DNA from: Asanoa sp. WMMD1127
GTDB lineage: Bacteria; Actinomycetota; Actinomycetes; Mycobacteriales; Micromonosporaceae
DNA length: 64,000 nt
Assembly (NCBI RefSeq): GCF_029626225.1
Contig: NZ_JARUBP010000001.1
Location: forward strand, 7,440,001-7,504,000
Direction: 5' to 3'
The position numbers and the translations under genes are program-made. Shown piece after piece: positions 1 to 64,000 of the stretch. Each line of letters begins with the position of its first letter. Position 1 is the first letter of the stretch. Under the pieces are notes generated by a model that was not told the DNA's origin, ran no database searches, and worked only from the letters and a program-made list of their open reading frames with translations.

Positions 1-1
1 C

Positions 2-412
2 GACCGCACGTACACCGTCCTGCTCTACAGCGACGACCCGAAGGTGCGCGACCGGATGCGCCTGGCCGTGGGCACCCGGCCGGCCGCCGACCTGCAGGTC
101 GAGTTCGTCGAGGCCGACGACTACGACGCCTGCGTGCGCCTGGTCGACGACTACGAGATCGACCTGATGCTGCTCGACGGTGAGGCGACCCCGGCCGGCG
201 GGCTGGGCCTGGCCCGGCAGATCAAGGACGACCGCCCCAACGCCTCGCCGCCGGTCTGCGTGGTGCTGGCCCGGGCCGCCGATCGCTGGCTCGCCGCCTA
301 CGCCCAGGTCGAGGGCACGCTGATGTACCCGCTCGACCCGATCGAGACCGGCCGCACCGTCGCGGCGATGCTCCGCTCCTACGCGACCGGCGGGCCCGTC
401 ACCACCGCCTGA
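2..412 (+). CDS. Receiver-like (response-regulator fold) protein, 5' end outside window
   Basis: The open frame runs from the first bases of the window to a TGA at 410-412, giving 136 visible residues; the true start lies upstream. The sequence has a CheY-like receiver pattern: a strand then an acidic pair (YSDDP), a hydrophobic strand ending in an Asp at the phospho-acceptor position (LMLLDGE), and a final strand before a Pro-Asp-Pro turn (MYPLDP). The Lys that normally precedes that Pro is Tyr here, so it may be a degenerate receiver that is not regulated by phosphorylation in the usual way. No output domain follows. trpD starts 47 nt downstream on the same strand; a functional link is not shown. 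A stand-alone pseudo-receiver is the best guess. Confidence 0.6.
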
Positions 413-459
413 CCGGCGCCACACCCCACTCACCTCTGCCCGCCACTGGGAGGCCCGGC

Positions 460-1521
460 ATGGGCGATCGGACCTGGCCCAACCTGCTCACCGCGCTGCT
501 GCGCGACGAGGAGCTAGCGACCCCCGACACCGCCTGGGCGATGGGCGAGATCATGGCGGGCTCGGCCACGCCGGCCCAGATCGCCGCGTTCATGATGGCG
601 CTGCGGGCCAAGGGTGAGACGCCGGCCGAGCTGGCCGGTCTCGTCGAGGCGATGCTCGGCGCGGCGGTCGCGGTCGACCTGCCCGAGGAGATCCGGGCCG
701 ACGCCGTCGACGTGGTCGGCACCGGCGGCGACCGGGCGCACACCGTCAACATCTCGACGATGGCCGCGATCGTGGTGGCGGCCGCCGGCGTCCGGGTGGT
801 CAAGCACGGCAACCGCGCCGCGTCGTCGCTGTGCGGCACCGCCGACCTGCTGGAGCACTTCGGCATCCCGCTGGAGCTCGGACCGGCCGGGGTGGCCCGC
901 ACGGTCACCGAGGCCGGCATCGGCTTCTGCTTCGCGGCCCGGTTCCACCCGGGCATGCGGCACGCCGGCCCGACCCGGCGCGAGATCGGCGTGCCCACCG
1001 CGTTCAACTTCCTCGGCCCGATGTGCAACCCGGCCCGGCCGCGGTCGGGCCTGGTCGGCTGCTTCGACGAGCGGATGGCCCCGGTGATGGCCGCGGTGTT
1101 CGCCGGCCGCGGCGACTCGGTGCTCGTGGTCCGCGGCGAGGACGGCCTCGACGAGATCAGCACCGCCGCGCCGACCCGCGTCTGGATGGCCGCCGGCGGC
1201 ACCGTGAGCGAGACCCGCCTCGACACCGTCGACCTGGGTCTCCCCCGCTCGCAGCCGGGCGACCTGCGCGGCGGCGACGCGACGTTCAACGCCGACGCCG
1301 CCCGCCGGGTCCTGGCCGGCGAGCCGGGCCCGGTCCGCGACGCCACCCTGGTCAACGCGGCGGCGGCCCTGGTGGCCCACGCCGGCGGCGCCGACGACCT
1401 GCCGGCCTCGCTGACCAGGGCGCTGGAGCACGCGGCCGCAGCGGTCGACTCAGGGGCCGCGGCGGCCCTCCTGGACCGCTGGGTGGCGGTGGCCCAGCAG
1501 GCCAAGGCCGCGGGCCTGTAG
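460..1521 (+). CDS. trpD: Anthranilate phosphoribosyltransferase
   Basis: This enzyme transfers the phosphoribosyl group of PRPP to anthranilate, the second step of tryptophan synthesis in the cytoplasm. The 353-residue length fits the family. The PRPP-binding loop is visible as [17 protein letters not shown] at about residues 84-100, followed by the KHGNRAASS loop at about 111-119 and the anthranilate-site segment with [11 protein letters not shown] near 167-177. The ATG follows a GGGAGG ribosome site by 6 nt. No other trp genes are adjacent, as in mycobacteria, where trpD is detached from the main trp cluster and lies near the cytochrome oxidase genes (from memory). The gene converges on ctaF, with two hairpins in between. 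Confidence 0.95.
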
Positions 1522-1523
1522 CA

Positions 1524-1571
1524 AGGAACGGTCCGTTCCTAACGCTTTCCGCATAACAACGGGCCGTTCCT
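1524..1571. repeat. GGAACGG-N-CCGTTCC palindromic hairpin, copy 1
   Basis: Starting 3 nt after the trpD stop, bases 1524-1537 pair with 1558-1571 (13 Watson-Crick pairs and one G-T) around a 20-nt loop. Each arm is itself the short palindrome GGAACGG-N-CCGTT. The same core occurs at 11214-11231 and 28773-28819, always just after a gene end. It could act as a bidirectional terminator or RNA-stabilising hairpin; function is inferred from structure and position. Confidence 0.7.
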
Positions 1572-1612
1572 AACGCGCGCAGCGCGGGCCGCCGCGAGGC
1601 GGCGAACGGGAA

Positions 1613-1639
1613 AAGGCCGGCCCCATCGGGGCCGGCCTT
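1613..1639. terminator. Bidirectional terminator between trpD and ctaF
   Basis: A perfect 12-bp stem (AAGGCCGGCCCC with GGGGCCGGCCTT) closes a 3-nt ATC loop. A-rich and T-rich flanks allow it to work on both strands, and it lies midway between the convergent stops of trpD and ctaF. Confidence 0.8.
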
Positions 1640-1651
1640 CTCGCGTGATGC

Positions 1652-2077
1652 TCAGTGCTCGGCGGTGCGACGGGTGCCGGTGTAGTACTCGAAGAGCAGG
1701 CCGCAGGCGGTCAGGACCACCGCGACCAGGCCGATGATCAGCAGCCAGACCTGCCAGAAGACCAGGCCGAGGCCCGCGATCGAGGCGGCCAGCGCGATGC
1801 CGAACGGCCAGTAGCTGCCCGGGCTGAAGAAGCCGATCTCGCCCGCGCCGTCGGCGATCTCACCGTCGGCGCGGTCCTCCGGGCGCGGCTCGATGCGCCG
1901 GCTGACGAACCAGAAGAAGCCGCCGCACATCGACGTGAGCAGGAAGCTCAGGGCCAGCGCGACCGTGCCGACCCAGTCGATGCCGGTGAGCTGCCCATTG
2001 GTCCAGAACGCGTAGACGAACGTGGCGACGAAGAGGAAGGCGGAGATGACGCTGAACAGTTTCCACTCGGTGCGCAT
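1652..2077 (-). CDS. ctaF: Cytochrome c oxidase subunit IV, actinobacterial type
   Basis: This 141-residue membrane protein is the small actinobacterial subunit of the aa3 cytochrome c oxidase, which joins the bc1 complex in a supercomplex at the cytoplasmic membrane. It starts MRTEWKLF and has four hydrophobic segments at about residues 8-26, 34-58, 90-108 and 111-132, with a charged loop (PRPEDRADGE) after the second. The open frame extends further upstream, but this ATG gives the family N-terminus and lies 10 nt after the ctaC stop, so the two genes form an operon. The catalytic subunit gene ctaD is not in the window, as in M. tuberculosis, where ctaC and ctaF are adjacent but ctaD is elsewhere. 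Confidence 0.9.
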   Translation of the reverse strand: MRTEWKLFSVISAFLFVATFVYAFWTNGQLTGIDWVGTVALALSFLLTSMCGGFFWFVSRRIEPRPEDRADGEIADGAGEIGFFSPGSYWPFGIALAASIAGLGLVFWQVWLLIIGLVAVVLTACGLLFEYYTGTRRTAEH

Positions 2078-2087
2078 GGCCGGCCTC

Positions 2088-3035
2088 TCAGCTTCCCGCG
2101 CCGGCGCCCGCGCCGGTCGGGTTGAAGTTCTGCTGCGTGCGTCGGGTCGGGAACGGCGACGTGGTGGACGCGAACGGGTCCTGGCCGATCGACTGCAGCG
2201 CAGCCTGGGTGCTCTGCCCGGCCTGCTTCGCGGCGAGGAACTGGTCGTACTGGTCACCGGAGACGGCCCGCAGCTCGAAGTTCATCATCGAGTGGTAGGT
2301 GCCGCACAGCTCGGCGCACCGGCCGACGTAGGCGCCCTCCTGGTCGATGGTGACCTCGAAGACGTTGCGGATGTTGCCGGGGAAGACGTCGCGCTTGAAC
2401 AGCAGCTCCGGCACCCAGAACGAGTGGATGACGTCGCGGCTCGTCTCCTCGAAGCGGATCGTGCGGCCGGTCGGCAGCACCAGCACCGGGATGACGTCGG
2501 TGGTGCCCAGCGTCGAGGTGACGGTCTGCCCGACCCGGTCACCCTCGGTGGGGCCGGACTGGTAGTTGAACTGCCAGTTCCACTTGAACGCCTCGACCTC
2601 GACGGTCACGTCGGGGTTGGCCGACCGCCGGTCGACGTCGGTCTGCACGATCGCCGTGTAGTAGAAGAGGACGGAGACGACGAGGATCGGCGCGATGGTG
2701 TAGAGGAACTCCATCGGCATGTTGAACCGGGTCTGCACCGGCAGCTTGTCGCCCCGCTTGCGATAGCGGATGACGCACCAGAAGATCAGGCCCCAGACGA
2801 AGATGCCGACGATCAGGGCGGCGATGGTGGAGCCGATCCAGAGGTCGTACATCCGCTTGGACTGCTCGGTGATGCCGTTCTGCGGCCAGCCGAAACCGTC
2901 GACGTGCTTGCCGACGTCGCAGCCGGAGAGCAGCAAGAGCAGCGCACCGGCGACGCCGAGGACGGCCAACCGGATAGCTGCCGGCCGCGCTTTCGATCGC
3001 TCTGCGGACACCTTGTGGTCCTGCCCCTCTCGCAC
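2088..3035 (-). CDS. ctaC: Cytochrome c oxidase subunit II (CuA-binding lipoprotein)
   Basis: Subunit II receives electrons from cytochrome c through its binuclear CuA centre outside the membrane. The 315-residue protein has an N-terminal lipobox (LLLLSGCD), two membrane helices at about residues 65-90 and 108-130, and a cupredoxin domain. The CuA ligands are visible: His in VIHSFWVPE, then CAELCGTYHSMM (Cys-x3-Cys-x3-His-x2-Met). The C-terminus is a Gly/Ala/Ser-rich tail. The annotated start is GTG at 3035; a second GTG at 3011 (MSAERSK) follows GAGAGGGGCAGG and could be the real start. It is divergent from the cysteine desulfurase gene and upstream of ctaF. Confidence 0.95.
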   Translation of the reverse strand: MREGQDHKVSAERSKARPAAIRLAVLGVAGALLLLLSGCDVGKHVDGFGWPQNGITEQSKRMYDLWIGSTIAALIVGIFVWGLIFWCVIRYRKRGDKLPVQTRFNMPMEFLYTIAPILVVSVLFYYTAIVQTDVDRRSANPDVTVEVEAFKWNWQFNYQSGPTEGDRVGQTVTSTLGTTDVIPVLVLPTGRTIRFEETSRDVIHSFWVPELLFKRDVFPGNIRNVFEVTIDQEGAYVGRCAELCGTYHSMMNFELRAVSGDQYDQFLAAKQAGQSTQAALQSIGQDPFASTTSPFPTRRTQQNFNPTGAGAGAGS

Positions 3036-3123
3036 CTGCCGTCACCGACGGTCGCACATTACTCGACCAAGGTCCGCACACCGCCCGTGGGGTCGGCGCG
3101 CCGCACGGGGATAACGTTTGATC

Positions 3124-4263
3124 GTGGGGGTTTCCGAGGTCTATCTCGACGCCGCGAGCGCCGCTCCGCTGCATCCGGCCGCCCGCCAGGCGCTGGCCGC
3201 GGCGCTCGACGACGGCTGGGCCGATCCGGCGCGGCTCTACTCCCGCGCCCGCCGGTCCCGCCAGCTGCTCGACGCCGCGCGCGGGGCCACGGCGGAGGTG
3301 CTGGGCGTACGCCCGGACGAGCTGTCGTTCACGGCCGGTGGCACGGCGGCGGCGCACACGGCGGTGCTCGGCGGGCTGGCCGGCCGGCAACGGGTCGGTC
3401 GCGGGCTCGTCCACTCGGCGATCGAGCACTCCGCGGTGCTGCACGCGGCGGAGCGGCACGTCGCGGCCGGCGGCGCCGCGCACGAGGTCGGTGTGGACCG
3501 CCTGGGTCGGGTCGACCTCGACGCGTTCGGCGCGGCGGTGGCGGCCGACGGCACCGCGCTGGCCGCGCTGATCAGCGCCAGCCACGAGGTCGGCACCGTC
3601 CAGCCGGTGGCCGCGGCGGCCGAGCTCTGCGCCGCACACGGCGTGCCGCTCTATGTGGACGCGGCCCAGTCGGTCGGCCGGGTCCCGGTGCCCGCCGGCT
3701 GGTCGATCCTCACGGCGAGCGCCCACAAGTGGGGCGGACCGCCCGGCGTCGGCCTGCTGGTGGTGCGCAAGGGCACCCGGTTCGTCACGCCGGGCCCGGC
3801 CGAGGAGCGCGCCGACCGCACCGCCGACCTGCCGGCCGTCGTGGCCGCCGCCGCGGCGCTGCGGGCCGTGACGGCCGAGGCGGCGGCGCTGGCGCAGCGG
3901 CACCGGGCGCTGGTCGACCGGATCCGCGAAACGGTGGCCGCAACGGTGCCCGACGTCGAGGTGGTCGGCGACCCTGCCGACCGGCTGCCGCACCTGGTCA
4001 CGTTCTCGTGCCTCTACGTCGACGGTGAGGCGCTCCTGCACGCGCTCGACCGGCGCGGGTTCGCGGTCTCGTCCGGGTCGTCGTGCACCTCGTCGACGCT
4101 GACGCCGAGCCACGTGCTGGTCGCGATGGGCGTGCTCTCCCACGGCAACGTGCGGGTCTCGCTGCACCGCGACAGCACCGACGCCGACGTCGACCGGTTC
4201 CTGGCCGAGCTGCCGGGCATCGTCGCCGACCTGCGGGCGCAGGCGGGAGTGGTGAACCTGTGA
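3124..4263 (+). CDS. Cysteine desulfurase (class V aminotransferase family)
   Basis: This PLP enzyme removes sulfur from cysteine as an enzyme persulfide that is passed to Fe-S or thiolation systems. The PLP lysine is in SAHKWGGPPG (about residue 202), the PLP-contacting Asp/Gln in VDAAQSVG, and the persulfide Cys in SSGSSCTSS (about residue 324). No ATG is available. GTG at 3124 (MGVSEVYLDAAS) gives a family-like N-terminus; TTG at 3118 is the alternative. The next gene, a TusA-like sulfur carrier, overlaps its stop codon, so the pair is translationally coupled and probably works as donor and acceptor. IscS or NifS naming is not resolved by sequence alone. Confidence 0.88.
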   Translation: MGVSEVYLDAASAAPLHPAARQALAAALDDGWADPARLYSRARRSRQLLDAARGATAEVLGVRPDELSFTAGGTAAAHTAVLGGLAGRQRVGRGLVHSAIEHSAVLHAAERHVAAGGAAHEVGVDRLGRVDLDAFGAAVAADGTALAALISASHEVGTVQPVAAAAELCAAHGVPLYVDAAQSVGRVPVPAGWSILTASAHKWGGPPGVGLLVVRKGTRFVTPGPAEERADRTADLPAVVAAAAALRAVTAEAAALAQRHRALVDRIRETVAATVPDVEVVGDPADRLPHLVTFSCLYVDGEALLHALDRRGFAVSSGSSCTSSTLTPSHVLVAMGVLSHGNVRVSLHRDSTDADVDRFLAELPGIVADLRAQAGVVNL

Positions 4264-4478
4264 GCGTCGACGTGCTCGACTGCCGCGGCCAGCGCTGCCC
4301 ACTGCCGGTGATCGCGCTGGCCCGCCGGCTGCCGCAGCTTCCGGTCGGCGCGACGGTGCGGGTGCTGGCCGACGACCCGGCCGCCGCGACCGACATCCCG
4401 GCCTGGTGCCGGATGCGCGGCCAGCACTACCTCGGCTCCCCCGAGCCCGCCGCGTTCGACGTGCGCCGGGAGAGCTAG
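4260..4478 (+). CDS. TusA-family sulfur carrier
   Basis: This 72-residue protein has the TusA/SirA fold signature: an N-terminal strand followed by DCRGQRCPLPVI, where the Cys of the CPxP motif is the persulfide acceptor. It starts with GTG inside GTGA, overlapping the stop of the cysteine desulfurase (4261-4263), a clear sign of coupling. The likely role is to take sulfur from that desulfurase and pass it to tRNA thiolation or another acceptor; the acceptor is unknown. Its TAG stop shares the palindrome CTAG (4475-4478) with the stop of the convergent kinase gene. Confidence 0.87.
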   Translation: MSVDVLDCRGQRCPLPVIALARRLPQLPVGATVRVLADDPAAATDIPAWCRMRGQHYLGSPEPAAFDVRRES

Positions 4479-4981
4479 TCGCGGATCCAGGCGAGCGTGC
4501 CGGCCAGCGGGTCGCCGCCGGCCGACGTGTCGACGACCAGGCGGCGACCGACGTACGGCTCGTACTCCGCCATCCGCAGCACCGTCTGCTCCCATGTCGG
4601 GTTGCCGTCCGGCGCGGCCGCGTGCCGGGTCTCCACCCGCCGCCGGTGCTCGGCCATGTCGCCGCACCACACCTCGACGATGCGCAGCGCGGCGCCGGTG
4701 CGCTCGCAGAGCACCGGCCAGGTGGCGCGGGCCGCGGCGACCGGGTTGACCGCGTCGACGACCACGGTCAACCCCATCGCGAGCTGGGCCTCGGCCAGGG
4801 CGGCGACCACGCCGTACGCGGTGACGCCCGGCGCCGTCTCGACCACCTCGTGCTCGCGGAGCACCCGGTCGACGCGGTCGACGGTCAGCACGGGCGCCGG
4901 CAGCGCGGCGCCGACCCGGGCGGCCAGGGTGCTCTTGCCGACCCCGGGCAGGCCGGCGAAGACGACCAGGCGGGGTGTCAC
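4475..4981 (-). CDS. P-loop kinase of the AAA_33 type
   Basis: This 168-residue nucleotide-binding protein has Walker A at its N-terminus (FAGLPGVGKSTLA, about residues 8-20) and an Asp-containing strand (TVVVDAVNP) that fits a Walker B or substrate-binding site. The pattern resembles small AAA_33/Zeta-toxin-like kinases; the substrate is unknown. It begins with GTG at 4981, overlapping the TGA of adoK (4978-4980) as GTGA, so it is coupled to adoK. The open frame continues far upstream, but that part is only the out-of-frame shadow of adoK. A nucleoside or nucleotide kinase role beside adenosine kinase is plausible but unproven. Confidence 0.75.
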   Translation of the reverse strand: MTPRLVVFAGLPGVGKSTLAARVGAALPAPVLTVDRVDRVLREHEVVETAPGVTAYGVVAALAEAQLAMGLTVVVDAVNPVAAARATWPVLCERTGAALRIVEVWCGDMAEHRRRVETRHAAAPDGNPTWEQTVLRMAEYEPYVGRRLVVDTSAGGDPLAGTLAWIRD

Positions 4982-5955
4982 CCCTGCAGGTGCGGGCGCA
5001 CGTCGTCCGCGGCGTCCTGCCCGTAGGAGTCGCCGAGTCGCTTGAGGAAGGTGTCGGCGCGCAGGTCGTACTCCTGGCCGCCGGCGCCTTCGAGAACCAG
5101 GCCGGCGAGCAGCGAGCCGATCTGGGCCGAGCGCTCGAGGTCGAGACCCCAGGAGAGGCCGGCGAAGAAGCCGGCGCGGAAGCCGTCGCCGACGCCGGTC
5201 GGGTCGACGGGCTGCACGTCCCGCGCGATCGGCACGTGGATCCGCTCGATGCCCTTGCCGGTGATCTCGACGCCGTTCTTGCCCAGCGTGGTCACCCGCA
5301 CCTCGACCTTGTCGAGCACCTCGGCGTCGGACAGGCCGGTCTTGCTCTCCAGCAGCGACTTCTCGTAGTCGTTGGTGAGCAGGTAGGCGGCGCCGTCGAT
5401 GAGCTGCACGATGTCGTCGCCGCCCATCCGGGCCAGCTGCTGCGACGGGTCGGCCGCGAACCGGTAGCCGCGGGCCCGGCACTCCTGCGAGTGCCGCACC
5501 ATGCCCTCCGGGTCGTCGGCGCTGATCAGCACCAGGTCGAAGCCGCCGACCCGGTCGTTGGCCGGCGCGAGCTCGATGTTGCGGGCCTCGCTCATCGCGC
5601 CCGCGTAGAACGACGCGATCTGGCACATGTCCTCGTCGGTGGTGCAGACGAAGCGGGCCGTGTGCAGGAGCTCGGAGACGTGCACGGAGTCGCAGTCGAC
5701 GCCGTGCCGCTCGAGCCACGCGCGGTATTCCTCGAAGTCGGTGCCGACCGCGCCGATCAGCACCGGGTGCAGGCCGAGCCGGGCCATCCCGAAGGCGATG
5801 TTGGCGGCCACCCCGCCGCGCCGCACCACGAGGTCGTCGATGAGGAAGGAGAGCGACACCTTGTGGAGCTGGTCGGCGATCAACTGGTCGGCGAACCGGC
5901 CAGGGAAGTGCATCAGGTGGTCGGTGGCGATCGAGCCGCTAACGGCGATCTTCAT
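4978..5955 (-). CDS. adoK: Adenosine kinase, PfkB family (mycobacterial AdoK type)
   Basis: This 325-residue ribokinase-fold enzyme phosphorylates adenosine to AMP in purine salvage. The N-terminus (MKIAVSGSIATDHLM) and the internal segment ASFYAGAMSEARNI closely match what I recall of M. tuberculosis AdoK (Rv2202c), which also lies between ctaC and a HesB-like gene. The PfkB glycine pair is in RRGGVAANIAF (about residue 47), and the catalytic anion-hole motif is DPTGVGDGFRAGF (about residue 255). The ATG at 5955 follows GAGGGCCGAC. Upstream in-frame codons lack family similarity. The downstream kinase gene overlaps its stop. A general sugar kinase is the alternative. Confidence 0.85.
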   Translation of the reverse strand: MKIAVSGSIATDHLMHFPGRFADQLIADQLHKVSLSFLIDDLVVRRGGVAANIAFGMARLGLHPVLIGAVGTDFEEYRAWLERHGVDCDSVHVSELLHTARFVCTTDEDMCQIASFYAGAMSEARNIELAPANDRVGGFDLVLISADDPEGMVRHSQECRARGYRFAADPSQQLARMGGDDIVQLIDGAAYLLTNDYEKSLLESKTGLSDAEVLDKVEVRVTTLGKNGVEITGKGIERIHVPIARDVQPVDPTGVGDGFRAGFFAGLSWGLDLERSAQIGSLLAGLVLEGAGGQEYDLRADTFLKRLGDSYGQDAADDVRPHLQG

Positions 5956-6035
5956 GTCGGCCCTCGGGGTCGGTGGACAGAGTTGACGCGCGCTGCCGAG
6001 CGCCGCGCCGGGAGAGCTTACCGGCCGGTCAGACA

Positions 6036-6075
6036 CGACGAACGGGACCGCCGGAAGTGGCGGCCCCGTTCGTCG
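6036..6075 (-). terminator. Terminator after the HesB-like gene
   Basis: Bases 6036-6052 pair with 6059-6075 in a 17-bp stem with one mismatch and a 6-nt loop. It lies 12 nt past the HesB-like stop and before adoK, so the two same-strand genes are probably separate transcription units. Confidence 0.75.
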
Positions 6076-6087
6076 GAGGTCGTGGGC

Positions 6088-6453
6088 TTAGTGGAACGAG
6101 TCGCCGCACGCGCAGGAGTTCTGCGCGTTGGGGTTGTCGATCGTGAAGCCCTGCGCGTCGATCCGGTCGGCGAAGTCGATGGTCGCGCCGGACAGGTAGG
6201 GAGCGCTCATCCGGTCGACGACCACCTCGACACCGCCGAAGTCGTTGACGATGTCACCGTCGAGCGAACGCTCGTCGAAGAAGAGCTGGTAACGCAGGCC
6301 GGAGCAGCCACCGGGCTGCACGGCCACGCGGAGCCGCAGGTCGTCGCGGCCTTCCTGCTCGATCAGGGCCTTCACCTTCACCGCCGCGACGTCGGTGAGG
6401 ACAACGGTCGTAGCCGCGGTCTCGGCCGACCCGGTCTGCGCTGAAGTGGTCAC
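6088..6453 (-). CDS. erpA: HesB/IscA/ErpA-family iron-sulfur cluster carrier
   Basis: This A-type carrier delivers Fe-S clusters to target proteins. The 121-residue chain has the three conserved cysteines: one in PGGCSGLRY (about residue 49) and two in SCACGDSF at the C-terminus. The start is GTG at 6453, 8 nt after AGGGAG; longer in-frame starts have no family similarity. It matches the position of Rv2204c between adoK and glycerate kinase in M. tuberculosis (from memory). A strong hairpin follows the stop. Possible clients in this window include NadA and LipA, both 4Fe-4S enzymes. erpA is used here as a family label; the exact paralogue is uncertain. Confidence 0.88.
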   Translation of the reverse strand: MTTSAQTGSAETAATTVVLTDVAAVKVKALIEQEGRDDLRLRVAVQPGGCSGLRYQLFFDERSLDGDIVNDFGGVEVVVDRMSAPYLSGATIDFADRIDAQGFTIDNPNAQNSCACGDSFH

Positions 6454-6601
6454 GTGGGATCTCCCTGCTCGCTGCGATCGCCGGCCGCTCGGACCAACGT
6501 GGTCTCTCGAGCCAACGCTAGCCCGTCCGCCGGGCATTCCCCATGAGGGTCGTAGGCAAATTTTACCCCTGCGGCAGTTCCTGGGCCCGGTGAGGCCAAA
6601 G

Positions 6602-7729
6602 TCACTGGCGGGACCACTGCCGGGCGAGTCGCGTCGCGAGTTCGCGCAGGCCGTCGGCGGGGCGGGCCATCGCCTCGGCCTCGCCGCCGAAGTGGTCGAC
6701 CAGGCTCCAGGCCTCGGTGATGCCGGCGTTGGCGGCCTCCCGGCGGCCGGTGCTGACCCGGCCCGCCAGCACCACGCAGGGCACGCCCCGGTCGCGGGCG
6801 CCGCCGGCCACCCCGGCCACCACCTTCCCGCGCAGCGACTGGTGATCGAACGAGCCCTCGCCGGTGATCACCAGGTCGGCGCCGTCGAGGGCCTCTTCGA
6901 GCCCGATCATCCTGGTCACGAGGCCGATGCCCGATTCGCACCGGCCGCCGAGCGCGAGGACGGCCGCGCCCAGCCCGCCGGCGGCGCCGGCACCCGGGAG
7001 CGCGGCCACGTCGGGCGGGCAGGTCGGCAGGTCCTTCACGAGTACGCCGGCGAACCGCTCGAGCGCGGCGTCGAGCAGCAGCACGTCGGCGCGGTCGGCG
7101 CCCTTCTGCGGGCCGTAGACGCTGGACGCGCCGTGCAACCCGGTCAGCGGGTTGTCGACGTCGGTGGCCGCCACCAGGGTCGCGCCGCGGGTCATCGGGA
7201 CGCCGCCGAGCCCGACCGCGTGGGTCAGCGCCGCGCCGCCGTAGGGCAGTGCCGCGCCGTGCTCGTCGAGCGGGGCGGCGCCCAGCGCGGCCAGCATCCC
7301 GGCGCCGCCGTCGTTGGTCGCCGATCCGCCGAGGCCGATCACCACGGTGCGGGCGCCGGACTCGACCGCGGCCAGGACCAGCACGCCCAGGCCGTACGAC
7401 GTGGTGGCCTTGGGGTCGCGCTCGTCGGGGGCCAACAGGTGCAGGCCGCAGGCTTGCGCGCTCTCCACGTACGCCGTGGTCCGGTCGGGGGTCAGCAGCA
7501 CCTCGGCGTCGACCGGACGGCCCAGCGGGTCGGTGGTCCGCACCGGGATCCGCTCGCCGCCGACCGGCCCGGCCAGCACCTCGACGAAGCCCGGGCCGCC
7601 GTCGGAGAGGGGCCGCAGGGTCAGCTCGTCGCCGGGCGCGTGCTCCCGCCAGCCCGCGGCGACCGCCTCCGCCACGGCCGGCGCGGAGAGGGTGCCGGCG
7701 AACTTGTCGGGACAGACCAGAATCCGCAT
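6602..7729 (-). CDS. Glycerate kinase (GlxK/GarK family)
   Basis: This 375-residue cytosolic enzyme phosphorylates D-glycerate. The family N-terminus MRILVCPDKFAGTLSA fixes the start at the ATG at 7729; in-frame codons further upstream lack similarity. Other family blocks are visible: PLSDGGPGFVEV (about 47-58), GLGGSATNDGGAGML (about 126-140), PGAGAAGGLGA and TGEGSFDHQSLRGK near the C-terminal third. It is divergent from nadA with 68 nt between them. M. tuberculosis has a glycerate kinase gene (Rv2205c) at the matching place. Confidence 0.9.
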   Translation of the reverse strand: MRILVCPDKFAGTLSAPAVAEAVAAGWREHAPGDELTLRPLSDGGPGFVEVLAGPVGGERIPVRTTDPLGRPVDAEVLLTPDRTTAYVESAQACGLHLLAPDERDPKATTSYGLGVLVLAAVESGARTVVIGLGGSATNDGGAGMLAALGAAPLDEHGAALPYGGAALTHAVGLGGVPMTRGATLVAATDVDNPLTGLHGASSVYGPQKGADRADVLLLDAALERFAGVLVKDLPTCPPDVAALPGAGAAGGLGAAVLALGGRCESGIGLVTRMIGLEEALDGADLVITGEGSFDHQSLRGKVVAGVAGGARDRGVPCVVLAGRVSTGRREAANAGITEAWSLVDHFGGEAEAMARPADGLRELATRLARQWSRQ

Positions 7730-7797
7730 AGCGGCAGTGTGACAGCCCACAGTCACCGGGCCGCTGCTGGCGGGCACGGCGGTGGGAAGATTGATCT

Positions 7798-8967
7798 GTG
7801 ACGTCGACCTGGACCGAACCCGCCAACACGGCGACCGCCCTGCTGCTGCTGGGGCGCGGCGCCGACCCGTCGTCGGAGAAGGGCGTCGACTGCCCCGGCG
7901 AGCTGCCGGCGCCGAGCGACCCCGACCTCGTCGCCCGCGCGACCGCCGCCAAGGCCAAGCTCGGCTCCAAGGTGTTCGTGCTCGGCCACCACTACCAGCG
8001 CGACGAGGTCATCCAGTTCGCCGACGTGACCGGTGACTCGTTCAAGCTCGCCCGCGAGGCGGCGGCCCGGCCCGACGCCGAATACATCGTCTTCTGCGGC
8101 GTGCACTTCATGGCCGAGTCCGCCGACATCCTGACCACCGACGCGCAGAAGGTCGTGCTCCCCGACCTCGCCGCCGGCTGCTCGATGGCCGACATGGCGC
8201 AGCTGCAGCAGGTCGAGGCCGCCTGGGAGGCGCTCGCCGACGCCGGTGTGGCCGATTCCACAGTCCCGGTCACCTACATGAACTCGTCGGCCGACATCAA
8301 GGGCTTCGTCGGCCGCAACCACGGCGTCGTCTGCACCTCGTCCAACGCCAAGCGGGCGCTGACCTGGGCGTTCGAGCGCGGCCAGCGGGTGCTCTTCCTG
8401 CCCGACCAGCACCTCGGCCGCAACACCGCCGTGCTCGAGATGGGCTTCGACGCCGACGACTGCGTGCTCTGGGACCCGCACAAGCCCAACGGCGGCCTCA
8501 CCCCGCAGCAGCTCGGCCAGGCCAAGATGATCCTCTGGCGCGGGCACTGCTCGGTGCACGGCCGGTTCACCAAGTCGGCGGTCGACGAGGTGCGCATGCG
8601 GGTGCCGGGCGTCAACGTGCTGGTCCACCCCGAGTGCCGCTACGACGTGGTCACGGCGGCCGACTACGTGGGCTCGACCGAATACATCATCAAGGCCATC
8701 GAGAACGCGCCGGCCGGCTCGGCGTGGGCGGTCGGCACCGAGCTCAACCTGGTGCGGCGGCTCGCCCAGGCGCACCCCGACAAGCAGGTCATGTTCCTCG
8801 ACCGGACGGTCTGCTACTGCTCGACGATGAACCGCATCGACCTGCCCCATCTTGTGTGGGCGCTGGAGGAGCTGGCCGAGGGCCGGCTGGTCAACCAGAT
8901 CACGGTCGACGCGAAGACGGCGGCGGAGGCCCGGTCGGCGCTGGACCAGATGCTCGCCCTGCCGTAA
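7798..8967 (+). CDS. nadA: Quinolinate synthase
   Basis: NadA condenses iminoaspartate with dihydroxyacetone phosphate to quinolinate using a 4Fe-4S cluster, the second step of de novo NAD synthesis. The 389-residue protein has the expected blocks: LGHHYQRDEV (about residue 61), CGVHFMAESADIL, AGCSMADM, HPECRYDVV and CYCSTMNRI, supplying the conserved cluster cysteines. The start is GTG at 7798. nadB and nadC are not adjacent, so the gene is detached from its usual partners. A perfect 11-bp hairpin follows. Its cluster may be supplied by the HesB-like protein two genes away. Confidence 0.95.
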   Translation: MTSTWTEPANTATALLLLGRGADPSSEKGVDCPGELPAPSDPDLVARATAAKAKLGSKVFVLGHHYQRDEVIQFADVTGDSFKLAREAAARPDAEYIVFCGVHFMAESADILTTDAQKVVLPDLAAGCSMADMAQLQQVEAAWEALADAGVADSTVPVTYMNSSADIKGFVGRNHGVVCTSSNAKRALTWAFERGQRVLFLPDQHLGRNTAVLEMGFDADDCVLWDPHKPNGGLTPQQLGQAKMILWRGHCSVHGRFTKSAVDEVRMRVPGVNVLVHPECRYDVVTAADYVGSTEYIIKAIENAPAGSAWAVGTELNLVRRLAQAHPDKQVMFLDRTVCYCSTMNRIDLPHLVWALEELAEGRLVNQITVDAKTAAEARSALDQMLALP

Positions 8968-8982
8968 GCGTCGTGACTGTCA

Positions 8983-9009
8983 GTGGCACCCGGCATCACC
9001 GGGTGCCAC
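8983..9009 (+). terminator. Terminator after nadA
   Basis: A perfect 11-bp stem (GTGGCACCCGG with CCGGGTGCCAC) closes a CATCA loop, 16 nt past the nadA stop. Flanking GACT and AGTC could extend the stem across a small internal loop. Confidence 0.8.
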
Positions 9010-9164
9010 AGTCGTCCTGATTTCGTGCCAGACAACCCGGTGTGTGTGGCACCACGCCCATCACCGAGCGCTATGCTGCCCGGGCGCCACTCCCGATCAA
9101 CCCGCTATCCCGCGCCTTGGTTACGGCCGGTGCCTGGGATCGCCGCCCGCCCCCGGAGGTTGCC

Positions 9165-10508
9165 TTGCCCGATGACGTCCTCGTCGTACACGGCGGCACG
9201 CCTTTGCATGGTCAGATCCGGGTCCGCGGGGCCAAGAACCTCGTCTCCAAGGCGATGGTGGCGGCCCTGCTCGGTGACGAGCCCAGCCGGCTCTACGACG
9301 TGCCCCGGATCCGCGACGTCGAGGTGGTGCGCGGCCTGCTGGGCGTGCACGGCGTCAAGGTCACCGACGGCGAGGAGGACGGGGAGCTCGTCCTCGACCC
9401 GGCCAACGTCGAGCGCGCGTCGACCGACGAGATCAACGTGCACGCCGGGTCGAGCCGAATCCCGATCCTGTTCTGCGGCCCGCTGCTGCACCGGCTCGGG
9501 CACGCGTTCATCCCCGACCTGGGCGGCTGCCACATCGGCCCGCGCCCGATCGACTTCCACATCCAGGCGCTGCGCGAGTTCGGCGCGGTGGTCGACAAGA
9601 CCCCCGAGGGCATGCACCTGACGGCGCCCGCCGGCCTGCACGGCACCAAGTTCGAGCTGCCGTATCCCAGCGTCGGCGCCACCGAGCAGGTGCTGCTGAC
9701 CGCGGTGCTGGCCAACGGCGTGACCGAGCTGCGCAACGCGGCGGTCGAGCCGGAGATCATCGACCTCATCTGCGTGCTGCAGAAGATGGGCGCGATCATC
9801 ACGGTCCACACCGACCGGGTCATCGAGATCGAGGGCGTGCCGCGGCTCGGCGGCTACACCCACCGGCCGATCCCCGACCGGATCGAGGCCGCGTCGTGGG
9901 CGGCGGCGGCGCTGGCCACCCGCGGCGAGATCGAGGTGCTCGGCGCGCAGCAGGTCGACATGATGACGTTCCTCAACGTCTTCCGCTCGATCGGCGGGGA
10001 ATACCGGGTCACCGACGGCCTGCCGGCGCGTGGCGTCGAGGGTGGCATCCGGTTCTGGCACCCGGGTGGCGAGCTGCGCGCGGTGGCGCTCGAGACCGAC
10101 GTGCACCCGGGCTTCATGACCGACTGGCAGCAGCCGCTGGTGGTCGCCCTGACGCAGGCGCGCGGGCTGTCGATCGTCCACGAGACGGTCTACGAGCAGC
10201 GGTTGGGCTACACCGAGGCGCTCAACACCATGGGTGCGACGATCCAGGTCTACCGGGACTGCCTGGGCGGCACGCCGTGCCGGTTCGGGCGGCGCAACTT
10301 CAAGCACTCCGCGGTCATCGCCGGCCCGTCGAAGCTGCACGCGGCCGACCTGGTGATCCCCGACCTGCGGGCCGGCTTCAGCCACCTGATCGCCGCGCTG
10401 GCCGCCGAGGGCACCTCCCGGGTCTACGGCGTCGACCTGATCAACCGGGGCTACGAGGACTTCGAGAGCAAGCTCTCGGCGCTGGGCGCGCACGTCGAGC
10501 GCCCCTGA
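9165..10508 (+). CDS. murA: UDP-N-acetylglucosamine 1-carboxyvinyltransferase
   Basis: MurA transfers enolpyruvate from PEP to UDP-GlcNAc, the first committed step of peptidoglycan synthesis and the fosfomycin target. The 447-residue protein has the N-terminal RGAKNLVSKAM block (catalytic Lys-Asn) and the active-site loop GGCHIGPRPIDF with the reactive Cys, so fosfomycin sensitivity is expected at this site. It resembles a Streptomyces MurA I recall that also starts with DVLLVHGGTPL. The start is TTG at 9165, 5 nt after GGAGG; codons further upstream are not family-like. A TATGCT box at 9070-9075 could be a promoter element. A terminator follows. Confidence 0.93.
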   Translation: MPDDVLVVHGGTPLHGQIRVRGAKNLVSKAMVAALLGDEPSRLYDVPRIRDVEVVRGLLGVHGVKVTDGEEDGELVLDPANVERASTDEINVHAGSSRIPILFCGPLLHRLGHAFIPDLGGCHIGPRPIDFHIQALREFGAVVDKTPEGMHLTAPAGLHGTKFELPYPSVGATEQVLLTAVLANGVTELRNAAVEPEIIDLICVLQKMGAIITVHTDRVIEIEGVPRLGGYTHRPIPDRIEAASWAAAALATRGEIEVLGAQQVDMMTFLNVFRSIGGEYRVTDGLPARGVEGGIRFWHPGGELRAVALETDVHPGFMTDWQQPLVVALTQARGLSIVHETVYEQRLGYTEALNTMGATIQVYRDCLGGTPCRFGRRNFKHSAVIAGPSKLHAADLVIPDLRAGFSHLIAALAAEGTSRVYGVDLINRGYEDFESKLSALGAHVERP

Positions 10509-10525
10509 CCCCTGTCGATACGCGC

Positions 10526-10555
10526 AGACGAGCCGATCTTGGGGTCGGCTCGTCT
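10526..10555 (+). terminator. Terminator after murA
   Basis: An 11-bp perfect stem (AGACGAGCCGA with TCGGCTCGTCT) encloses an 8-nt loop. It starts 18 nt after the murA stop. Confidence 0.78.
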
Positions 10556-10573
10556 TCGCGTGTCCGGCCCGGC

Positions 10574-10579
10574 TAACCT
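10574..10579 (+). promoter_or_regulatory. Candidate -10 box for the DUF3043 gene
   Basis: TAACCT matches the actinobacterial TANNNT -10 consensus. It lies just after the murA terminator and 33 nt before the GTG start. No clear -35 is visible. Confidence 0.4.
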
Positions 10580-10612
10580 CGTGGTAAGCGCCGCGCCGCA
10601 GAAGGGCTTCCC

Positions 10613-11203
10613 GTGCAGTCGCTGTTTCGTCGCAAGTCATCCGACGTGGTCGAGGAGACCCCTGAGGCTCCCGAGCCGTCCCCGGCTGCCCGGCCGAAGG
10701 GCTACACGCCCGCCAAGGGCCGGGAGACGCCGAAGCGCCCCGGCGCGTCCCGCCAGGCCGGCGGCAACGCCAAGCCGCTGACCAAGGAGGAGACCCGGGA
10801 GCGCAAGCGCCAGCTGCGCCAGGAGGCCGCCGCCGAATACCGCCGCGAGGGCGGCCCGCGCGACCGCGGCCCGGAGCGCCAGCTGGCCCGCAACGTGGTC
10901 GACTCCCGCCGCACGGCGGGCACCTACTTCTTCGGCGGCGCGCTGATCGTGCTGATCGGCTCCAACGGCGCCATGCCCGACCTCGTCCGCACGGTGGCGA
11001 CCTCGCTGTGGGGCGTGCTGCTGCTGGCCGTCGTGGTCGACGCGGTGTTGATCGCTCGCAAGATCAAGCGGCTGGTGCGGGAGCGTTACCCCAAGAGCGA
11101 GCAGAAGATGGGGTCGCTCTACATGTACGCGATCATGCGCTCGCTCACCTTCCGGCGCATGCGGGTGCCCCATCCGGCGGTCAAGCTGGGCGAAAAGGTC
11201 TGA
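10613..11203 (+). CDS. DUF3043 membrane protein
   Basis: This 196-residue protein has a long, charged, Pro/Lys/Arg-rich N-terminal half (residues 1-100, including KEETRERKRQLRQE) predicted to be cytoplasmic. Two membrane helices follow at about 103-122 and 130-148, then a basic C-terminus with FRRMRVPHP. This matches the actinobacterial DUF3043 family, whose function is unknown; M. tuberculosis Rv2206 is the positional counterpart. The start is GTG at 10613. It ends 7 nt before the palindromic repeat shared with the azlD stop. Confidence 0.8.
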   Translation: MQSLFRRKSSDVVEETPEAPEPSPAARPKGYTPAKGRETPKRPGASRQAGGNAKPLTKEETRERKRQLRQEAAAEYRREGGPRDRGPERQLARNVVDSRRTAGTYFFGGALIVLIGSNGAMPDLVRTVATSLWGVLLLAVVVDAVLIARKIKRLVRERYPKSEQKMGSLYMYAIMRSLTFRRMRVPHPAVKLGEKV

Positions 11204-11210
11204 GCGCGAA

Positions 11211-11234
11211 GCGTTAGGAACGGGCCGTTCCTTA
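11211..11234. repeat. GGAACGG-N-CCGTTCC palindrome, copy 2
   Basis: The sequence around 11214-11231 is an 8-bp perfect palindrome (AGGAACGG-G-CCGTTCCT) flanked by GCGTT and TA. It lies between the convergent DUF3043 and azlD genes, and its right edge supplies the azlD TAA stop. Copies with the same core are at 1524-1571 and 28771-28820. Confidence 0.65.
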
Positions 11235-11540
11235 CTCCACGCCGGCCAGGCGGAGCAGGGCCGCGGTGGCCGCGGCGGCGACCACGACCACGACGAAGGG
11301 CGCGCGGCGCCAGGCCAGGACCGCGCCGACCGCCACCCCGGCCGGGCGGGCGACGCCGGCGAAGACGCCCGCGTCCATGAACGTCGCCGTGGCGGCCAGG
11401 GCGGCCAGCAGGGTGGCGGCGGCCATCGGAAGCAGGACCTGGACGCGGTCCGGCAGCGTGAGGCGGTCGCGCAGGACGAGGCCGGCGAGGCGGAAAGCGT
11501 ACGTGCCGACGGCCAGGCCGACGATCACCGCGAGGATCAT
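11232..11540 (-). CDS. azlD: AzlD-family branched-chain amino acid exporter subunit
   Basis: This 102-residue protein has three or four hydrophobic helices and the AzlD-type start MILAVIVGLAVGTYAFR. With AzlC it forms a two-component exporter of branched-chain amino acids or similar compounds at the membrane. Its ATG overlaps the azlC stop as ATGA (11537-11540), indicating translational coupling. The stop codon is inside an intergenic palindrome. Confidence 0.85.
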   Translation of the reverse strand: MILAVIVGLAVGTYAFRLAGLVLRDRLTLPDRVQVLLPMAAATLLAALAATATFMDAGVFAGVARPAGVAVGAVLAWRRAPFVVVVVAAAATAALLRLAGVE

Positions 11541-12223
11541 GCCGCCGCCTCCGGACGGCGCCGCACCAGCACCAGGAGCAGGCCGCTCAGCGCCAGCAGG
11601 ACCGGCAGGCCCGCGGGCAGGAACGGCGTGGTGACCACGGCGACCAGGGCGCCGGTCAGCGCCACCAGCCGCGTGGTCGGGTCCCTGAGGGTGGGCAGCA
11701 GCAGCGCGAACAGGCCGGCGGGGAAGGCGGCGTCGAGGCCGAGGGCGTCCGGGTCCCCGACGTTGCCCAGCAGCACGCCCAGCACGCCACCGAGGTTCCA
11801 CAGGACGAACAGCGTGCAACCCGTCGCCCAGTACGCCCGGCGGCGGCGCGCCGGGTCCGTTTGGGCCAGTGCGAACGCGACCGACTCGTCGACCAGCAGG
11901 TGCGCGCCGACCAGGCGCTGCCACCAGCGGCCGCCGATCGCGTCGCCGATGGCCAGCCCGAACGGCAGGTGCCGGGCGTTGAGCAGCAGGCCGGCGAAGA
12001 CGGCGGCGAACGGGTTGCCGGCGGCGATCAGGCCGACGGCCAGGAACTGGGCGCCGCCGGCGAAGACGATCAGCGACATCAGCACGGTGAGCCCGGCGGG
12101 GATGCCGGCCGCGACGGCGATCGCGCCGAACGAGAGGCCCACGGCGAACGCCGCGAGCCCGAGCGCGCCCACGTCGCGCAGCAGGGTGCGATCCCCCAGG
12201 ATGGACCGGGCGGCGACAGTCAT
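11537..12223 (-). CDS. azlC: AzlC-family branched-chain amino acid exporter subunit
   Basis: This 228-residue polytopic protein shows the AzlC pattern: FAVGLSFGAIAVAAGIP near residue 26, an AGGAQFLAVGL block, NARHLPFGLAIG near residue 83 and DESVAFALAQ. It is the large subunit of the AzlCD exporter. The ATG is at 12223. The gene is divergent from an XRE-cupin regulator with 67 nt between the starts, where an inverted repeat overlaps both candidate -10 boxes, so repression by that regulator is likely. B. subtilis azlCD is a leucine-analogue export system; the substrate here is not shown. Confidence 0.88.
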   Translation of the reverse strand: MTVAARSILGDRTLLRDVGALGLAAFAVGLSFGAIAVAAGIPAGLTVLMSLIVFAGGAQFLAVGLIAAGNPFAAVFAGLLLNARHLPFGLAIGDAIGGRWWQRLVGAHLLVDESVAFALAQTDPARRRRAYWATGCTLFVLWNLGGVLGVLLGNVGDPDALGLDAAFPAGLFALLLPTLRDPTTRLVALTGALVAVVTTPFLPAGLPVLLALSGLLLVLVRRRPEAAA

Positions 12224-12244
12224 GGTTCCGAATGGTGCCGCCGA

Positions 12245-12291
12245 ACACTATCGTTCGTCAAGTCGAACGAAAAGACCGATGGAGCGAACGA
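12245..12291. promoter_or_regulatory. Divergent promoter and operator between azlC and the XRE gene
   Basis: An inverted repeat TCGTTCG (12251-12257) / CGAACGA (12264-12270) with a 6-nt spacer is followed by a third CGAACGA at 12285-12291. TATCGT at 12249-12254 fits a -10 box for the regulator, and TAGTGT on the minus strand (12250-12245) fits a -10 for azlC. A protein bound at the repeat would cover both promoters, and the third half-site overlaps the regulator's start codon. Confidence 0.55.
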
Positions 12292-12845
12292 TGCCCGAGC
12301 CGACCATCGCCGCGACGATCGCCACGGCCCTGCGCCACGAGCGCGAGCGGGCCGGTCTTTCGCTGACCGAGCTGGCCCGGCGCGCCGGCATCGCCAAGTC
12401 GACCCTCTCGCAGCTCGAGAACGGCGTCGGCAACCCCAGCGTGGAGACCCTGTGGTCGCTCGGCGTCGCGTTGGACGTGCCGTTCAGCCGCCTGGTCGAG
12501 CCGCCGGCGCCGGCGCTGCGGGTGATCCGGGCCGGCGAGGGGCCGCGGATCAGCTCGGACCAGCTGGACTACACCGGGACCCTGGTGGCGGCCGGCTCCC
12601 GGGCGGCCCGGCGCGACATCTACGTGATGACGATCGAGCCCGGCGCGGTACGGCACGCCGAGGCGCACACCCCCCGCAGCGTCGAGCACGTCGTGGTCGG
12701 CGCGGGGCGGCTGCGCACCGGCCCGGCGGGCGAGACCGTCGACCTGGACCCGGGCGACTACGCGTCGTTCGCGGGCGACGTGCCGCACAGCTACGAGGCT
12801 CTCGTCCCGGGCACCTTCGCCGTGCTGATCATGGAGCATCCGTGA
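12291..12845 (+). CDS. XRE-family regulator with C-terminal cupin domain
   Basis: This 184-residue regulator has an N-terminal helix-turn-helix (about residues 8-60, with LSLTELARRAGIAKSTLSQL) and a C-terminal cupin fold (about 100-180, with AEAHTPRSVEHVVV and GDYASFAGDVPHSY). This architecture is common in regulators that sense small ligands. ATG at 12291 is preferred because GGAG lies 6 nt upstream; ATG at 12279 is in frame. Divergence from azlCD and the shared operator suggest it controls azlCD and itself. Its last 17 nt overlap the 3' end of the convergent ABC ATPase gene. Confidence 0.88.
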   Translation: MPEPTIAATIATALRHERERAGLSLTELARRAGIAKSTLSQLENGVGNPSVETLWSLGVALDVPFSRLVEPPAPALRVIRAGEGPRISSDQLDYTGTLVAAGSRAARRDIYVMTIEPGAVRHAEAHTPRSVEHVVVGAGRLRTGPAGETVDLDPGDYASFAGDVPHSYEALVPGTFAVLIMEHP

Positions 12846-13794
12846 CCGGGACGCCGGTGTAGAGCCGGGCCACCACGTCCTCGATGTCGGGCTCCACGAT
12901 GGACACGTCACGGAACGCCAGGCCGGCCAGCCGGGCCAGCAGCTCGCCGGCGGTCGCCGTGGTCAGGTCGTACTCGAGCCGCAGCGGGCCGACCGTGACC
13001 AGCGTCGCGCCCGGCACCTCGGGTGGCGCCGCCAGCGGCTCCTCGAGCTCCACCACCACCCGGCGGCGCGAGCCGTAGCGGGCGTGCAGCGCCTCGATCG
13101 TGCCGTCGTGCACCACACGGCCGTGGTCGATGACCAGCAGCCGCCGGCACAACCGCTCGATGTCGGCCAGGTCGTGGGTGGTGAGCATGAGCGTCACGTC
13201 GCCGCTGGCGCCGAGCTCCGCCAGGAAGCCGCGGACCGCCTGCTTGCTGACCACGTCGAGGCCGATCGTCGGCTCGTCGAGGAAGAGCACCTCGGGGCCG
13301 TGCAGCAGGGCCGCGGTCAGCTCGCCGCGCATCCGCTGGCCGAGCGAGAGCTGGCGGACCGGCGTGTCGAGGAACGCGTCCAGGTCGAGCAGCGAGCGGC
13401 AGCGGCGCAGCCGGGCGGCGTGGTCGGCGGCCGGCGCCCGGTAGATGTGCCGCAGCAGGTCGAACGACTCGCGCAGCGGCAGGTCCCACCAGAGCTGGGT
13501 GCGCTGCCCGAAGACGACGCCGATCCGCCGCGCCAGCCGGGTGCGCTGGCGCACCGGGGACAACCCGCAGACGCTCACCTCGCCCGCGGTCGGGGTGAGC
13601 ACGCCGGTCAGCATCTTGAGCGTGGTCGACTTGCCCGCCCCGTTGGGCCCGATGTAGCCGACCATCTCGCCCCGCTCGATCGCCAGGTCGACCCCGTCGA
13701 CGGCGGCCACCGTGCGCCGGACGCGCCGCAGCCGGCCGGCCTTGACCCGGACCGTGAACTCCTTGCGCAACCCGTGCGCCGTGATGACCGCCAT
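12829..13794 (-). CDS. ABC-2 type exporter, ATP-binding subunit
   Basis: This 321-residue ATPase has a complete ABC set: Walker A GPNGAGKST (about 49-57), Q-loop GQRTQLWWDLP, signature LSLGQRMRGE (about 146-155), Walker B VLFLDEPTIGLD (about 166-177) and H-loop LTTHDLADIE. A C-terminal extension of about 80 residues resembles that of DrrA/NatA-type exporters. The ATG at 13794 is 1 nt past the stop of the adjacent permease gene. With the two upstream permeases it forms a three-gene operon; the substrate is unknown. Confidence 0.92.
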   Translation of the reverse strand: MAVITAHGLRKEFTVRVKAGRLRRVRRTVAAVDGVDLAIERGEMVGYIGPNGAGKSTTLKMLTGVLTPTAGEVSVCGLSPVRQRTRLARRIGVVFGQRTQLWWDLPLRESFDLLRHIYRAPAADHAARLRRCRSLLDLDAFLDTPVRQLSLGQRMRGELTAALLHGPEVLFLDEPTIGLDVVSKQAVRGFLAELGASGDVTLMLTTHDLADIERLCRRLLVIDHGRVVHDGTIEALHARYGSRRRVVVELEEPLAAPPEVPGATLVTVGPLRLEYDLTTATAGELLARLAGLAFRDVSIVEPDIEDVVARLYTGVPVTDAP

Positions 13795-13795
13795 G

Positions 13796-14605
13796 TCAGG
13801 ACCCCGTGCTCGTGTAGTGCCTGATGCCCAACCGCCAGACCAGCGCGGCGAGGACGGTGGCCGGCAGCGCGACCAGCGGCCCGCACCAGCCCACCCAGCC
13901 GGGCAGGCCGATCGGGTCGGGCCTGCCGAGCAGCGCCAGCGCCGGATAGTAGGAGACGAAGGCGAACCCGAGGCCGTACGCGAACGCGTTGCGGAACCAT
14001 CCACTGTAGACGCTGATCGGATAGCTCGTGAAATCCCGCCCGCCGTAGGTGAACGCGTTGCCGATCTCGCCGGACTCGGTCCACCAGAAGGCGACCGAGG
14101 CCGTGACGACGAAGACGGCGCCGAAGAACACCACGCCGCCGAGCGGGGCGACGATCGCCAGCAGCACCCGGGCCGGCGTCCAGGTGATCCCGGCCGCGCC
14201 GAGGGCGACCAGATAGACGGTGACGCCGAAGGTCGCCCGGGACAGCTTGTGCAGCGGCAGGTCGAGCAGCACCAGTTGGGGCAGGGCGCGCAGCGGGCGC
14301 ACCAGCACGGCGTCGAAGCGGCCCGTCCGCACGTACAACGTGATTCGCTCGATGTTGCCCACGAGCATGTCGCCCGTGGCGAACGCGGCCGCCGTCATGC
14401 CGGTGACCACGAGGGCCGCGCGCAGGTCGAGGCCGCCGAGCGTGCGGGTCACGCCGAACAGCACGAAGATGGTGAACACGTCGAGCACCGTCGTCCAGAT
14501 GTTGGCGACGAGGTCGATGCCGAACGACACGCGGTACGCCGTCTGGCTGCGGGCCTGGGCACGCAACAGTTCCCAGTACGCGCGCGCGGCGCCGGGCTCA
14601 GCCAC
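13796..14605 (-). CDS. ABC-2 family exporter permease (DUF990-like)
   Basis: This 269-residue membrane protein has about six hydrophobic segments and resembles the ABC-2 permeases that come in non-identical pairs with a single ATPase (DUF990 family). The segment RTGRFDAVLVRPL near residues 92-104 parallels RTGDVVADLLRPV in its partner, supporting a heterodimer. It starts at GTG 14605, overlapping the last 8 nt of the upstream permease gene, and ends 1 nt before the ATPase gene. Confidence 0.82.
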   Translation of the reverse strand: MAEPGAARAYWELLRAQARSQTAYRVSFGIDLVANIWTTVLDVFTIFVLFGVTRTLGGLDLRAALVVTGMTAAAFATGDMLVGNIERITLYVRTGRFDAVLVRPLRALPQLVLLDLPLHKLSRATFGVTVYLVALGAAGITWTPARVLLAIVAPLGGVVFFGAVFVVTASVAFWWTESGEIGNAFTYGGRDFTSYPISVYSGWFRNAFAYGLGFAFVSYYPALALLGRPDPIGLPGWVGWCGPLVALPATVLAALVWRLGIRHYTSTGS

Positions 14606-15455
14606 CCTGCACCACCAGCCGGCGTTCGGCCGCGCGCTGGACGACGCGACAGAGCACCAGCACCACGCACACCCAGACCGCCTGGACGGCCACGAGCCAG
14701 AGCTGGCGCGGCGTCGGGTCGACCTCGACGAGCACGTCCAGCGGCGTCTGGAACAGGCTGGGCAGCGGGGTGGCCACCCAGAGCGGCACGACGGCCCAGT
14801 CGGGCAGGAAGCGCAGCGGGAAGTAGAGGCCGCCGAGCACGCCGGAGAGCAGGGTCCAGAGGATCATCGGGCCGCGGATGTCGAGCAGCCAGTAGCCGGT
14901 GGCGTTGACCAGGTAGCGGCAGCCGAAGCAGAGCACCGTTGCCAGCACCACGGACAGGACGAACAGCGGCGGTGTCGACCAGCGGTGCGGCAGGTAGAAG
15001 GGGAAGAACAGCGGGCCGATCAGCACCGGCGGGAGGAACCGGGTCAGCACCGCGTGGCCGGCCCGGCCCAGATCGGTTGCCAGGTAACGGGTCACCGGGT
15101 CGACCGGACGGAGCAGGTCGGCGACGACGTCGCCCGTACGGATCCGGTCGGCGAGCTCGGTCCAGCCCCAGAGCAGGACGACGGCCAACAAACCCTGGCC
15201 GAACCAGACGAAGGTGGCGAGCCGGGCGGGGTCGTAGCCGGAGACGGTCGCCGTGCCCGCGCCGGCCGCGACGGCCAGCAGCACGTAGCAGCGCAGGAAG
15301 CCGAAAACGGTGTTGGTGAACGCCCCGGCTACGGTGGCTTGCCGATAGGTGGAGTATCGGCGGAATCCCGCGCCCATTAGCGCCAAGAATGTCCGCATAT
15401 CGGCGGCGACATTCGCATAACGCGGGCGAGGGACAGTGGCGGTGACCAAGTCCAC
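14598..15455 (-). CDS. ABC-2 family exporter permease, first gene of the operon
   Basis: This 285-residue permease has about six hydrophobic segments and the conserved RTGDVVADLLRPVDP motif (about residues 107-121) shared with its partner. The start is placed at GTG 15455 because GGAGGG lies 7 nt upstream; longer in-frame starts read through that ribosome site. It leads the three-gene exporter operon and is divergent from the giant WG-repeat gene. Several TATCGG motifs lie around the start. The transported molecule cannot be told from sequence. Confidence 0.8.
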   Translation of the reverse strand: MDLVTATVPRPRYANVAADMRTFLALMGAGFRRYSTYRQATVAGAFTNTVFGFLRCYVLLAVAAGAGTATVSGYDPARLATFVWFGQGLLAVVLLWGWTELADRIRTGDVVADLLRPVDPVTRYLATDLGRAGHAVLTRFLPPVLIGPLFFPFYLPHRWSTPPLFVLSVVLATVLCFGCRYLVNATGYWLLDIRGPMILWTLLSGVLGGLYFPLRFLPDWAVVPLWVATPLPSLFQTPLDVLVEVDPTPRQLWLVAVQAVWVCVVLVLCRVVQRAAERRLVVQGG

Positions 15456-15624
15456 GCCGTTACCCTCCATCCGCGACATACGCCGTATCGGGCCGCGTGA
15501 CAGTATCGGACGCCGGCGGATGCCGGGCGACACAAATTCCGACGAGGTGACCCGCCGTGAGTGATCGACGCGAACCGCGCTTCAGCGGCTCGCGCGCGAA
15601 CCAGCGACGGATCGGCGCGCGCGG
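15456..15624. other. Divergent intergenic region with TATCGG direct repeats
   Basis: This region separates the ABC exporter operon from the WG-repeat gene. TATCGG occurs at 15486-15491 and 15504-15509 as direct repeats 18 nt apart. Two more copies lie inside the permease gene at 15355-15360 and 15399-15404, the first facing CCGATA at 15342-15347. It could be a regulator-binding cluster. No convincing -10/-35 pair or ribosome site for the plus-strand gene was seen. Confidence 0.3.
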
Positions 15625-18600
15625 ATGAGTGGCGAGCGCGCCGACCGCCGCGGCCGGGGAGGCCGCGGTCGCGACCGGCGGAGCGACGACGCCCGACCAG
15701 ACAGCGGCTGGGGCGACGAGGACGGCTGGCTCCGCGAGCTCGGCCGCAGCGATCCCGACGCCGGCGGTGGCTACCGGGACCCCAACGACCCGTGGGCGTG
15801 GGCCAAGGACCGGCCGCCGGACCCGGGCTGGTCACCCATCGGCGTGCCGGCCGGACCCGGCGGGCCGGGCTGGGTCGACGAGCCGGACCAACCGGCGAAC
15901 CCCGCCGGTCGGCCGCGTTCCGGTCCGGGCGAGCCGGCCTGGGTCAACGAGCGCACCGACGAATGGGCGGCGTCGAGCGGCGAGCGCTATCCCGGCGACA
16001 CCCAACAGACCCGATCCGGGCGTACGGCCGGCCGGGCCAGCGTGCGCGCCGCGGAGCCCGTCGCCGACACCTCCTACAACGCGGACCCGCGGCTGGCGGA
16101 CCCGAGCGCGACCGACCCGCACATGCCCGCCCCGGGGGCGGCGCACCCGGTGTCGCCGGTCGACGGCGCCGCGCCCCGTGACGGGCGTCGCGGGGCGCCG
16201 GGCGATCGTGGGGCGCCGGGTGATCGCGGCTTCGACGACCGACGCGAGGCGGCGTTCCTCGACGACCGTCGGCGTGACCGGTCTTCCGCGGGCCGGGAGC
16301 CGGTCTTCCAGGACGACCGCGGCCGCGGCTATGACGACCGGTCGGCTATGCGCGGCGGGCGTGAGGCGGCCTTCCTGGACGAACGTGAGCGCGACCGGCC
16401 GTCGGGGCGCGAGGCCGCGTTCCTCGACGAGCGTGGCCAGGACCGGCCGTCCCGGCGCGAGGCCGCGTTCCTCGACGAGCGTGGCCGGGACCGGTCGTCC
16501 GGGCGCGAGGCCGCGTTCCTCGACGAGCGCGGACGCGAGCGCCCGTCGGGGCGCGAAGCCGCGTTCCTCGACGAGCGTGAGCGCGACCGGCCGTCCGGGC
16601 GCGAAGCCGCGTTCCTCGACGAGCGTGGACGCGAACGCCCATCGGGTCGCGAGGCCGCGTTCCTGGATGAACGCGGGCGTGGTTACGACGACCGGCCGGC
16701 GTCGCCCGCCGGTCCCCGCGGTGCCGGGCGGCCGCAGTCGCCGGCCGGGCCTGGCTGGGACGACCGCCGGCCCGGGCGTTCCCAGGCGGATTGGGACGAC
16801 CGACCGCGCTCCCCTGGCGACCGGGACGACCGCCGTTCCCGGCGGCCCGAACCGGACTGGGACGACCGGCCCGCGGCGCCCGCCGACCGCGACGACCGGC
16901 GCCGCGCCGGGCGGCCCGGACCCGGCTGGGACGACCGACCCGTGTCGCCCGCCGCTGACCGCGACGAACGGCGCCGCGCGCCACGACCTGGACCCGACTG
17001 GGACGACCGACCCGTCTCCCCCGCCGCTGACCGCGACGAACGCCGCCGCGCCCCACGGCCTGGACCCGACTGGGACGACCGACCCGTCTCCCCCGCTGCC
17101 GACCGCGACGACCGTCGAGCGGGGCGGCCCGGACCCGATCGGGACGAACGGCCACTGGCCCCGGTGGCGGATCTCGACGATCGGCGGCGCAGGGCGCGGT
17201 CGGAGCCGGAGTGGGACGACCGTGGCCGGCCGCCGGCGGCCGATCGCCGCACCGGGCGGCCCGGAAGCGGCGGGGACGACCGTCCCGTCTCGCCCGCCGC
17301 GGACCGGGACGGCCGCCGTCCGGCGGCGCAGCCCGACCGGCACGACGGTCGGCGCCCGGTACCGCCCGGATCCGACCGGGACGGGCGGCCGGTCTCCCCC
17401 GCCGCCGCGGGCCCGGACGACCGCCGTCGGCCCGCCCGGCCCGAGCCTGGCTGGGACGAGCGGGTCGTCCCGCCCGCCGCCGAGCGCGACGACCGCCGCC
17501 GCAGGCCCGAACCGGGCTGGGACGAGCGGCCGGCCGCCGTCGACCGCGGCCGGTCTGCCCGGCCCGAGCCCTGGTTGGACGAGCGGGTCATCTCGCCGGC
17601 CGGCGACCGCAACGACTACGGGCCCACGCGGCGCGAAGGGTGGGACGAACGGGTCATCTCGCCCGCCGGCGACCGCGACGACCACCGCCGTCCCGCACGG
17701 CCCGGGCGCGAGGCGGCCTTCGACGACCGGCCGGGCGCCGAGCGGTGGGACCGCGACACGGGGCGCCGTGGTGGGCCGGCCGGTCCGGTGTCGCCCGGGT
17801 ACCCGGCCGATTCGGACCCGCGGCTCCTGCCCGACGAGCGGACGCCCGGGCGGCGGCCGCCACGGCAGGTCGACCGGCCCGCCGCCCTCCACGACGAGAC
17901 CGCGCCGGTCCGGCCGATCGAGGAGCGCGAAGCCGCTCGGCGCGCCGACCGCCCCGGCGGCTGGGACGAGCGACGCGGCACGCCGGCCGGGCCGCCGCCG
18001 CGGGACGCCCGCCAGGATCGGCCCGTCGACGAGCGGCCGGCCGCGTTCCGGTCGCCTGCGCCGCCGCCCGCGCCCGAGGCGCCGCGGCCGGAGGAGCGCA
18101 CGGTGCCCGTCCGCGACGAGCGGCCCGCCGCTCGCCGCGAGCCCGCGCTGCCGGTCGACGACCTGCCGACCGCGCCTCTGTCGCCACCGCCGCCGCGGCA
18201 ACCCGAGCGGATGGCCGAGGTGCCGCGCCCGGCCGACCGTGACGGCGGTACGCCCGAGCCGTGGCTAGTGGCGCCCCCACCCCCGGCGGTGCCCGAACTG
18301 GGCGAGCCGCGTACGGCCGAGGTCGCGGGGCCGGCCGAGGCTGCCGCGGGCGTGCGCGTTCCGGCGCCGCGGACGGGCGACTCGGCGCCGGCCTACCCGC
18401 GGCGGATCTCCGATCAGGAGCTGCACGTCGCCGAGGTCGGCGAGACGCCGGCCGACCCGGCGCCGGCCACGCCGCGCGAGGACGTCGGCTGGTTCGGCGC
18501 CGCCAAGGCTGAACCCGCCGCGCCCGCGGAGGAGGAGACCGCTCCAGAAACCACGACGGCCGAGCCGGACCGACCAACCGAAGAGCAGACGGTCCCAGCC

Positions 18601-20691
18601 ACGCCCGCGGCGCCCGACGCGCCTACCCCCGCAGCGGAGGCGGTCGAAGAGCCGAAGACCGAGACCGACCCGACCACCACCGAGCCGGTCCCGCCCACCC
18701 CCGAGGCGGTCACCCCGGAACCGGTCGCCCCGGAACCGGTCACGTCCGAGGCGGTTACCGCCGAGCCCGTCGAAGCCGAGGTGGCGAAGACCGAACCGGC
18801 TACCGACGAGCAGGCCGAAAGCGAGACTCCGGACGCCGAGCCGACCGAGCCGGAACCGCCCGCGGACGAGCCGACGGACCCGGCCCCGGTCGCGGCCGCG
18901 ACGGCCGACCCCGAACCGGACAAGCCGGAACCCGCGGACGCCGAGCCCGCCGCACCCGAAGACCAGCCGGCCGCAGCCGACGAGCCCGCTGCGGAAGAGA
19001 CCGCCACCGCCGAGCCCGCTGCGGAAGAGACCGCCGCCGCCGAGCCCGCTGCGGAAGAGACGGCCGCCGCCGAGCCGGCTACTGACGATCCGGCTGCTGA
19101 CGAGCCGGGACCCGAACCCGAGGCGGCACCGGACCCCGAGCCGGCTCCGGCCGAGCCCTCGCGGCCCAAGCCACCCGCCGTGCCCGGCCTCCGCCTGGAC
19201 CTCCACGAGGCGCCCCCGCCCGCGCCGGCGGCGGAACCCGCCGGCGAAGAACAGAAGGCATCGGCGGACACGGTGCTGCCGGCGCCGGAAGGCACCGCGG
19301 CCGGTGCCGCGACCGCCCTGCGCGCGCCGACGATGCTGCACCCGGTCGTCACCACGACCGACGACGAGGAACCCAAGCCGGAGCCCAAGGACCCGGAACA
19401 GGTGCTCGCCAGCTACCGGTGGCGGTTCCACCACGAGACGCTGCGCGAGATCGTCGAGGATCCGGACGAGCTGCGGGAGATCCGGGACCAGCTGACCGTC
19501 AAGGTCGACGCGGCCACCGACAACGCGTCGCGGGCCCGCCTGCTGAGCCTGCGCGCGGTGGTGAGCCGGATCCTGGGCGACCTCGGCAAGGCGCTGGCGG
19601 ACGGCAAGCTCGCGCTCGCGCACGCCGAGGCGACCGGTGAGCTGCGCCGGATCGCGATCGCGCAGGCCCGGCTCGCGCACGTGCTGCAGTGGCGCGGCGA
19701 CTACGCGGAGGCCGACCGGCTCAACGCGCTGGCCAACTCCCCCGAGCTGCCGGACCGACTACGGGCGACCATGCACGAGCACGCGGGCCGCTCCTGTTAC
19801 GACCAGGGCCGCTACATCGAGGCCTGCAACCACTTCGAGAAGGCGCTCGACCTGCGCAAGGTCGACGACCCCGAGCTGATCGCCCGCACCGAGCAGGCGC
19901 TGGACGCCGTGCTGGCCAAGGTGGCGAAGAACGGGCTCGGGCCGTACCCGCGCGACGAGGACGAGATCCTCCAACTGCACAAGGCACCGACGCCGCTGTT
20001 CAGCGAGAAGGTCCAACGCTGGGGGTACGCGGACGCGGATGGTGAGTGGGCGATCGCACCCAGCTACGCCGAGGTGCAGCCGTTCCGTGAAGGGGTCGCC
20101 TGGGTCCGCCGGCCGGAGACGGAGCCGTGGGAGCTGATCGACGAGTCGGGCGAGGTGAAGATCTTCGCGTCGCTCGGCTACCTAGGCGTCGGCTCGTTCC
20201 ACGACGGACTGGCCTGGGTCTCGCACAACGGGCGCAGCAACTGGCTGGCCATCGAGCAGTCCGGCAACGTGGCCATCAACATCGGCTTCGAGGACGTACG
20301 ACCGTTCCGGGGCGGTGTGGCGGCCGTCAAGCGGGGCGCCTGGGGCGCGATCGGCAAGGACGGTCGCACTGTGTTGCCACCCCAGTACACCGGGTTCGCG
20401 ACCGCGCTGACCGACGGGCGCTATGTGGACGGATTCACCGACGAGGGACTGGCCGTCGTGGACTCCGGCGGGCGCAAGGGCGTGGTCGACCGCAACGGCC
20501 GGGTGCTCGTACCGCCGCGGTTCGCCGCTCTGGTCATCCATCCCGTGGCGTTCCTCGTCGGCGGCGGCCAGGGGCTGTGGGGCGCGCTCGACCGCCGGGG
20601 CGAGCCGCTGATCGACATCGAGCACGGCAGCCGCGCGGCGGTGACCGAGGAGATCGACCGGCTACTCGCGGACACCAAGCCGGTGCTTTGA
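15625..20691 (+). CDS. Giant repeat-rich protein with C-terminal TPR-like and WG-repeat domains
   Basis: The 1688-residue protein has a charged, Pro/Arg/Asp-rich N-terminal part of about 1250 residues that should be disordered, then about 430 folded residues. The N-part holds seven tandem 16-residue repeats (GREAAFLDERGRDRPS type), about ten looser 24-residue repeats (DWDDRPVSPAADRD type), and a Glu/Pro/Ala/Thr region with 10-residue AAEETAAAEP units. Helical TPR-like hairpins lie at about 1259-1445 and five or six WG-type repeats at about 1463-1670 (RWGYADADGEWAI, AWGAIGKDGRTV, LWGALDRRGEPL). No signal peptide or membrane helix is evident. WG repeats are usually binding modules. The start at ATG 15625 is uncertain because no good ribosome site precedes it. 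Function unknown. Confidence 0.85.
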   Translation: MSGERADRRGRGGRGRDRRSDDARPDSGWGDEDGWLRELGRSDPDAGGGYRDPNDPWAWAKDRPPDPGWSPIGVPAGPGGPGWVDEPDQPANPAGRPRSGPGEPAWVNERTDEWAASSGERYPGDTQQTRSGRTAGRASVRAAEPVADTSYNADPRLADPSATDPHMPAPGAAHPVSPVDGAAPRDGRRGAPGDRGAPGDRGFDDRREAAFLDDRRRDRSSAGREPVFQDDRGRGYDDRSAMRGGREAAFLDERERDRPSGREAAFLDERGQDRPSRREAAFLDERGRDRSSGREAAFLDERGRERPSGREAAFLDERERDRPSGREAAFLDERGRERPSGREAAFLDERGRGYDDRPASPAGPRGAGRPQSPAGPGWDDRRPGRSQADWDDRPRSPGDRDDRRSRRPEPDWDDRPAAPADRDDRRRAGRPGPGWDDRPVSPAADRDERRRAPRPGPDWDDRPVSPAADRDERRRAPRPGPDWDDRPVSPAADRDDRRAGRPGPDRDERPLAPVADLDDRRRRARSEPEWDDRGRPPAADRRTGRPGSGGDDRPVSPAADRDGRRPAAQPDRHDGRRPVPPGSDRDGRPVSPAAAGPDDRRRPARPEPGWDERVVPPAAERDDRRRRPEPGWDERPAAVDRGRSARPEPWLDERVISPAGDRNDYGPTRREGWDERVISPAGDRDDHRRPARPGREAAFDDRPGAERWDRDTGRRGGPAGPVSPGYPADSDPRLLPDERTPGRRPPRQVDRPAALHDETAPVRPIEEREAARRADRPGGWDERRGTPAGPPPRDARQDRPVDERPAAFRSPAPPPAPEAPRPEERTVPVRDERPAARREPALPVDDLPTAPLSPPPPRQPERMAEVPRPADRDGGTPEPWLVAPPPPAVPELGEPRTAEVAGPAEAAAGVRVPAPRTGDSAPAYPRRISDQELHVAEVGETPADPAPATPREDVGWFGAAKAEPAAPAEEETAPETTTAEPDRPTEEQTVPATPAAPDAPTPAAEAVEEPKTETDPTTTEPVPPTPEAVTPEPVAPEPVTSEAVTAEPVEAEVAKTEPATDEQAESETPDAEPTEPEPPADEPTDPAPVAAATADPEPDKPEPADAEPAAPEDQPAAADEPAAEETATAEPAAEETAAAEPAAEETAAAEPATDDPAADEPGPEPEAAPDPEPAPAEPSRPKPPAVPGLRLDLHEAPPPAPAAEPAGEEQKASADTVLPAPEGTAAGAATALRAPTMLHPVVTTTDDEEPKPEPKDPEQVLASYRWRFHHETLREIVEDPDELREIRDQLTVKVDAATDNASRARLLSLRAVVSRILGDLGKALADGKLALAHAEATGELRRIAIAQARLAHVLQWRGDYAEADRLNALANSPELPDRLRATMHEHAGRSCYDQGRYIEACNHFEKALDLRKVDDPELIARTEQALDAVLAKVAKNGLGPYPRDEDEILQLHKAPTPLFSEKVQRWGYADADGEWAIAPSYAEVQPFREGVAWVRRPETEPWELIDESGEVKIFASLGYLGVGSFHDGLAWVSHNGRSNWLAIEQSGNVAINIGFEDVRPFRGGVAAVKRGAWGAIGKDGRTVLPPQYTGFATALTDGRYVDGFTDEGLAVVDSGGRKGVVDRNGRVLVPPRFAALVIHPVAFLVGGGQGLWGALDRRGEPLIDIEHGSRAAVTEEIDRLLADTKPVL
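16357..16692 (+). repeat. Seven tandem 48-bp coding repeats
   Basis: Seven in-frame copies of a 48-bp unit encode GREAAFLDERGRDRPS-like segments inside the giant WG protein. The copies differ mainly at Gly/Glu and Asp/Glu positions. Degenerate copies occur upstream (about 16240-16350) and one stray copy is at about 17705, suggesting expansion and decay by slippage or unequal exchange. Confidence 0.9.
16789..17700 (+). repeat. Degenerate 72-bp coding repeat array
   Basis: About ten to twelve units of around 24 codons follow the pattern RPGPDWDDRPVSPAADRD plus an Arg-rich linker. Units at about 16920-17100 are nearly identical, while flanking units are diverged and vary in length. Confidence 0.8.
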
Positions 20692-20721
20692 GCAAGATCG
20701 TTAGTGAATCGCTCTCGGGGT

Positions 20722-20727
20722 TAATGT
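20722..20727 (+). promoter_or_regulatory. -10 box of a probable leaderless aldo/keto reductase mRNA
   Basis: TAATGT (TANNNT) ends 7 nt before the ATG at 20735, the spacing expected when transcription starts at the start codon. This favours ATG 20735 over GTG 20726, which overlaps the box. Confidence 0.55.
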
Positions 20728-20734
20728 GTCCCAC

Positions 20735-21763
20735 ATGGAATTCCGTCACCTAGGCCGATCGGGCCTTCAGGTAAGCGCGATCTCGTACGGCAACTGGATC
20801 ACCCACGGTTCCCAGGTCGAGGAGGAGGCCGCGCTCGCGTGTGTGCGCGCCGCCCTCGACGCGGGCATCACGACGTTCGACACCGCCGACGTGTACGCCG
20901 GCACGCGGGCCGAGGCCGTGCTCGGCCGGGCCCTCAAGGGCCAGCGTCGCGAGGGTCTCGAGATCTTCACCAAGGTGTACTGGCCGGCCATCCCCTCCGG
21001 ACCGGACGACACCGCCACCCCCGGCCCCAACGACCGCGGCCTCTCGCGGAAGCACATCATGGCGTCCATCGACGGCTCGCTGCGCCGGCTGCAGACCGAC
21101 TACGTCGACCTCTACCAGGCGCACCGCTACGACTACGGCACGCCGCTGGAGGAGACGATGGAGGCGTTCGCCGACGTCGTGCACTCCGGCAAGGCGCACT
21201 ACATCGGCGTCTCCGAGTGGCGGGCGGAGGAGCTGCGCGCGGCCCACAAGCTGGCCCGTGAGCTGCACATCCCCCTCGTCTCCAACCAGCCGCAGTATTC
21301 GATGCTGTGGCGGGTCATCGAGGCCGAGGTGGTGCCCACGTCCGAGGAGCTCGGGATCAGCCAGATCGTCTGGTCGCCGATCGCCCAGGGCGTGCTGACC
21401 GGCAAGTACCAGCCGGGCCAGCCGCCGCCGGCCGGTTCGCGGGCCACCGACGAGAAGTCGGGCGCCGGTTTCATCTCGCGGTTCATGAACGACGAGGTGC
21501 TGACCGCGGTGCAGCAGCTCAAGCCGCTGGCCGAGCAGGCCGGGCTGACGATGGCCCAGCTCGCCGTCGCCTGGGTGCTGCAGAACCCCAACGTCGCCTC
21601 GGCGATCGTCGGCGCCACCCGCCCAGAGCAGGTGCACGACAACGTCAAGGCCGCCGGCGTCAAGCTGGAGGAGGGTCTGCTCAAGCAGATCGACGAGGCG
21701 CTCGGCGGGCTGGTCGAGCGCGACCCGGCCAAGACCGAGTCGCCGCGCAACGTGCGCGCCTGA
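20735..21763 (+). CDS. Aldo/keto reductase (KCNAB-like family)
   Basis: This 342-residue NADPH-dependent oxidoreductase has a TIM-barrel AKR pattern and probably reduces carbonyl compounds. The catalytic tetrad is visible: Asp and Tyr in FDTADVYAG (about residues 46-54), Lys in FTKVYWPA, and His in YQAHRYDYG. The C-terminal cofactor site has VGATRPEQVHDNV. It resembles the AKR group related to potassium-channel beta subunits (start MEFRHLGRSGLQVS). It is monocistronic, with the WG gene upstream and a convergent protease gene downstream. The substrate is unknown. Confidence 0.9.
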   Translation: MEFRHLGRSGLQVSAISYGNWITHGSQVEEEAALACVRAALDAGITTFDTADVYAGTRAEAVLGRALKGQRREGLEIFTKVYWPAIPSGPDDTATPGPNDRGLSRKHIMASIDGSLRRLQTDYVDLYQAHRYDYGTPLEETMEAFADVVHSGKAHYIGVSEWRAEELRAAHKLARELHIPLVSNQPQYSMLWRVIEAEVVPTSEELGISQIVWSPIAQGVLTGKYQPGQPPPAGSRATDEKSGAGFISRFMNDEVLTAVQQLKPLAEQAGLTMAQLAVAWVLQNPNVASAIVGATRPEQVHDNVKAAGVKLEEGLLKQIDEALGGLVERDPAKTESPRNVRA

Positions 21764-21802
21764 CGCCCGGTGGCGGCGCGGCCCACGGCCGCGCCGCCGC
21801 TG

Positions 21803-22597
21803 TCAGGCCGGCTGCCAGAACCGCAGCAGGTCGAAGCCGAGCGCGTAGAGGTAGCGGTCGAGGCCGAGCACGTCGCCCACCGCGAACACCGCGTTGAAGA
21901 AGATCCGGTTGATCGTCGGCTCCCAGAGGAGCACGAACAGCAGGATGAAGCCGTACGGGGCCAGCACGTCGTACATCCGGCGGGTGTTGGGCTTGAGCCA
22001 CGGCTGGAGCGCGTTGCCGCCGTCGAGGCCGGGCACGGGCAGCAGGTTGAGCACGGTGGCGGTGAGCTGCAGGAACGCCAGCAGCCCGACCCCGGCCCAG
22101 AACTCCAGGTGCGCCCAGACGTCGGGGTCGAAGGCGAACGGGATCAGCAGGACCAGCGTGAACAGCAGGTTGGTGGCCGGGCCGGCCAGGCTGATCAGCG
22201 ACTTGCGCAGCCGGCCGCGGATGGCCGCGTGGTCGACCCAGACCGCGCCGCCGGGCAGGCCGATGCCGCCGAGCACCACGACGACCAGCGGCAGGATGAT
22301 CGACAGCAGCACGTTGCTGTATTTGAGCGGGTTGAGCGTCAGGTAGCCGCGGTGCGCCACGTCGGTGTCGCCGGAGCGGTAGGCGACCAGGGCGTGCGCG
22401 TACTCGTGCAGGCAGAGCGAGACCAGCCAGCCCGAGATGACGAACACGAAGACCGCCAGGCGCGGGGTGACCTGGTGCCACGCCATCAGCCCGCTGAGCG
22501 CGAAGACCGCGACGATGGCCAGGAAGATGCCGCTCGGCCGGAACGCCGACCTCGGCACGCCCAGCACCAGCGGGTCGTGCCGCCGCCAGTCGCTCAT
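21803..22597 (-). CDS. Site-2 protease family membrane metallopeptidase (M50)
   Basis: This 264-residue polytopic protein has the zinc motif HEYAH (about residues 64-68) in a membrane helix and the second M50 motif NLLPVPGLDGG (about 184-194) supplying the Asp ligand. That fits the rhomboid-like S2P subgroup of short actinobacterial M50 proteins that lack a PDZ domain. It would cleave membrane-embedded substrates; the target is unknown. The ATG at 22597 overlaps the stop of the upstream 66-residue gene as ATGA, so the two are coupled. Confidence 0.88.
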   Translation of the reverse strand: MSDWRRHDPLVLGVPRSAFRPSGIFLAIVAVFALSGLMAWHQVTPRLAVFVFVISGWLVSLCLHEYAHALVAYRSGDTDVAHRGYLTLNPLKYSNVLLSIILPLVVVVLGGIGLPGGAVWVDHAAIRGRLRKSLISLAGPATNLLFTLVLLIPFAFDPDVWAHLEFWAGVGLLAFLQLTATVLNLLPVPGLDGGNALQPWLKPNTRRMYDVLAPYGFILLFVLLWEPTINRIFFNAVFAVGDVLGLDRYLYALGFDLLRFWQPA

Positions 22598-22794
22598 TCG
22601 CCCGCGGGGGCCAGGGGCATGCGGTATTCGACCCGGTCGTCCTCGGCGAGCACCACGGTCGTCACCCCGGCGCCGGCGAGGTCGCGCCAGGTCTGCCCGA
22701 TCCACGACTCGGCGTCGGCCTGGCTGCCGAACGTCTCGGCCGGGCCGGTCACCGGCTTGCCGTCCGCTCCCTCGTAGCGCCAGCTCCACGGCAT
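22594..22794 (-). CDS. Small conserved hypothetical protein, 66 residues
   Basis: This short protein begins MPWSWRYEGADGKPV and contains QADAESWIGQTWRDLAG, followed by two strands (VTTVVLAEDD, VEYRMPLAP). It looks like a small alpha/beta protein with no membrane segment. The ATG at 22794 is preceded by GAGGGGAG, and its TGA overlaps the start of the M50 protease gene. It probably belongs to the same operon; function unknown. Confidence 0.7.
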   Translation of the reverse strand: MPWSWRYEGADGKPVTGPAETFGSQADAESWIGQTWRDLAGAGVTTVVLAEDDRVEYRMPLAPAGE

Positions 22795-22872
22795 CGCGTC
22801 TGCTCCCCTCGATTGAGACCTGCACAGCCTATCCGGGCCACCACCGCTACCCCGACCCAAAGCTGTCCGCCG

Positions 22873-22878
22873 TAAGCT
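22873..22878 (+). promoter_or_regulatory. -10 box of a probable leaderless cobU-cobT mRNA
   Basis: TAAGCT (TANNNT) is followed by 7 nt and the ATG at 22886. A leaderless mRNA leaves no room for a cobalamin riboswitch at this gene. Confidence 0.55.
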
Positions 22879-22885
22879 GCGGTGC

Positions 22886-25207
22886 ATGTCCGTAGACGGC
22901 TGGCGCTCCGTTCTCGTCCTCGGCGGGATCCGGTCAGGTAAGTCCGAATTCGCCGAGTCTCTCGTTGGTGAGGGCGGTCCCGTCCGATATGTCGCGACCG
23001 GCTCCCCCGCCGGGCCGCGCGGCGACGCCGTCGACGACCCGGACTGGGACGCCCGGGTCGCCGCCCACCGCGAGCGCCGCCCGGCGGCCTGGCCCACCGA
23101 GGAGACCGGGGCCGACCCCCACCGCCTGCTGGAGATCATCTCCGCCGCCCAGGAGGGCGAGACGCTGCTGGTCGACGACCTCGGCGGCTGGGTCGCCGGG
23201 CTGATCGACCCCGAGCGGCAGCCGGCCGACGACGTCGCGACGATCGCCGATCTGGCCACGGCGGTACGCGAGAGCAGCGCCCGCCTGGTCCTCGTCACCT
23301 CCGAGGTCGGCCTCTCGCTGGTGCCGCTGACCCCCGTCGGGCGCGCCTACACCGACGCGCTGGGCACCACCAACCAGGCCGTCGCCGGCGCCGCCGACGC
23401 GGTGGCACTCGTGGTCGCCGGGCAGGTGACCTGGCTCAAGCAGGCGGCCGCGCCCGCCCCCGCGCCGGCCGTCGCGCCGGTCGCGGCTCCGGCCGCGCCG
23501 GCGGTTCCCTCGACCTCGCCCGAGGTGTTGACGCCCACGCCGGCCGTGGCGGCGCCCGCCGAGCCGGCCGGCGCGACCGGCCAGCCGGCCTGGTCCGCGC
23601 CGACCATGACGCTGCCCGCCCTGGCCACCGGCCTGGTCATCCAGCAGGGCATGTCGCTGCCGATGCCCGACGAGGACACCCCGCCGCAGGCCCGCGACCG
23701 GGTGGCCACCCTCGACGCCGGTGGCGCCGGCTTCGGCGGGCTGCAGCGGGTCGTCGAGTTCGCCGCCGCCACCCAGGCCCGGGTCGTCCCGCAGCCGTGG
23801 CGGTCCCCGCGCGTGGTGCTGATCCGCGGCGACCACAACGGCGGCGCCGCCGCCGGCACGCTGCCGGGCGAGTCCCGCCGCCGGGCCGACCAGGCCCGGG
23901 CCGGCGAGGGCCCGATCGCCCGGCTGGCCGCCGACGCGGGCGCCACCCTCCAGGTCGTCGACGCTCCGGCGTGCGCGGCCATGGAGGAGCGCGAGGTGCT
24001 GACGCTCGAAGAGGTCGACTCGGCGCTGCGCTACGGCTGGCGGCTGGCCGAGGAAGCCTCCGACGCCGGCGTCGACGTGCTGGTCCTGGCCGCCTGCGGC
24101 AGCGGTTCGGAGGCGGCCGCCGCGGCGGTGCTGGCCGCCACGACCGGCGCCGAGCCCGCCGCCGTGCTCGGGCGGGTCGTCGTGCCCGGCGCCGAGATCG
24201 ACGACGACGCCTGGATGATCCGCTGCGCGGCGGTCCGCGACGCGATGCACCGGGTCCGGCGCAGCGCCCGCAGCGCCAAGCAGGTCCTGGTCGACCTCGG
24301 CGGCGGCGACATCGCGGTGGCCACGGGCCTGATCCTCGGCGCCACCGCGCGGCGCATCCCGGTGCTGCTGGACGGCCCCGTCGGCGTCGCGGCCGCGCTG
24401 GTCACCCGCGACCTGGCCGGCCAGGCCCGGCACTGGTGCCTGCTGCCCGACCACGGCAACGACCCGGCGGTGAAGCTCGGCTCCGACGTGCTCGGCCTGC
24501 ACCCCGTGCTCGACCTGCGGCTCGGCCTCGGCGAGGGGGCCACGTCGCTGGCCGCGCTGCCGCTGCTGCGGGCCGCGCTCGCGCTCGGTGCCACGCTGCC
24601 GGTGCACCCGGCGATGGCGCCCGACGACGAGACGCTGGCCGCGCACGACTCGCTCGACGAGCCGGACGACCCGGCCGGCCTCCCGCCGTCGGCCTGGCCG
24701 GCCGCCGATGACGAACCGACGCCGTCCTGGTCGGCCGCCGCAGGCGACGCGACGCCAGCCTGGTCGGCCGCCGAGGGCGACGCGCCGCCAGCCTGGTCGG
24801 CCGCCGAGGGCGACGCGACGCCGGCCCGGTCCGCGGGCGACGCGCGGCCGGCCTGGTCCGCGGACGACGCGCCGGCGGCCTGGTCCGGCGCGAACGACGC
24901 GGCCCCGACCTCGCCAACCGGCGACGACGCGGCCTCGACGTCGCCCGCGGGCGACCTGACGCCGACGTGGTCGGCTCCGGCGGAGGCGACGGACCCGACG
25001 TCCTCGTGGTCGAACCGGGCGGACGCGAGCGAACCCGTCCCCGGCCCGCGCGACGCCGCCGACGACCACGCCGGCGACCGCGCCGCCGGCAACGGCAACG
25101 GCGCCGCCCCGGCCGACGCCGAGCCCGAGCGGCCGCCGTCGGCCCTGGAGAGCTGGTTCAGCGCCAAGCCGGAGAGCACCGAGGACCAGCCCAGCCGCGG
25201 TGCCTGA
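22886..25207 (+). CDS. Fused adenosylcobinamide kinase / DMB phosphoribosyltransferase with repetitive tail
   Basis: This 773-residue fusion combines two cobalamin nucleotide-loop steps. Residues 1-185 form a CobU-type kinase/guanylyltransferase (P-loop VLGGIRSGKSEFAES; GMP-site His in AAHRERRPAAW; LLVDDLGGWV). After an Ala/Pro-rich linker (about 190-240), residues 240-580 resemble CobT, with LIRGDHNGG and the C-terminal LGEGATSLAALPLL block that carries the catalytic Glu in CobT. The last 180 residues are a low-complexity Trp/Ser/Ala/Asp tail with PAWSAAEGDA repeats. cobS starts 8 nt before the stop, so the genes are coupled. CobU-CobT fusions occur in other actinomycetes (from memory). Confidence 0.88.
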   Translation: MSVDGWRSVLVLGGIRSGKSEFAESLVGEGGPVRYVATGSPAGPRGDAVDDPDWDARVAAHRERRPAAWPTEETGADPHRLLEIISAAQEGETLLVDDLGGWVAGLIDPERQPADDVATIADLATAVRESSARLVLVTSEVGLSLVPLTPVGRAYTDALGTTNQAVAGAADAVALVVAGQVTWLKQAAAPAPAPAVAPVAAPAAPAVPSTSPEVLTPTPAVAAPAEPAGATGQPAWSAPTMTLPALATGLVIQQGMSLPMPDEDTPPQARDRVATLDAGGAGFGGLQRVVEFAAATQARVVPQPWRSPRVVLIRGDHNGGAAAGTLPGESRRRADQARAGEGPIARLAADAGATLQVVDAPACAAMEEREVLTLEEVDSALRYGWRLAEEASDAGVDVLVLAACGSGSEAAAAAVLAATTGAEPAAVLGRVVVPGAEIDDDAWMIRCAAVRDAMHRVRRSARSAKQVLVDLGGGDIAVATGLILGATARRIPVLLDGPVGVAAALVTRDLAGQARHWCLLPDHGNDPAVKLGSDVLGLHPVLDLRLGLGEGATSLAALPLLRAALALGATLPVHPAMAPDDETLAAHDSLDEPDDPAGLPPSAWPAADDEPTPSWSAAAGDATPAWSAAEGDAPPAWSAAEGDATPARSAGDARPAWSADDAPAAWSGANDAAPTSPTGDDAASTSPAGDLTPTWSAPAEATDPTSSWSNRADASEPVPGPRDAADDHAGDRAAGNGNGAAPADAEPERPPSALESWFSAKPESTEDQPSRGA

Positions 25208-25946
25208 CGGCCTGCGCCTGGCGCTGACCACCTTCACCGTCCTGCCGGTCCGCGCCGGCCGGGTCGACCGGCCCGCGGCCGCCGCGGCGATGGCGCTGGC
25301 CCCGCTGGTCGGCGCCGGCCTGGGCGCCGCGATCGGCGGCACGGTCGCGCTGCTGCACGCCGCCGGCGCACCGGGCCTGGTCGCGGGCGCGGCCGGCGTC
25401 GGCCTGGCCGCCCTGCTGACCCGCGGCCTGCACCTGGACGGTCTGGCGGACACGGTCGACGGGCTCGGCTCCTACAGATCCGGCCCGGCCGCGCTGGAGA
25501 TCATGAAGCGGCCGGACATCGGCCCGTTCGGCGTCGTGGCGCTGACCGTCACCCTGCTCCTGCAGGCGGCCGCGCTGGGCGCGCTCACGGGCCTCGCCGC
25601 CGTCCTGGGCGGCGCCGCGGCGTTCGCGACCGGCCGGCTCGCGGTCACCTGGGCCTGCCGGCGTGGCGTCCCCGCGGCCCGGCCGGAAGGGCTCGGCGCG
25701 CTCGTCGCCGGCACGGTCGCGGCCCCGACGCTCCTCAGCGGCACGGTCGCGACCGCCACGCTCGCGGTCTTCGCGGTGCCAGGACGGCCCTTGCAGGGTC
25801 TGCTGGCGCTGGCCGCCGGGCTGGCGGCCGGCATCCTGCTCGTGCGGCACGCGGTGCGCCGCTTCGGCGGGATCACCGGTGACGTGCTCGGCGCCGCCGT
25901 CGAGATCGCCACCAGCGTGGCGCTGCTGGTGCTGGTGTTGCGTTAG
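25200..25946 (+). CDS. cobS: Cobalamin synthase
   Basis: CobS joins the activated corrin to alpha-ribazole in the membrane, the last step of nucleotide-loop assembly. The 248-residue polytopic protein has the family signature [13 protein letters not shown] (about residues 79-91), then [14 protein letters not shown] (about 99-112), and the C-terminal [12 protein letters not shown] motif. The GTG start at 25200 overlaps the end of the cobU-cobT fusion. Together these two genes cover three enzymatic steps of the pathway. Its TAG stop shares three bases with the TAA of convergent gcvT. Confidence 0.93.
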
Positions 25947-27055
25947 CCGCGCACCGAGGGGGTCACGAACGGCGGCTTGACCACCTTCATCTCGGCCCGG
26001 CGGCCGCGGATGTCGACCTCGACGACGTCGCCGTCCTTGAGGCCGGCGGCGGTGTCCAGCAGGGCCAGCGCGATGCCGACCTTCTTCGTCGGCGAGAACG
26101 TGCCGCTGGTGATCTCGCCGATCGCCTGGTCGCCCGCGTACACCGTCATGTGCGGGCGCGGAATGGCCCGGCCGACCGCCTCCAGGCCACGCAGCGTACG
26201 CCGCGGCCCGGCCGCCTTCTCGGCCAGCAGCGGCTCGCGGCCCCAGAACTCCGGCTTGGTCCAGCCGACGGCCCAGCCGACCCGGCCCTGCACCGGCGTG
26301 ATGTCGGGGCTCAGGTCCTGGCCGTGCAGCGCGTACCCCATCTCGGTGCGCAGCGTGTCGCGGGCGCCGAGGCCGCACGGGAGGATGCCGAACGGGTCGC
26401 CGGCGGCGAGCACCGCGTCCCACACCGTGCCCGCCCCGTCGGCCGGCACGACGAGCTCGTAGCCGTGCTCGCCCGTGTAGCCGGTGCGGCAGACGACCAG
26501 GTCGACGCCCTCGAGGGTGGCCGGCTCGAAGCTCATGTAGGCGTGCTCGGTCGGCAGGCCCAGCGCCGACAGCACAGCCGCCGACCGCGGACCCTGGACC
26601 GCGAAGATCGCGTGGTCCCGGTGCTCGTCGGTCACCGTGACCCCGGCCGGCGCCGCCGCGTCGAGGCGGCGGACGACCTCGGCGGTGTTGGCCGCGTTCG
26701 GAATGAGGAAGACGTGGTCGTCGGCGTAGCGGTAGGCGATGATGTCGTCGACCACGCCGCCGGTCGCCGGGTCGCAGCACAGCGTGTACTGCGCCTGGCC
26801 GGCGCCGATCCGGTCGAGGTCGTTGGCGAGGCAGGCGTTGACGAAGGCGGCCGCGCCCGCGCCGCGGACCCGGGCCTTGCCGAGGTGCGAGACGTCGAAG
26901 ACGCCGACGCCGGTGCGCACCGCGGTGTGCTCGCGGATCACGCCGCCGCCCGGGTACTCCAGCGGCATCTCCCAGCCGCCGAACGGCGCGAACTTCGCGC
27001 CGAGCGCGACGTGCCGGTCGTGGACAGGTGAATGGAGCGGTACGGCGTCGGTCAT
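25943..27055 (-). CDS. gcvT: Glycine cleavage system aminomethyltransferase (T protein)
   Basis: GcvT transfers the methylene unit from aminomethyl-lipoyl H protein to tetrahydrofolate. The 370-residue protein shows typical blocks: [14 protein letters not shown] (about residues 20-33), VFDVSHLGK, the internal [12 protein letters not shown] and the C-terminal [14 protein letters not shown]. The ATG at 27055 is chosen because it gives the family N-terminus and lies 7 nt after a TAAGTT box. gcvH and gcvP are not in the window. Its stop overlaps that of convergent cobS. Confidence 0.93.
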
Positions 27056-27062
27056 GGGTGGC

Positions 27063-27068
27063 AACTTA
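27063..27068 (-). promoter_or_regulatory. -10 box of a probable leaderless gcvT mRNA
   Basis: On the minus strand TAAGTT is followed by 7 nt and the gcvT ATG. No ribosome site lies between. Confidence 0.5.
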
Positions 27069-27198
27069 CCGGGACAGGCGCCGATGGTTAGCATCGGCGG
27101 GACAACACGGCTCGTGGCCGCTAGGTTCGGCCGGAGACCGTCCCTGACCGAGCGGCCGTCATGAGCGGCCGACCCGCAGCCCAGTCCGGAGCCGCCGC

Positions 27199-28767
27199 GT
27201 GACCGCGCCCTTGACCACCGACCTTCGCCTCGTCGACACCGACCCCGCCGAGCTGACCACCGACGCCATCGTGATCGGGGTGCACAGCGTCGCGGAGGCC
27301 GGCACCGACGGCCCGCCCGGCCTGGCCGGCACGCTGCTTCTGGCCAGCGGCGCGGAGAGCATCGCCGCCGCGTTCGACGGCAGGCTGACCGAGACGCTGG
27401 CGCGGCTGGGCGCGTCCGGCGCGACGGGCGAGGTGACCAAGGTGGCGTCGCTGGGCACGGTCGCGGCGCCGGTGGTGGCCGTCGTCGGTCTCGGCCCGGA
27501 GCCGTCCGGTGCCGCCCCCGCGCCCGAGACGCTGCGCCGGGGCGCCGCGGCCGCGATCCGTTCCCTGGCCGGCAACGCGTCGGTGGCCGTCGCGATGCCC
27601 CTGCCCGACGACGAGGACGGCCCGGCGGCGCTGCGTGCGGTCGCCGAGGGCGCGCTGCTCGGCGCCTACAGGTTCGCCGGCTACAAGACGAAGCCCGCGG
27701 TCCGGCAGCCCGTCGGCGACATCGCCGTGCACGTGCCGGACGCCGCCGACAAGACCGCCCAGGACGAGATCACCCGGGCGCTCGTGGTCGCCGGTGTCGT
27801 CGGCCGGTGCCGCGACTGGGTCAACACCGCGCCCAACGACCTGCGCCCGCCGCAGTTCGCCGACGCGGTCGCCGAGGCGGCCCGCGCGGCCGGTCTCGAG
27901 GTCGAGGTGCTCGACGAGGAGCAGCTCGAGGCCGGCGGCTACGGCGGTGTGCTGGCCGTGGGCCTCGGCTCGTCGGCGCCGCCGCGGCTGGTGAAGCTCA
28001 CCTACAAGCCGGTCGGCGACGGCGCCCGCAAGAAGGTCGCGCTGGTCGGCAAGGGCATCACGTTCGACACCGGCGGCGTCTCCATCAAGCCGGCGCAGGG
28101 CATGTGGGAGATGAAGAGCGACATGGCCGGCGCGGCCGCGGTCGCCGCGACGCTGCTCGCCGTCGCCGAGCTCAAGCCCGACGTCGAGGTGAGCGGCTAC
28201 CTCCCGATGGCGGAGAACATGCCGTCGGCGACCGCCTACCGGCCCGGCGACGTCGTCACGATGTTCAACGGCAAGAAGGTCGAGGTGCTCAACACCGACG
28301 CCGAGGGCCGCATGATCCTCGGTGACGCGATCGCCCGGGCCTGCGCCGACGGCTGCGACTACCTGTTCGAGACGTCGACGCTGACCGGCGGCCAGGTGAT
28401 CGCGCTCGGCAAGCGGGTCGCCGGCGTGATGGGCAGCCCCGACATGTGCGACCGGGTCCGCGACGCCGGCGACGCGGTCGGCGAGGCGGCCTGGCCGATG
28501 CCGCTGCCCGACGACGTGCGCACCGGCATGGACTCCGACGTCGCCGACATCTCGCAGGTCAACGCCGGCATGGACCGGGCCGGGCACATGCTGCAGGGCG
28601 GCGTGTTCCTCCGGGAGTTCGTGGCCGAGGGCGTGCCGTGGGCGCACATCGACATCGCCGGGCCGAGCTACCACTCCGGTGAGCCGACCGGGCACTGGTC
28701 GAAGGGCGGCACCGGGGTTCCGGTCCGCACCCTGCTCGAGCTCGTCGACCGGATCGCCGCCGAATAG
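27199..28767 (+). CDS. pepA: Leucyl aminopeptidase (M17)
   Basis: This 522-residue cytosolic di-metal aminopeptidase removes N-terminal residues from peptides. The M17 signature [12 protein letters not shown] is at about residues 363-374, and the metal/Lys motif [14 protein letters not shown] at about 286-299. The N-terminal third is the variable macro-like domain of the family. GTG at 27199 follows GGAG by 7 nt. It is divergent from gcvT, as pepB and gcvT are close together in M. tuberculosis. A perfect 20-bp hairpin follows the stop. Confidence 0.95.
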
Positions 28768-28770
28768 AGA

Positions 28771-28820
28771 AAGGAACGGTCCGTTGTCATCGCTTTTCGC
28801 ATGACAACGGACCGTTCCTT
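28771..28820. terminator. Perfect 20-bp hairpin between pepA and a convergent gene (palindrome copy 3)
   Basis: Bases 28771-28790 pair without mismatch with 28801-28820 around a 10-nt loop. The hairpin fills the gap between two convergent stop codons (28767 and 28826) and is flanked by A-rich and T-rich ends, so it should terminate both genes. Its outer arms carry the same GGAACGG-T-CCGTT core as the elements at 1524-1571 and 11211-11234. Confidence 0.85.
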
Positions 28821-28825
28821 CCGTT

Positions 28826-29149
28826 TCAGCTCGACGCGCGCTTGCGCCTCTCGTTGTAGTCACGCATGCGCTGCGGGTAGCCGACGAGTCGGACGTCGTA
28901 GATCGGGATCGCCAGTTTGTGCGCGAACCGACGGGCGCCCTCCGGGCCGTCGATCCGGCGCCGGGTCCATTCGCCGTCGTGTGCGATCAGCATCACTGTG
29001 GTCTCGGTGACGGTCGTTTTCGGCTCGATGAACGCCTCGACCCCGCGCCGCGAGCGGACAAACTCCGCAAGATGGTCGAGATCGGCCTGCACGGCCGGCC
29101 TTTCCGCCTGCCGACCGGGCGTTCCTTTCCGGCGCCGGAACCAGGACAC
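28826..29149 (-). CDS. Conserved hypothetical protein, 107 residues
   Basis: This small basic protein starts MSWFRRRKG and has no membrane segment. A middle region (EFVRSRRGVEAFIEPKTTV) leads to two strands (TVMLIAHDGEWTRR) and a C-terminal half with ARRFAHKLAIPIYDVRLVGYP. The GTG at 29149 follows GGGAGGG. It is divergent from lpdA and convergent with pepA. I do not recognise a function; alpha/beta content and the many Arg residues suggest a nucleic-acid or protein-binding role at most. Confidence 0.75.
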   Translation of the reverse strand: MSWFRRRKGTPGRQAERPAVQADLDHLAEFVRSRRGVEAFIEPKTTVTETTVMLIAHDGEWTRRRIDGPEGARRFAHKLAIPIYDVRLVGYPQRMRDYNERRKRASS

Positions 29150-29289
29150 CGACCCTCCCCTACGAAACGGACATCGAAGTTAGCGGCAAGCGTACGTCCC
29201 CGGGCCACATCGGCGGGTACCTCGTTACGCGGGCAGGCTCCACAAGTGACAAGATGGCCGAGGTAGCCCGCGCGACCTGGGAGATGACT

Positions 29290-30681
29290 GTGAGCCAGCC
29301 GAACGACGCAACCTTCGACGTCGTGATCCTCGGAGGTGGCAGCGGCGGCTACGCGGCCGCGCTGCGCGCCGCACAACTCGACCTGTCCGTCGCCCTCATC
29401 GAAAAGGACAAGCTGGGCGGCACCTGCCTGCACCGGGGCTGCATCCCGACCAAGGCGCTGCTGCACGCCGGCGAGATCGCCGACCAGACCCGCGAGTCCG
29501 AGGCGTTCGGCGTCAAGGCCGAGCTGCTCGGCGTCGACATGGCGGGCGTCAACACCTACAAGGACGGCGTCGTCGGCCGCCTTTACAAGGGCCTCCAGGG
29601 CCTGGTCAAGGGCGCCAAGCTGATCACGTACGTGGAGGGGCACGGCAAGCTCGTCGCCCCCAACCAGGTCGAGGTCGACGGCACCCGCTACACGGGCCGC
29701 AACATCATCCTCGCCACCGGCTCCTACTCGCGGAACCTGCCGGGCCTCGAGCTCGACGGCGAGCGGGTCATCTCCAGCGAGCACGCCCTCAACCTCGACC
29801 GCGTGCCGACGTCGGCGATCGTGCTCGGTGGCGGCGTGATCGGCGTCGAGTTCGCGAGCGCCTGGAAGTCGTTCGGCGCCGACGTGACCGTGCTGGAGGC
29901 GCTGCCCCGCCTGGTCGCCGCCGAGGACGAGGACCTGTCCAAGGCGCTGGAGCGGGCCTACCGCAAGCGCGGCATCAACTTCAAGGTCGGCAAGCCGTTC
30001 GAGAAGGTGGAGCGCACCGACAACGGCGTACGCGCGACCATCGCCGGCGGCGAGACCGTCGAGGCCGAGATCATGCTGGTCGCCGTCGGCCGCGGCCCGA
30101 CCACCGCCAACCTCGGCTACGAGGAGCAGGGCGTCAAGCTCGACCGCGGCTTCGTCACCACCGACGAGCGGCTGCGCACCGGCGTGCCCAACGTCTACGC
30201 CGTCGGCGACATCGTCCCCGGCCTGCAGCTGGCCCACCGCGGCTTCCAGCAGGGCATCTTCGTCGCCGAGGAGATCGCCGGTCTCAACCCGCCGGTCATC
30301 GACGAGGCCGGCATCCCGCGGGTCACCTACTCCGACCCGGAGCTCGCGTCGGTCGGCCTCACCGAGGCCAAGGCCAAGGAGCGCTACGGGGCCGACAAGG
30401 TCACCGCCTACAACTACAACCTCGGCGGCAACGGCCGCAGCTCGATCCTCAAGACCCAGGGCTTCATCAAGGTCGTCCGGGTCGACGACGGACCGGTCGT
30501 CGGGATTCACATGGTCGGCGCACGGGTCGGCGAGTTGATCGCCGAGGCGCAGCTGATCTACAACTGGGAGGCCTACCCGGCCGAGGTCGCCCAGCTCATC
30601 CATCCGCACCCGACGCAGTCGGAGGCGCTCGGCGAGGCGCACCTGGCGCTGGCCGGCAAGCCGCTGCACGCGCACGCCTGA
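29290..30681 (+). CDS. lpdA: Dihydrolipoyl dehydrogenase (E3)
   Basis: This flavoprotein reoxidises dihydrolipoyl groups of 2-oxoacid dehydrogenases and the glycine cleavage system. The 463-residue protein has the FAD motif [11 protein letters not shown] (about 15-25), the redox disulfide [13 protein letters not shown] (about 40-52), the NAD motif [11 protein letters not shown] (about 179-189), and the C-terminal active-site segment [13 protein letters not shown] at 29290 is preferred since GGGAG lies 6 nt upstream; ATG at 29284 sits too close to that site. sucB follows 43 nt downstream, so E3 and E2 are likely co-transcribed. Confidence 0.95.
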
Positions 30682-30724
30682 TCGGCGGAGTTCCGGTCAC
30701 ATCGACAAAGGAGTCCTGAGAGAG

Positions 30725-32626
30725 ATGCCGGTATCGGTCACCATGCCTCGCCTCGGCGAGAGCGTCACCGAGGGCACGGTCACCCGCTGGTTGAAGCAGG
30801 AGGGTGACACCGTCGAGGTCGATGAGCCGTTGCTGGAGGTCTCCACCGACAAGGTCGACACCGAGATCCCGTCGCCGGCCGCCGGCGTGCTGAGCCGGAT
30901 CGTCGTCGGCGAGGACGAGACCGCCGAGGTCGGCAGCGAGCTCGCGGTGATCGACGGCGAGGGCTCCGGTGGCGGCGCGCCCGCCGAGGAGTCGGCGCCC
31001 GCCGCGGCCTCCTCCGCCGATTCCGCCGATTCCGCCGATTCCGCTGACGAGGGTGTCGAGCCGGAGGCGGCGCCGGCCGAGGAGTCCGAGCCCGAGCCGG
31101 CGCCGGCCGCGGCGTCCGCGTCCGACTCCGGCTCTGGTTCGGCCGGCTCCGGTGGCGGCGAGGCGACGACGGTGGCGATGCCGGCGCTCGGCGAGAGCGT
31201 CACCGAGGGCACCGTGACCCGCTGGCTCAAGGAGGTCGGCGACTCCGTCGACGTCGACGAGCCGCTGCTCGAGGTCTCCACCGACAAGGTCGACACCGAG
31301 ATCCCGTCGCCGGTGGCCGGCACGCTGCTCGAGATCAAGGTGCCGCAGGACGAGACGGCCGAGGTCGGCGCCGCGCTCGCGGTGATCGGCGCCGAGGGCG
31401 CCGCCCCGAGCGGCACCGCCCAGCCCGAGGCGAAGCCCAAGGAAGAGCCGAAGGACGAGGAGCGCACCGCCGGCGCCGCGTACGGGACGCCCACCGCCGA
31501 GGCCGAGACCGCGGCCGAGCCGGCGAAGGCCGAGCGGGCCGCGGAGCCGGCCCAGGCCCAGCCGGCCCAGCCGGCCAAGGCGCCGGCACCGCGCCAGGCC
31601 CCGGCCCGCGAGCCGGCCCCGGCGGCCACCGCCGCCGCGCCGGCCCGTTCCGCGCAGTCGGCCCCGGCCGGTGGGGAAGAGGGCAACGGCTACGTCACCC
31701 CGCTGGTCCGCAAGCTCGCCAACGACCAGGGCGTCGACCTGTCGACGGTGAGCGGCACCGGCGTCGGTGGCCGCATCCGCAAGCAGGACGTGCTCGACGC
31801 CGCCGCCAAGGCGAAGGCCGACGCGGAGGCCAAGGCCGCCGCGCCCGCGGCCGCCGCCAAGCCGGCGCCGGCAGCCAAGGCCCCGGCCACGCCGAGCCCG
31901 CTGCGGGGCCGGGTGGAGAAGCTGTCCCGGATCCGCCGCACGATCGCCAACCGGATGGTCGAGTCGCTGCAGGTCTCGGCGCAGCTCACCACCGTGGTCG
32001 AGGTCGACGTGACCCGCATCGCGCAGCTGCGCCAGCGGGCCAAGAACGACTTCGTCGCGCAGCACGGCGTCAAGCTGTCGTTCCTGCCGTTCTTCGCCCT
32101 CGCCTCGGTGGAGGCCCTGCGCACCCACCCGATGGTCAACTCGAAGATCGACATGGACGCCGGCGAGGTCACCTACTTCGACGCCGAGCACCTCGGCATC
32201 GCCGTCGACACCGAGAAGGGCCTGGTCGTCCCGGTCATCAAGGACGCCGGCGACCTCAACCTGGCCGGCCTGGCCAAGCGGATCGCCGACGTGGCCGACC
32301 GCACCCGCACCAACAAGATCAGCCCGGACGAGCTGTCGGGCGGCACGTTCACCATCACCAACACCGGCAGCCGGGGCGCGCTGATCGACACGCCGATCAT
32401 CAACCAGCCCCAGGTCGCCATCCTGGGCACGGGCGCCGTGGTCAAGCGCGCGGTGGTGGTCAACGACGCCGACCTCGGCGAGGTCATCGTGCCGCGGTCG
32501 ATGGTCTACCTGTCGCTGTCCTACGACCACCGGATCGTCGACGGCGCCGACGCGGCCCGCTTCCTGACCGCGATCAAGGAGCGGCTGGAGGCCGGCAACT
32601 TCGAGGGCGAGCTCGGTCTCGCCTGA
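30725..32626 (+). CDS. sucB: 2-oxoacid dehydrogenase E2 (dihydrolipoyl acyltransferase), two lipoyl domains
   Basis: This 633-residue E2 core protein has two lipoyl domains (about residues 1-80 and 140-220), each with the lipoylated Lys in STDKVDTE, separated by Ala/Glu/Pro/Ser-rich flexible linkers. A peripheral subunit-binding domain follows (about 320-355, [16 protein letters not shown]) and then the catalytic domain with [14 protein letters not shown] near the C-terminus. It could serve pyruvate or 2-oxoglutarate dehydrogenase; in M. tuberculosis the positional counterpart DlaT serves pyruvate dehydrogenase, so dlaT is an equally good name. lipB and lipA, which supply its cofactor, lie downstream. 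Confidence 0.93.
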
Positions 32627-32639
32627 CGCACCGCTTCGG

Positions 32640-32663
32640 AAGGCCCGGCTTCGGCCGGGCCTT
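32640..32663 (+). terminator. Terminator after sucB with a TTCG tetraloop
   Basis: A perfect 10-bp stem (AAGGCCCGGC with GCCGGGCCTT) closes a stable TTCG tetraloop and is followed by TTCGCTTG. It lies 13 nt after the sucB stop. Confidence 0.85.
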
Positions 32664-32696
32664 TCGCTTGCCCGGGTTTCCGGCGAGCATGGCGGG

Positions 32697-33896
32697 GTGC
32701 ACGCCTCCCCCGCGCCGGTCATGGACCGGCGGCTCACGTTCCTGTTCGCCGTCGCCGCGGGTGGGGCGGTCGCCAACCTCTACTGGGCGCAGCCGCTGCT
32801 CGACCTGATCGCCGACGACCTGGGCGCGTCCACCACGACCGCCGGCTGGTTGGTGACCGCCGCGCAGGTCGGCTACGCGCTCGGCGTGCTGCTGATCGTG
32901 CCGCTGGGCGACGTGCTCGACCGGCGCCGGCTCATACCCACCATGCTGGGCTGTTCCGCCGTCGCGCTCGTGCTCTGCGCGGTGTCGCCCACGATCGGCA
33001 TGCTGCTGGCGGCGATCGCGCTGCTCGGCGTGACCACCGTTTCCGGGCAGCTGCTCACGCCGCTCGCCGGCGACCTGGCCGACGACGCCCAGCGCGGTCA
33101 CGTCGTCGGCACCGTCGCCTCCGGCATCCTCACGGGCATCCTGGCCTCGCGTACGGTCAGCGGCCTGATCGCCGGCGTCGCCGGTTGGCGGGCCGTCGTG
33201 GTGGTCGCCGCCGCCGGCGCGGTGCTGCTCGCCGTGCTGTTGCACCGAGCCCTGCCGCCGCTGGAGCCGAAGACGCGGATGCCCTACCGCGCGCTGATCG
33301 CCTCGGTGCCCGCGGTCGCGCTGCGCGAGCGGACGGTGCGCTGGACCCTCGTACTCGGCATGACCGGCTTCGCGGCCTTCGCTCTTTTCTGGACCTCGCT
33401 GACGTTCCTGCTGAGCGGGCCGCCGTTCGACTACAGCGTTTCCACGATCGGCCTCTTCGGACTCGCCGGCCTCGCCGGTGCCATCGCCGCGCAGCGCGTC
33501 GGCCGGCTGCACGACCGCGGCTGGTCGATCCCCGCCACCGGCGTCGCCTGGCTGGTGGTGCTGCTGTCGTTCGCCCTGGCCGCGCTGGCCGGCCGCTCGG
33601 TCGTGCTGCTGATCGTCGCGGTGGTGACGCTCGACGCCGGCGCGCAGTCGCTCGCGATCCTCAACCAGACGCGCGTCTTCGCCGTCTCGCACGCCGCCCG
33701 CAGCCGCCTCAACACGGCGTTCGTGGTCAGCAACTTCATCGGCGGCGGCCTCGGCTCCGCGGCCGCCACCCTCCTGTGGTCGGCCGGCGGCTGGCCGGCG
33801 ATCACGGTCGCCGGCATGCTGCTGAGCTGCTTCGCCCTCGCCGTGTGGGCGGCCGGCCGCCGCGGCGCCCTGGTCGTCGCTCCCGCGCGGCCATGA
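32697..33896 (+). CDS. MFS transporter, first of a tandem pair
   Basis: This 399-residue, roughly 12-helix transporter has MFS motif A (GDVLDRRRLIP, about residues 71-81) and begins after a short N-terminus with VANLYWAQPLLDLIADDLG. It is clearly similar along its whole length to the next gene. GTG at 32697 is used; ATG at 32721 (MDRRLTF) is possible. Its TGA overlaps the next ATG as ATGA. The family includes small-molecule and drug efflux pumps; no substrate is evident. No regulator lies immediately adjacent. Confidence 0.88.
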   Translation: MHASPAPVMDRRLTFLFAVAAGGAVANLYWAQPLLDLIADDLGASTTTAGWLVTAAQVGYALGVLLIVPLGDVLDRRRLIPTMLGCSAVALVLCAVSPTIGMLLAAIALLGVTTVSGQLLTPLAGDLADDAQRGHVVGTVASGILTGILASRTVSGLIAGVAGWRAVVVVAAAGAVLLAVLLHRALPPLEPKTRMPYRALIASVPAVALRERTVRWTLVLGMTGFAAFALFWTSLTFLLSGPPFDYSVSTIGLFGLAGLAGAIAAQRVGRLHDRGWSIPATGVAWLVVLLSFALAALAGRSVVLLIVAVVTLDAGAQSLAILNQTRVFAVSHAARSRLNTAFVVSNFIGGGLGSAAATLLWSAGGWPAITVAGMLLSCFALAVWAAGRRGALVVAPARP

Positions 33897-35047
33897 CGGC
33901 CCTGTTCGCCGTGGCGGCCGGCGTCGCGGTGGGCAACCTCTACTGGGCGCAGCCGCTCCTCGGCCTGATCGCCGTGGACCTGCACGTCGCGCCGGCGACG
34001 GCCGGGTGGCTGGTCACCACGACCCAGCTCGGCTACGCGGCGGCGGTGCTGCTGATCGTGCCCCTCGGTGACGTACGGGACCGCCGGCGCCTGCTGCCGT
34101 TGTTGTCGCTGTGCTGCGCGGCGGCGTTGCTCCTGTGCGCGGTCGCGCCCACCATCGGCGTGCTGCTGGTCGGCACGACGCTGCTCGGCCTGACCACCGT
34201 CGCCGGCCCGATCCTGATCGCGCTGGCCGGCGACCTGGCCGACGAGGGCAGCCGCGGCCGGGCCGTCGGGACGGTGGCGGCCGGGCTGCTGGTCGGCATC
34301 CTCACGGCCCGCACCGTCAGCGGCCTGCTGGCCGCCGCGGCCGGCTGGCGGGCCGTCTTCGCGACCGCCGCCGCCTGCACGGTGACGGTGGCGGTGGTGC
34401 TGCGGCGCGCGCTGCCGCCGCTGCCACCCAAGGCGGTCCTGCCCTATCCGCGCCTGATCGCCTCGGTGCCGGCGGTGGCCCTGCGGGACCGGACCGTGCG
34501 CTGGACGCTCGCCACGACCGCGCTCGGCTTCGCCGTGTTCAGCATGTTCTGGACGGCGCTGACATTCCTGCTCAGCGCCCCGCCGTTCGCGTATCCGGTC
34601 TGGGCCATCGGCCTGTTCGGCCTCGTGGGCCTGGCCGGCGCCGCCGCCGCCCGCACGGCCGGCCGCCTGCACGACCAGGGCCGCTCGACGGCTGCGACGG
34701 GCGTCGCGTGGCTCGTCCTCCTGCTGTCCTATGTGGTCGCCGCGTTCGCGGCGCGGTCGGTGCCGCTGCTGGTGGTCGCGATCCTCACGCTGGACGTCGC
34801 CTTCCAGACGATCGCGATCCTCAACCAGACGCGGATCCTGCGCACCTCCCACGCGGCCCGCACCCGCCTCAACACGTCGTACGCGACAGCCAGCTTCACG
34901 GGCGCCGCCGCCGGCTCGGCCCTCGCCACCGCCCTCTGGCCCACCGGCGGCTGGACGGCCGTCACCACCGCGGGCCTGCTCCTCTCGACGGCGGCCCTGC
35001 CGCTGTGGGCGAGGGCCACCCGGACGATCGGGCGCCCGGCCTACTGA
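33893..35047 (+). CDS. MFS transporter, second of a tandem pair
   Basis: This 384-residue paralogue of the preceding transporter shares long aligned blocks (VGNLYWAQPLLGLIA, PLGDVRDRRRLLP, LIASVPAVALRDRTVRWTL, AILNQTRI), so the pair arose by tandem duplication. It lacks the short N-terminal extension of its neighbour. The ATG overlaps the previous stop (33893-33896), indicating coupled translation. The two could act together or have split substrate ranges; nothing in the sequence decides this. Confidence 0.88.
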   Translation: MTALFAVAAGVAVGNLYWAQPLLGLIAVDLHVAPATAGWLVTTTQLGYAAAVLLIVPLGDVRDRRRLLPLLSLCCAAALLLCAVAPTIGVLLVGTTLLGLTTVAGPILIALAGDLADEGSRGRAVGTVAAGLLVGILTARTVSGLLAAAAGWRAVFATAAACTVTVAVVLRRALPPLPPKAVLPYPRLIASVPAVALRDRTVRWTLATTALGFAVFSMFWTALTFLLSAPPFAYPVWAIGLFGLVGLAGAAAARTAGRLHDQGRSTAATGVAWLVLLLSYVVAAFAARSVPLLVVAILTLDVAFQTIAILNQTRILRTSHAARTRLNTSYATASFTGAAAGSALATALWPTGGWTAVTTAGLLLSTAALPLWARATRTIGRPAY

Positions 35048-35257
35048 CCGCCCGCCCGACGCTCCCGCCGCCGAGAGCTGACACGCGCGCCGCGCCGGTT
35101 CGGGCTGTGACGTAGGTGACGGCGGTGCCACTCGTTCGTGGAATGACCGGGCGGACGGCCCGACCGACAGGGGTGACCGACCGTTCACACATGACAAGTA
35201 GCTCGTTGACCCGGAGGGACGGCGCTGCCGTTCCGACCGGACGAGCAAGGAGTTCCC

Positions 35258-36238
35258 ATGATGAAACGTGCGTTGGGTGGCGCCCTGGCCGCCCTCGCGA
35301 TGGCGGGCGGCTTCGTGGCCGTGTCGGCCACGTCGGCGTCCGCGACGGCCGCGACGGCCAAAGCGGCCGCCGCGCCCCGATGTTCGACGACCACGCTGAC
35401 CAACACCCGCGGCTGGACGACCACCGGCGGTGGCACCGTCCGGGTCGTGCAGAACGGGGTCCAGCTGGCGACGCCGCGGCAGGAGTCGGCGGTGCAGTAC
35501 CGCTGGAACCTGCCCCAGCGCGTACGCCTCGCGGACGTGGCGCAGCTCAGCTACCAGACGACCAAGCTGGACGGCACCACCGTCGGCGGCGTCGCGATCG
35601 CGCCGGGGAACGACGCCGCGCTGCCGGCGTACCGGCTGTTCCTGGATCTGACCAACAACGGCTCCGTCGACGGCGCGATCGTCTTCGAGCCGTACTACCA
35701 GATCACCGGCAACCCAACCCGCGGCGAGACCCGGACCTGGGACGTCGACGCCGGCAAGTTCTGGACCAGCGCCACGATCCCCGGCATGGTGACCCAGCCC
35801 GGCGGCTCGTATGCGGACAACAAGACCCTGGCGCAGATCAGGAACGCGAACCCGCAGGCCCGCATCGTCGCCATCGCGATCGGGCAGGGCACCTACAACG
35901 ACGGCACGGTGGCCCGCGTCAACCAGGTGCGGTTCGACGGCGGCCGGGTGTGCCAGGTGTTCAACTGGCGGGCGGCCGCGCAGCCGTCGTGGCGGGTCCG
36001 CTTCGACCCGGCGCGGTGCGGTGACCGGACCAGCGACATCACCGTGGCGAACACGGGCCGCGTGAACATCACCGTCCGGTTCAACAACGGTCGCAACCAG
36101 ACGGTGCGCCCCGGCAGCTCCGTTGTGGAGCGGTTCCGGTCAGGGCGCGTGACGGTGTTCGTCAACGGCCGCAACGTCGGCGAGTATCGCCACCAGCAGC
36201 TGCCCTGCCGCCCGACGCACGTCGACAGCCGGCACTAG
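35258..36238 (+). CDS. Secreted protein of unknown function
   Basis: This 326-residue protein has a Sec signal peptide (MMKRALGGALAALAMAGGF, cleavage probably after ATSASA near residue 30), an Ala-rich spacer, and a Thr/Val/Asn-rich mature part that looks all-beta (TLTNTRGWTTTGGGTV; AYRLFLDLTNNGSVDG; RTWDVDAGKFW). Cys at about 42, 229, 251 and 316 could form two disulfides. The ATG follows AAGGAG by 6 nt, the strongest ribosome site in this part. A concanavalin- or carbohydrate-binding-like beta sandwich is a guess. It is alone between the MFS pair and a convergent LuxR gene. Confidence 0.8.
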   Translation: MMKRALGGALAALAMAGGFVAVSATSASATAATAKAAAAPRCSTTTLTNTRGWTTTGGGTVRVVQNGVQLATPRQESAVQYRWNLPQRVRLADVAQLSYQTTKLDGTTVGGVAIAPGNDAALPAYRLFLDLTNNGSVDGAIVFEPYYQITGNPTRGETRTWDVDAGKFWTSATIPGMVTQPGGSYADNKTLAQIRNANPQARIVAIAIGQGTYNDGTVARVNQVRFDGGRVCQVFNWRAAAQPSWRVRFDPARCGDRTSDITVANTGRVNITVRFNNGRNQTVRPGSSVVERFRSGRVTVFVNGRNVGEYRHQQLPCRPTHVDSRH

Positions 36239-36247
36239 CCGCACGGA

Positions 36248-36279
36248 GGTGAGGGGTCCGCACGACCGGGCCCCTCACC
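36248..36279. terminator. Bidirectional terminator overlapping the LuxR gene stop
   Basis: GGTGAGGGG (36248-36256) pairs with CCCCTCACC (36271-36279), and three more pairs including one G-T close an 8-nt loop. The right arm contains the TGA of the minus-strand LuxR gene. The secreted protein gene ends 10 nt to the left. Confidence 0.75.
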
Positions 36280-39022
36280 GCCCGACCACGTCACGCACCT
36301 GCGTGCGCGACGACACCCCGAGCTTGTGCAGGATGTTGCTCACGTGGACGGCGGCCGTCTTGGGCGAGATGTAGAGGCGCCGCGCCAGCTCGGCGTTGCT
36401 CAGGCCGTCGGCGATCAGCAGCGCCACCTCGCGCTCCCGCGGCGTCAGCGCCCCGGCGCCCGTCACCGGCCGCTGCCCGTCGCGCGGCGTCAGGCCCAGC
36501 TGCGACCGGACCCGGTCGAGTGCCGCCACCCGCCAGCCGCCCCAGCGGGACAGCAGCTCGGTGGCCCGCCCGGCCTCGACGGCGGCGTCGTCGGGCCGGC
36601 CGAGGGCGAGCAGGCAGCGCGCCGCGCCGACCGCGGCCGTCCCCCGCACCGACGGCGGGAGGATCTGCGACCCGCACACCGCCTGGTAGCCGCCCACCGC
36701 GTCGCCGGGTCGCCCGGCCACCTCGGCCAGTTGGGCGTCGATCAGCGAGCGGTAGTCGTCCCAGACGTTGTCGTCGATCAGCGCGCGCACGAACCCCGTC
36801 AGCCGGTCCACCGGCAGGCCGCCCTCGATCGCCGCCGCCAGCAGGTCGTGGGCCTGTGAACCGCTGCGCCAGCTCTGGTCGGCCACCGCGACCAGCACCT
36901 CGTCGAGCAGGGCCTCGACGTCGCCGTAGCCGGGCCGCCGGCAGGCCAGGTGGAACGCCAGGCCCGGCACGGTCAAGGGCTCGACCGTGGGACCGGCGCG
37001 CAGCTGGTCGATGACGGCCGCCACCCCGTCGTGGTGGCCCGCCTCGAGGTAGAGCCCCGCCAGGAACACCCCGTGGTAGTCGGCCCAGCGCCCGCGGCGC
37101 AGGTAGCTGCGGTCGCGCTCGCGGCCCAGCTCCAGGGCGGCGATGGCGGCCGACAGGTCACCCTCGCGGACGGCGATGCGGGCCTGGCCCTGGAAGTAGG
37201 CCGCGACCGCCAGCGACTCGAAGCCCGCCCGCTCGGCGTCGACCCGCATGCGCTCGAGCAGCTCGGCGTGCTCGGCCGGCGAGTTGGGCGGCACGCCCTG
37301 GACCAGCTCGTTGAGCGCCCGCGCGGCCAGCACCCACTCCCCCGCCTTCTCGGCCTCGTCGACGAGGCCCGCCAGGATCGCCTGGCCCTCGGCCGCCGTC
37401 GACGGCCACTCGGTCATCGCCAGGCCCTTCTCGACCAGCGCGGCGAGCCGGATGCGGGGCAGCTCGAGCTCGTCGGCGATGGCCAGCGCGCGGTCGGCCC
37501 AGGCGATGGCCTCGGCGGTCTCGTCGCGCAGCATCGACGACTGGGCGACCGCGGTCATCGCGAGCGCCTGGTCGGCGCCCGGCGGCAGCTCGGCGATCAG
37601 CAGCTCGACCTCGTGGGTCAGCTCGTCCATCTCGGCCAGCTCGTCGGCCTCCCAGGCGAGCCGGATCATCAGGTAGAGCGCGTCGTTGCGGTCGGTGGCG
37701 GAGCGGGCCCGGTCGCGCCAGCGGCGGGCGTAGCCGATCGCGTCGGGCAGCAGCCCGGCCAGCCAGGCCGCCCGGGCCGCGCCGGCCAGCAGGGACGGGT
37801 CCTCGGCGTCTTCGGCCAGGCCCATCTCGGCCAGCTCCAGCGCCTGGTAGGCGGAGCCGATCGAGAGGTAGAGCGCGACCCCGCGCCGGGCCGCGGCCAG
37901 CATGTCGTCGTAGCGCCCCGCCGCCTGGGCGTGGTGGGCGACCATCGCGGGGTCGTGCGGCAGCCGGCCCTCGGTGTCGGCGAGCAGCGCCTCCAGGGCG
38001 GCCTCGTGCAGCCGGCGGCGCTGGCGGCCGATCAGGTGGCCGGCGATCGCCTCGCGGAGCAGGGCGTGCCGGAAGCTGAACTCGTCTTCGCCGGTCTCGA
38101 CGAGCACGTCGCGGGCGACCAGCGCCCCCAGGGCCCGGATCAGCTCGTCCTCGCCGGCGCCGGTGACGGCGGCCAGCAGGTCGAAGTGGACCCGGTGGCC
38201 GAGCACGGAGGCGGCCTCGACCACCCGGCGCTGCTCGGGCTCGAGGTCGTCGACCTGCCGGCGGAGCACCTCGGCGAGGCTCCACGGCAACGGCTGCTCG
38301 TAGACCGCCTCGAGGTCGTCGCGCTCGTGCCCGCGCAGCAGCTCCTCGAGGAAGAACGGGTTGCCGCCGGTGCGCTGGTGCAGCGCGGCCACCGCGCGCG
38401 GCGGGGCGGGCCGGCCGGTGACCGCGGCGAGCAGCGTCGCGGTGTCGGCCTCGTCGAACGGGTGCAGGTCGAGCCGGGTCACCGAGTGGCGCCGGCCGAG
38501 CCGGGCGAGCAGCGCCGTCACCGGGTCGCGCCCGGTCACCTCGGCCGGCCGGAAGGAGCCGATCAGCACCTGCGGGCCCGGCAGGTCGGCGATGCGCTCG
38601 AACAGCGCGGCGCTCTCGGAGTCGGCCCAGTGCAGGTCTTCGAAGACGATGACCGCCGGCCGGCCCGCGATCAGCTCGTCGACCAGCCGGACGCCGCTGT
38701 GCAGCCGCTCGACCGGGCTGCGGCCGGAGTCGCCCAGCTCGGCCAGCAGCGCGGGGTCGACCCCGGCCCGGCCGTCGAGCGCGTCCATCAGCACCTCGTA
38801 GGGCCGGGACAGCGAGCCGGGCTCGGCCTGACCGACCAGCACGACGGTGTCGGCGTCGAGCGTGGACAGCAGCTCGCGCACCAGCCGGGTCTTGCCCACG
38901 CCGGGCTCGCCGGCGATCATCGCCACGCCGGCCCGGCGGGCCGCGACCAGCTTCTTGAGCTGGCGCAGCTCGCGATCGCGCCCGATCATCACCGGGCTGG
39001 CGCCTCCCCGCGTCGTCCGCAC
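36275..39022 (-). CDS. Large ATP-binding LuxR-family regulator (LAL type)
   Basis: This 915-residue MalT-like regulator has an N-terminal AAA ATPase (Walker A GEPGVGKTRL at about 38-47, Walker B VIVFEDLHWAD at about 125-135), a long helical TPR-like middle part (about 340-830) and a C-terminal LuxR helix-turn-helix (LTPREREVALLIADGLSNAE, about 848-867, then YISPKTAAVHVSNILHKLG). Such proteins are ligand-triggered activators; many control secondary metabolism or sugar use. The GTG at 39022 lies 6 nt after a TAGCCT box. No obvious target operon is adjacent; the MFS pair and secreted protein are candidates. Confidence 0.9.
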   Translation of the reverse strand: MRTTRGGASPVMIGRDRELRQLKKLVAARRAGVAMIAGEPGVGKTRLVRELLSTLDADTVVLVGQAEPGSLSRPYEVLMDALDGRAGVDPALLAELGDSGRSPVERLHSGVRLVDELIAGRPAVIVFEDLHWADSESAALFERIADLPGPQVLIGSFRPAEVTGRDPVTALLARLGRRHSVTRLDLHPFDEADTATLLAAVTGRPAPPRAVAALHQRTGGNPFFLEELLRGHERDDLEAVYEQPLPWSLAEVLRRQVDDLEPEQRRVVEAASVLGHRVHFDLLAAVTGAGEDELIRALGALVARDVLVETGEDEFSFRHALLREAIAGHLIGRQRRRLHEAALEALLADTEGRLPHDPAMVAHHAQAAGRYDDMLAAARRGVALYLSIGSAYQALELAEMGLAEDAEDPSLLAGAARAAWLAGLLPDAIGYARRWRDRARSATDRNDALYLMIRLAWEADELAEMDELTHEVELLIAELPPGADQALAMTAVAQSSMLRDETAEAIAWADRALAIADELELPRIRLAALVEKGLAMTEWPSTAAEGQAILAGLVDEAEKAGEWVLAARALNELVQGVPPNSPAEHAELLERMRVDAERAGFESLAVAAYFQGQARIAVREGDLSAAIAALELGRERDRSYLRRGRWADYHGVFLAGLYLEAGHHDGVAAVIDQLRAGPTVEPLTVPGLAFHLACRRPGYGDVEALLDEVLVAVADQSWRSGSQAHDLLAAAIEGGLPVDRLTGFVRALIDDNVWDDYRSLIDAQLAEVAGRPGDAVGGYQAVCGSQILPPSVRGTAAVGAARCLLALGRPDDAAVEAGRATELLSRWGGWRVAALDRVRSQLGLTPRDGQRPVTGAGALTPREREVALLIADGLSNAELARRLYISPKTAAVHVSNILHKLGVSSRTQVRDVVGR

Positions 39023-39028
39023 GCGGAC

Positions 39029-39034
39029 AGGCTA
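39029..39034 (-). promoter_or_regulatory. -10 box of a probable leaderless LuxR mRNA
   Basis: On the minus strand TAGCCT is followed by 6 nt and the GTG start at 39022. Confidence 0.5.
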
Positions 39035-39084
39035 CCCGGGCCCGCCGACAACTCCGTCCCCGAGAAATCCAGGACAATGAGGCC

Positions 39085-39981
39085 ATGCGGATCCTCATGG
39101 CCGGTGCGTCCGGCTTTCTCGGCAACCGCCTCATCGACGGCCCGCTGCGCGGCCACGACATCATCCGGCTCGTCCGCCGGGCTCCCCGCTCCGCCGACGA
39201 GATCCGCTGGACGCCCGCCTCCGGCCAACTCGACCCGGCCGCCCTCGACGGCGTCGACGCCGTGATCAACCTGTCCGGCGCCAACATCGGCGACCAGCGC
39301 TGGACGCCGGCCTACCGGCGCCTGCTGCGGGACAGCCGGGTCGAGCCGACCCGCACCCTGGCCGAGGCGATCGCCAAGCGCACGCAGCGCCCGGCCACCT
39401 TCATCAGCTCCAGCGGCATCAACATCTACGGCGACACCGGCGACCGGGTCGTCGACGAGACCGCGGCCCCGGGCGAGGGCTTCTTCCCCGACCTGTGCCG
39501 GGTCTGGGAGGCGTCGACCCGACCCGCGGAAGAGGCCGGCGTACGCGTCGTCCTGCTCCGCAGCGGCGTACCCCTGGAGAAGAACGAAGGTTTTCTCAAG
39601 CCGCAGATGCTGCCCTTCCGGCTCGGCATCGGCGGCCCGATCGCCGGCGGCCGGCAGTGGGTGCCGTGGATCTCGCTCGACGACTGGCTTCGCGCCGTCG
39701 GCTGGCTGCTCACCGAGCGCACCGAGATCGCCGGCCCGGTCAACGTCTGCGCTCCCGTGCCGGTCACCAACGCGGAGTTCACGAAGGCGTTCGGCGCCGC
39801 GCTGCGCCGGCCCGCGGTGCTGCCCGTGCCGGAGTTCGGCGTGCGACTGGTGGTGGGCGGTGTGGCGGAGCTGGCGGTGATGAGCACCCGCGCGGTGCCC
39901 GGTGTGCTGGGTCGCGCCGGTTTCCCGTTCCGCCACCAGAACGTGCGATCCGCGCTCACGGAGGCCCTCGCGGATCGGTGA
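39085..39981 (+). CDS. TIGR01777-family NAD(P)-binding epimerase-like protein
   Basis: This 298-residue extended SDR protein has the N-terminal nucleotide motif AGASGFLGNRL (about residues 7-17), the NLSGANIGDQRWTP block (about 62-75) typical of the TIGR01777/SDR39U1 family, and the ISSSGINIYGD active-site region. A C-terminal DUF1731-like segment ends VLGRAGFPFRH. The biochemical role of the family is unsettled; members are annotated as epimerases. It corresponds in position to Rv2216, between dlaT and lipB in M. tuberculosis. Confidence 0.88.
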   Translation: MRILMAGASGFLGNRLIDGPLRGHDIIRLVRRAPRSADEIRWTPASGQLDPAALDGVDAVINLSGANIGDQRWTPAYRRLLRDSRVEPTRTLAEAIAKRTQRPATFISSSGINIYGDTGDRVVDETAAPGEGFFPDLCRVWEASTRPAEEAGVRVVLLRSGVPLEKNEGFLKPQMLPFRLGIGGPIAGGRQWVPWISLDDWLRAVGWLLTERTEIAGPVNVCAPVPVTNAEFTKAFGAALRRPAVLPVPEFGVRLVVGGVAELAVMSTRAVPGVLGRAGFPFRHQNVRSALTEALADR

Positions 39982-40016
39982 CTGCCGATTCGGCAGACTG
40001 CGCATCCGCGCCCGAA

Positions 40017-40022
40017 TAGCCT
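40017..40022 (+). promoter_or_regulatory. -10 box of a probable leaderless mRNA for the coiled-coil protein
   Basis: TAGCCT is followed by 6 nt and the ATG at 40029. No ribosome site is present. Confidence 0.5.
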
Positions 40023-40028
40023 GACCGC

Positions 40029-41669
40029 ATGTCGGCGGCATCGGGCGACAACAACGCGCTTTCGCTGTTGGCGTGCGTGTTGTTCGTCTTCGGGGTGGTG
40101 GTGGTCACGCTGGTGGTGGCCCGCCGCCGCGCGGCCGACCGGTCCACGCCCCGGCACCGCCTCGACCGCCGCACGAGCCTCCTGCGCCGCAGGAGGCAGG
40201 CGGCGCCTCGGGTCGAGCCCGAACCACCGCTCGAGCCGGAAACGCCGCCCGCCTCGGTGTGGGCGCCGCCGGACCAGGGCGGCTGGGCGCCCGCCGAGGA
40301 CACCAGCGCCACGACCCGGACGGCGGGCCCGGCCGGCCCGGCCGAACGGGCCGGTCCGGAGCTCGACGCGGACACCCTCGACCTCGGCGGCGACCTGCCC
40401 ACCGCCCGCCTGCTCGCCCAGGCGGACGCGGCGCTGGTCGCCGCCGACAACGCCCTGTGCACCAGCGAGCAGGAGCTGTCGTTCGCGCAGGCCCAGCACG
40501 GCCGGGACGCCACCGTCACCTTCGTCGAGGCGGTCACCGCGGCCCGGGCCGACATCAGCGAGGCGTTCCGGATCCGCCAGCACCTCGACGACCACGAGCC
40601 GGAGGACGAGTTCAGCCGGCGCCGGCTGCTGCGGACCATCGTCGAGCACTGCGCCGCCGCCAACCAGCGGCTGGACTCGCGGGCGGAGCCGTTCGAGCTG
40701 CTGCGGGCCAGCGAGGAGGCCCGGTTGGGGGCGCGGCTGACGGTGCGCCGCGACGACGCCCGGGCGCGGCTGGCGGTCGCGGGGACGACCTGGAAGGAGC
40801 TGACGGCGGCGTACGCGGACAGCGCGCTGCGCCCCGTCGCGGACAACCTCGCCCAGGCGGCGGCCCGGATCGAGTTCGCCACCGCCGAGATCGACCAGGA
40901 CGGCCGCCGGACCGGCCTGCGCACCGCCCAGCAGGCGCTCGGCCAGGCCGAGGTGCTGCTGGACGCCGTCGACGCGTACGCCGCCGACCTGGCCACCGCC
41001 GAGGACGCCGCGGCCGAGCTGCTGGCCGACCTGCACGCGGAGGTCGCGGCCGGCAAGGCGGTGCTGGCGATGGCCGGCCGCCCGCCGGGCAACGAGCGCG
41101 GCGACAAGGTGGGCCTGGCCGCCGACGTGTCCCGCGCCGACGAGGCGGCCACCGCGCTGGCCACGGAGCTCGCCGAGGCCCGCCCGGACCCGGTGGCGGG
41201 CCTGCGCCGCCTGGAGCTGGTCTCCGGGCCGCTCGGCGAGTCGCTGGGCGCGGTCCGCGACCCGTCGTCCCGCGTCTCGCACGCCCGCGAGCAGCTCGAC
41301 CAGGCCATGTTCGCGGCCCGCGCGACGATCGACGCGGCGGCCGGCTTCCTGGTGACGCGGCGTGGCGCGGTCGGCGCCCGGGCCCGCACCCGGCTCTGCG
41401 CGGCCCGCGGCGAGCTGGGCCAGGCGGCCGCGGCGACCGAGGCGGAGCCGGTGGAGGCGCTGGTCGCGGCCCGGGCGGCGGAGTCGCTGGCGAGCCAGGC
41501 GCTGGCCGCGGCCCGGGCCGACGTGGAGCGATGGTCACCGCCGCCGGTCGAGGGCTACGAGACGGCCCTGCTCGGCGGCATCGTGCACGCGGCCCCGGAC
41601 GGCGGCGGCCGCCCCTACGGGAGCCGGTTCGGCGGCCCCGGCACCAGGGACCGGGACCGCGCGGCGTAA
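40029..41669 (+). CDS. Membrane-anchored coiled-coil protein resembling the C-terminal part of TPM-domain proteins
   Basis: This 546-residue protein has one N-terminal membrane helix (about residues 11-31), a basic stop-transfer stretch, a Pro-rich linker, and about 400 residues of Ala/Glu/Arg-rich helical sequence that should form coiled coils. The C-terminal segment with QAMFAARATIDAAAGFLVTRRGAVG recalls what follows the TPM domain in actinobacterial TPM-domain proteins, but no TPM domain is present here. It could be a truncated or specialised member. Function unknown. The start is placed by the -10 box 6 nt upstream. Confidence 0.75.
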   Translation: MSAASGDNNALSLLACVLFVFGVVVVTLVVARRRAADRSTPRHRLDRRTSLLRRRRQAAPRVEPEPPLEPETPPASVWAPPDQGGWAPAEDTSATTRTAGPAGPAERAGPELDADTLDLGGDLPTARLLAQADAALVAADNALCTSEQELSFAQAQHGRDATVTFVEAVTAARADISEAFRIRQHLDDHEPEDEFSRRRLLRTIVEHCAAANQRLDSRAEPFELLRASEEARLGARLTVRRDDARARLAVAGTTWKELTAAYADSALRPVADNLAQAAARIEFATAEIDQDGRRTGLRTAQQALGQAEVLLDAVDAYAADLATAEDAAAELLADLHAEVAAGKAVLAMAGRPPGNERGDKVGLAADVSRADEAATALATELAEARPDPVAGLRRLELVSGPLGESLGAVRDPSSRVSHAREQLDQAMFAARATIDAAAGFLVTRRGAVGARARTRLCAARGELGQAAAATEAEPVEALVAARAAESLASQALAAARADVERWSPPPVEGYETALLGGIVHAAPDGGGRPYGSRFGGPGTRDRDRAA

Positions 41670-41684
41670 CCGGACGTTAGGAAC

Positions 41685-42869
41685 TCAGCAGCCGACGACC
41701 CAGTAGTTCGCGCCCGTCTGGCGCAGCGCCGTCGTCTGGAACACGTTGTAGAGCCCCATCGCCTGGTTGGAGCCGCGCGCGTAGACGTACCCCAGCTGCT
41801 GGTAGGCCCGGCCCGCGGAGACGTGCGCGTAGTTCGTCGCGGTCACGCACGGCCCGCCGGTGGGCGGCGGCGTGGTCGGGTTGCCGGTCGTCGGCGGCGT
41901 CGTCGGCCCGCCGGTGTTGAGCCCGAAGAACGTCGCGTCGTGGTAGGCCGAGCAGATGGTGTCGAGGAAGTACGCCGCCGCGGTCCCGCACTGGTCGGCC
42001 GCGCTACCGGGGTCGACCGGCGTGCCGTGCCCCATCCCGGAGACCCGGTAGACCCGCACCTGGTCGTTGCCGTAACGCTCCAGCGTGGTCCCGCCGCCGA
42101 GCGTCGCCGTGCTGGTCGGGCTGGCCGAGATGCCCAGCACGTTGGTCCACTGGTCGCGCGACTCGTTGGCGTTGGCGGTCGCGACCGTGAAGTCCGAGGT
42201 GCCGTGCCAGACGGCCACCTTGGGCCGCGCGCCCGAATAGCCGAAGGCGCCGCGCACCAGGTCGCCCCACTGCGCCGGTGTCTTGTCGACCCCGGGGTTC
42301 ATGCAGCTGAACGCGTTGACCATGCTGGTGGCGCAGCGGTACGGGATGCCCGCGACGATCGAGCCGGCGGCGAACACGTCCGGGTAGGTGGCCAGCATGA
42401 CCGCGCTCATCGCCCCGCCGGCCGACAGCCCGCTGACGTAGACCCGGTTGGCGGCGGTGCCGTAGGTGCTCACCGCGTAGCCGACCATGGTGCGGATCGA
42501 CGCCGCCTCGCCCGAGCCGCGGCTGATGTCGCCGGTCTCGAACCAGTTGAAGCACGACGACGCGTTGTTGCCGCTGTTCTGCTGCGGGATGATCAGCGTG
42601 AACCGCCACCGGTCGGCGAAGGTGCGCCAGCCGCTGTTGGTGAAGTAGGCGTTGGCGTCCTGCCCGCAACCGTGCAGCAGCACCACGGCGGGCGCGCCCG
42701 AGGGCAGGTTGTCGGGGCGGTACGCGTACATCGCCAGGTTCCCGGGGTTGGACCCGAAGCCGCTGACGGCGGTGAGCTGGGCCGCCTGCGCGGGCGCGGC
42801 CAGCGCGAGCACCGCCGCGACGACCAGCGCCGCGCCGGCGGCACAGAGGGACAGGATTCGTTTGGTCAC
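41685..42869 (-). CDS. Secreted PHB-depolymerase-family esterase with C-terminal accessory domain
   Basis: This 394-residue extracellular alpha/beta hydrolase has a signal peptide (residues 1-30, ending APAQAA). The oxyanion region is LLHGCGQDANAYF, the nucleophile elbow GLSAGGAMS (about 148-156) and the probable catalytic His in GMGHGTPVD. A Pro/Thr linker (TTPPTTGNPTTPPP) leads to a domain of about 55 residues bounded by Cys at both ends (CVTATNYAHV to YWVVGC), likely for binding or anchoring. Family members act on polyhydroxyalkanoates or feruloyl and acetyl esters; the substrate is not decided. GTG at 42869 follows GAGGAGG. Confidence 0.88.
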   Translation of the reverse strand: MTKRILSLCAAGAALVVAAVLALAAPAQAAQLTAVSGFGSNPGNLAMYAYRPDNLPSGAPAVVLLHGCGQDANAYFTNSGWRTFADRWRFTLIIPQQNSGNNASSCFNWFETGDISRGSGEAASIRTMVGYAVSTYGTAANRVYVSGLSAGGAMSAVMLATYPDVFAAGSIVAGIPYRCATSMVNAFSCMNPGVDKTPAQWGDLVRGAFGYSGARPKVAVWHGTSDFTVATANANESRDQWTNVLGISASPTSTATLGGGTTLERYGNDQVRVYRVSGMGHGTPVDPGSAADQCGTAAAYFLDTICSAYHDATFFGLNTGGPTTPPTTGNPTTPPPTGGPCVTATNYAHVSAGRAYQQLGYVYARGSNQAMGLYNVFQTTALRQTGANYWVVGC

Positions 42870-42907
42870 GGCGACCTCCTCGCGCGTTTCCGCGAGGTTA
42901 CGATTCG

Positions 42908-42930
42908 CGACCATCGATCTGACATGGTCG
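42908..42930. promoter_or_regulatory. Inverted repeat upstream of the esterase gene
   Basis: CGACCAT (42908-42914) and ATGGTCG (42924-42930) form a 7-bp inverted repeat with a 9-nt spacer. It lies 39 nt before the esterase start, just upstream of a TAACCT -10-like box on the minus strand (42895-42900), and could be an operator. Confidence 0.35.
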
Positions 42931-42967
42931 ACGATCACACATATCGCCGACCGCGAATGTGGCGTAC

Positions 42968-43351
42968 CTAACAGTCGACCAGCTCCGGCGACTGGTTGCG
43001 GATCTGCGCCCGGGGCGAGACGAACTCGCGGTAGCCCGCGCCGTCCACAGTGGCCGGCGCGAACGCGGCCACCCGGTGGCAGTTCTGGAACGCCAGCTTG
43101 ACGCCGAAGTGGCGCTCCAGCGCGCCGCGGATCGCGTCGCTGGCCAACGCGCGGAGCAGCTGCCCACGCTCGGTCTCGCTCGGCGGCGGCACGGCGTGCT
43201 CGGCGACCCCGGCACCGGCCCGGCCGGCGACGTCGGAGACGACCGACCAGGCGTACGGCAGAGAGTCGCGCACGCACTCCACGAAGGCGGCGTCGTCGAC
43301 GTCGCCGGTCTCGGCGCGGGACAGCAGGTCGGCGGGAACGGTCAGGGACAT
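42968..43351 (-). CDS. Conserved hypothetical protein paired with the CooC/ParA-like ATPase
   Basis: This 127-residue soluble protein has an acidic N-terminal half (DDAAFVECVRDSLPYAW), a middle helix and a C-terminal block with Cys-His (FQNCHRVAAFAP) and a final Cys. No known domain was recognised. The ATG at 43351 follows GAGGAGAG and is 10 nt past the ATPase stop, so the two are co-transcribed. A SCO-family SCXXXX protein that works with a ParA-like ATPase is a fair description, but the function is unknown. Confidence 0.75.
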   Translation of the reverse strand: MSLTVPADLLSRAETGDVDDAAFVECVRDSLPYAWSVVSDVAGRAGAGVAEHAVPPPSETERGQLLRALASDAIRGALERHFGVKLAFQNCHRVAAFAPATVDGAGYREFVSPRAQIRNQSPELVDC

Positions 43352-43361
43352 GTCTCTCTCC

Positions 43362-44318
43362 TCAGTGGACGAGCTGGTCACCCAGGACGAAGTCCGGGTC
43401 GATCTGGTGGGTCAGGTCAGCGCCGGCGCGCTCGTTGGCCCAGGCGAGGGCGTTGCGCCGGTGGAAGTCGGCGGCCTGCCGGGCGTACCGCGGCCAGTCC
43501 TTCTCCGCCGCGTCGGCGGCCTCCCGCACCTGGCGCAGGGCCGCGTGGTTGGCCGGTTCGAGGGCGTCCAGCGGGCGGACCTCGCCGCGCTCGGAGGCCC
43601 GCACCCAGTCGGAGCGGCCGAACCAGGTGAGCAGGTCGGCGCCGGCGTGCGCGCGCAGGAACTCGACGTCGGACTCGTCGGCGACCTTGTTGCCGACCAC
43701 GTGCACGCGCACGCCGTGGTCGCGGGCGTAGCCCAGGTACTGCCGGTAGACACCGACGCTGCGCAGGGTCGGCTCGCAGACCAGGAACGTGGCGTCGAAG
43801 CGGGTGAACAGCCCGGACGCGAACGAGTCGGCGCCGGCGGTCATGTCGACCACCACGTACTCCCCGGGCCCGTCGACCAAGTGGTTGAGCAGCAGCTCGA
43901 CCGCCCCGACCTTGCTGTGGTAGCAGGCGACGCCCAGGTCCTGCTCCGCGAACGCCCCGGTCACGGCCAGGCGTACGCCGGCCACCTCGCGCACCGTCGC
44001 GTCGTACACCGGGTTGGGGCCGGCGACGGTAAGCAGGCGCGAGCCGCGCCCTGGCGGCGTGGTCTTGACCATCGCGGCCGCCGACGCGATCCGCGGGTTG
44101 TCGCCGCGCAGGTACTCCTTGATCTCCGCCAGGTGGTCGCCGAGCGCGGGGCGCGCGTCGTCCTCGCCGGCCCCGAGCGCGGCGGCGAGGTGCTGGTTGA
44201 TGTCGGCGTCGACGGCGAGCAGCGGCGGTCGGTCCGGCGCGGCGGCCAGGTGGCGGGCGAGCAGGGCGGCCAGCGTCGTCTTGCCGCTGCCGCCCTTCCC
44301 GACGAAGGCGATTTTCAT
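43362..44318 (-). CDS. CooC/ParA-like P-loop ATPase
   Basis: This 318-residue SIMIBI-class ATPase has the deviant Walker A KGGSGKTTLA (about residues 7-16, with the signature Lys), a Walker-B-like VVVDMTAGADSF (about 150-161) and CEPT in the switch region, as in CooC metal-insertion and MinD/ParA proteins. CooC proteins load nickel into carbon monoxide dehydrogenase, but no such enzyme is nearby. ATG at 44318 (MKIAFVGKGG) is chosen; ATG at 44336 is in frame. A Zur-like AT-rich box covers the start region. It leads a two-gene unit with the 127-residue protein. Confidence 0.82.
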   Translation of the reverse strand: MKIAFVGKGGSGKTTLAALLARHLAAAPDRPPLLAVDADINQHLAAALGAGEDDARPALGDHLAEIKEYLRGDNPRIASAAAMVKTTPPGRGSRLLTVAGPNPVYDATVREVAGVRLAVTGAFAEQDLGVACYHSKVGAVELLLNHLVDGPGEYVVVDMTAGADSFASGLFTRFDATFLVCEPTLRSVGVYRQYLGYARDHGVRVHVVGNKVADESDVEFLRAHAGADLLTWFGRSDWVRASERGEVRPLDALEPANHAALRQVREAADAAEKDWPRYARQAADFHRRNALAWANERAGADLTHQIDPDFVLGDQLVH

Positions 44319-44326
44319 GCTGACAT

Positions 44327-44341
44327 TGGAAGTCATTTTCA
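44327..44341 (-). promoter_or_regulatory. Candidate Zur-like (Fur-family) operator
   Basis: Minus-strand TGAAAATGACTTCCA matches 13 of 15 positions of the actinobacterial Zur box TGAAAATGATTTTCA (consensus from memory) and is preceded by TAT as in the mycobacterial form. It is an AT-rich island in GC-rich DNA, 8-23 nt before the ATPase start codon and 61-75 nt before the divergent membrane protein gene. Confidence 0.4.
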
Positions 44342-44389
44342 ATAAGACCGCAAACAACGGGCGCTTCCTGGGCGTGTCGTCCCGATTGG

Positions 44390-44395
44390 TAGCCT
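44390..44395 (+). promoter_or_regulatory. -10 box of a probable leaderless mRNA for the polytopic protein
   Basis: TAGCCT is followed by 6 nt and the GTG at 44402. Confidence 0.5.
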
Positions 44396-44401
44396 CCGCC
44401 C

Positions 44402-46192
44402 GTGTCGATCGCGTCCCCCGCTCCCCCGGCCGTCGCGCCGGAGAGATCCGCCCGCACCTCGCGCCGGCGGGCCGACCTGCTGGTCACCGGCATCGCCCTG
44501 GTGCTCGCGGTCTGGGTCACCAGCGGGCTGTGGATCGATCCCAACGGCCGGGCGATCAAGGTGAACTCCAGCGACCAGGCCCTGTTCGAGTGGCTGCTGT
44601 CCTACGGCGCGCGGGCCGTCACGCACGGCGAGAACCCGTTCTTCACCCACCTGATCGGCTTCCCCGACGGCGCCAACCTGGCGGTCAACACCTCGATCAC
44701 GGTGTACGCCGTGCTGTTCGCGCCGCTGACCTTCCTGCTCGGCGCCCCGGTCACGTTCGCGGTGATCCTGACGCTCAACCTGGTCGCGACGGCGTACGCC
44801 TGGTTCTGGCTGCTCTCCCGCCACCTGGTCACGTCGCGCCTCGCCGCGGCGACCGGGGCGCTGTTCATCGCGTTCGCGCCGAGCATGGTCTCCCACGCCA
44901 ACGCCCACCTCAACTGGACCGCGGGCTGGCTGGTGCCGATCGTGGTCTGGCGGGTGATCCGGCTCCGCGACGGCCGCTGGCTGCGCGACGGGGCCCTGCT
45001 GGGCGTGCTGGTCGCGGTCGCGTTCTCGATCGCCGCCGAGGGGCTGTTCTTCATCGCGCTGGCCTGCCTGGTGTTCCTCGGCGTGTGGTCGCTGTCGCGG
45101 GCCACCCGGGCCGAGGCGCGGGCCGCGCTGCCGGGCGTGCTGCGCGGCCTGGGTGTCACCGCCGTCGTCGCGTTCGCGCTGCTCGCGTACCCCATCTGGA
45201 TGCATTTCCTGGGTCCGCAGCGGTTCCACGGCACCGGCTTCGACGCGCGGATCCACAGCGAGGACGTGGCCGGGTACTTCGCGTTCCCGCAGCGCTCGCT
45301 GGCCGGTCTCCTGGGTCTCGACACGCGCCTGGCGCCCAACGAGACCGAGGAGAACTCGTTCTTCGGGCTGCCGCTGGTGCTGCTCGTGATCGCCGCGTTC
45401 TGGTATCTCTGGCGGGTCGCCCCACCCGGCCGGCGCGCGACCCTGCGGGCGCTCGGCGTCACCGCGCTGGTCTTCACGGTGCTGTCCTGGGGGCCGGCGG
45501 TCAAGATCTTCAGGAACTACACCGACATCCCCCTGCCGTACGCCCTGCTCAATCCCCTGCCCGTGTTCAACGCGGCGCTGCCGCAGCGGTTGGCGCTGGT
45601 GGTCACGCCGATCGTCGGGCTGCTGCTGGCGCTGTTCGTCGACGCCCGGCCGCGGGGTCGGGTCTGGCCGGCGGCGTTCGCGGTCGCCCTGGTGCCGCTG
45701 CTCCCGGTCAACCTGCTGACGGTGGCCCGGGAGCCGATCCCGGTGTTCATCACGTCGGGCGCGTGGACGTCGGTGGTGCCGCCCGGCGGAGTCATGGCCA
45801 CGGTGCCGTTCACCCTCGACACGGTCCCGGACGGGCAACGCTGGCAGGCGTACGCGTGGACGCACGGGCAGGGCGAGTTCTCCCTGGTGTCGGGCTTCTA
45901 CCTGGGGCCGGGCGGGCCCGACGGGCGGGGGCGGATCGGGCCGGTGCCGCGGTACACCGACGGGACGCTCTACGAGGTCGCGCGGACCGGGGTGGTCCCG
46001 CCGATCGGACCGGCCGAGCAGGCGGCGGCACGGGCGGACCTGGCCCACTGGCGGGTCGACGCGGTGGTCCTGGCCGACCGGATCCACGGCGCGAAGTGGC
46101 CGGTCCAACACGACGCCCTCCTGACGGCCACGCGGCAACTGCTGGGCCCGGGCGAGCGGATCGACGACGTCTGGGTGTGGCGGGTCAACTGA
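44402..46192 (+). CDS. Polytopic membrane protein, GT-C glycosyltransferase-like
   Basis: This 596-residue protein has about ten membrane helices across residues 25-450 and a C-terminal globular part (about 455-596). The first extracytoplasmic loop contains SSDQALFEWLLSYGARAV followed by HGENPFFTHLIGFPDG, typical of bacterial GT-C-fold transferases, which use lipid-linked sugars outside the membrane. A Glu/Asn-rich loop (RLAPNETEENSFFG) lies near residue 312. The acceptor is unknown. The GTG start is supported by the -10 box. It is divergent from the CooC-like ATPase gene. Confidence 0.72.
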   Translation: MSIASPAPPAVAPERSARTSRRRADLLVTGIALVLAVWVTSGLWIDPNGRAIKVNSSDQALFEWLLSYGARAVTHGENPFFTHLIGFPDGANLAVNTSITVYAVLFAPLTFLLGAPVTFAVILTLNLVATAYAWFWLLSRHLVTSRLAAATGALFIAFAPSMVSHANAHLNWTAGWLVPIVVWRVIRLRDGRWLRDGALLGVLVAVAFSIAAEGLFFIALACLVFLGVWSLSRATRAEARAALPGVLRGLGVTAVVAFALLAYPIWMHFLGPQRFHGTGFDARIHSEDVAGYFAFPQRSLAGLLGLDTRLAPNETEENSFFGLPLVLLVIAAFWYLWRVAPPGRRATLRALGVTALVFTVLSWGPAVKIFRNYTDIPLPYALLNPLPVFNAALPQRLALVVTPIVGLLLALFVDARPRGRVWPAAFAVALVPLLPVNLLTVAREPIPVFITSGAWTSVVPPGGVMATVPFTLDTVPDGQRWQAYAWTHGQGEFSLVSGFYLGPGGPDGRGRIGPVPRYTDGTLYEVARTGVVPPIGPAEQAAARADLAHWRVDAVVLADRIHGAKWPVQHDALLTATRQLLGPGERIDDVWVWRVN

Positions 46193-46245
46193 GCCTCGGG
46201 GCATGACGCGGGTCATGTCCGGGGGCCGGCCCGCCGCCTGAGGGC

Positions 46246-46251
46246 TACGCT
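46246..46251 (+). promoter_or_regulatory. -10 box of a probable leaderless lipB mRNA
   Basis: TACGCT is followed by 6 nt and the GTG at 46258. The same hexamer precedes lipA, hinting at shared sigma-factor use. Confidence 0.55.
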
Positions 46252-46257
46252 TCAGGC

Positions 46258-46896
46258 GTGACCAGCGTGCTTCCCAAGCTCGAGTCCCGCCGGCTCGGCA
46301 CGATCGACTACCTGGCGGCCTGGGACGAGCAGCGTCGCCTCCACGACGAGGTGGCCGACGGTGTCACGCCCGACACCGTGCTGCTCCTCGAGCATCCCTT
46401 CGTCTACACCGCCGGCAAGCGGACCGAGCCGTGGGACCGGCCGACCGACGGCAGCCCCGTCATCGACGTCGACCGGGGCGGCAAGATCACCTGGCACGGG
46501 CCCGGTCAGCTGGTCGGCTATCCGATCCTGCGGCTGCCGGCCCCGATCGACGTGGTCGCCTACGTGCGGCGGACCGAGCAGCTGCTCATCGACACCTGCG
46601 CCGAGCTGGGTCTGGCCACCACGCGGATCGAGGGCCGCAGCGGTGTGTGGGTGGCGGAGGACGAGCGTGGGCCGGCCCGCAAGGTCGCCGCGATCGGCAT
46701 CCGGGTCGCCCGGGGCGTCACCCAGCACGGGTTCGCGATCAACGCCGACTGCGACCTGTCCGCCTACGACCACATCGTGGCCTGCGGCATCCGGGACGCC
46801 ACGACGACGTCGCTGACCGCCGAGCTGGGCCGGCAGGTCACCGTCGACGAGGTGTTGCCGATCGTCGAGCGGCGCCTGCCGACCCTGCTGGGCTGA
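46258..46896 (+). CDS. lipB: Lipoyl(octanoyl) transferase
   Basis: LipB moves octanoate from acyl carrier protein to lipoyl domains, the first step of lipoate synthesis. The 212-residue protein has the signature [19 protein letters not shown] (about residues 75-93), the conserved Lys in [10 protein letters not shown] (about 141-150) and the acyl-thioester Cys in [12 protein letters not shown] (about 176). GTG at 46258 follows a TACGCT box. lipA lies downstream but is separated by the minus-strand aspS gene and its leader; in M. tuberculosis lipB and lipA are adjacent. Confidence 0.95.
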
Positions 46897-46901
46897 GGGC
46901 C

Positions 46902-48161
46902 TTACGGGGTCAGGCGGTGCAGGTCGCGCGGGAACGCGGTGACCTCGCGGACGTTCTGCGCCCCTAGCAGGCGGGCCACGAAGCGCTCCAGGCCGATGGC
47001 GAAGCCGCCGTGCGGCGGCATGCCGTGGCGGAACGCCTCGACGTAGCTCTCGACGCCGGTCAGGTCCCCGTCGAGGGCGCTGACGTAGTCGGCGTACTCG
47101 TGCAGCCGCTGCCCGCCCGTCACCATCTCCAGGCCGCGGAACAGCAGGTCGAACGAGTTGGAGTGGGTCGGCCGGTCCGGCTCGGGATGCGTGTAGAACG
47201 GGCGCTTGCGCATCGGGTAGCCGGTCACGAAGACGAAGTCCGAGCCGTGCTCCCGCTGCGCCCACTCCCCCAGCGCGCGCTCGTGGGCCGGGGCCAGGTC
47301 GGGCTCGTCCGCCGGCGCCCCGGCGATCTCCAGCGCCGTCGTGAAGTGCACGGCGGGGATCTCCTCGGGCACCTCGGGGACGGCGAAGCCCGGCAGCCGC
47401 TCGGCGACCGCCTCGGTCATTCCGGCCACCACGTCGCGGAGCACCGCCATCACGTCGCGGTGGTCCCGGATGAAGCCGAGCTCCACGTCCAGCGAGGTGT
47501 ACTGGGCCAGGTGGCGGGCCGTGTCGTGCGGCTCGGCGCGGAAGACCGGGCCGACCTCGTAGACGCGCTCGAAGACGCCGACCATGAGCTGCTTGTAGAA
47601 CTGCGGGCTCTGGGCCAGGTAGGCGCGCGTACCGAAGTAGTCGAGGCCGAACACGTTGGCGCCACTCTCCGTGGCCGACGCGACGATCTTGGGCGTGAAG
47701 ATCTCGGTGAAGCCGTTGGCGTCCAGAGTCCTTCGGAAGCCCGCCGCGGCGGCGGCCGCCGCCTTGAGCGCCCGGGTGCGGCTGTTGTGCCGCAACGAGG
47801 TCGCCGCGTGGTCGAGCTGCGTGGGCAGAGTCGCCGTGAGCAGCGGACGGAACAGGTCGAACGGCGGGGGTACGGCGGGCGCGGACAGCGTGCGTACCGC
47901 CGGCCCGGTGATCTCCACGCCCAGCGGCGCCGCGCTGTTGGCCGTGGCGGTGCCCGTGACCTCGACGACCGTCTCCTCGGGCAGCTGCTCGAGCAGGGTG
48001 CGCTGGTCGTCGGCGTTGACCACGATCTGCACCAGGCCGCCGCGGTCGCGCAGGATCAGGAAGGCGACCGACTTGAGCAGGCGGCGCCGGTGCACCCAGC
48101 CTTGGACGGTGACCGCGCTGCCGATGTGCTCGGGCAGCTGGTGGGACAGGATGCGTTGCAT
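46902..48161 (-). CDS. aspS: Aspartyl-tRNA synthetase, archaeal type (probably non-discriminating)
   Basis: This 419-residue class II synthetase charges tRNA-Asp and perhaps tRNA-Asn. It has an N-terminal OB domain (about 15-100, [18 protein letters not shown]) and a catalytic domain with motif 2 ([16 protein letters not shown], about 212-227) and motif 3 ([16 protein letters not shown] near the C-terminus). It lacks the bacterial GAD insertion, so it is of the archaeal/eukaryotic AspRS2 type. If it makes Asp-tRNA-Asn, the GatCAB amidotransferase would be needed. ATG at 48161 follows GAGGAGGT. A T-box leader with an Asp codon lies directly upstream. It sits antisense between lipB and lipA. 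Confidence 0.9.
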
Positions 48162-48167
48162 GTGGTG

Positions 48168-48385
48168 ACCTCCTCGTTCGTCGCAACGCGATCCCCGGGA
48201 GGTGTGGGCGAGCGGGTTCCTCGCGGTGCCACCACACCTTCGCCCCGGCGGGCTTGCTTGCCGGGGCCTCGTTTGTCGTGCTCGGCTCGGGAGTGTCTTC
48301 GCGACCGGCACCGGGCCACCGTCACAGCGAGTGGTGGCTCTCTCGGCCGGCGTGGTCGGTCGCTACTTGGTTCCGTCACTGCCGT
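48168..48385 (-). ncRNA. T-box riboswitch with Asp (GAC) specifier controlling aspS translation
   Basis: Minus-strand elements in order: AGTA (48367-48364) at the base of stem I, a GAGAGAG loop (48344-48338), stem I closing strands GCGACCG and CGGTCGC, specifier GAC (48297-48295) in CGAAGACA, stem III (48267-48242, 8 bp), and an antiterminator (48239-48200) with an 8-bp A1 helix AGGTGTGG/CCACACCT, a 7-nt bulge TGGCACC and a 5-bp A2 helix GCGAG/CTCGC. TGGC pairs with GCCA, fitting the G73 discriminator of tRNA-Asp. TGTGGTG (48236-48230) can instead pair with CACCACA (48167-48161), between the ribosome site (48175-48168) and the start codon, so control is probably translational. A TAGTCT box (48399-48394) would start the RNA near 48387. 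Confidence 0.85.
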
Positions 48386-48487
48386 TGCGGCTGAGACTAC
48401 CGGAGACCGCCACCGCTTTACGCTGGTGAGGGGCGTCACAGACTGTGAACCGTGTCGCCCTGTATGTGGGACGGATGAACACCGGGA

Positions 48488-48493
48488 TACGCT
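48488..48493 (+). promoter_or_regulatory. -10 box of a probable leaderless lipA mRNA
   Basis: TACGCT is followed by 7 nt and the GTG at 48501. ATGTGG at 48464-48469 is a weak -35 candidate. Confidence 0.55.
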
Positions 48494-48500
48494 CGGATTC

Positions 48501-49433
48501 GTGACGATCGCTCCAGAAGGCCGCCGGCTCCTGCGCATCGAGGCGCGGAACGCCGAGACGCCGATCGAGCGCAAGCCACCGTGGATCAAGGTCAAGGCCA
48601 AGATGGGCCCCGAGTTCACCTCGCTCCACGGTCTGGTGCAGCGCGAAGGCTTGCACACCGTCTGCCAGGAGGCGGGCTGTCCCAACATCTACGAGTGTTG
48701 GGAAGACCGTGAGGCCACCTTCCTGATCGGCGGCGACCAGTGCACCCGGCGGTGCGACTTCTGCCAGATCGACACGGGCAAGCCGGCCGAATTCGACGCC
48801 GACGAGCCGCGCCGCGTCGCGGAGTCGGTGGCCACGATGGGCCTGCGCTACGCGACGGTCACGGGCGTGGCCCGCGACGACCTCCCGGACGGCGGCGCCT
48901 GGCTCTACGCGGAGACGGTCCGCCAGATCCACGCCCTCCAGGAGGGCTGCGGCGTCGAGCTGCTCATCCCGGACTTCAACGGCACCCCTTCTTTGTTGAC
49001 CCAGGTCTTCGAGTCGCACCCCGAGGTGCTCGCCCACAACGTGGAGACGGTCCCGCGCATCTTCAAGCGGATCCGCCCGGGCTTCCGCTACGAGCGGTCG
49101 CTGGACGTCATCACCCAGGCCCGCACCTTCGGCCTGGTGACGAAGTCCAACCTGATCCTCGGCATGGGCGAGGAGCGGTCGGAGGTCTCCCAGGCGCTGC
49201 GCGACCTGCACGCGGCGGGCTGCGAGCTGGTGACGATCACGCAGTACCTGCGCCCGTCGCCACGGCACCACCCGGTCGAGCGCTGGGTCAAGCCGGAGGA
49301 GTTCGTCGAGCTGTCGCAGGAGGCGGAGCAGATCGGCTTCGCGGGCGTCATGAGCGGCCCGCTCGTCCGCTCCTCCTACCGCGCGGGTCGGCTCTACCAG
49401 CAGGCTCTGGACGCGCGTACGCCGGCGGTCTGA
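48501..49433 (+). CDS. lipA: Lipoyl synthase
   Basis: LipA is a radical-SAM enzyme that inserts two sulfur atoms into protein-bound octanoate. The 310-residue protein carries both cluster motifs: the auxiliary cluster in [12 protein letters not shown] (about residues 55-66) and the radical-SAM CTRRCDFC (about 82-89). The C-terminal RSSYRAG provides the Ser ligand of the auxiliary cluster. GTG at 48501 gives a normal family length; the open frame continues far upstream but only as shadow of other features. It shares the intergenic region with the divergent aspS T-box leader. Sulfur and cluster supply may involve the HesB-like protein. Confidence 0.96.
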
Positions 49434-49437
49434 TCCG

Positions 49438-49758
49438 TCAACGGCCGTGCTCGAAGAGCGCGGTGCGCGCCTCCTTGGTGTCGAGGAGCCGCAGGCCGCG
49501 CTCGGCGCACTTCCGCAGCGACTCGTCGTCGCTGCTCAGCTGACCGACGAGCAGCTCGAAGGCCCGCGGCGAGCGCGCGTGGCCGATCAGCTCCAGCAAC
49601 CAGCAGCGCAGACCGTGGTCGGGCTCGTGCCGGAACTCGTCGACCAGCCGGTCGACGTGCTGCCCGGCCACGGCCCGCAGCCGCTGGAAGCCGTCTTCGG
49701 CCAACTGCGGGTCACGGCGCCGCATCAGCCGCAAAGCCCGCGCGAACTCGTCCGCCAT
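49438..49758 (-). CDS. Small HEAT-repeat protein
   Basis: This 106-residue all-helical protein has about three helical hairpins of HEAT type (GFQRLRAVAGQHVDRLVDEF; WLLELIGHARSPRAFELLVG; SLRKCAERGLRLLDTKEA). Small HEAT proteins mostly mediate protein contacts. The ATG at 49758 lies 6 nt after a TAGCTT box. It is convergent with lipA, with 4 nt between the stops. Function unknown. Confidence 0.75.
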   Translation of the reverse strand: MADEFARALRLMRRRDPQLAEDGFQRLRAVAGQHVDRLVDEFRHEPDHGLRCWLLELIGHARSPRAFELLVGQLSSDDESLRKCAERGLRLLDTKEARTALFEHGR

Positions 49759-49764
49759 CGTCGC

Positions 49765-49770
49765 AAGCTA
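49765..49770 (-). promoter_or_regulatory. -10 box of a probable leaderless HEAT-gene mRNA
   Basis: On the minus strand TAGCTT is followed by 6 nt and the ATG at 49758. Confidence 0.5.
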
Positions 49771-49819
49771 CGCGCGTCCTGGCGCGGACGGAAGTGGTCT
49801 TCTGGCGCCGCCTTCGGCG

Positions 49820-50302
49820 TCAGCTGCCGTCCGTCGTGATGCGGGCCGTCCACCGTGCGACGAGGTCTCCGCCGGTCGTGCGGTGGGCCTTGAGGTGGTC
49901 GAGCCAGGTCGGGCCCAGCTCGGTGAGTTCGACGAGGTTGCCGTCCGGGTCGCGGACGGCGGTGATGCGTGACTCCTCGCCGAACTCCGTCGGCGGATAG
50001 CAGAGGGCGATGCCCTGGTCGGTCAGCCAGGCGACGAGCCGGTCCAGGTCGAAGACCATGAACGCCAGCTGGACCGCGCCGGGCGCGGTCGGCTCGCCGT
50101 CCTCCGCCGGGTGGACGGCGAAGTGGACGTCGCCCAGCTCGCAGGACCAGTGCACCGGGGAGTCGCCGTGCTGCTCCTCGGCCAGCGGCAGGCCGAGGGT
50201 GTCGCGGTAGAAGCCGACCAGCCGCGCCGGGTCGGTCGAGCGCAGGATGATCCCGGACAGGAACCGCAGGCCTTCCGGCCGGGGCGGGACGGGCTCGGAC
50301 AT
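49820..50302 (-). CDS. VOC-family (glyoxalase-fold) protein
   Basis: This 160-residue protein has the paired beta-alpha-beta-beta-beta modules of the vicinal oxygen chelate superfamily: FLSGIILRSTDPARLVGFY, DVHFAVHPAE, VQLAFMVFDLDRLVAWL and a DPDGNLVELTEL strand carrying the typical metal-ligand Glu. A C-terminal tail of about 30 residues follows. Members include glyoxalases, dioxygenases and resistance proteins; the reaction is unknown. It lies 12 nt downstream of the Sel1 gene on the same strand and may share its transcript. Confidence 0.82.
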   Translation of the reverse strand: MSEPVPPRPEGLRFLSGIILRSTDPARLVGFYRDTLGLPLAEEQHGDSPVHWSCELGDVHFAVHPAEDGEPTAPGAVQLAFMVFDLDRLVAWLTDQGIALCYPPTEFGEESRITAVRDPDGNLVELTELGPTWLDHLKAHRTTGGDLVARWTARITTDGS

Positions 50303-50314
50303 CGCGTCTCCTCG

Positions 50315-51262
50315 TCAGTCCCCGGCCGACGGGCCGTACTCGCCGCGGGCCGCGCGCAGGCGGCCGAGGTTGACCAGGGCGTGGTGGTTGCCGGCCGCGG
50401 CGGCGCGCTGGTACCAGTCCTCGGCCGCGGCCACCGCGCCGCGCTCCTCGCACAGGACGCCGAGGCTGAACATGCCGGTCGCGTTGCCGGCGTCGGCGGC
50501 GAGTTGATACCACCGGCCCGCGGACTCCGGGTCGCCGGCGACGCCCGCCAACAGGCCCAGGTGGACGAGGGCGTCGGTCTCACCGGCGTCGGCGGCGCGC
50601 CGCAGCCACTGCTCGGCCTCGGCCCAGTCCTCGCGGTCGGCCAGGAGGCCGGCGAGGTTGACCATCGCGTCGGTGTCGGCGGCGTCGGCCGACCGCCGGT
50701 ACCAGCGCTCGGCACCGGCCAGGTCGCCGCGCATCGTCAGCAGGACGCCCAGGTTGACCATGGCGCCGTGATGGCCACCCTCGGAGGCGCGCTGGTACCA
50801 CTCCTCCGCCTCCGCCAGCTCCCACCGGTCCTGGAGGATCTGGCCGACCGCCGCCATCGCGTCGGTGTCGCCGGCCTCGGCCGCCCGCCGCAACCATGGC
50901 TCCGCACCGACCACGTCTCCGCCCTCCACAAGCGTCCGTCCCGCCACCGCGGCTTCAGCGTGCCGCCCACGGCCCGCGCCGGCCATCGGCGTTCCGGCCG
51001 CTCGCGCCGCCGATCGGACCCGGGTCGGCCGCGGGTCCCGCAGCGCCCGCGCGATCGTCGCGAGCATGCCGCTCTCGCACGGCGTGGACGCACCGATCAA
51101 GGATTCCTCGCGGTCGTACCACTCGACCAACTCGCGGCCCGACCGCGCGGCGATCGACCGGCAGGGCGCGTCGAACGGTCCCGGTCGTCCAGGTGGTCGT
51201 GGCACGCGGAATCCGGCTGGCGCGGCGGCCGCCAATCGGAGAAGACTCCCACCCGCGGCCAT
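50315..51262 (-). CDS. Sel1/TPR-like repeat protein
   Basis: This protein of about 315 residues has an Ala/Arg-rich N-terminal region of about 110 residues, then at least six Sel1-like repeats of about 34-36 residues with the pattern AEEWYQRASEGGHHGAMVNL. Such repeats form solenoids that bind partners. ATG at 51262 is used, but a TACGAT box (51266-51261) overlaps it; if that box is the -10, translation must start further in, for example at GTG 51205. The open frame also extends upstream without similarity. It is divergent from the next gene by 30 nt. Confidence 0.7.
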   Translation of the reverse strand: MAAGGSLLRLAAAAPAGFRVPRPPGRPGPFDAPCRSIAARSGRELVEWYDREESLIGASTPCESGMLATIARALRDPRPTRVRSAARAAGTPMAGAGRGRHAEAAVAGRTLVEGGDVVGAEPWLRRAAEAGDTDAMAAVGQILQDRWELAEAEEWYQRASEGGHHGAMVNLGVLLTMRGDLAGAERWYRRSADAADTDAMVNLAGLLADREDWAEAEQWLRRAADAGETDALVHLGLLAGVAGDPESAGRWYQLAADAGNATGMFSLGVLCEERGAVAAAEDWYQRAAAAGNHHALVNLGRLRAARGEYGPSAGD

Positions 51263-51292
51263 CGTAGGCGAGCCACGCGGGAAGTGCGGGCA

Positions 51293-51748
51293 TTGAGCAA
51301 GACGGTTGCGGTGATCCGGGACGACGACCGCTGGTTCTGGGCCTTCGACGTCAGCCTGGTGATGTTGGCGGTGGAGCTGCTGGGGCTCCTCGACGACGCC
51401 GACCTCGAGTCCCGGCTCCTGGGTCCGGTGCAGGTGCCGGGAACGCTGGGCCTCCATCTCGTCGGCCTGACCGAGCCGCAGCGGGAACGACTCGTCGCGG
51501 CGCTGGCGGAGGCGAGCCGGCGGCTCCGGGCGCGGCCCGCGATCCCGGCCGACGAGGCGATCGGCGAAGCCCGCCGATACGTGGCCGACGTCGGACCGGA
51601 CCTGCTCCGCGGGGCGCCGCACATCGACACCGAACCGGTCGCCGCGGTCGCCGACGCCGTCGTCGCCCTGCTCCGCGACGCGCTGCCACCGCCCCCGCCC
51701 GGGAGAACCGCCTGGCTGTACGGCTGGGAGGACGGTCCACTGCCGTGA
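51293..51748 (+). CDS. Hypothetical protein, 151 residues
   Basis: This frame has the strand-helix character of a real protein: VAVIRDDDRWFWAFDVSLVMLAVELLGLL at the N-terminus is described by its key features, an acidic turn DDD, aromatic WFW and a hydrophobic helix. A middle helix follows (ERLVAALAEASRRLRARP) and the end is Pro-rich with WLYGWEDGPLP. TTG at 51293 or GTG at 51311 is the start; neither has an ideal ribosome site. Function unknown. A 77-bp dispersed repeat begins 9 nt after the stop. Confidence 0.6.
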   Translation: MSKTVAVIRDDDRWFWAFDVSLVMLAVELLGLLDDADLESRLLGPVQVPGTLGLHLVGLTEPQRERLVAALAEASRRLRARPAIPADEAIGEARRYVADVGPDLLRGAPHIDTEPVAAVADAVVALLRDALPPPPPGRTAWLYGWEDGPLP

Positions 51749-51757
51749 GGGTGACCC

Positions 51758-51834
51758 GACGCGGACCTGGCAGCGCAGCGAAGCGGAGCGGTCCCCGGCG
51801 GGAGCGACGGTCGTGCCCCCGACGAACCCGGGAC
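51758..51834. repeat. 77-bp dispersed repeat, copy A
   Basis: This 77-bp segment is the reverse complement of 60724-60800 with only three differences. It lies between a hypothetical gene and the glnA terminator. It starts GACGCGGACCTGG and contains AGCGAAGCGGAGCGG and the segment CGGCGGGAGCGACGG. Confidence 0.85.
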
Positions 51835-51858
51835 AGCGCCTGGCCCTTGAACAGCGAA

Positions 51859-51885
51859 AAGGCCCGGCGACAGCCGCCGGGCCTT
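51859..51885 (-). terminator. Terminator after glnA
   Basis: An 11-bp perfect stem (AAGGCCCGGCG with CGCCGGGCCTT) with a 5-nt loop lies 16 nt past the glnA stop, and TTTTCG follows on the minus strand. Confidence 0.82.
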
Positions 51886-51900
51886 CCGCAGAAACAACGA

Positions 51901-53325
<1,425 letters not shown>

Positions 53326-53395
53326 CACGTCCTCCTGGCACGTCGCTCTCAAGCGGCCCGTCTTCGGCCGTCTGTCTTCGGCAAGGCTGGCAGCG

Positions 53396-53401
53396 ACGGT
53401 A
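53396..53401 (-). promoter_or_regulatory. Candidate -10 box of the glnA promoter
   Basis: On the minus strand TACCGT (TANNNT) lies 10 nt downstream of the last GlnR half-site, the arrangement expected for activation by GlnR. Confidence 0.5.
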
Positions 53402-53411
53402 TGGCGGAGCC

Positions 53412-53449
53412 GTTGCCCGAGCGTGTCGCAAAAGTTTCTGCCGTGTTAC
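53412..53449 (-). promoter_or_regulatory. GlnR operator upstream of glnA
   Basis: Four half-sites on the minus strand are each spaced by exactly 6 nt: GTAAC (53449-53445), GAAAC (53438-53434), GACAC (53427-53423) and GCAAC (53416-53412). The first pair matches the GTnAC-n6-GAAAC consensus of actinobacterial GlnR perfectly, and the second pair is a weaker version. GlnR is the global nitrogen regulator of actinomycetes. Confidence 0.85.
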
Positions 53450-54221
53450 GTCACCCGCGAGCCGCCAGGAATGCCCGTTTGGCCGGCGTTCGAACCAGCC
53501 AAACCCGAACATATACCCGCAGAGTCGACTACGGTGTCGACACTCACAACCCCGATCTGGATCAAGATAATCGACTCGGGTCCGTCGTGGGCGCGACCGT
53601 CGCCGAGCGAGCCCGTACGCGGCAGCCTTCAGCGCCGTCCGCAGCGAGCAAATCGCGCGGCCGTCGATGCGGCGCTACCACCGGCCGTCGGTGAGACCCG
53701 GCGCGGCCGTCGATGTGGCGCAGACCGGGCGGGCGTCGTAGTTGTTGTCCGGGAAGTCGATCACGGGCCAAGCGAGCGGTGCCAAGCCAGGTATAACCGG
53801 AGCGTCTCAACCGCTCCGGGAAACCGCGGGCGAGCGGGCGAAGCTGCTGCTCCTCGGGTGCGGCCTGCCCGTCCGCCGTGGCCGGACCGCCGCTCCCCGC
53901 GACCCAAGCCGCGCCAGCACGCGCTTCAAGATCATGTGCACAGGAACGGGCCTTCAGGCAAACGCAGTCATGATCACGTGCACGCGGTCTGGGAGACACG
54001 CCGTCGACTTCCCCGCTCAGCCGCACAGGATCATGGCAGCAGCGCCGGCCGTCCCAGATCCAACCCACTTGATCATGGAGGGTCGTGGCGGGCACGAGCA
54101 GTCAGTGACGGCCGCCCGGCTACGCCACGGCCAGACAGAGCCGACCCGATCTCCGCCCATGTCACGGGCCCCGTCGGGCTGCCGGGGCCCGCGTCACGAT
54201 TCTGCGGTGTCGTGAATGCGA
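53450..54221. other. Long non-coding stretch with scattered repeats
   Basis: No convincing gene was found. Open frames here lack a ribosome site, and their products are Arg/Pro-rich without domains. Features seen: an inverted repeat GTTTGGC/GCCAAAC (53477-53504) near glnA; a 27-bp partial copy of the 77-bp repeat (53577-53603); a 21-bp direct repeat 46 nt apart (53655 and 53701); and four GATCATG or CATGATC motifs between about 53930 and 54080. It may be decayed sequence. Confidence 0.5.
53577..53603. repeat. Partial copy of the 77-bp dispersed repeat
   Basis: CGGGTCCGTCGTGGGCGCGA and the following CCGTCGC match 60729-60755 with one mismatch. Only this end of the repeat is present. Confidence 0.55.
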
Positions 54222-54248
54222 AACGCCCCGCGCTCGGCGCGGGGCGTT
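54222..54248 (-). terminator. Terminator after the DUF4191 gene
   Basis: A perfect 12-bp stem (AACGCCCCGCGC with GCGCGGGGCGTT) closes a TCG loop, about 60 nt beyond the DUF4191 stop on the minus strand. Confidence 0.78.
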
Positions 54249-54308
54249 CGGCGTGGCGGACCGAGCCAGAACCGCGGCGCCTGCCAGGTCGCGGCAGGCG
54301 TCGGGGCG

Positions 54309-55004
54309 TCAGCGGCCGCGGGTCTGGCGGAAGGCGCCCTTCGGCGGGCGCATGTTCTTCGGGATCGCGCCCTTCGGGATCTGGGGGCGGGCCGACGACA
54401 GCGCCGTGAGGCGCTTGTCGAGGGAGTTGACGTCCTTGCCGTTCAGGGCGCGCGGCAGCTTGGTCAGCGTCATGCGGAGCTTGCGGATCGGGATCTCGTT
54501 CTCGCCGTTGCCGATCACGTAGTCGTGCAGCGGCGCGCTGCCGATGACCTTGGCGATGCGGCGCTTCTCCTGGCCGAGCAGGCTGCGGACGCGCTGCGGG
54601 TTGCCCTCCGCGAGGAGGATGACGCCGGGCTTGCCGACGACCAGGTGGACCATGTCCATCGCGGTCGTGGAGCTCACCGCCGGGCGGACCCGCCAGTCAC
54701 CGCGCATGTTCTCGATGATCGAGGCGGCGGCGCCGGGTTGGCCCTCGGCCGCGTTCATCATCGCGCGGTTGGAGCGCAGGTTGAGGACGATCAGCAAAGC
54801 CAGCAGCGCGACCAGGATGCCGAGGGGGATGAAGATCAGACCCCAGCCGAGTACGACCGCCAGGGCGGCCAGGAGCAGTGGGATCAGCACCGCGCCCACC
54901 GCCAACGGGATGAACATCTTGTCCTGTTTGGCGGTGAACGAGAAAACCATCCCGATCTGCTTGAGGCGCCCGCCGAACGACACCTTCTCTTCTGCCCTGG
55001 CCAT
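54309..55004 (-). CDS. DUF4191 membrane protein
   Basis: This 231-residue protein has a short basic N-terminus, two adjacent membrane helices (about residues 30-50 and 54-75), and a cytoplasmic part with ENMRGDWRVRP, GKPGVILLAEG and KKMRPP-like basic ends (PKNMRPPKGAFRQTRGR). This matches DUF4191, found beside lipA or glnA in actinobacteria (Rv2219 in M. tuberculosis). Function unknown. The ATG at 55004 lies 7 nt after a TAGACT box located in the last codons of the upstream LuxR gene. Confidence 0.85.
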   Translation of the reverse strand: MARAEEKVSFGGRLKQIGMVFSFTAKQDKMFIPLAVGAVLIPLLLAALAVVLGWGLIFIPLGILVALLALLIVLNLRSNRAMMNAAEGQPGAAASIIENMRGDWRVRPAVSSTTAMDMVHLVVGKPGVILLAEGNPQRVRSLLGQEKRRIAKVIGSAPLHDYVIGNGENEIPIRKLRMTLTKLPRALNGKDVNSLDKRLTALSSARPQIPKGAIPKNMRPPKGAFRQTRGR

Positions 55005-55011
55005 GCGACGC

Positions 55012-55017
55012 AGTCTA
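55012..55017 (-). promoter_or_regulatory. -10 box of a probable leaderless DUF4191 mRNA
   Basis: On the minus strand TAGACT is followed by 7 nt and the ATG at 55004. The box overlaps the LuxR stop codon. Confidence 0.5.
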
Positions 55018-58000
55018 GTGTCCGGATGCCGTCGTCTGTCCGCCGGCAATCATGTCCGCGCCCAGCAGACCCAGGCGATGGGCGACTGCCGCCGCTTCGA
55101 TCCGATTCGTGACCTCGAGCTTGGCGATGATGCGTGAAACGTGCACACTGACCGTTTTGGGCGATAGATAGAGCTCTGCGGCGATCCGGCTGTTGCTGTG
55201 GCCGACCGCTACCAGGCGGAGCACCTCGCGCTCCCGCGCGGTGAGAACGTCGGGACCCGCCCCGACCGCGCCGCGCAGCCCGACCCGCCGCGCCAACCGC
55301 GCCACCTCGTCCCGCAGCGGCCGCGCGTCGAGGTCGGCGGCGATCGCGCCGGCCTCTTCGAGCGCCTCCCCCGCCGCCGCCCGGTCGCCCGCCGCGGCCG
55401 CCGCCTCGGCCAGGCCGACCAGGGCCCGCGCCAGCGCATAGGGCCGACCGTCGACCCGCCACGCCTCGACCGCCGCCGCCCACCGCTCACGCACGACCTC
55501 GGCGGCCCGGCCGCCAGGCCGGGCGGCACCATCGCCAGGCCGGACGGCACCGTCGCCAGGCCGGACGGCACCATCGCCAGGCCGGACGGCACCATCGCCA
55601 GGCCGGACGGCACCATCGCCAGGCCGGACGGCACCATCGCCAGGCCGGACGGCACCATCGCCAGGCCGGGCGGCACCATCGCCAGACCCGGTCGGACCCG
55701 CACCCGCCTTGTCGGGAGTCGCGGACCCGACCGCCCCCGTCTGTCCGTCGGCGCCGCACTCGCTCAGGCCACGACGGCCCTGAACCGGCACCGCGCCGGC
55801 CGGCCCCGATCGCCCCGGCGTGAGCAATGCGAACCCGGCCCAGCCCGCCCCGGTCAAGCCGGCGAGGATCTCGGCCGCGAAGGCCCGATCGGCCGGGTAT
55901 TGGCACTCGAGCCGCCCCGCCAGCCCGCCCACCGCGACGCCCAACGCCTCGTCACCGGCAGCCACCGCGGCCCGTGTGGCGGCCGCCAGCAACGGCCAGG
56001 TGTAGCGCGGGTTCGCCACCAGGTCGGCCTCCCACGCGGTGCCGTCGTCACGACCCGCGTCGTCGACGGAACCCCTGCCGCCCACCACCTGGCCGGCCGC
56101 GACAGCCGAGCCGCGCCCACCCACAGGGCTCCCCGTCACGCCGCCGCCGTCCCGCCCAGCGCCACCCCTCAGCGCCCCACGGCCCGCCTCAGCCGCCGCG
56201 GCCGGATCGCCGCCCGCCAACGCCGCCTCGATCTTCAGCGTCAACAGCGGCAACCGATGCTGCGCGCTCACATAGGGCCGAGCGAGAAACGCCAGCGCCC
56301 GCGAGACCAGCTCCTGCGCCGACGCGTCACCTCGCGCCAGCCGCAGCCCGGCCCGCAGCTGCAGCCAGTGCAACCCCAGATGGCCCGGCGGGTCGAAGCG
56401 GGCCGAGACCGCGCAGATGGCGTCGGCCTCGTCCCAGCGGCCCAGCGCCATCAGGGCCTCGGCGTGGTTGGAGCGGACGAACGCGCCGCTGGAGCGGTCG
56501 ACGCCCACCTTGCCCGCGTCCTTGGTGCCGAGGGCGGCCGCTTCCGCGGAGGCGGCGTAGTCGCCGATCTCGAACAGCGCGTCGGAGATGTTGACCCGCG
56601 CGTGGACCAGGCCCTCGATGTCGCCCATCGACCTGGCGCGGGCCTCGGCCTTGCGTAGCTCCGGCAGCCCCACGTCGAGCGCGTCCAGCCGGCTGCAGGC
56701 CCGGCCGAGCGTCAGCGTCGCGTAGACCGCCGCGCCCTCGTCGCCCAGAGACATGGCCGAGGCGCGGGCCAGGGCGGCGATCCGCGCGCCCTCGTCGCGG
56801 TCGGACCGGCTGACCTGGTAGGCGATGTCGGCCAGGAGCATGGCGCGGGCGGAGTCGTCGGGCGCGGCCTCGGCGAGCGCCACCGCCTCCCGCAGCTCGG
56901 CCCGGCCGTCGCTCTTGCCCAGCGTGCCGAGCAGCTTGCCGCGGCGGGTCAGGAGGCGGGCGGACCGCAGCGGCTCGGCCGCCCGGTCGACGGCGTGCAG
57001 CGCGGCCCGGTTGAGGCTCAGCGCCCGCTTGTAGTCGCCGGCCGTGTAGGTGGCGACCATCGTCTCCTCGAGGAGGGTCAGGTGGTCGATGCCGAGCCGG
57101 TCGGCGGCGTCGGGCACCTGCTCCCACAGGTCGAGCACCCGCTCCAGGAGCCGGGCCTGCTCGGCGTGGGCGTAGCGCTCGCCGGCCGCGACCGCCGCCG
57201 CGTGGCAGGTGGTGAGGGCGCGGGGGTGGTCGTGGGCCGCGTACCAGTGGTGGGCGATCTCGGCCGGCGCGCGACCGGAGCCGACCAGCGTCGGGTCGGC
57301 CTCGATGGCGGCCGCGTAGCGGGCGTGCAGCCGCGCGTGCTCGCCGGGCAGCAGGTCGTCGTGGACGGCCTCGCGGACCAGCGCGTGGCGGAACTCGTAG
57401 CCGCCGTCGGAGTCGGCCACCAGCAGCTGCGCGGTGACCGCCGTGCGCAGCGCCGCGTCGAGCGCGGCCTCGGGCAGGCCGGCGACCGTGGCGAGCAGCT
57501 CGTGGCCGATCCGGTTGCCGCCGGCGGCCGCGATGCGCAGCACGGGCTGGGCCGACTCGGGCAGCCGGTCGACCCGCGCCAGCAGCAGGTCGCGGAGGCT
57601 CTCGGGGATGTCGGCGCAGGCGGCCGGGTCGCCGGACGCGGCCAGCTCCTCGACGAAGAACGGGTTGCCCTGGGCCCGCTGGTGCACCTTGTCGATCGCC
57701 CGCTGGCCCGGCTCGCCGCCGAAGATGCTGGTCAGGATCTCGGCCGTGCCGTCGCGGTCGAGCCGGCCCAGGTCGAGCCGCTCGACGCCGCGGGCGCGGT
57801 CGAGCTCGGCGACGAACGCGCGCAGCGGGTGGCCGCGGTGGAGCTCGTCGGTGCGGTAGGTGCAGACCATCAGCACGCGCGCGGTGCGGGCGGCCCGCAC
57901 CAGGAACTCGATCAGGTCGCGCGTCGACCGGTCGGCCCAGTGGAGGTCTTCGAGCACGACGACCAGCGGCTGCTCGGCGGCCAGCCGGGCCAGCAGCGCC

Positions 58001-58377
58001 GCGACGCGGTCGAAGAGCAGGCTGCGGGCGGCGTCGTGCGAGGCGGCGCCCAGCTCGGGAAGCAGCCGGGCGAACTCCGCCTCGTGCCCGTCGAGGACCG
58101 CGATGCCGTCGGTGCGCACCAGCTCGCGGACGATGCCGGCGAACGGCGCGTAGGGCAGGCCCTCCTCGCCGAGCTCGAGGCACTGCCCCGTGAGGAACCG
58201 GGCCGCGCCGGCCTGCTTGGCGAACTCTTCGATCAGCCGGGTCTTGCCGACCCCCGCCTCGCCACCGACGAGCAGCATCGCCGGCTCGCCGGTGCGGGCC
58301 CGTTTGAGCGCTTCGCGCAGCGCCGCGATCTCGGCGTCACGGCCGACGAACGCGGTGCTGCGAGCACGAACGGTCAC
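55015..58377 (-). CDS. Large ATP-binding LuxR-family regulator with an internal minisatellite
   Basis: This regulator of about 1120 residues has an N-terminal AAA ATPase (Walker A GGEAGVGKTRLIEEF, about 38-52; Walker B VVVLEDLHWAD, about 138-148), a long helical TPR-like region (about 350-760), a variable Gly/Asp/Ala/Arg/Pro-rich insert, and a C-terminal LuxR helix-turn-helix (LTAREREVLRLVAVGHSNSR then YLSPKTVSVHVSRIIAKLE). The insert includes eight 7-residue GDGAVRP repeats from a 21-bp minisatellite. GTG at 58377 (MTVRARSTAFVG) is preferred; ATG at 58407 is in frame. It is the second regulator of this class in the window, and its target is unknown. Confidence 0.88.
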   Translation of the reverse strand: MTVRARSTAFVGRDAEIAALREALKRARTGEPAMLLVGGEAGVGKTRLIEEFAKQAGAARFLTGQCLELGEEGLPYAPFAGIVRELVRTDGIAVLDGHEAEFARLLPELGAASHDAARSLLFDRVAALLARLAAEQPLVVVLEDLHWADRSTRDLIEFLVRAARTARVLMVCTYRTDELHRGHPLRAFVAELDRARGVERLDLGRLDRDGTAEILTSIFGGEPGQRAIDKVHQRAQGNPFFVEELAASGDPAACADIPESLRDLLLARVDRLPESAQPVLRIAAAGGNRIGHELLATVAGLPEAALDAALRTAVTAQLLVADSDGGYEFRHALVREAVHDDLLPGEHARLHARYAAAIEADPTLVGSGRAPAEIAHHWYAAHDHPRALTTCHAAAVAAGERYAHAEQARLLERVLDLWEQVPDAADRLGIDHLTLLEETMVATYTAGDYKRALSLNRAALHAVDRAAEPLRSARLLTRRGKLLGTLGKSDGRAELREAVALAEAAPDDSARAMLLADIAYQVSRSDRDEGARIAALARASAMSLGDEGAAVYATLTLGRACSRLDALDVGLPELRKAEARARSMGDIEGLVHARVNISDALFEIGDYAASAEAAALGTKDAGKVGVDRSSGAFVRSNHAEALMALGRWDEADAICAVSARFDPPGHLGLHWLQLRAGLRLARGDASAQELVSRALAFLARPYVSAQHRLPLLTLKIEAALAGGDPAAAAEAGRGALRGGAGRDGGGVTGSPVGGRGSAVAAGQVVGGRGSVDDAGRDDGTAWEADLVANPRYTWPLLAAATRAAVAAGDEALGVAVGGLAGRLECQYPADRAFAAEILAGLTGAGWAGFALLTPGRSGPAGAVPVQGRRGLSECGADGQTGAVGSATPDKAGAGPTGSGDGAARPGDGAVRPGDGAVRPGDGAVRPGDGAVRPGDGAVRPGDGAVRPGDGAARPGGRAAEVVRERWAAAVEAWRVDGRPYALARALVGLAEAAAAAGDRAAAGEALEEAGAIAADLDARPLRDEVARLARRVGLRGAVGAGPDVLTAREREVLRLVAVGHSNSRIAAELYLSPKTVSVHVSRIIAKLEVTNRIEAAAVAHRLGLLGADMIAGGQTTASGH
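55516..55683. repeat. Eight tandem 21-bp repeats inside the LuxR gene
   Basis: Eight contiguous units of 21 bp (plus-strand form AGGCCGGACGGCACCATCGC plus C) encode GDGAVRP, with GDGAARP at both ends. The unit is a multiple of three, so copy-number changes keep the reading frame. Confidence 0.92.
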
Positions 58378-58428
58378 GGCATCGAGAATGCCATGCGGGT
58401 ACGACATGTCGCCGCCGAGAATTCGCGC

Positions 58429-58599
58429 TCAGGCCGGCTGGCGGCGGGGCGCCGAGCGGACGGCGACCGGTGAGGTCTCGCCGGCCCGCGACGCGTGGCG
58501 CCGGATCAGGCGGGCCAGCCGCCCGGCCCGGACGTCCTCGGTGAGCGTCTCGACGCGGGCGCGGTGCAGTTCCAGGATCAGGTACGGATCGTTGATCAT
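58429..58599 (-). CDS. Small conserved hypothetical protein, 56 residues
   Basis: This short basic protein begins MINDPYLILELHRARVETL, which should form an amphipathic helix, and ends with an Arg-rich tail (RLARLIRRHASRAG). The ATG at 58599 follows GAGGAGCC, a good ribosome site. Similar tiny proteins with MxNDPY-type starts are common in actinomycetes (from memory), but their role is unknown. Confidence 0.65.
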   Translation of the reverse strand: MINDPYLILELHRARVETLTEDVRAGRLARLIRRHASRAGETSPVAVRSAPRRQPA

Positions 58600-58738
58600 C
58601 GTGGCTCCTCGGCCGACCGGAAAAGGTGTCGACGATGACCATCCGCGCGCAGGTACCCCCGACACACCCGGCGCCCGCCCTAATCCCGGGTGCCTTACCT
58701 CAGCTGAGCAGCGCCCGCAGCGCAGTAAGGTACTCAGC

Positions 58739-58755
58739 GTCAACGGCCCGTTGAC
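58739..58755. promoter_or_regulatory. 17-bp perfect palindrome upstream of a small HTH gene
   Basis: GTCAACGG-C-CCGTTGAC has 8-bp perfect arms. It lies 56-72 nt before the ATG of the HTH-like gene. A near-identical site (GTCAACGATCCGTTGAC) lies inside that gene at 59076-59092, and a related TCAACCG-A-CGGTTGA spans its 3' end at 59369-59383. This fits an autoregulatory operator. Confidence 0.55.
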
Positions 58756-58810
58756 AGGCGACCCTCGATCGCCGATCATCGAATCCGTGGTATCCGATGT
58801 GGAGAACGAC

Positions 58811-59383
58811 ATGGGCACCCTCCTGGAAGCGGCCCGCTCCGACGAACCCGCCCACGCCCTCGCCGCCCTTCCGCTCCTGCGCGCGATCCGGGACCGCCTG
58901 GACACCACCGAACGCACGCTCATCGAGTCCGCCCGCGCCGGCGGCGCCAGTTGGTCGACCATCGCCACCGCCCTCGGCCTGGCCACCCGCCAGGCCGCCG
59001 AGCAGCGCTTCCTCCGCCTGACCAGCCCGGCCGACCACACCCGCGACGTCGCGCCGACGCGAACGGCCCGCCAGCGTCAACGATCCGTTGACGCCACCCA
59101 CGGCACCGCGATCGCCAACCTCCGCGCCGCCACCCGTACTCTCCTCCGCAGGATCGAATCCGACGACGCCTGGCCTGACCGCTTCAGCCGCGCGAGCCTG
59201 GCCCGCGACACCCTCCGCATGGCCGCCGACGCACCCCCAGGGGCCCTGTTCGCCCTGGTCAACAGCGCTTTGGACGACCTGACCGAGACCACACCGGACG
59301 ACCTGCCCCGCACCATCGCCAGCGCCGCCGACAACCTTCGCACCACCCTGACGTTGAGCCGCACCGACTCAACCGACGGTTGA
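58811..59383 (+). CDS. Small helix-turn-helix-like protein
   Basis: This 190-residue, largely helical protein has a probable helix-turn-helix in its first half (IESARAGGASWSTIATALGL then ATRQAAEQRFLRL, about residues 38-70). Its second half contains helical segments (NLRAATRTLLRRIESD; LARDTLRMAADAPPGALFAL). No known ligand domain was recognised. ATG at 58811 follows GGAG by 7 nt; GTG at 58787 is in frame. A perfect palindrome upstream and a second inside the gene suggest that it binds its own DNA. Confidence 0.65.
   Translation: MGTLLEAARSDEPAHALAALPLLRAIRDRLDTTERTLIESARAGGASWSTIATALGLATRQAAEQRFLRLTSPADHTRDVAPTRTARQRQRSVDATHGTAIANLRAATRTLLRRIESDDAWPDRFSRASLARDTLRMAADAPPGALFALVNSALDDLTETTPDDLPRTIASAADNLRTTLTLSRTDSTDG
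59076..59092. promoter_or_regulatory. Second copy of the GTCAACG palindrome, inside the HTH gene
   Basis: GTCAACGATCCGTTGAC matches 15 of 17 positions of the upstream palindrome at 58739-58755 and keeps 7-bp perfect arms. Its position in the middle of the gene would suit a roadblock or looping role. Confidence 0.45.
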
Positions 59384-59446
59384 CACGCCCCACACCGGTC
59401 CCCCAGGATCTGAGTCGCCAAGGCTCAAGGGATCCGGGAGGACCGC

Positions 59447-60712
59447 ATGCGACAGTCCATCGGCGCGCGCTTCGCGGTGCTCCGGCTGCGCGATTTCCGC
59501 ATCTTCGTCGGCGGCTACGCCACGTCGGTGCTCGGCACGATGATGGCCGGGGTCGCGCTCGCGTTCGCCGTCCTGGAGAGCGGCGGCTCCCCCGCCACGC
59601 TCAGCTACGTGCTCGCCGCCCGCATCGTCCCCATGGTCGCGATCCTGCCGGTGGCCGGCGTACTCGGCGACCGCTTCCCCCGCCGCCTGGTGATGATCTG
59701 GGCCGACGTGCTCCGCGCCGGCACCCAGGCCGCCATCGCCGTGCTGTTCTTCGTCGGCGACCCCGACCTCACGGTGCTGCTGGTCCTCGCGGCCGCCGGC
59801 GGCCTGGGCGAGGCCGTCTTCCGCCCGAGCTTCGACGGCCTGGTGCCGCAGCTCGTACCCCCCGCGCAACGCCACGAGGCCAACACCTTCCTCGGCCTGC
59901 TCCAGTCGGGCGCCACCGTCGCCGGCCCGGCCCTGGCCGGCGCGCTCGTCGTGTTCACCTCACCGGCGACGGTGCTGCTGATCGACGCGATCACGTACCT
60001 GCCGAGCATCGCCACCCTGCTCCTCCTCCGCACTCCCGACCCCGAGCCGGGCACCCGCACGACGATGCTGCGCGAGATGCGCGAAGGCTGGCGGGTGTTC
60101 GCGTCGCTGCCCTGGCTGTGGACCATCACGCTGCAGTTCACCCTGTTCAACCTGCTGCTCTGGGCGCCCTACCTGGTGCTCGGCCCGGTCTCCGCCGACC
60201 GCTTCTACGGCGGCGCCGGGGCGTGGGGCGCCATCAGCGCGACCTACGGCGCCGGCGCCATCATCGGCGGCTTCGTGGTGCTCGGCTGGAAACCCGCCCG
60301 CCCGCTGCTCGTCGCCACCGCCGCCACCATCCTCTGGGCCGCGCCGTCGGCCGCCCTCGCCGCCCGCACCCCGTTGCTGCTCGTCTGCGCGGGCGCCCTC
60401 ATCGCCGGCATCGTGAGCTCCGTCTTCGGCACCCTGTGGATGACCGCGATCCAACAACGCGTACCCGCCGAAGCGATGTCCCGCGTCAACTCCTATGTGG
60501 TCTTCGGCTCGTTCTCCGTGGGCCCGATCGGCCTCGCCCTCGCCGGCCCGGCCGCCACCGCGACCAGCATCACCACGGTCCTGTCCGTCGGCGTCGCCTG
60601 GCAGCTCGTCTCCGGCCTGTTCCTCCTGACCCTGCCCGCCATCCGCAACCTCCGCCAGCCGATCCCCGACGACGAAACCGCACCAAGCGAGAAGGCGACA
60701 GCGACAGCATGA
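59447..60712 (+). CDS. MFS transporter (MFS_3 / EntS-like)
   Basis: This 421-residue transporter of about 12 helices has the EntS-like N-terminus (RFAVLRLRDFRIFVGGYATSV is summarised by its key motif LRDFRIF), MFS motif A (GVLGDRFPRRLVM, about 72-84) and the conserved EAVFRPSFDGLVPQLVP block (about 126-142). Members export siderophores or drugs. The ATG follows GGGAGG by 6 nt. It is unrelated in sequence detail to the tandem pair at 32.7 kb. A 77-bp repeat copy follows its stop. Confidence 0.88.
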   Translation: MRQSIGARFAVLRLRDFRIFVGGYATSVLGTMMAGVALAFAVLESGGSPATLSYVLAARIVPMVAILPVAGVLGDRFPRRLVMIWADVLRAGTQAAIAVLFFVGDPDLTVLLVLAAAGGLGEAVFRPSFDGLVPQLVPPAQRHEANTFLGLLQSGATVAGPALAGALVVFTSPATVLLIDAITYLPSIATLLLLRTPDPEPGTRTTMLREMREGWRVFASLPWLWTITLQFTLFNLLLWAPYLVLGPVSADRFYGGAGAWGAISATYGAGAIIGGFVVLGWKPARPLLVATAATILWAAPSAALAARTPLLLVCAGALIAGIVSSVFGTLWMTAIQQRVPAEAMSRVNSYVVFGSFSVGPIGLALAGPAATATSITTVLSVGVAWQLVSGLFLLTLPAIRNLRQPIPDDETAPSEKATATA

Positions 60713-60723
60713 GGGACCGGGTG

Positions 60724-60800
60724 GTCCCGGGTCCGTCGGGGGCGCGACCGTCGCTCCCGCCGGGGACCGCTCCGCTTCGCTCCGCTGCCAGGTCCGCGTC
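60724..60800. repeat. 77-bp dispersed repeat, copy B (inverted relative to copy A)
   Basis: This copy is the reverse complement of 51758-51834 with three substitutions and no gaps. It lies 12 nt after the MFS stop in the gap before the next gene. Confidence 0.85.
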
Positions 60801-60921
60801 TGGTCGCGGACGAACCCACGCCGGGCGGAGACTCAGCCGGCGCGACCCGCGGCGGCGCCGCAGCCGGGCCCGCGGACGGGCGGTCAGGGAACGGTGGCGG
60901 CGGTTGAGGCGTCTACCTGTC

Positions 60922-61446
60922 ATGGGTGTGCGGGCACGGGCGTTCGTCGCCGCGCTGGTGGTGACGGCGCTGGCGGGCGGCGCGTGTGGGCGGCCGTTCT
61001 CCGGGCGGGTGGTCTATCAGGGTGACCATCCCTACTACCGGAGCGTGGCGGAGCTGCGGGACAAGGCCGATCTGGTCGTCGAGGTGACGGTGGCCGATCC
61101 GCGGGTCGACAAGCTCTACCCGACCGACCTCGGGCCCGAGCCGCCGGAGGAGACGGGCGTGGTGATCACCGTCTACGCCGCCACCGTCACGAAGGTCCAC
61201 AAGGGAACACCCGATCCAATCATCCAGGTGCAGCAGATGGGTGGCGAGAGCAACGGCGTCGTCTACGAGCAGGAGGGCGGCATCCCGTTCACGGAAGGCG
61301 TCGCCTATCTCCTTTTCCTCGCTCAGTATCCGGACGCGCCGGCCGCGCTGCTCAACCCCTATCAGGCCCAGTACGAGATCAGCGGCAGCGGCTACCGCTC
61401 ACTCGGCGACAACCAGCTCACCGTCACCCCGGCGGACCTCGGCTAG
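60922..61446 (+). CDS. Secreted or lipid-anchored protein of unknown function
   Basis: This 174-residue protein has an N-terminal hydrophobic segment (RAFVAALVVTALAGGACG) ending in a Cys that could be lipidated, although the lipobox (GGAC) is not ideal. The mature part is beta-rich: LVVEVTVADPRVDKLYP, VVITVYAATVTKVHKG, and a C-terminal YLLFLAQYPDAP followed by QYEISGSGYRSL. The pattern is common in actinomycete extracytoplasmic proteins, but I do not recognise a function. Its TAG shares the palindrome CTAG with the stop of the convergent gene. Confidence 0.7.
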   Translation: MGVRARAFVAALVVTALAGGACGRPFSGRVVYQGDHPYYRSVAELRDKADLVVEVTVADPRVDKLYPTDLGPEPPEETGVVITVYAATVTKVHKGTPDPIIQVQQMGGESNGVVYEQEGGIPFTEGVAYLLFLAQYPDAPAALLNPYQAQYEISGSGYRSLGDNQLTVTPADLG

Positions 61447-62051
61447 CCGCCCAGTTTCGAACACACCTTGAAACCGTAGGCGCTCGACAGACCCCTCGCC
61501 TCCGCGTCAGCTTCGCGACCGCGTGACTCGGCCGCGGAGTATGCCGACGAATCACCGCCGCGGTAGGCGGCGGCCGTCCGCCTGGCCTCGTTCCGCCCCT
61601 GCTGGTGCAGGTCGACTATCCGGTCGACCACGGCCTCGTCGCTGTGCGGCGGTGCGAGCTGACTCCACCGCAGAAGCAGGTCGTCGTGGATGAGGATGAT
61701 CGCTTCGAAGCGGCGCAACGGGTCCCGCTCGGTCTTGACCACATCCCCCGCCTCGTCGAAGGCGGAGAAACACAGCTTGTCCGCCGCCGCGATGTACTGC
61801 GCCTTCGTCGGACCGGCGGGCTGGCCTTCGGTCGTCGGCGGAGCGCTGGGCCGGCCCTCGGTCGTCGGCGGAGGCGCGGGCGGGGCAGTCGTCGGGACGG
61901 CGGACGACGTCCGGCCGGACGACCTGATCCGATCTTCGATGAACGGGACCGACACCGTCGCGGCCGCCGCCAGCACGCCTGCGACGGCTGTCGCGGCGAC
62001 CGTTGCTGCAGCTAACTTCTCACCCCTGGTGAGACCCGACCACCACGGCAC
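61443..62051 (-). CDS. Membrane-anchored protein with extracellular helical domain
   Basis: This 202-residue protein has a short cytoplasmic start (MPWWSGLTRGEK), one membrane helix (about residues 13-37), a Pro/Thr linker with two PPTTEG repeats (about 55-78), and an extracellular helical domain (about 82-202). Two Cys (KLCFSAFDEA and KVCSKLGG) probably form a disulfide. The function is unknown. The start is GTG at 62051. It is upstream of nothing on its own strand; glnE ends 34 nt before its start. Confidence 0.75.
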   Translation of the reverse strand: MPWWSGLTRGEKLAAATVAATAVAGVLAAAATVSVPFIEDRIRSSGRTSSAVPTTAPPAPPPTTEGRPSAPPTTEGQPAGPTKAQYIAAADKLCFSAFDEAGDVVKTERDPLRRFEAIILIHDDLLLRWSQLAPPHSDEAVVDRIVDLHQQGRNEARRTAAAYRGGDSSAYSAAESRGREADAEARGLSSAYGFKVCSKLGG

Positions 62052-62085
62052 CCGTCGATGCTACCGGGACTGCGGCCGCGGGTCC

Positions 62086-64000
62086 TCAGCCCTCCAGCAC
62101 GTGCTCCAACGCCGTCCGCGCCCGGCGCGCCGTGCGCAGGTAGTCGTCGAGGAACTCGCCGGCGTCACTGCGCCCGAGCAACCGGACCACCCCGGCCAGC
62201 TCCACCCCGTGCCGCGGCAGCTGGTCGCCGGGCTTGCCCCGCACCAGCGTCAGCGCGTTGCGCACCCGGGCCGCCTGCTGCCAACCCGCCGCCAGCGCCG
62301 CCGCGTCGCCCTCGTCGAGCAACCCGGCCACCTCGGCGGCCGCGATCGCGTCGACGGTCCGGGTCGTACGCAAGGACGGATGCGCCCCCGCGTGCCGCAG
62401 CTGCAGCACCTGGGCCGCCCACTCCACGTCGGCCAGCCCGCCCCGGCCGAGCTTGACGTGCGTCGCCGGATCGGCGCCCCGGGGCAGCCGCTCGTTCTCC
62501 ACCCGCGCCTTGATCCGCCGGATCTCCACGTGCTGCTCGCGGGTGAGCCCCTCGGCCGGATAGCGCACCCGGTCCGCGAGCGCGACGAAGCGCGAGCCGA
62601 GGGACACGTCCCCGGCCACCGGCCGGGCCCGCAGCAACGCCTGGGCCTCCCAGACGCGGGACCAGCGGGCGTAGTACTGCGTGTAGGCGGCCAGGCTGCG
62701 CACCAGCGGCCCCTGCCGGCCCTCGGGCCGCAGGTCGGCGTCGACGCCCAGCGGCGGGTCGGGCGCCGGCATCCCGAGCAGCCGGCGCAGCTCCTCGGCC
62801 ACCGCGTGCGCGGCCGCGGAGGCGGCGTCGTCGGCCACGCCCGGCGGCGGCTCGTAGACGAAGAGCACGTCGGCGTCGGACGAGAAGCTCATCTCCTCGC
62901 CACCCAGCCGCCCCATCCCGATGACGGCGAACGTCAACCCCGGCGGCAACGGGTAGGCCCGGGCCGCCGCCCGCAGCGCCGCGCCCAGCGTCGCATCGGC
63001 CACATCGGACAGTGCGGTCCCGACGCCGCGGACGTCGAGCACCGGCGAGGGCGCCAGCGAGCCGTGGCTGAGGGCGTCGGCGCAGGCGATCCGGAACAGC
63101 TCGCGCCGGCGCAGCCCGCGTACGGCCCGGATGGCCGCGACCGGGTCGTCGTGCCGGTCGGCGGCCGCCCCGAAGCCGTCCCGCACCACGTCGCCGGGTC
63201 GAGGTGTCAGCTCGGCGTCCTCGGCCAGCAGCCGCAGCGCCTCGGGATCGCGGGCGAGCAGGTCGGCCGCGTAGCGCGACAGACCCAGCACCCGGGCCAG
63301 CCGCCGCGCCACCGGGCCCTCGTCGCGCAGCAGCCGCAGATACCATGGCGTCGTGCCGAGCGTGTCGGACACCTGGCGATAGCTCAGCAGCCCCCGGTCC
63401 GGCTCCGCGGCGTCGGCGAACTCCTGCAGCAGCACCGGCAGCAGCGTCCGCTGGATCGCGGCCGTGCGGCTGACCCCGCCGGTGAGCGCCTCCAGGTGGC
63501 GCAGCGCCCCGGTCGGGTCGGCGAAGCCGAGCACCTCGAGCTGGCGGCGGGCGGCCTCCGGCGTCAGTCGCAGCGACTCGGCCGGCACCCGGGCGACGGC
63601 CTCGAGCAGCGGCCGGTAGAGCAGCTTCTGGTGCAGCCGGCGGACCTCGCTGGCGTGCGCTACCCAGTCGGCCCGGAACGCCTCGACGGCGTCGCGCCCG
63701 GGCGCCGCGGTGTAGCCGAGCGCGGCCGCCAGCCAGCGCAGCCCGGCGGGATCGGCCGGGACGGTGTGCGTACGCCGGAGGGCCTGCAACTGGAGCCGGT
63801 GCTCGACCGTGCGCAGGAACCGGTAGCCCCGCAGCAGCGCCTCGCCGTCGGCCCGCCCCACGTAGCCGCCGCTGACCAGCGCCCGCAACGCCGGCATCGT
63901 GCCCGTCACCCGCAGCGTCTCGTCGGCCCGCCCGTGCACGAGCTGCAGCAGCTGCACGGCGAACTCGATGTCGCGCAGCCCGCCCGGCCCCCGTTTGATC
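62086..64000 (-). CDS. glnE: Glutamine synthetase adenylyltransferase, 5' end outside window
   Basis: GlnE adenylylates and de-adenylylates GlnA to tune its activity to nitrogen status. About 638 C-terminal residues are visible. They open with RGPGGLRDIEFAVQ, the end of the N-terminal adenylyl-removing domain, continue through a linker, and include the second nucleotidyltransferase motif GMGRLGGEEMSFSSDAD (near the middle) and the C-terminal KLGRGGLADVEWAAQ. The frame is open to the window edge, so an internal GTG at 63957 is not the start. Its substrate gene glnA is on the same strand 8.8 kb away, with the Tyr target site intact. Confidence 0.94.
   Translation of the reverse strand, partial: IKRGPGGLRDIEFAVQLLQLVHGRADETLRVTGTMPALRALVSGGYVGRADGEALLRGYRFLRTVEHRLQLQALRRTHTVPADPAGLRWLAAALGYTAAPGRDAVEAFRADWVAHASEVRRLHQKLLYRPLLEAVARVPAESLRLTPEAARRQLEVLGFADPTGALRHLEALTGGVSRTAAIQRTLLPVLLQEFADAAEPDRGLLSYRQVSDTLGTTPWYLRLLRDEGPVARRLARVLGLSRYAADLLARDPEALRLLAEDAELTPRPGDVVRDGFGAAADRHDDPVAAIRAVRGLRRRELFRIACADALSHGSLAPSPVLDVRGVGTALSDVADATLGAALRAAARAYPLPPGLTFAVIGMGRLGGEEMSFSSDADVLFVYEPPPGVADDAASAAAHAVAEELRRLLGMPAPDPPLGVDADLRPEGRQGPLVRSLAAYTQYYARWSRVWEAQALLRARPVAGDVSLGSRFVALADRVRYPAEGLTREQHVEIRRIKARVENERLPRGADPATHVKLGRGGLADVEWAAQVLQLRHAGAHPSLRTTRTVDAIAAAEVAGLLDEGDAAALAAGWQQAARVRNALTLVRGKPGDQLPRHGVELAGVVRLLGRSDAGEFLDDYLRTARRARTALEHVLEG

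Follow-up and report, generated by a model that had tools for sequence, protein, structure and literature searches.

T-box riboswitches were sorted into at least four classes in 2023 (passages of PMC10482949). According to those passages, Class II members have a long Stem I, lack Stem II and are specific for glycine, and Classes I and II generally control transcription. For Actinobacteria, a 2005 study describes T-boxes in front of ileS (excerpts of PMC1262725). A 2008 survey that covered 19 genomes of Actinobacteria found T-boxes in 12 of them, 32 in all, with 18 of the 32 in Symbiobacterium (excerpts of PMC2494555). A T-box database released in 2020 searched actinobacterial genomes with a model of its own (excerpts of PMC7778990); it may contain aspS leaders already. 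Among the titles, abstract openings and passages covered by our literature search, no description of an actinobacterial aspS T-box was found.

Here we describe a leader upstream of an aspS gene of Asanoa sp. WMMD1127. It was analysed within a stretch of 64,000 nucleotides, hereafter called the window, to which the coordinates refer. By its testable features the element is a T-box, with a layout like that of Class II and not that of Class III or IV. It belongs to a widespread and poorly annotated actinobacterial group, two features of which are undescribed for T-boxes of such shape in the passages covered. We conclude that an Asp-specific T-box riboswitch acting at the level of translation very probably controls a second aspartyl-tRNA synthetase.

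A T-box leader upstream of an archaeal-type aspS gene

A complete T-box leader with GAC as specifier is found on the minus strand of the window (48399-48153), ahead of an archaeal-type aspS gene, aspS2. The leader of aspS2 itself runs from about 48388 to 48162. When 471 bases were searched alone, the Rfam model RF00230 matched 48388-48201 with a score of 44 bits (E 1.5e-8), the alignment spanning model positions 1-219. This match, obtained in the covariance-model check that the preliminary description had suggested, is significant over the entire model, though under its gathering score of 93; at the gathering threshold, Rfam gives no match in the leader. A whole-genome search recovered the leader with an E value of 6.1e-8, and the sole other match precedes ileS. 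When 14 relatives were searched jointly, at most nine loci reached E 0.01; L010, L089, L090, L094 and L098 did not. By minimum free energy, the leader is no more stable than shuffled sequences (z 0.13). The evidence for the leader is therefore homology and covariation, not stability.

The threshold matters well beyond this locus. In a sample of 118 genomes of the class, 63 have a T-box match at E 0.001 and none at the gathering score of 93 bits. Because that score misses every match in these genomes, T-box switches are under-annotated at the Rfam threshold.

The landmarks recognised in the preliminary description are all present, in the expected order, on the minus strand, where all features given below also lie. 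Stem I has the long form (48293..48370) and carries AGTA (48367-48364) and the distal loop GAGAGAG (48344-48338), both read from the sequence, as well as an apical CTG (48327-48325) placed by alignment. The Asp specifier GAC (48295..48297) is set in GAA-GAC-A. A 27-nt linker (48268..48294) replaces Stem II, as judged from the distance between specifier and T-box. Stem III (48242..48267), located from the predicted fold and the Rfam alignment, is flanked by AAACGAG and GAA. The antiterminator, or antisequestrator, occupies 48201..48238. Its helix A1 pairs 48238-48232 with 48207-48201 over 7 bp, or 8 bp if the flanking A-T is counted. Helix A2 pairs 48224-48220 with 48212-48208 over 5 bp, and the bulge TGGCACC (48231-48225) is located between the two helices.

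Upstream of these elements, the -10-like hexamer TAGTCT (48394..48399) probably marks a promoter. In 119 of the 136 leaders with a long Stem I, the pattern TAnnnT starts at a conserved position, 30-32 nt upstream of AGTA. The aspS2 transcript would be expected to start near 48387, just ahead of Stem I. The placement of the hexamer speaks against a transcription start inside the element, a finding that the preliminary description had named as fatal to its reading and of which we see no sign. A scan of the leader region for consensus sigma-70 promoters gave no -35/-10 pair.

Leaders of related aspS2 genes

Relatives with named hosts were represented by the best 80 of 286. Further aspS2 loci came from other genome samples (class, f16, f24 and f18); each of these, like a T-box search of the class, gave at most 30 loci. 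Families are designated by number; f1 corresponds to Micromonosporaceae and f16 to Streptosporangiaceae, as judged from named loci and their neighbours in the tree. The extraction script was tried on 177 loci and kept 150 leaders in which an antiterminator could be recognised, including the window's own copy (L097). These leaders span seven families and 136 of them are distinct. Among the 27 failures, the motif is present with no start call in L103 and L145, L158 has the variant TGGCAGC, L141 ends at a contig edge, L150 has little upstream sequence, and the T-box of G007 (L110) sits farther upstream. In the same genome G007, the T-box-preceded aspS2 (L217, 55-4739) is interrupted after residue 89 by about 3.2 kb and appears as two separate tblastn matches. 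The searches required TGG[CT]AC[CA], GAAGAC and [AG][AG]GTA, so that the constancy of these letters is partly built in.

The specifier-to-T-box distance, which is 69 nt in the window (script count), was used to judge the room for Stem II in place of a Stem II model. By this measure, 105 of the 150 leaders combine a long Stem I with more than 85 nt, 31 combine it with at most 85 nt, and the remaining 14 lack a long Stem I. The 31 leaders without room for Stem II are found in f1 (18), f24 (11), f16 (1) and f18 (1). The 14 others include six from Catellatospora, five from f24, and L034, where a repeat occupies the position of Stem I.

Leaders of aspS without a long Stem I include L090, L094, L095, L098, L099, L100, L156, L010 and L013. 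In several leaders of this kind, TGAC can be seen by eye in a small hairpin-like loop. Overlapping GAC and AAC in L098 and L099 make a dual Asp/Asn reading conceivable. Besides, a Micromonospora repeat (GGAAGGGCCCCC ... TTAACACC) lies in or near the T-box at differing places in L012, L034, L043, L045 and L074. L034 has lost Stem I; L043 has lost the antiterminator and Stem I and kept GCGTTGC. Both represent natural knock-outs of the switch.

Stem I and its aspartate specifier

From 126 Stem I segments, 64 were selected, and removal of the length outliers L146, L170 and L185 left 61 aligned homologues. RNAalifold identified 16 pairs in this alignment, 14 of them with changes on both sides. The covariation score is 0.562, against 0.213 for shuffled alignments (sd 0.013), none of the 500 shuffles scoring as high. 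It falls to at most 0.100 when the partner strand is slid. Paired cells amount to 92.6%, versus 72.8% after shuffling. These statistics are inflated by the relatedness of the sequences and by scoring the structure on the alignment that yielded it, though hardly to such a size. Among positions that the selection did not require, four bases of the distal AGAGA loop and the apical-loop UG do not vary; AGTA and GAAGAC are invariant too but were largely required. The long Stem I of the preliminary description is thus borne out, as is the covariation that it had asked for in Stem I.

With the specifier codon left open, GAC is read in 124 of 144 matched leaders (six leaders were unmatched). The 20 other readings comprise 13 leaders without a long Stem I and seven misplaced matches (L045, L074, L140, L142, L147, L152 and L153), where GAAGAC is found elsewhere in the leader. 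GAAGAC is missing within 330 nt in 14 of the 150 leaders, the same 14 that have no long Stem I. The proposed Asp specifier therefore stands, upstream of aspS2.

The genome has a tRNA-Asp(GTC) gene, one of two tRNA-Asp genes, whose G73 is complementary to the C of TGGC. The specifier of the window thus matches the tRNA of the downstream gene, and the TGGCACC bulge fits its discriminator base, as had been predicted from the leader. The variable T-box base is C in 138 leaders and U in 12, the search having allowed just these two; both are compatible with G73. The tRNA-Asn of the genome also has G73, but the window's specifier loop contains no AAC codon.

Two further observations concern tRNA genes. 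The second tRNA-Asp gene belongs to a group of 14 tRNA genes within 3 kb (L187), at about 96-99 kb of contig 1, which may be a mobile tRNA array. In the window, ARAGORN reports a tRNA-Ala with anticodon CGC at 33541-33632 (92 bases); it lies inside long open frames and is probably a false positive.

An antiterminator with a G-C pair at the bulge

Both helices of the antiterminator carry compensatory changes across the 136 distinct leaders, in line with the covariation expected for A1 and A2 in the preliminary description. In A1, position 1 is G-C in 92 leaders and A-U in 34, position 3 is U-A in 119 and C-G in 9, and position 5 is U-A in 79 and C-G in 52. In A2, position 2 is C-G in 128 and G-C in 8. 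The A2 base pair at the bulge shows no such variation, being G-C in all 136 distinct aspS leaders, in a search that permitted G-U.

In the other T-boxes of the class, among the loci listed, the same pair is G-U in 22 of 24 by script and in 23 by eye. L207 reads G-C by script and G-U by eye, and L215 gives no clear reading. For this comparison, L196, L197 and L204 could not be placed and three loci are aspS leaders, leaving the 24 counted. Ten of them precede ileS according to NCBIfam (partial genes, below the whole-protein cut-off), seven precede ileS according to tblastn (L199, L202, L206, L209, L210, L216 and L001), and seven were assigned by neither. L001 is the ileS T-box of the Asanoa genome itself, and its A2 pair is G-U.

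At this position, the conserved G-U is described as the chief barrier to 3'-aminoacyl tRNA, and purine-rich flanks of Stem III are said to reject 2'-aminoacyl tRNA (passages of PMC7583486). Thus, of the two-part aminoacyl sieve of the glyQ discriminator, the G-U wobble is absent from the aspS leaders, and purine-rich Stem III flanks seem present in the window. Because the 3'-aminoacyl sensor pair is G-C, the sensitivity of the aspS T-box to charging is not guaranteed. The element might bind tRNA-Asp and discriminate charging poorly, expression then following the level or folding of tRNA-Asp. The contrast between aspS leaders and the listed other T-boxes, together with the role attributed to G-U, points this way. 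However, A1 and A2 have stayed paired while their sequences changed across seven families, a surprising pattern for a discriminator of no importance, and the purine-rich flanks that seem present also argue for discrimination. We regard poor discrimination as unlikely and favour a T-box that would sense the charging of tRNA-Asp.

Predicted sequestration of the Shine-Dalgarno sequence

Downstream of the bulge, the anti-Shine-Dalgarno sequence ACCTCC (48198..48203) overlaps the 3' strand of A1. In the RNA, ACCUCC corresponds to this strand (A1') plus an extension and is complementary to the Shine-Dalgarno sequence GGAGGU (GGAGGT in the DNA, 48168..48173), its partner in the predicted OFF fold. 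The Shine-Dalgarno sequence of the window has a predicted unpaired probability of 0.003 in the free ensemble and 0.85 with the antiterminator forced. The free fold (-39.1) is 7 kcal/mol more stable than the fold with the antiterminator forced (-32.1).

Shine-Dalgarno exposure is predicted to rise with the antiterminator in 128 of 150 leaders (64/79 in f1, 25/28 in f16, 19/23 in f18, 16/16 in f24, 2/2 in f10, 1/1 in f3 and 1/1 in f33). The mean gain is small in f18 (from 0.41 to 0.49) and in f16 (from 0.33 to 0.40). At least five contiguous Watson-Crick pairs between A1' and the Shine-Dalgarno sequence are found in 54 of 68 leaders of f1 (16.2 expected), 14 of 15 of f24 (2.9 expected), 10 of 28 of f16 (4.5 expected) and 4 of 21 of f18 (3.5 expected). 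Single f18 and f16 leaders have long imperfect duplexes. In L142 (f24), AUCUCC faces GGAGAU, a compensating change in this helix. When anti-Shine-Dalgarno and Shine-Dalgarno sequences were swapped between families, the own partner was preferred only in f24. Going by these pairing counts, support for the A1' switch is good in Micromonosporaceae and f24, moderate in f16 and scant in f18.

A scan of the minus strand from 48100 to 48520 for terminator patterns gave no terminator-like site. A T-box that terminates transcription, whether in the manner of glyQS or through Rho, would agree with the layout, since a long Stem I without Stem II is that of glyQS and is generally transcriptional (passages of PMC10482949). 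The empty terminator scan and the pairing of A1' with the Shine-Dalgarno sequence instead make such a mechanism very improbable here. The aspS T-box apparently acts on translation, with A1' sequestering the Shine-Dalgarno sequence in the modelled folds.

The preliminary description had proposed a translational mode as probable, and that part holds up. It had attributed the mode to pairing of TGTGGTG with CACCACA across the start region. This helix occurs in the predicted fold of the window's leader, yet it is poorly conserved across relatives and is not the better-conserved helix of the region. At least six pairs are found in 8 of 48 short-linker leaders (2.3 expected) and in 2 of 20 long-linker leaders (1.5 expected). 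It was therefore rejected as a conserved switch.

A different helix, S2, could involve the start codon. Its 5' strand GCGTTGC (48183..48189) can pair with GCAACGC (48153..48159), which comprises the last base of the start codon and codons 2-3. In Micromonosporaceae, 43 of 48 distinct short-linker leaders can form at least seven Watson-Crick pairs of GCGUUGC with GCAACGC, against 0.5 expected with a shuffled linker; for long-linker leaders the count is 2 of 20 (0.3 expected). The helix is nearly invariant among these related leaders, with no covariation beyond wobble variants (L020, L021). S2 is predicted to be able to form with the antiterminator forced, too. We hypothesize that S2 acts as a second lock on the start codon; together with ACCUCC/GGAGGU it would form an H-type pseudoknot. 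S2 might have explained the CAA codon, but L099 has ATGCAACGC and lacks GCGTTGC upstream, so the CAA codon can exist without S2.

AspRS2 is mostly a second enzyme

aspS2 (46902..48161) encodes a 419 aa archaeal-type AspRS. The product exceeds the cut-off of NCBIfam NF003483 (512.6 bits versus 353), a model for aspartate--tRNA(Asn) ligase, which confirms the archaeal type first assigned to it. It misses the related model TIGR00458 (335.9 versus 368.4). From its sequence, the enzyme is probably a non-discriminating AspRS. The protein is 83-86% identical to those of four named Asanoa species. In the window, aspS2 points away from lipA and towards lipB; profile matches confirm the identity of both genes. 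lipA adjoins aspS2 in 80 of 80 Micromonosporaceae loci tested, and lipB does so too in 66 of the 80. This constant neighbourhood makes a role as the self-resistance gene of a biosynthetic cluster unlikely in Micromonosporaceae.

An Asp-specific T-box on such a gene had been thought rare. This view had to be abandoned: 150 leaders were found in seven families, and a T-box precedes aspS2 in 19 of the 28 aspS2 genomes of the class sample (18 by motif, plus G007). Nor is the gene strain-specific. Genomes with aspS2 above the cut-off number 58 of 81 in the family, 28 of 296 in the class, 28 of 100 in f16, 19 of 61 in f24 and 47 of 150 in f18.

In the class sample, bacterial-type AspRS1 is present in exactly the same 19 genomes as the T-box. 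The nine genomes in which no T-box was found before aspS2 belong to f33 and have no AspRS1, so that AspRS2 stands alone. A second set comprised 68 genomes, 63 of them with AspRS1 and 55 with a recognisable T-box. Five of these 55 have no detected AspRS1; all are f24 drafts of 77-93% completeness. The 13 aspS2 loci without a recognisable T-box (L132, L133, L175, L176, L178, L179, L181, L182, L141, L148, L149, L150 and L158) all have AspRS1 in the genome, and eight of them fall in one weakly supported AspRS2 subclade. Overall, aspS2 is a second enzyme beside AspRS1 in 69 of 74 T-box genomes checked. T-box control therefore accompanies second-copy status, and not the reverse. In a tree of 117 AspRS2 proteins, T-boxes are found in two deep clades and in none of the nine proteins of the f33 clade; deeper inferences from the tree would be unsafe, since the method was quick and the branches are long. 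G451, G428 and G529 have two AspRS2-type matches beside AspRS1, the second of G428 being partial and below the cut-off.

These distributions also bear on whether the T-box could be a vestige in front of a non-essential spare gene. Loss of Stem I in L034, loss of the antiterminator and Stem I through an inserted repeat in L043, the insertion that splits aspS2 in G007 and the lack of aspS2 in 23 of 81 family genomes would all agree with decay. Compensatory changes across the helices and the position of aspS2 beside lipA in every Micromonosporaceae locus tested argue for maintenance, and we consider a vestigial element most improbable. A functional switch on a second synthetase thus remains our preferred reading.

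Proposed mechanism

We infer that the GAC specifier of the long Stem I would base-pair with the tRNA-Asp anticodon, while the distal loop would be presented to the tRNA elbow. The GCCA end of uncharged tRNA-Asp would then pair with TGGC in the bulge and stabilise the antisequestrator, which would occupy CCACACC and free the Shine-Dalgarno sequence. With charged tRNA-Asp, A1' and its extension (ACCUCC) would pair with GGAGGU and translation would be off. Since aspS2 is kept beside a bacterial-type AspRS, the switch would most likely provide an inducible backup when charging of tRNA-Asp falls, through inhibition of AspRS1 or shortage of aspartate. Dealanylascamycin, a nucleoside from Streptomyces, is reported to hijack the AspRS of Plasmodium among other synthetases (excerpts of PMC12262901). 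Compounds of this kind are a possible reason for keeping an AspRS backup. The T-box also marks aspS2 as a conditional enzyme of these actinomycetes.

More tentatively, the leaders might represent an actinobacterial Asp T-box lineage with a rebuilt G-C discriminator and, in most short-linker Micromonosporaceae, an H-type pseudoknot locking both the Shine-Dalgarno sequence and the start codon, the same orthologous leader having lost Stem II or the distal Stem I, depending on the lineage. This extended picture is possible but doubtful.

Comparison with known T-box systems

Several features of the Asp T-box depart from published generalisations. An Asp T-box with the glyQS layout contradicts the link between this layout and glycine (passages of PMC10482949). 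If the translational reading holds, it would also contradict the link of the glyQS layout with control of transcription. The fixed G-C at the aminoacyl sensor offers a natural variant for testing a structural claim on T-boxes. The series of 105, 31 and 14 leaders on one gene provides a direct natural test of the roles of Stem II and of the elbow contact.

The closest likeness is to the Class II glyQS T-box of Bacillus subtilis. Both have a long Stem I with distal loops, a specifier in an internal loop, a single-stranded linker where Stem II would be, Stem III, and an antiterminator with a 7-nt bulge. Unlike Class II T-boxes as described in passages of PMC10482949, the window element is specific for Asp and has a probable Shine-Dalgarno sequestrator. 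It also carries G-C as its A2 base pair. The actinobacterial ileS T-boxes of Nocardia farcinica and Mycobacterium tuberculosis resemble its probable mode in being translational and sequestering the Shine-Dalgarno sequence (excerpts of PMC1262725 and PMC7583486). However, ileS T-boxes of Classes III and IV are described as requiring Stem II and having a Stem I of short or intermediate length (passages of PMC10482949), whereas Stem I of the window is long with no room for Stem II. The distinction from the ultrashort ileS class drawn in the preliminary description is therefore well founded. It extends to the A2 pair, which is G-U in most of the listed non-aspS T-boxes, 17 of the 24 being ileS, and G-C in aspS leaders.

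In Clostridium acetobutylicum, a member of Firmicutes, one of three aspS genes is controlled by a T-box (excerpts of PMC2494555). The comparison covers gene copy status: in the present case, too, the controlled gene is one of several copies, in a different phylum. Finally, a few translational T-boxes with a canonical long Stem I are mentioned in passages of PMC7583486 and share the long Stem I and the probable mode of the window element. The combination of a long Stem I with translational control, taken as a single trait, is therefore already known.
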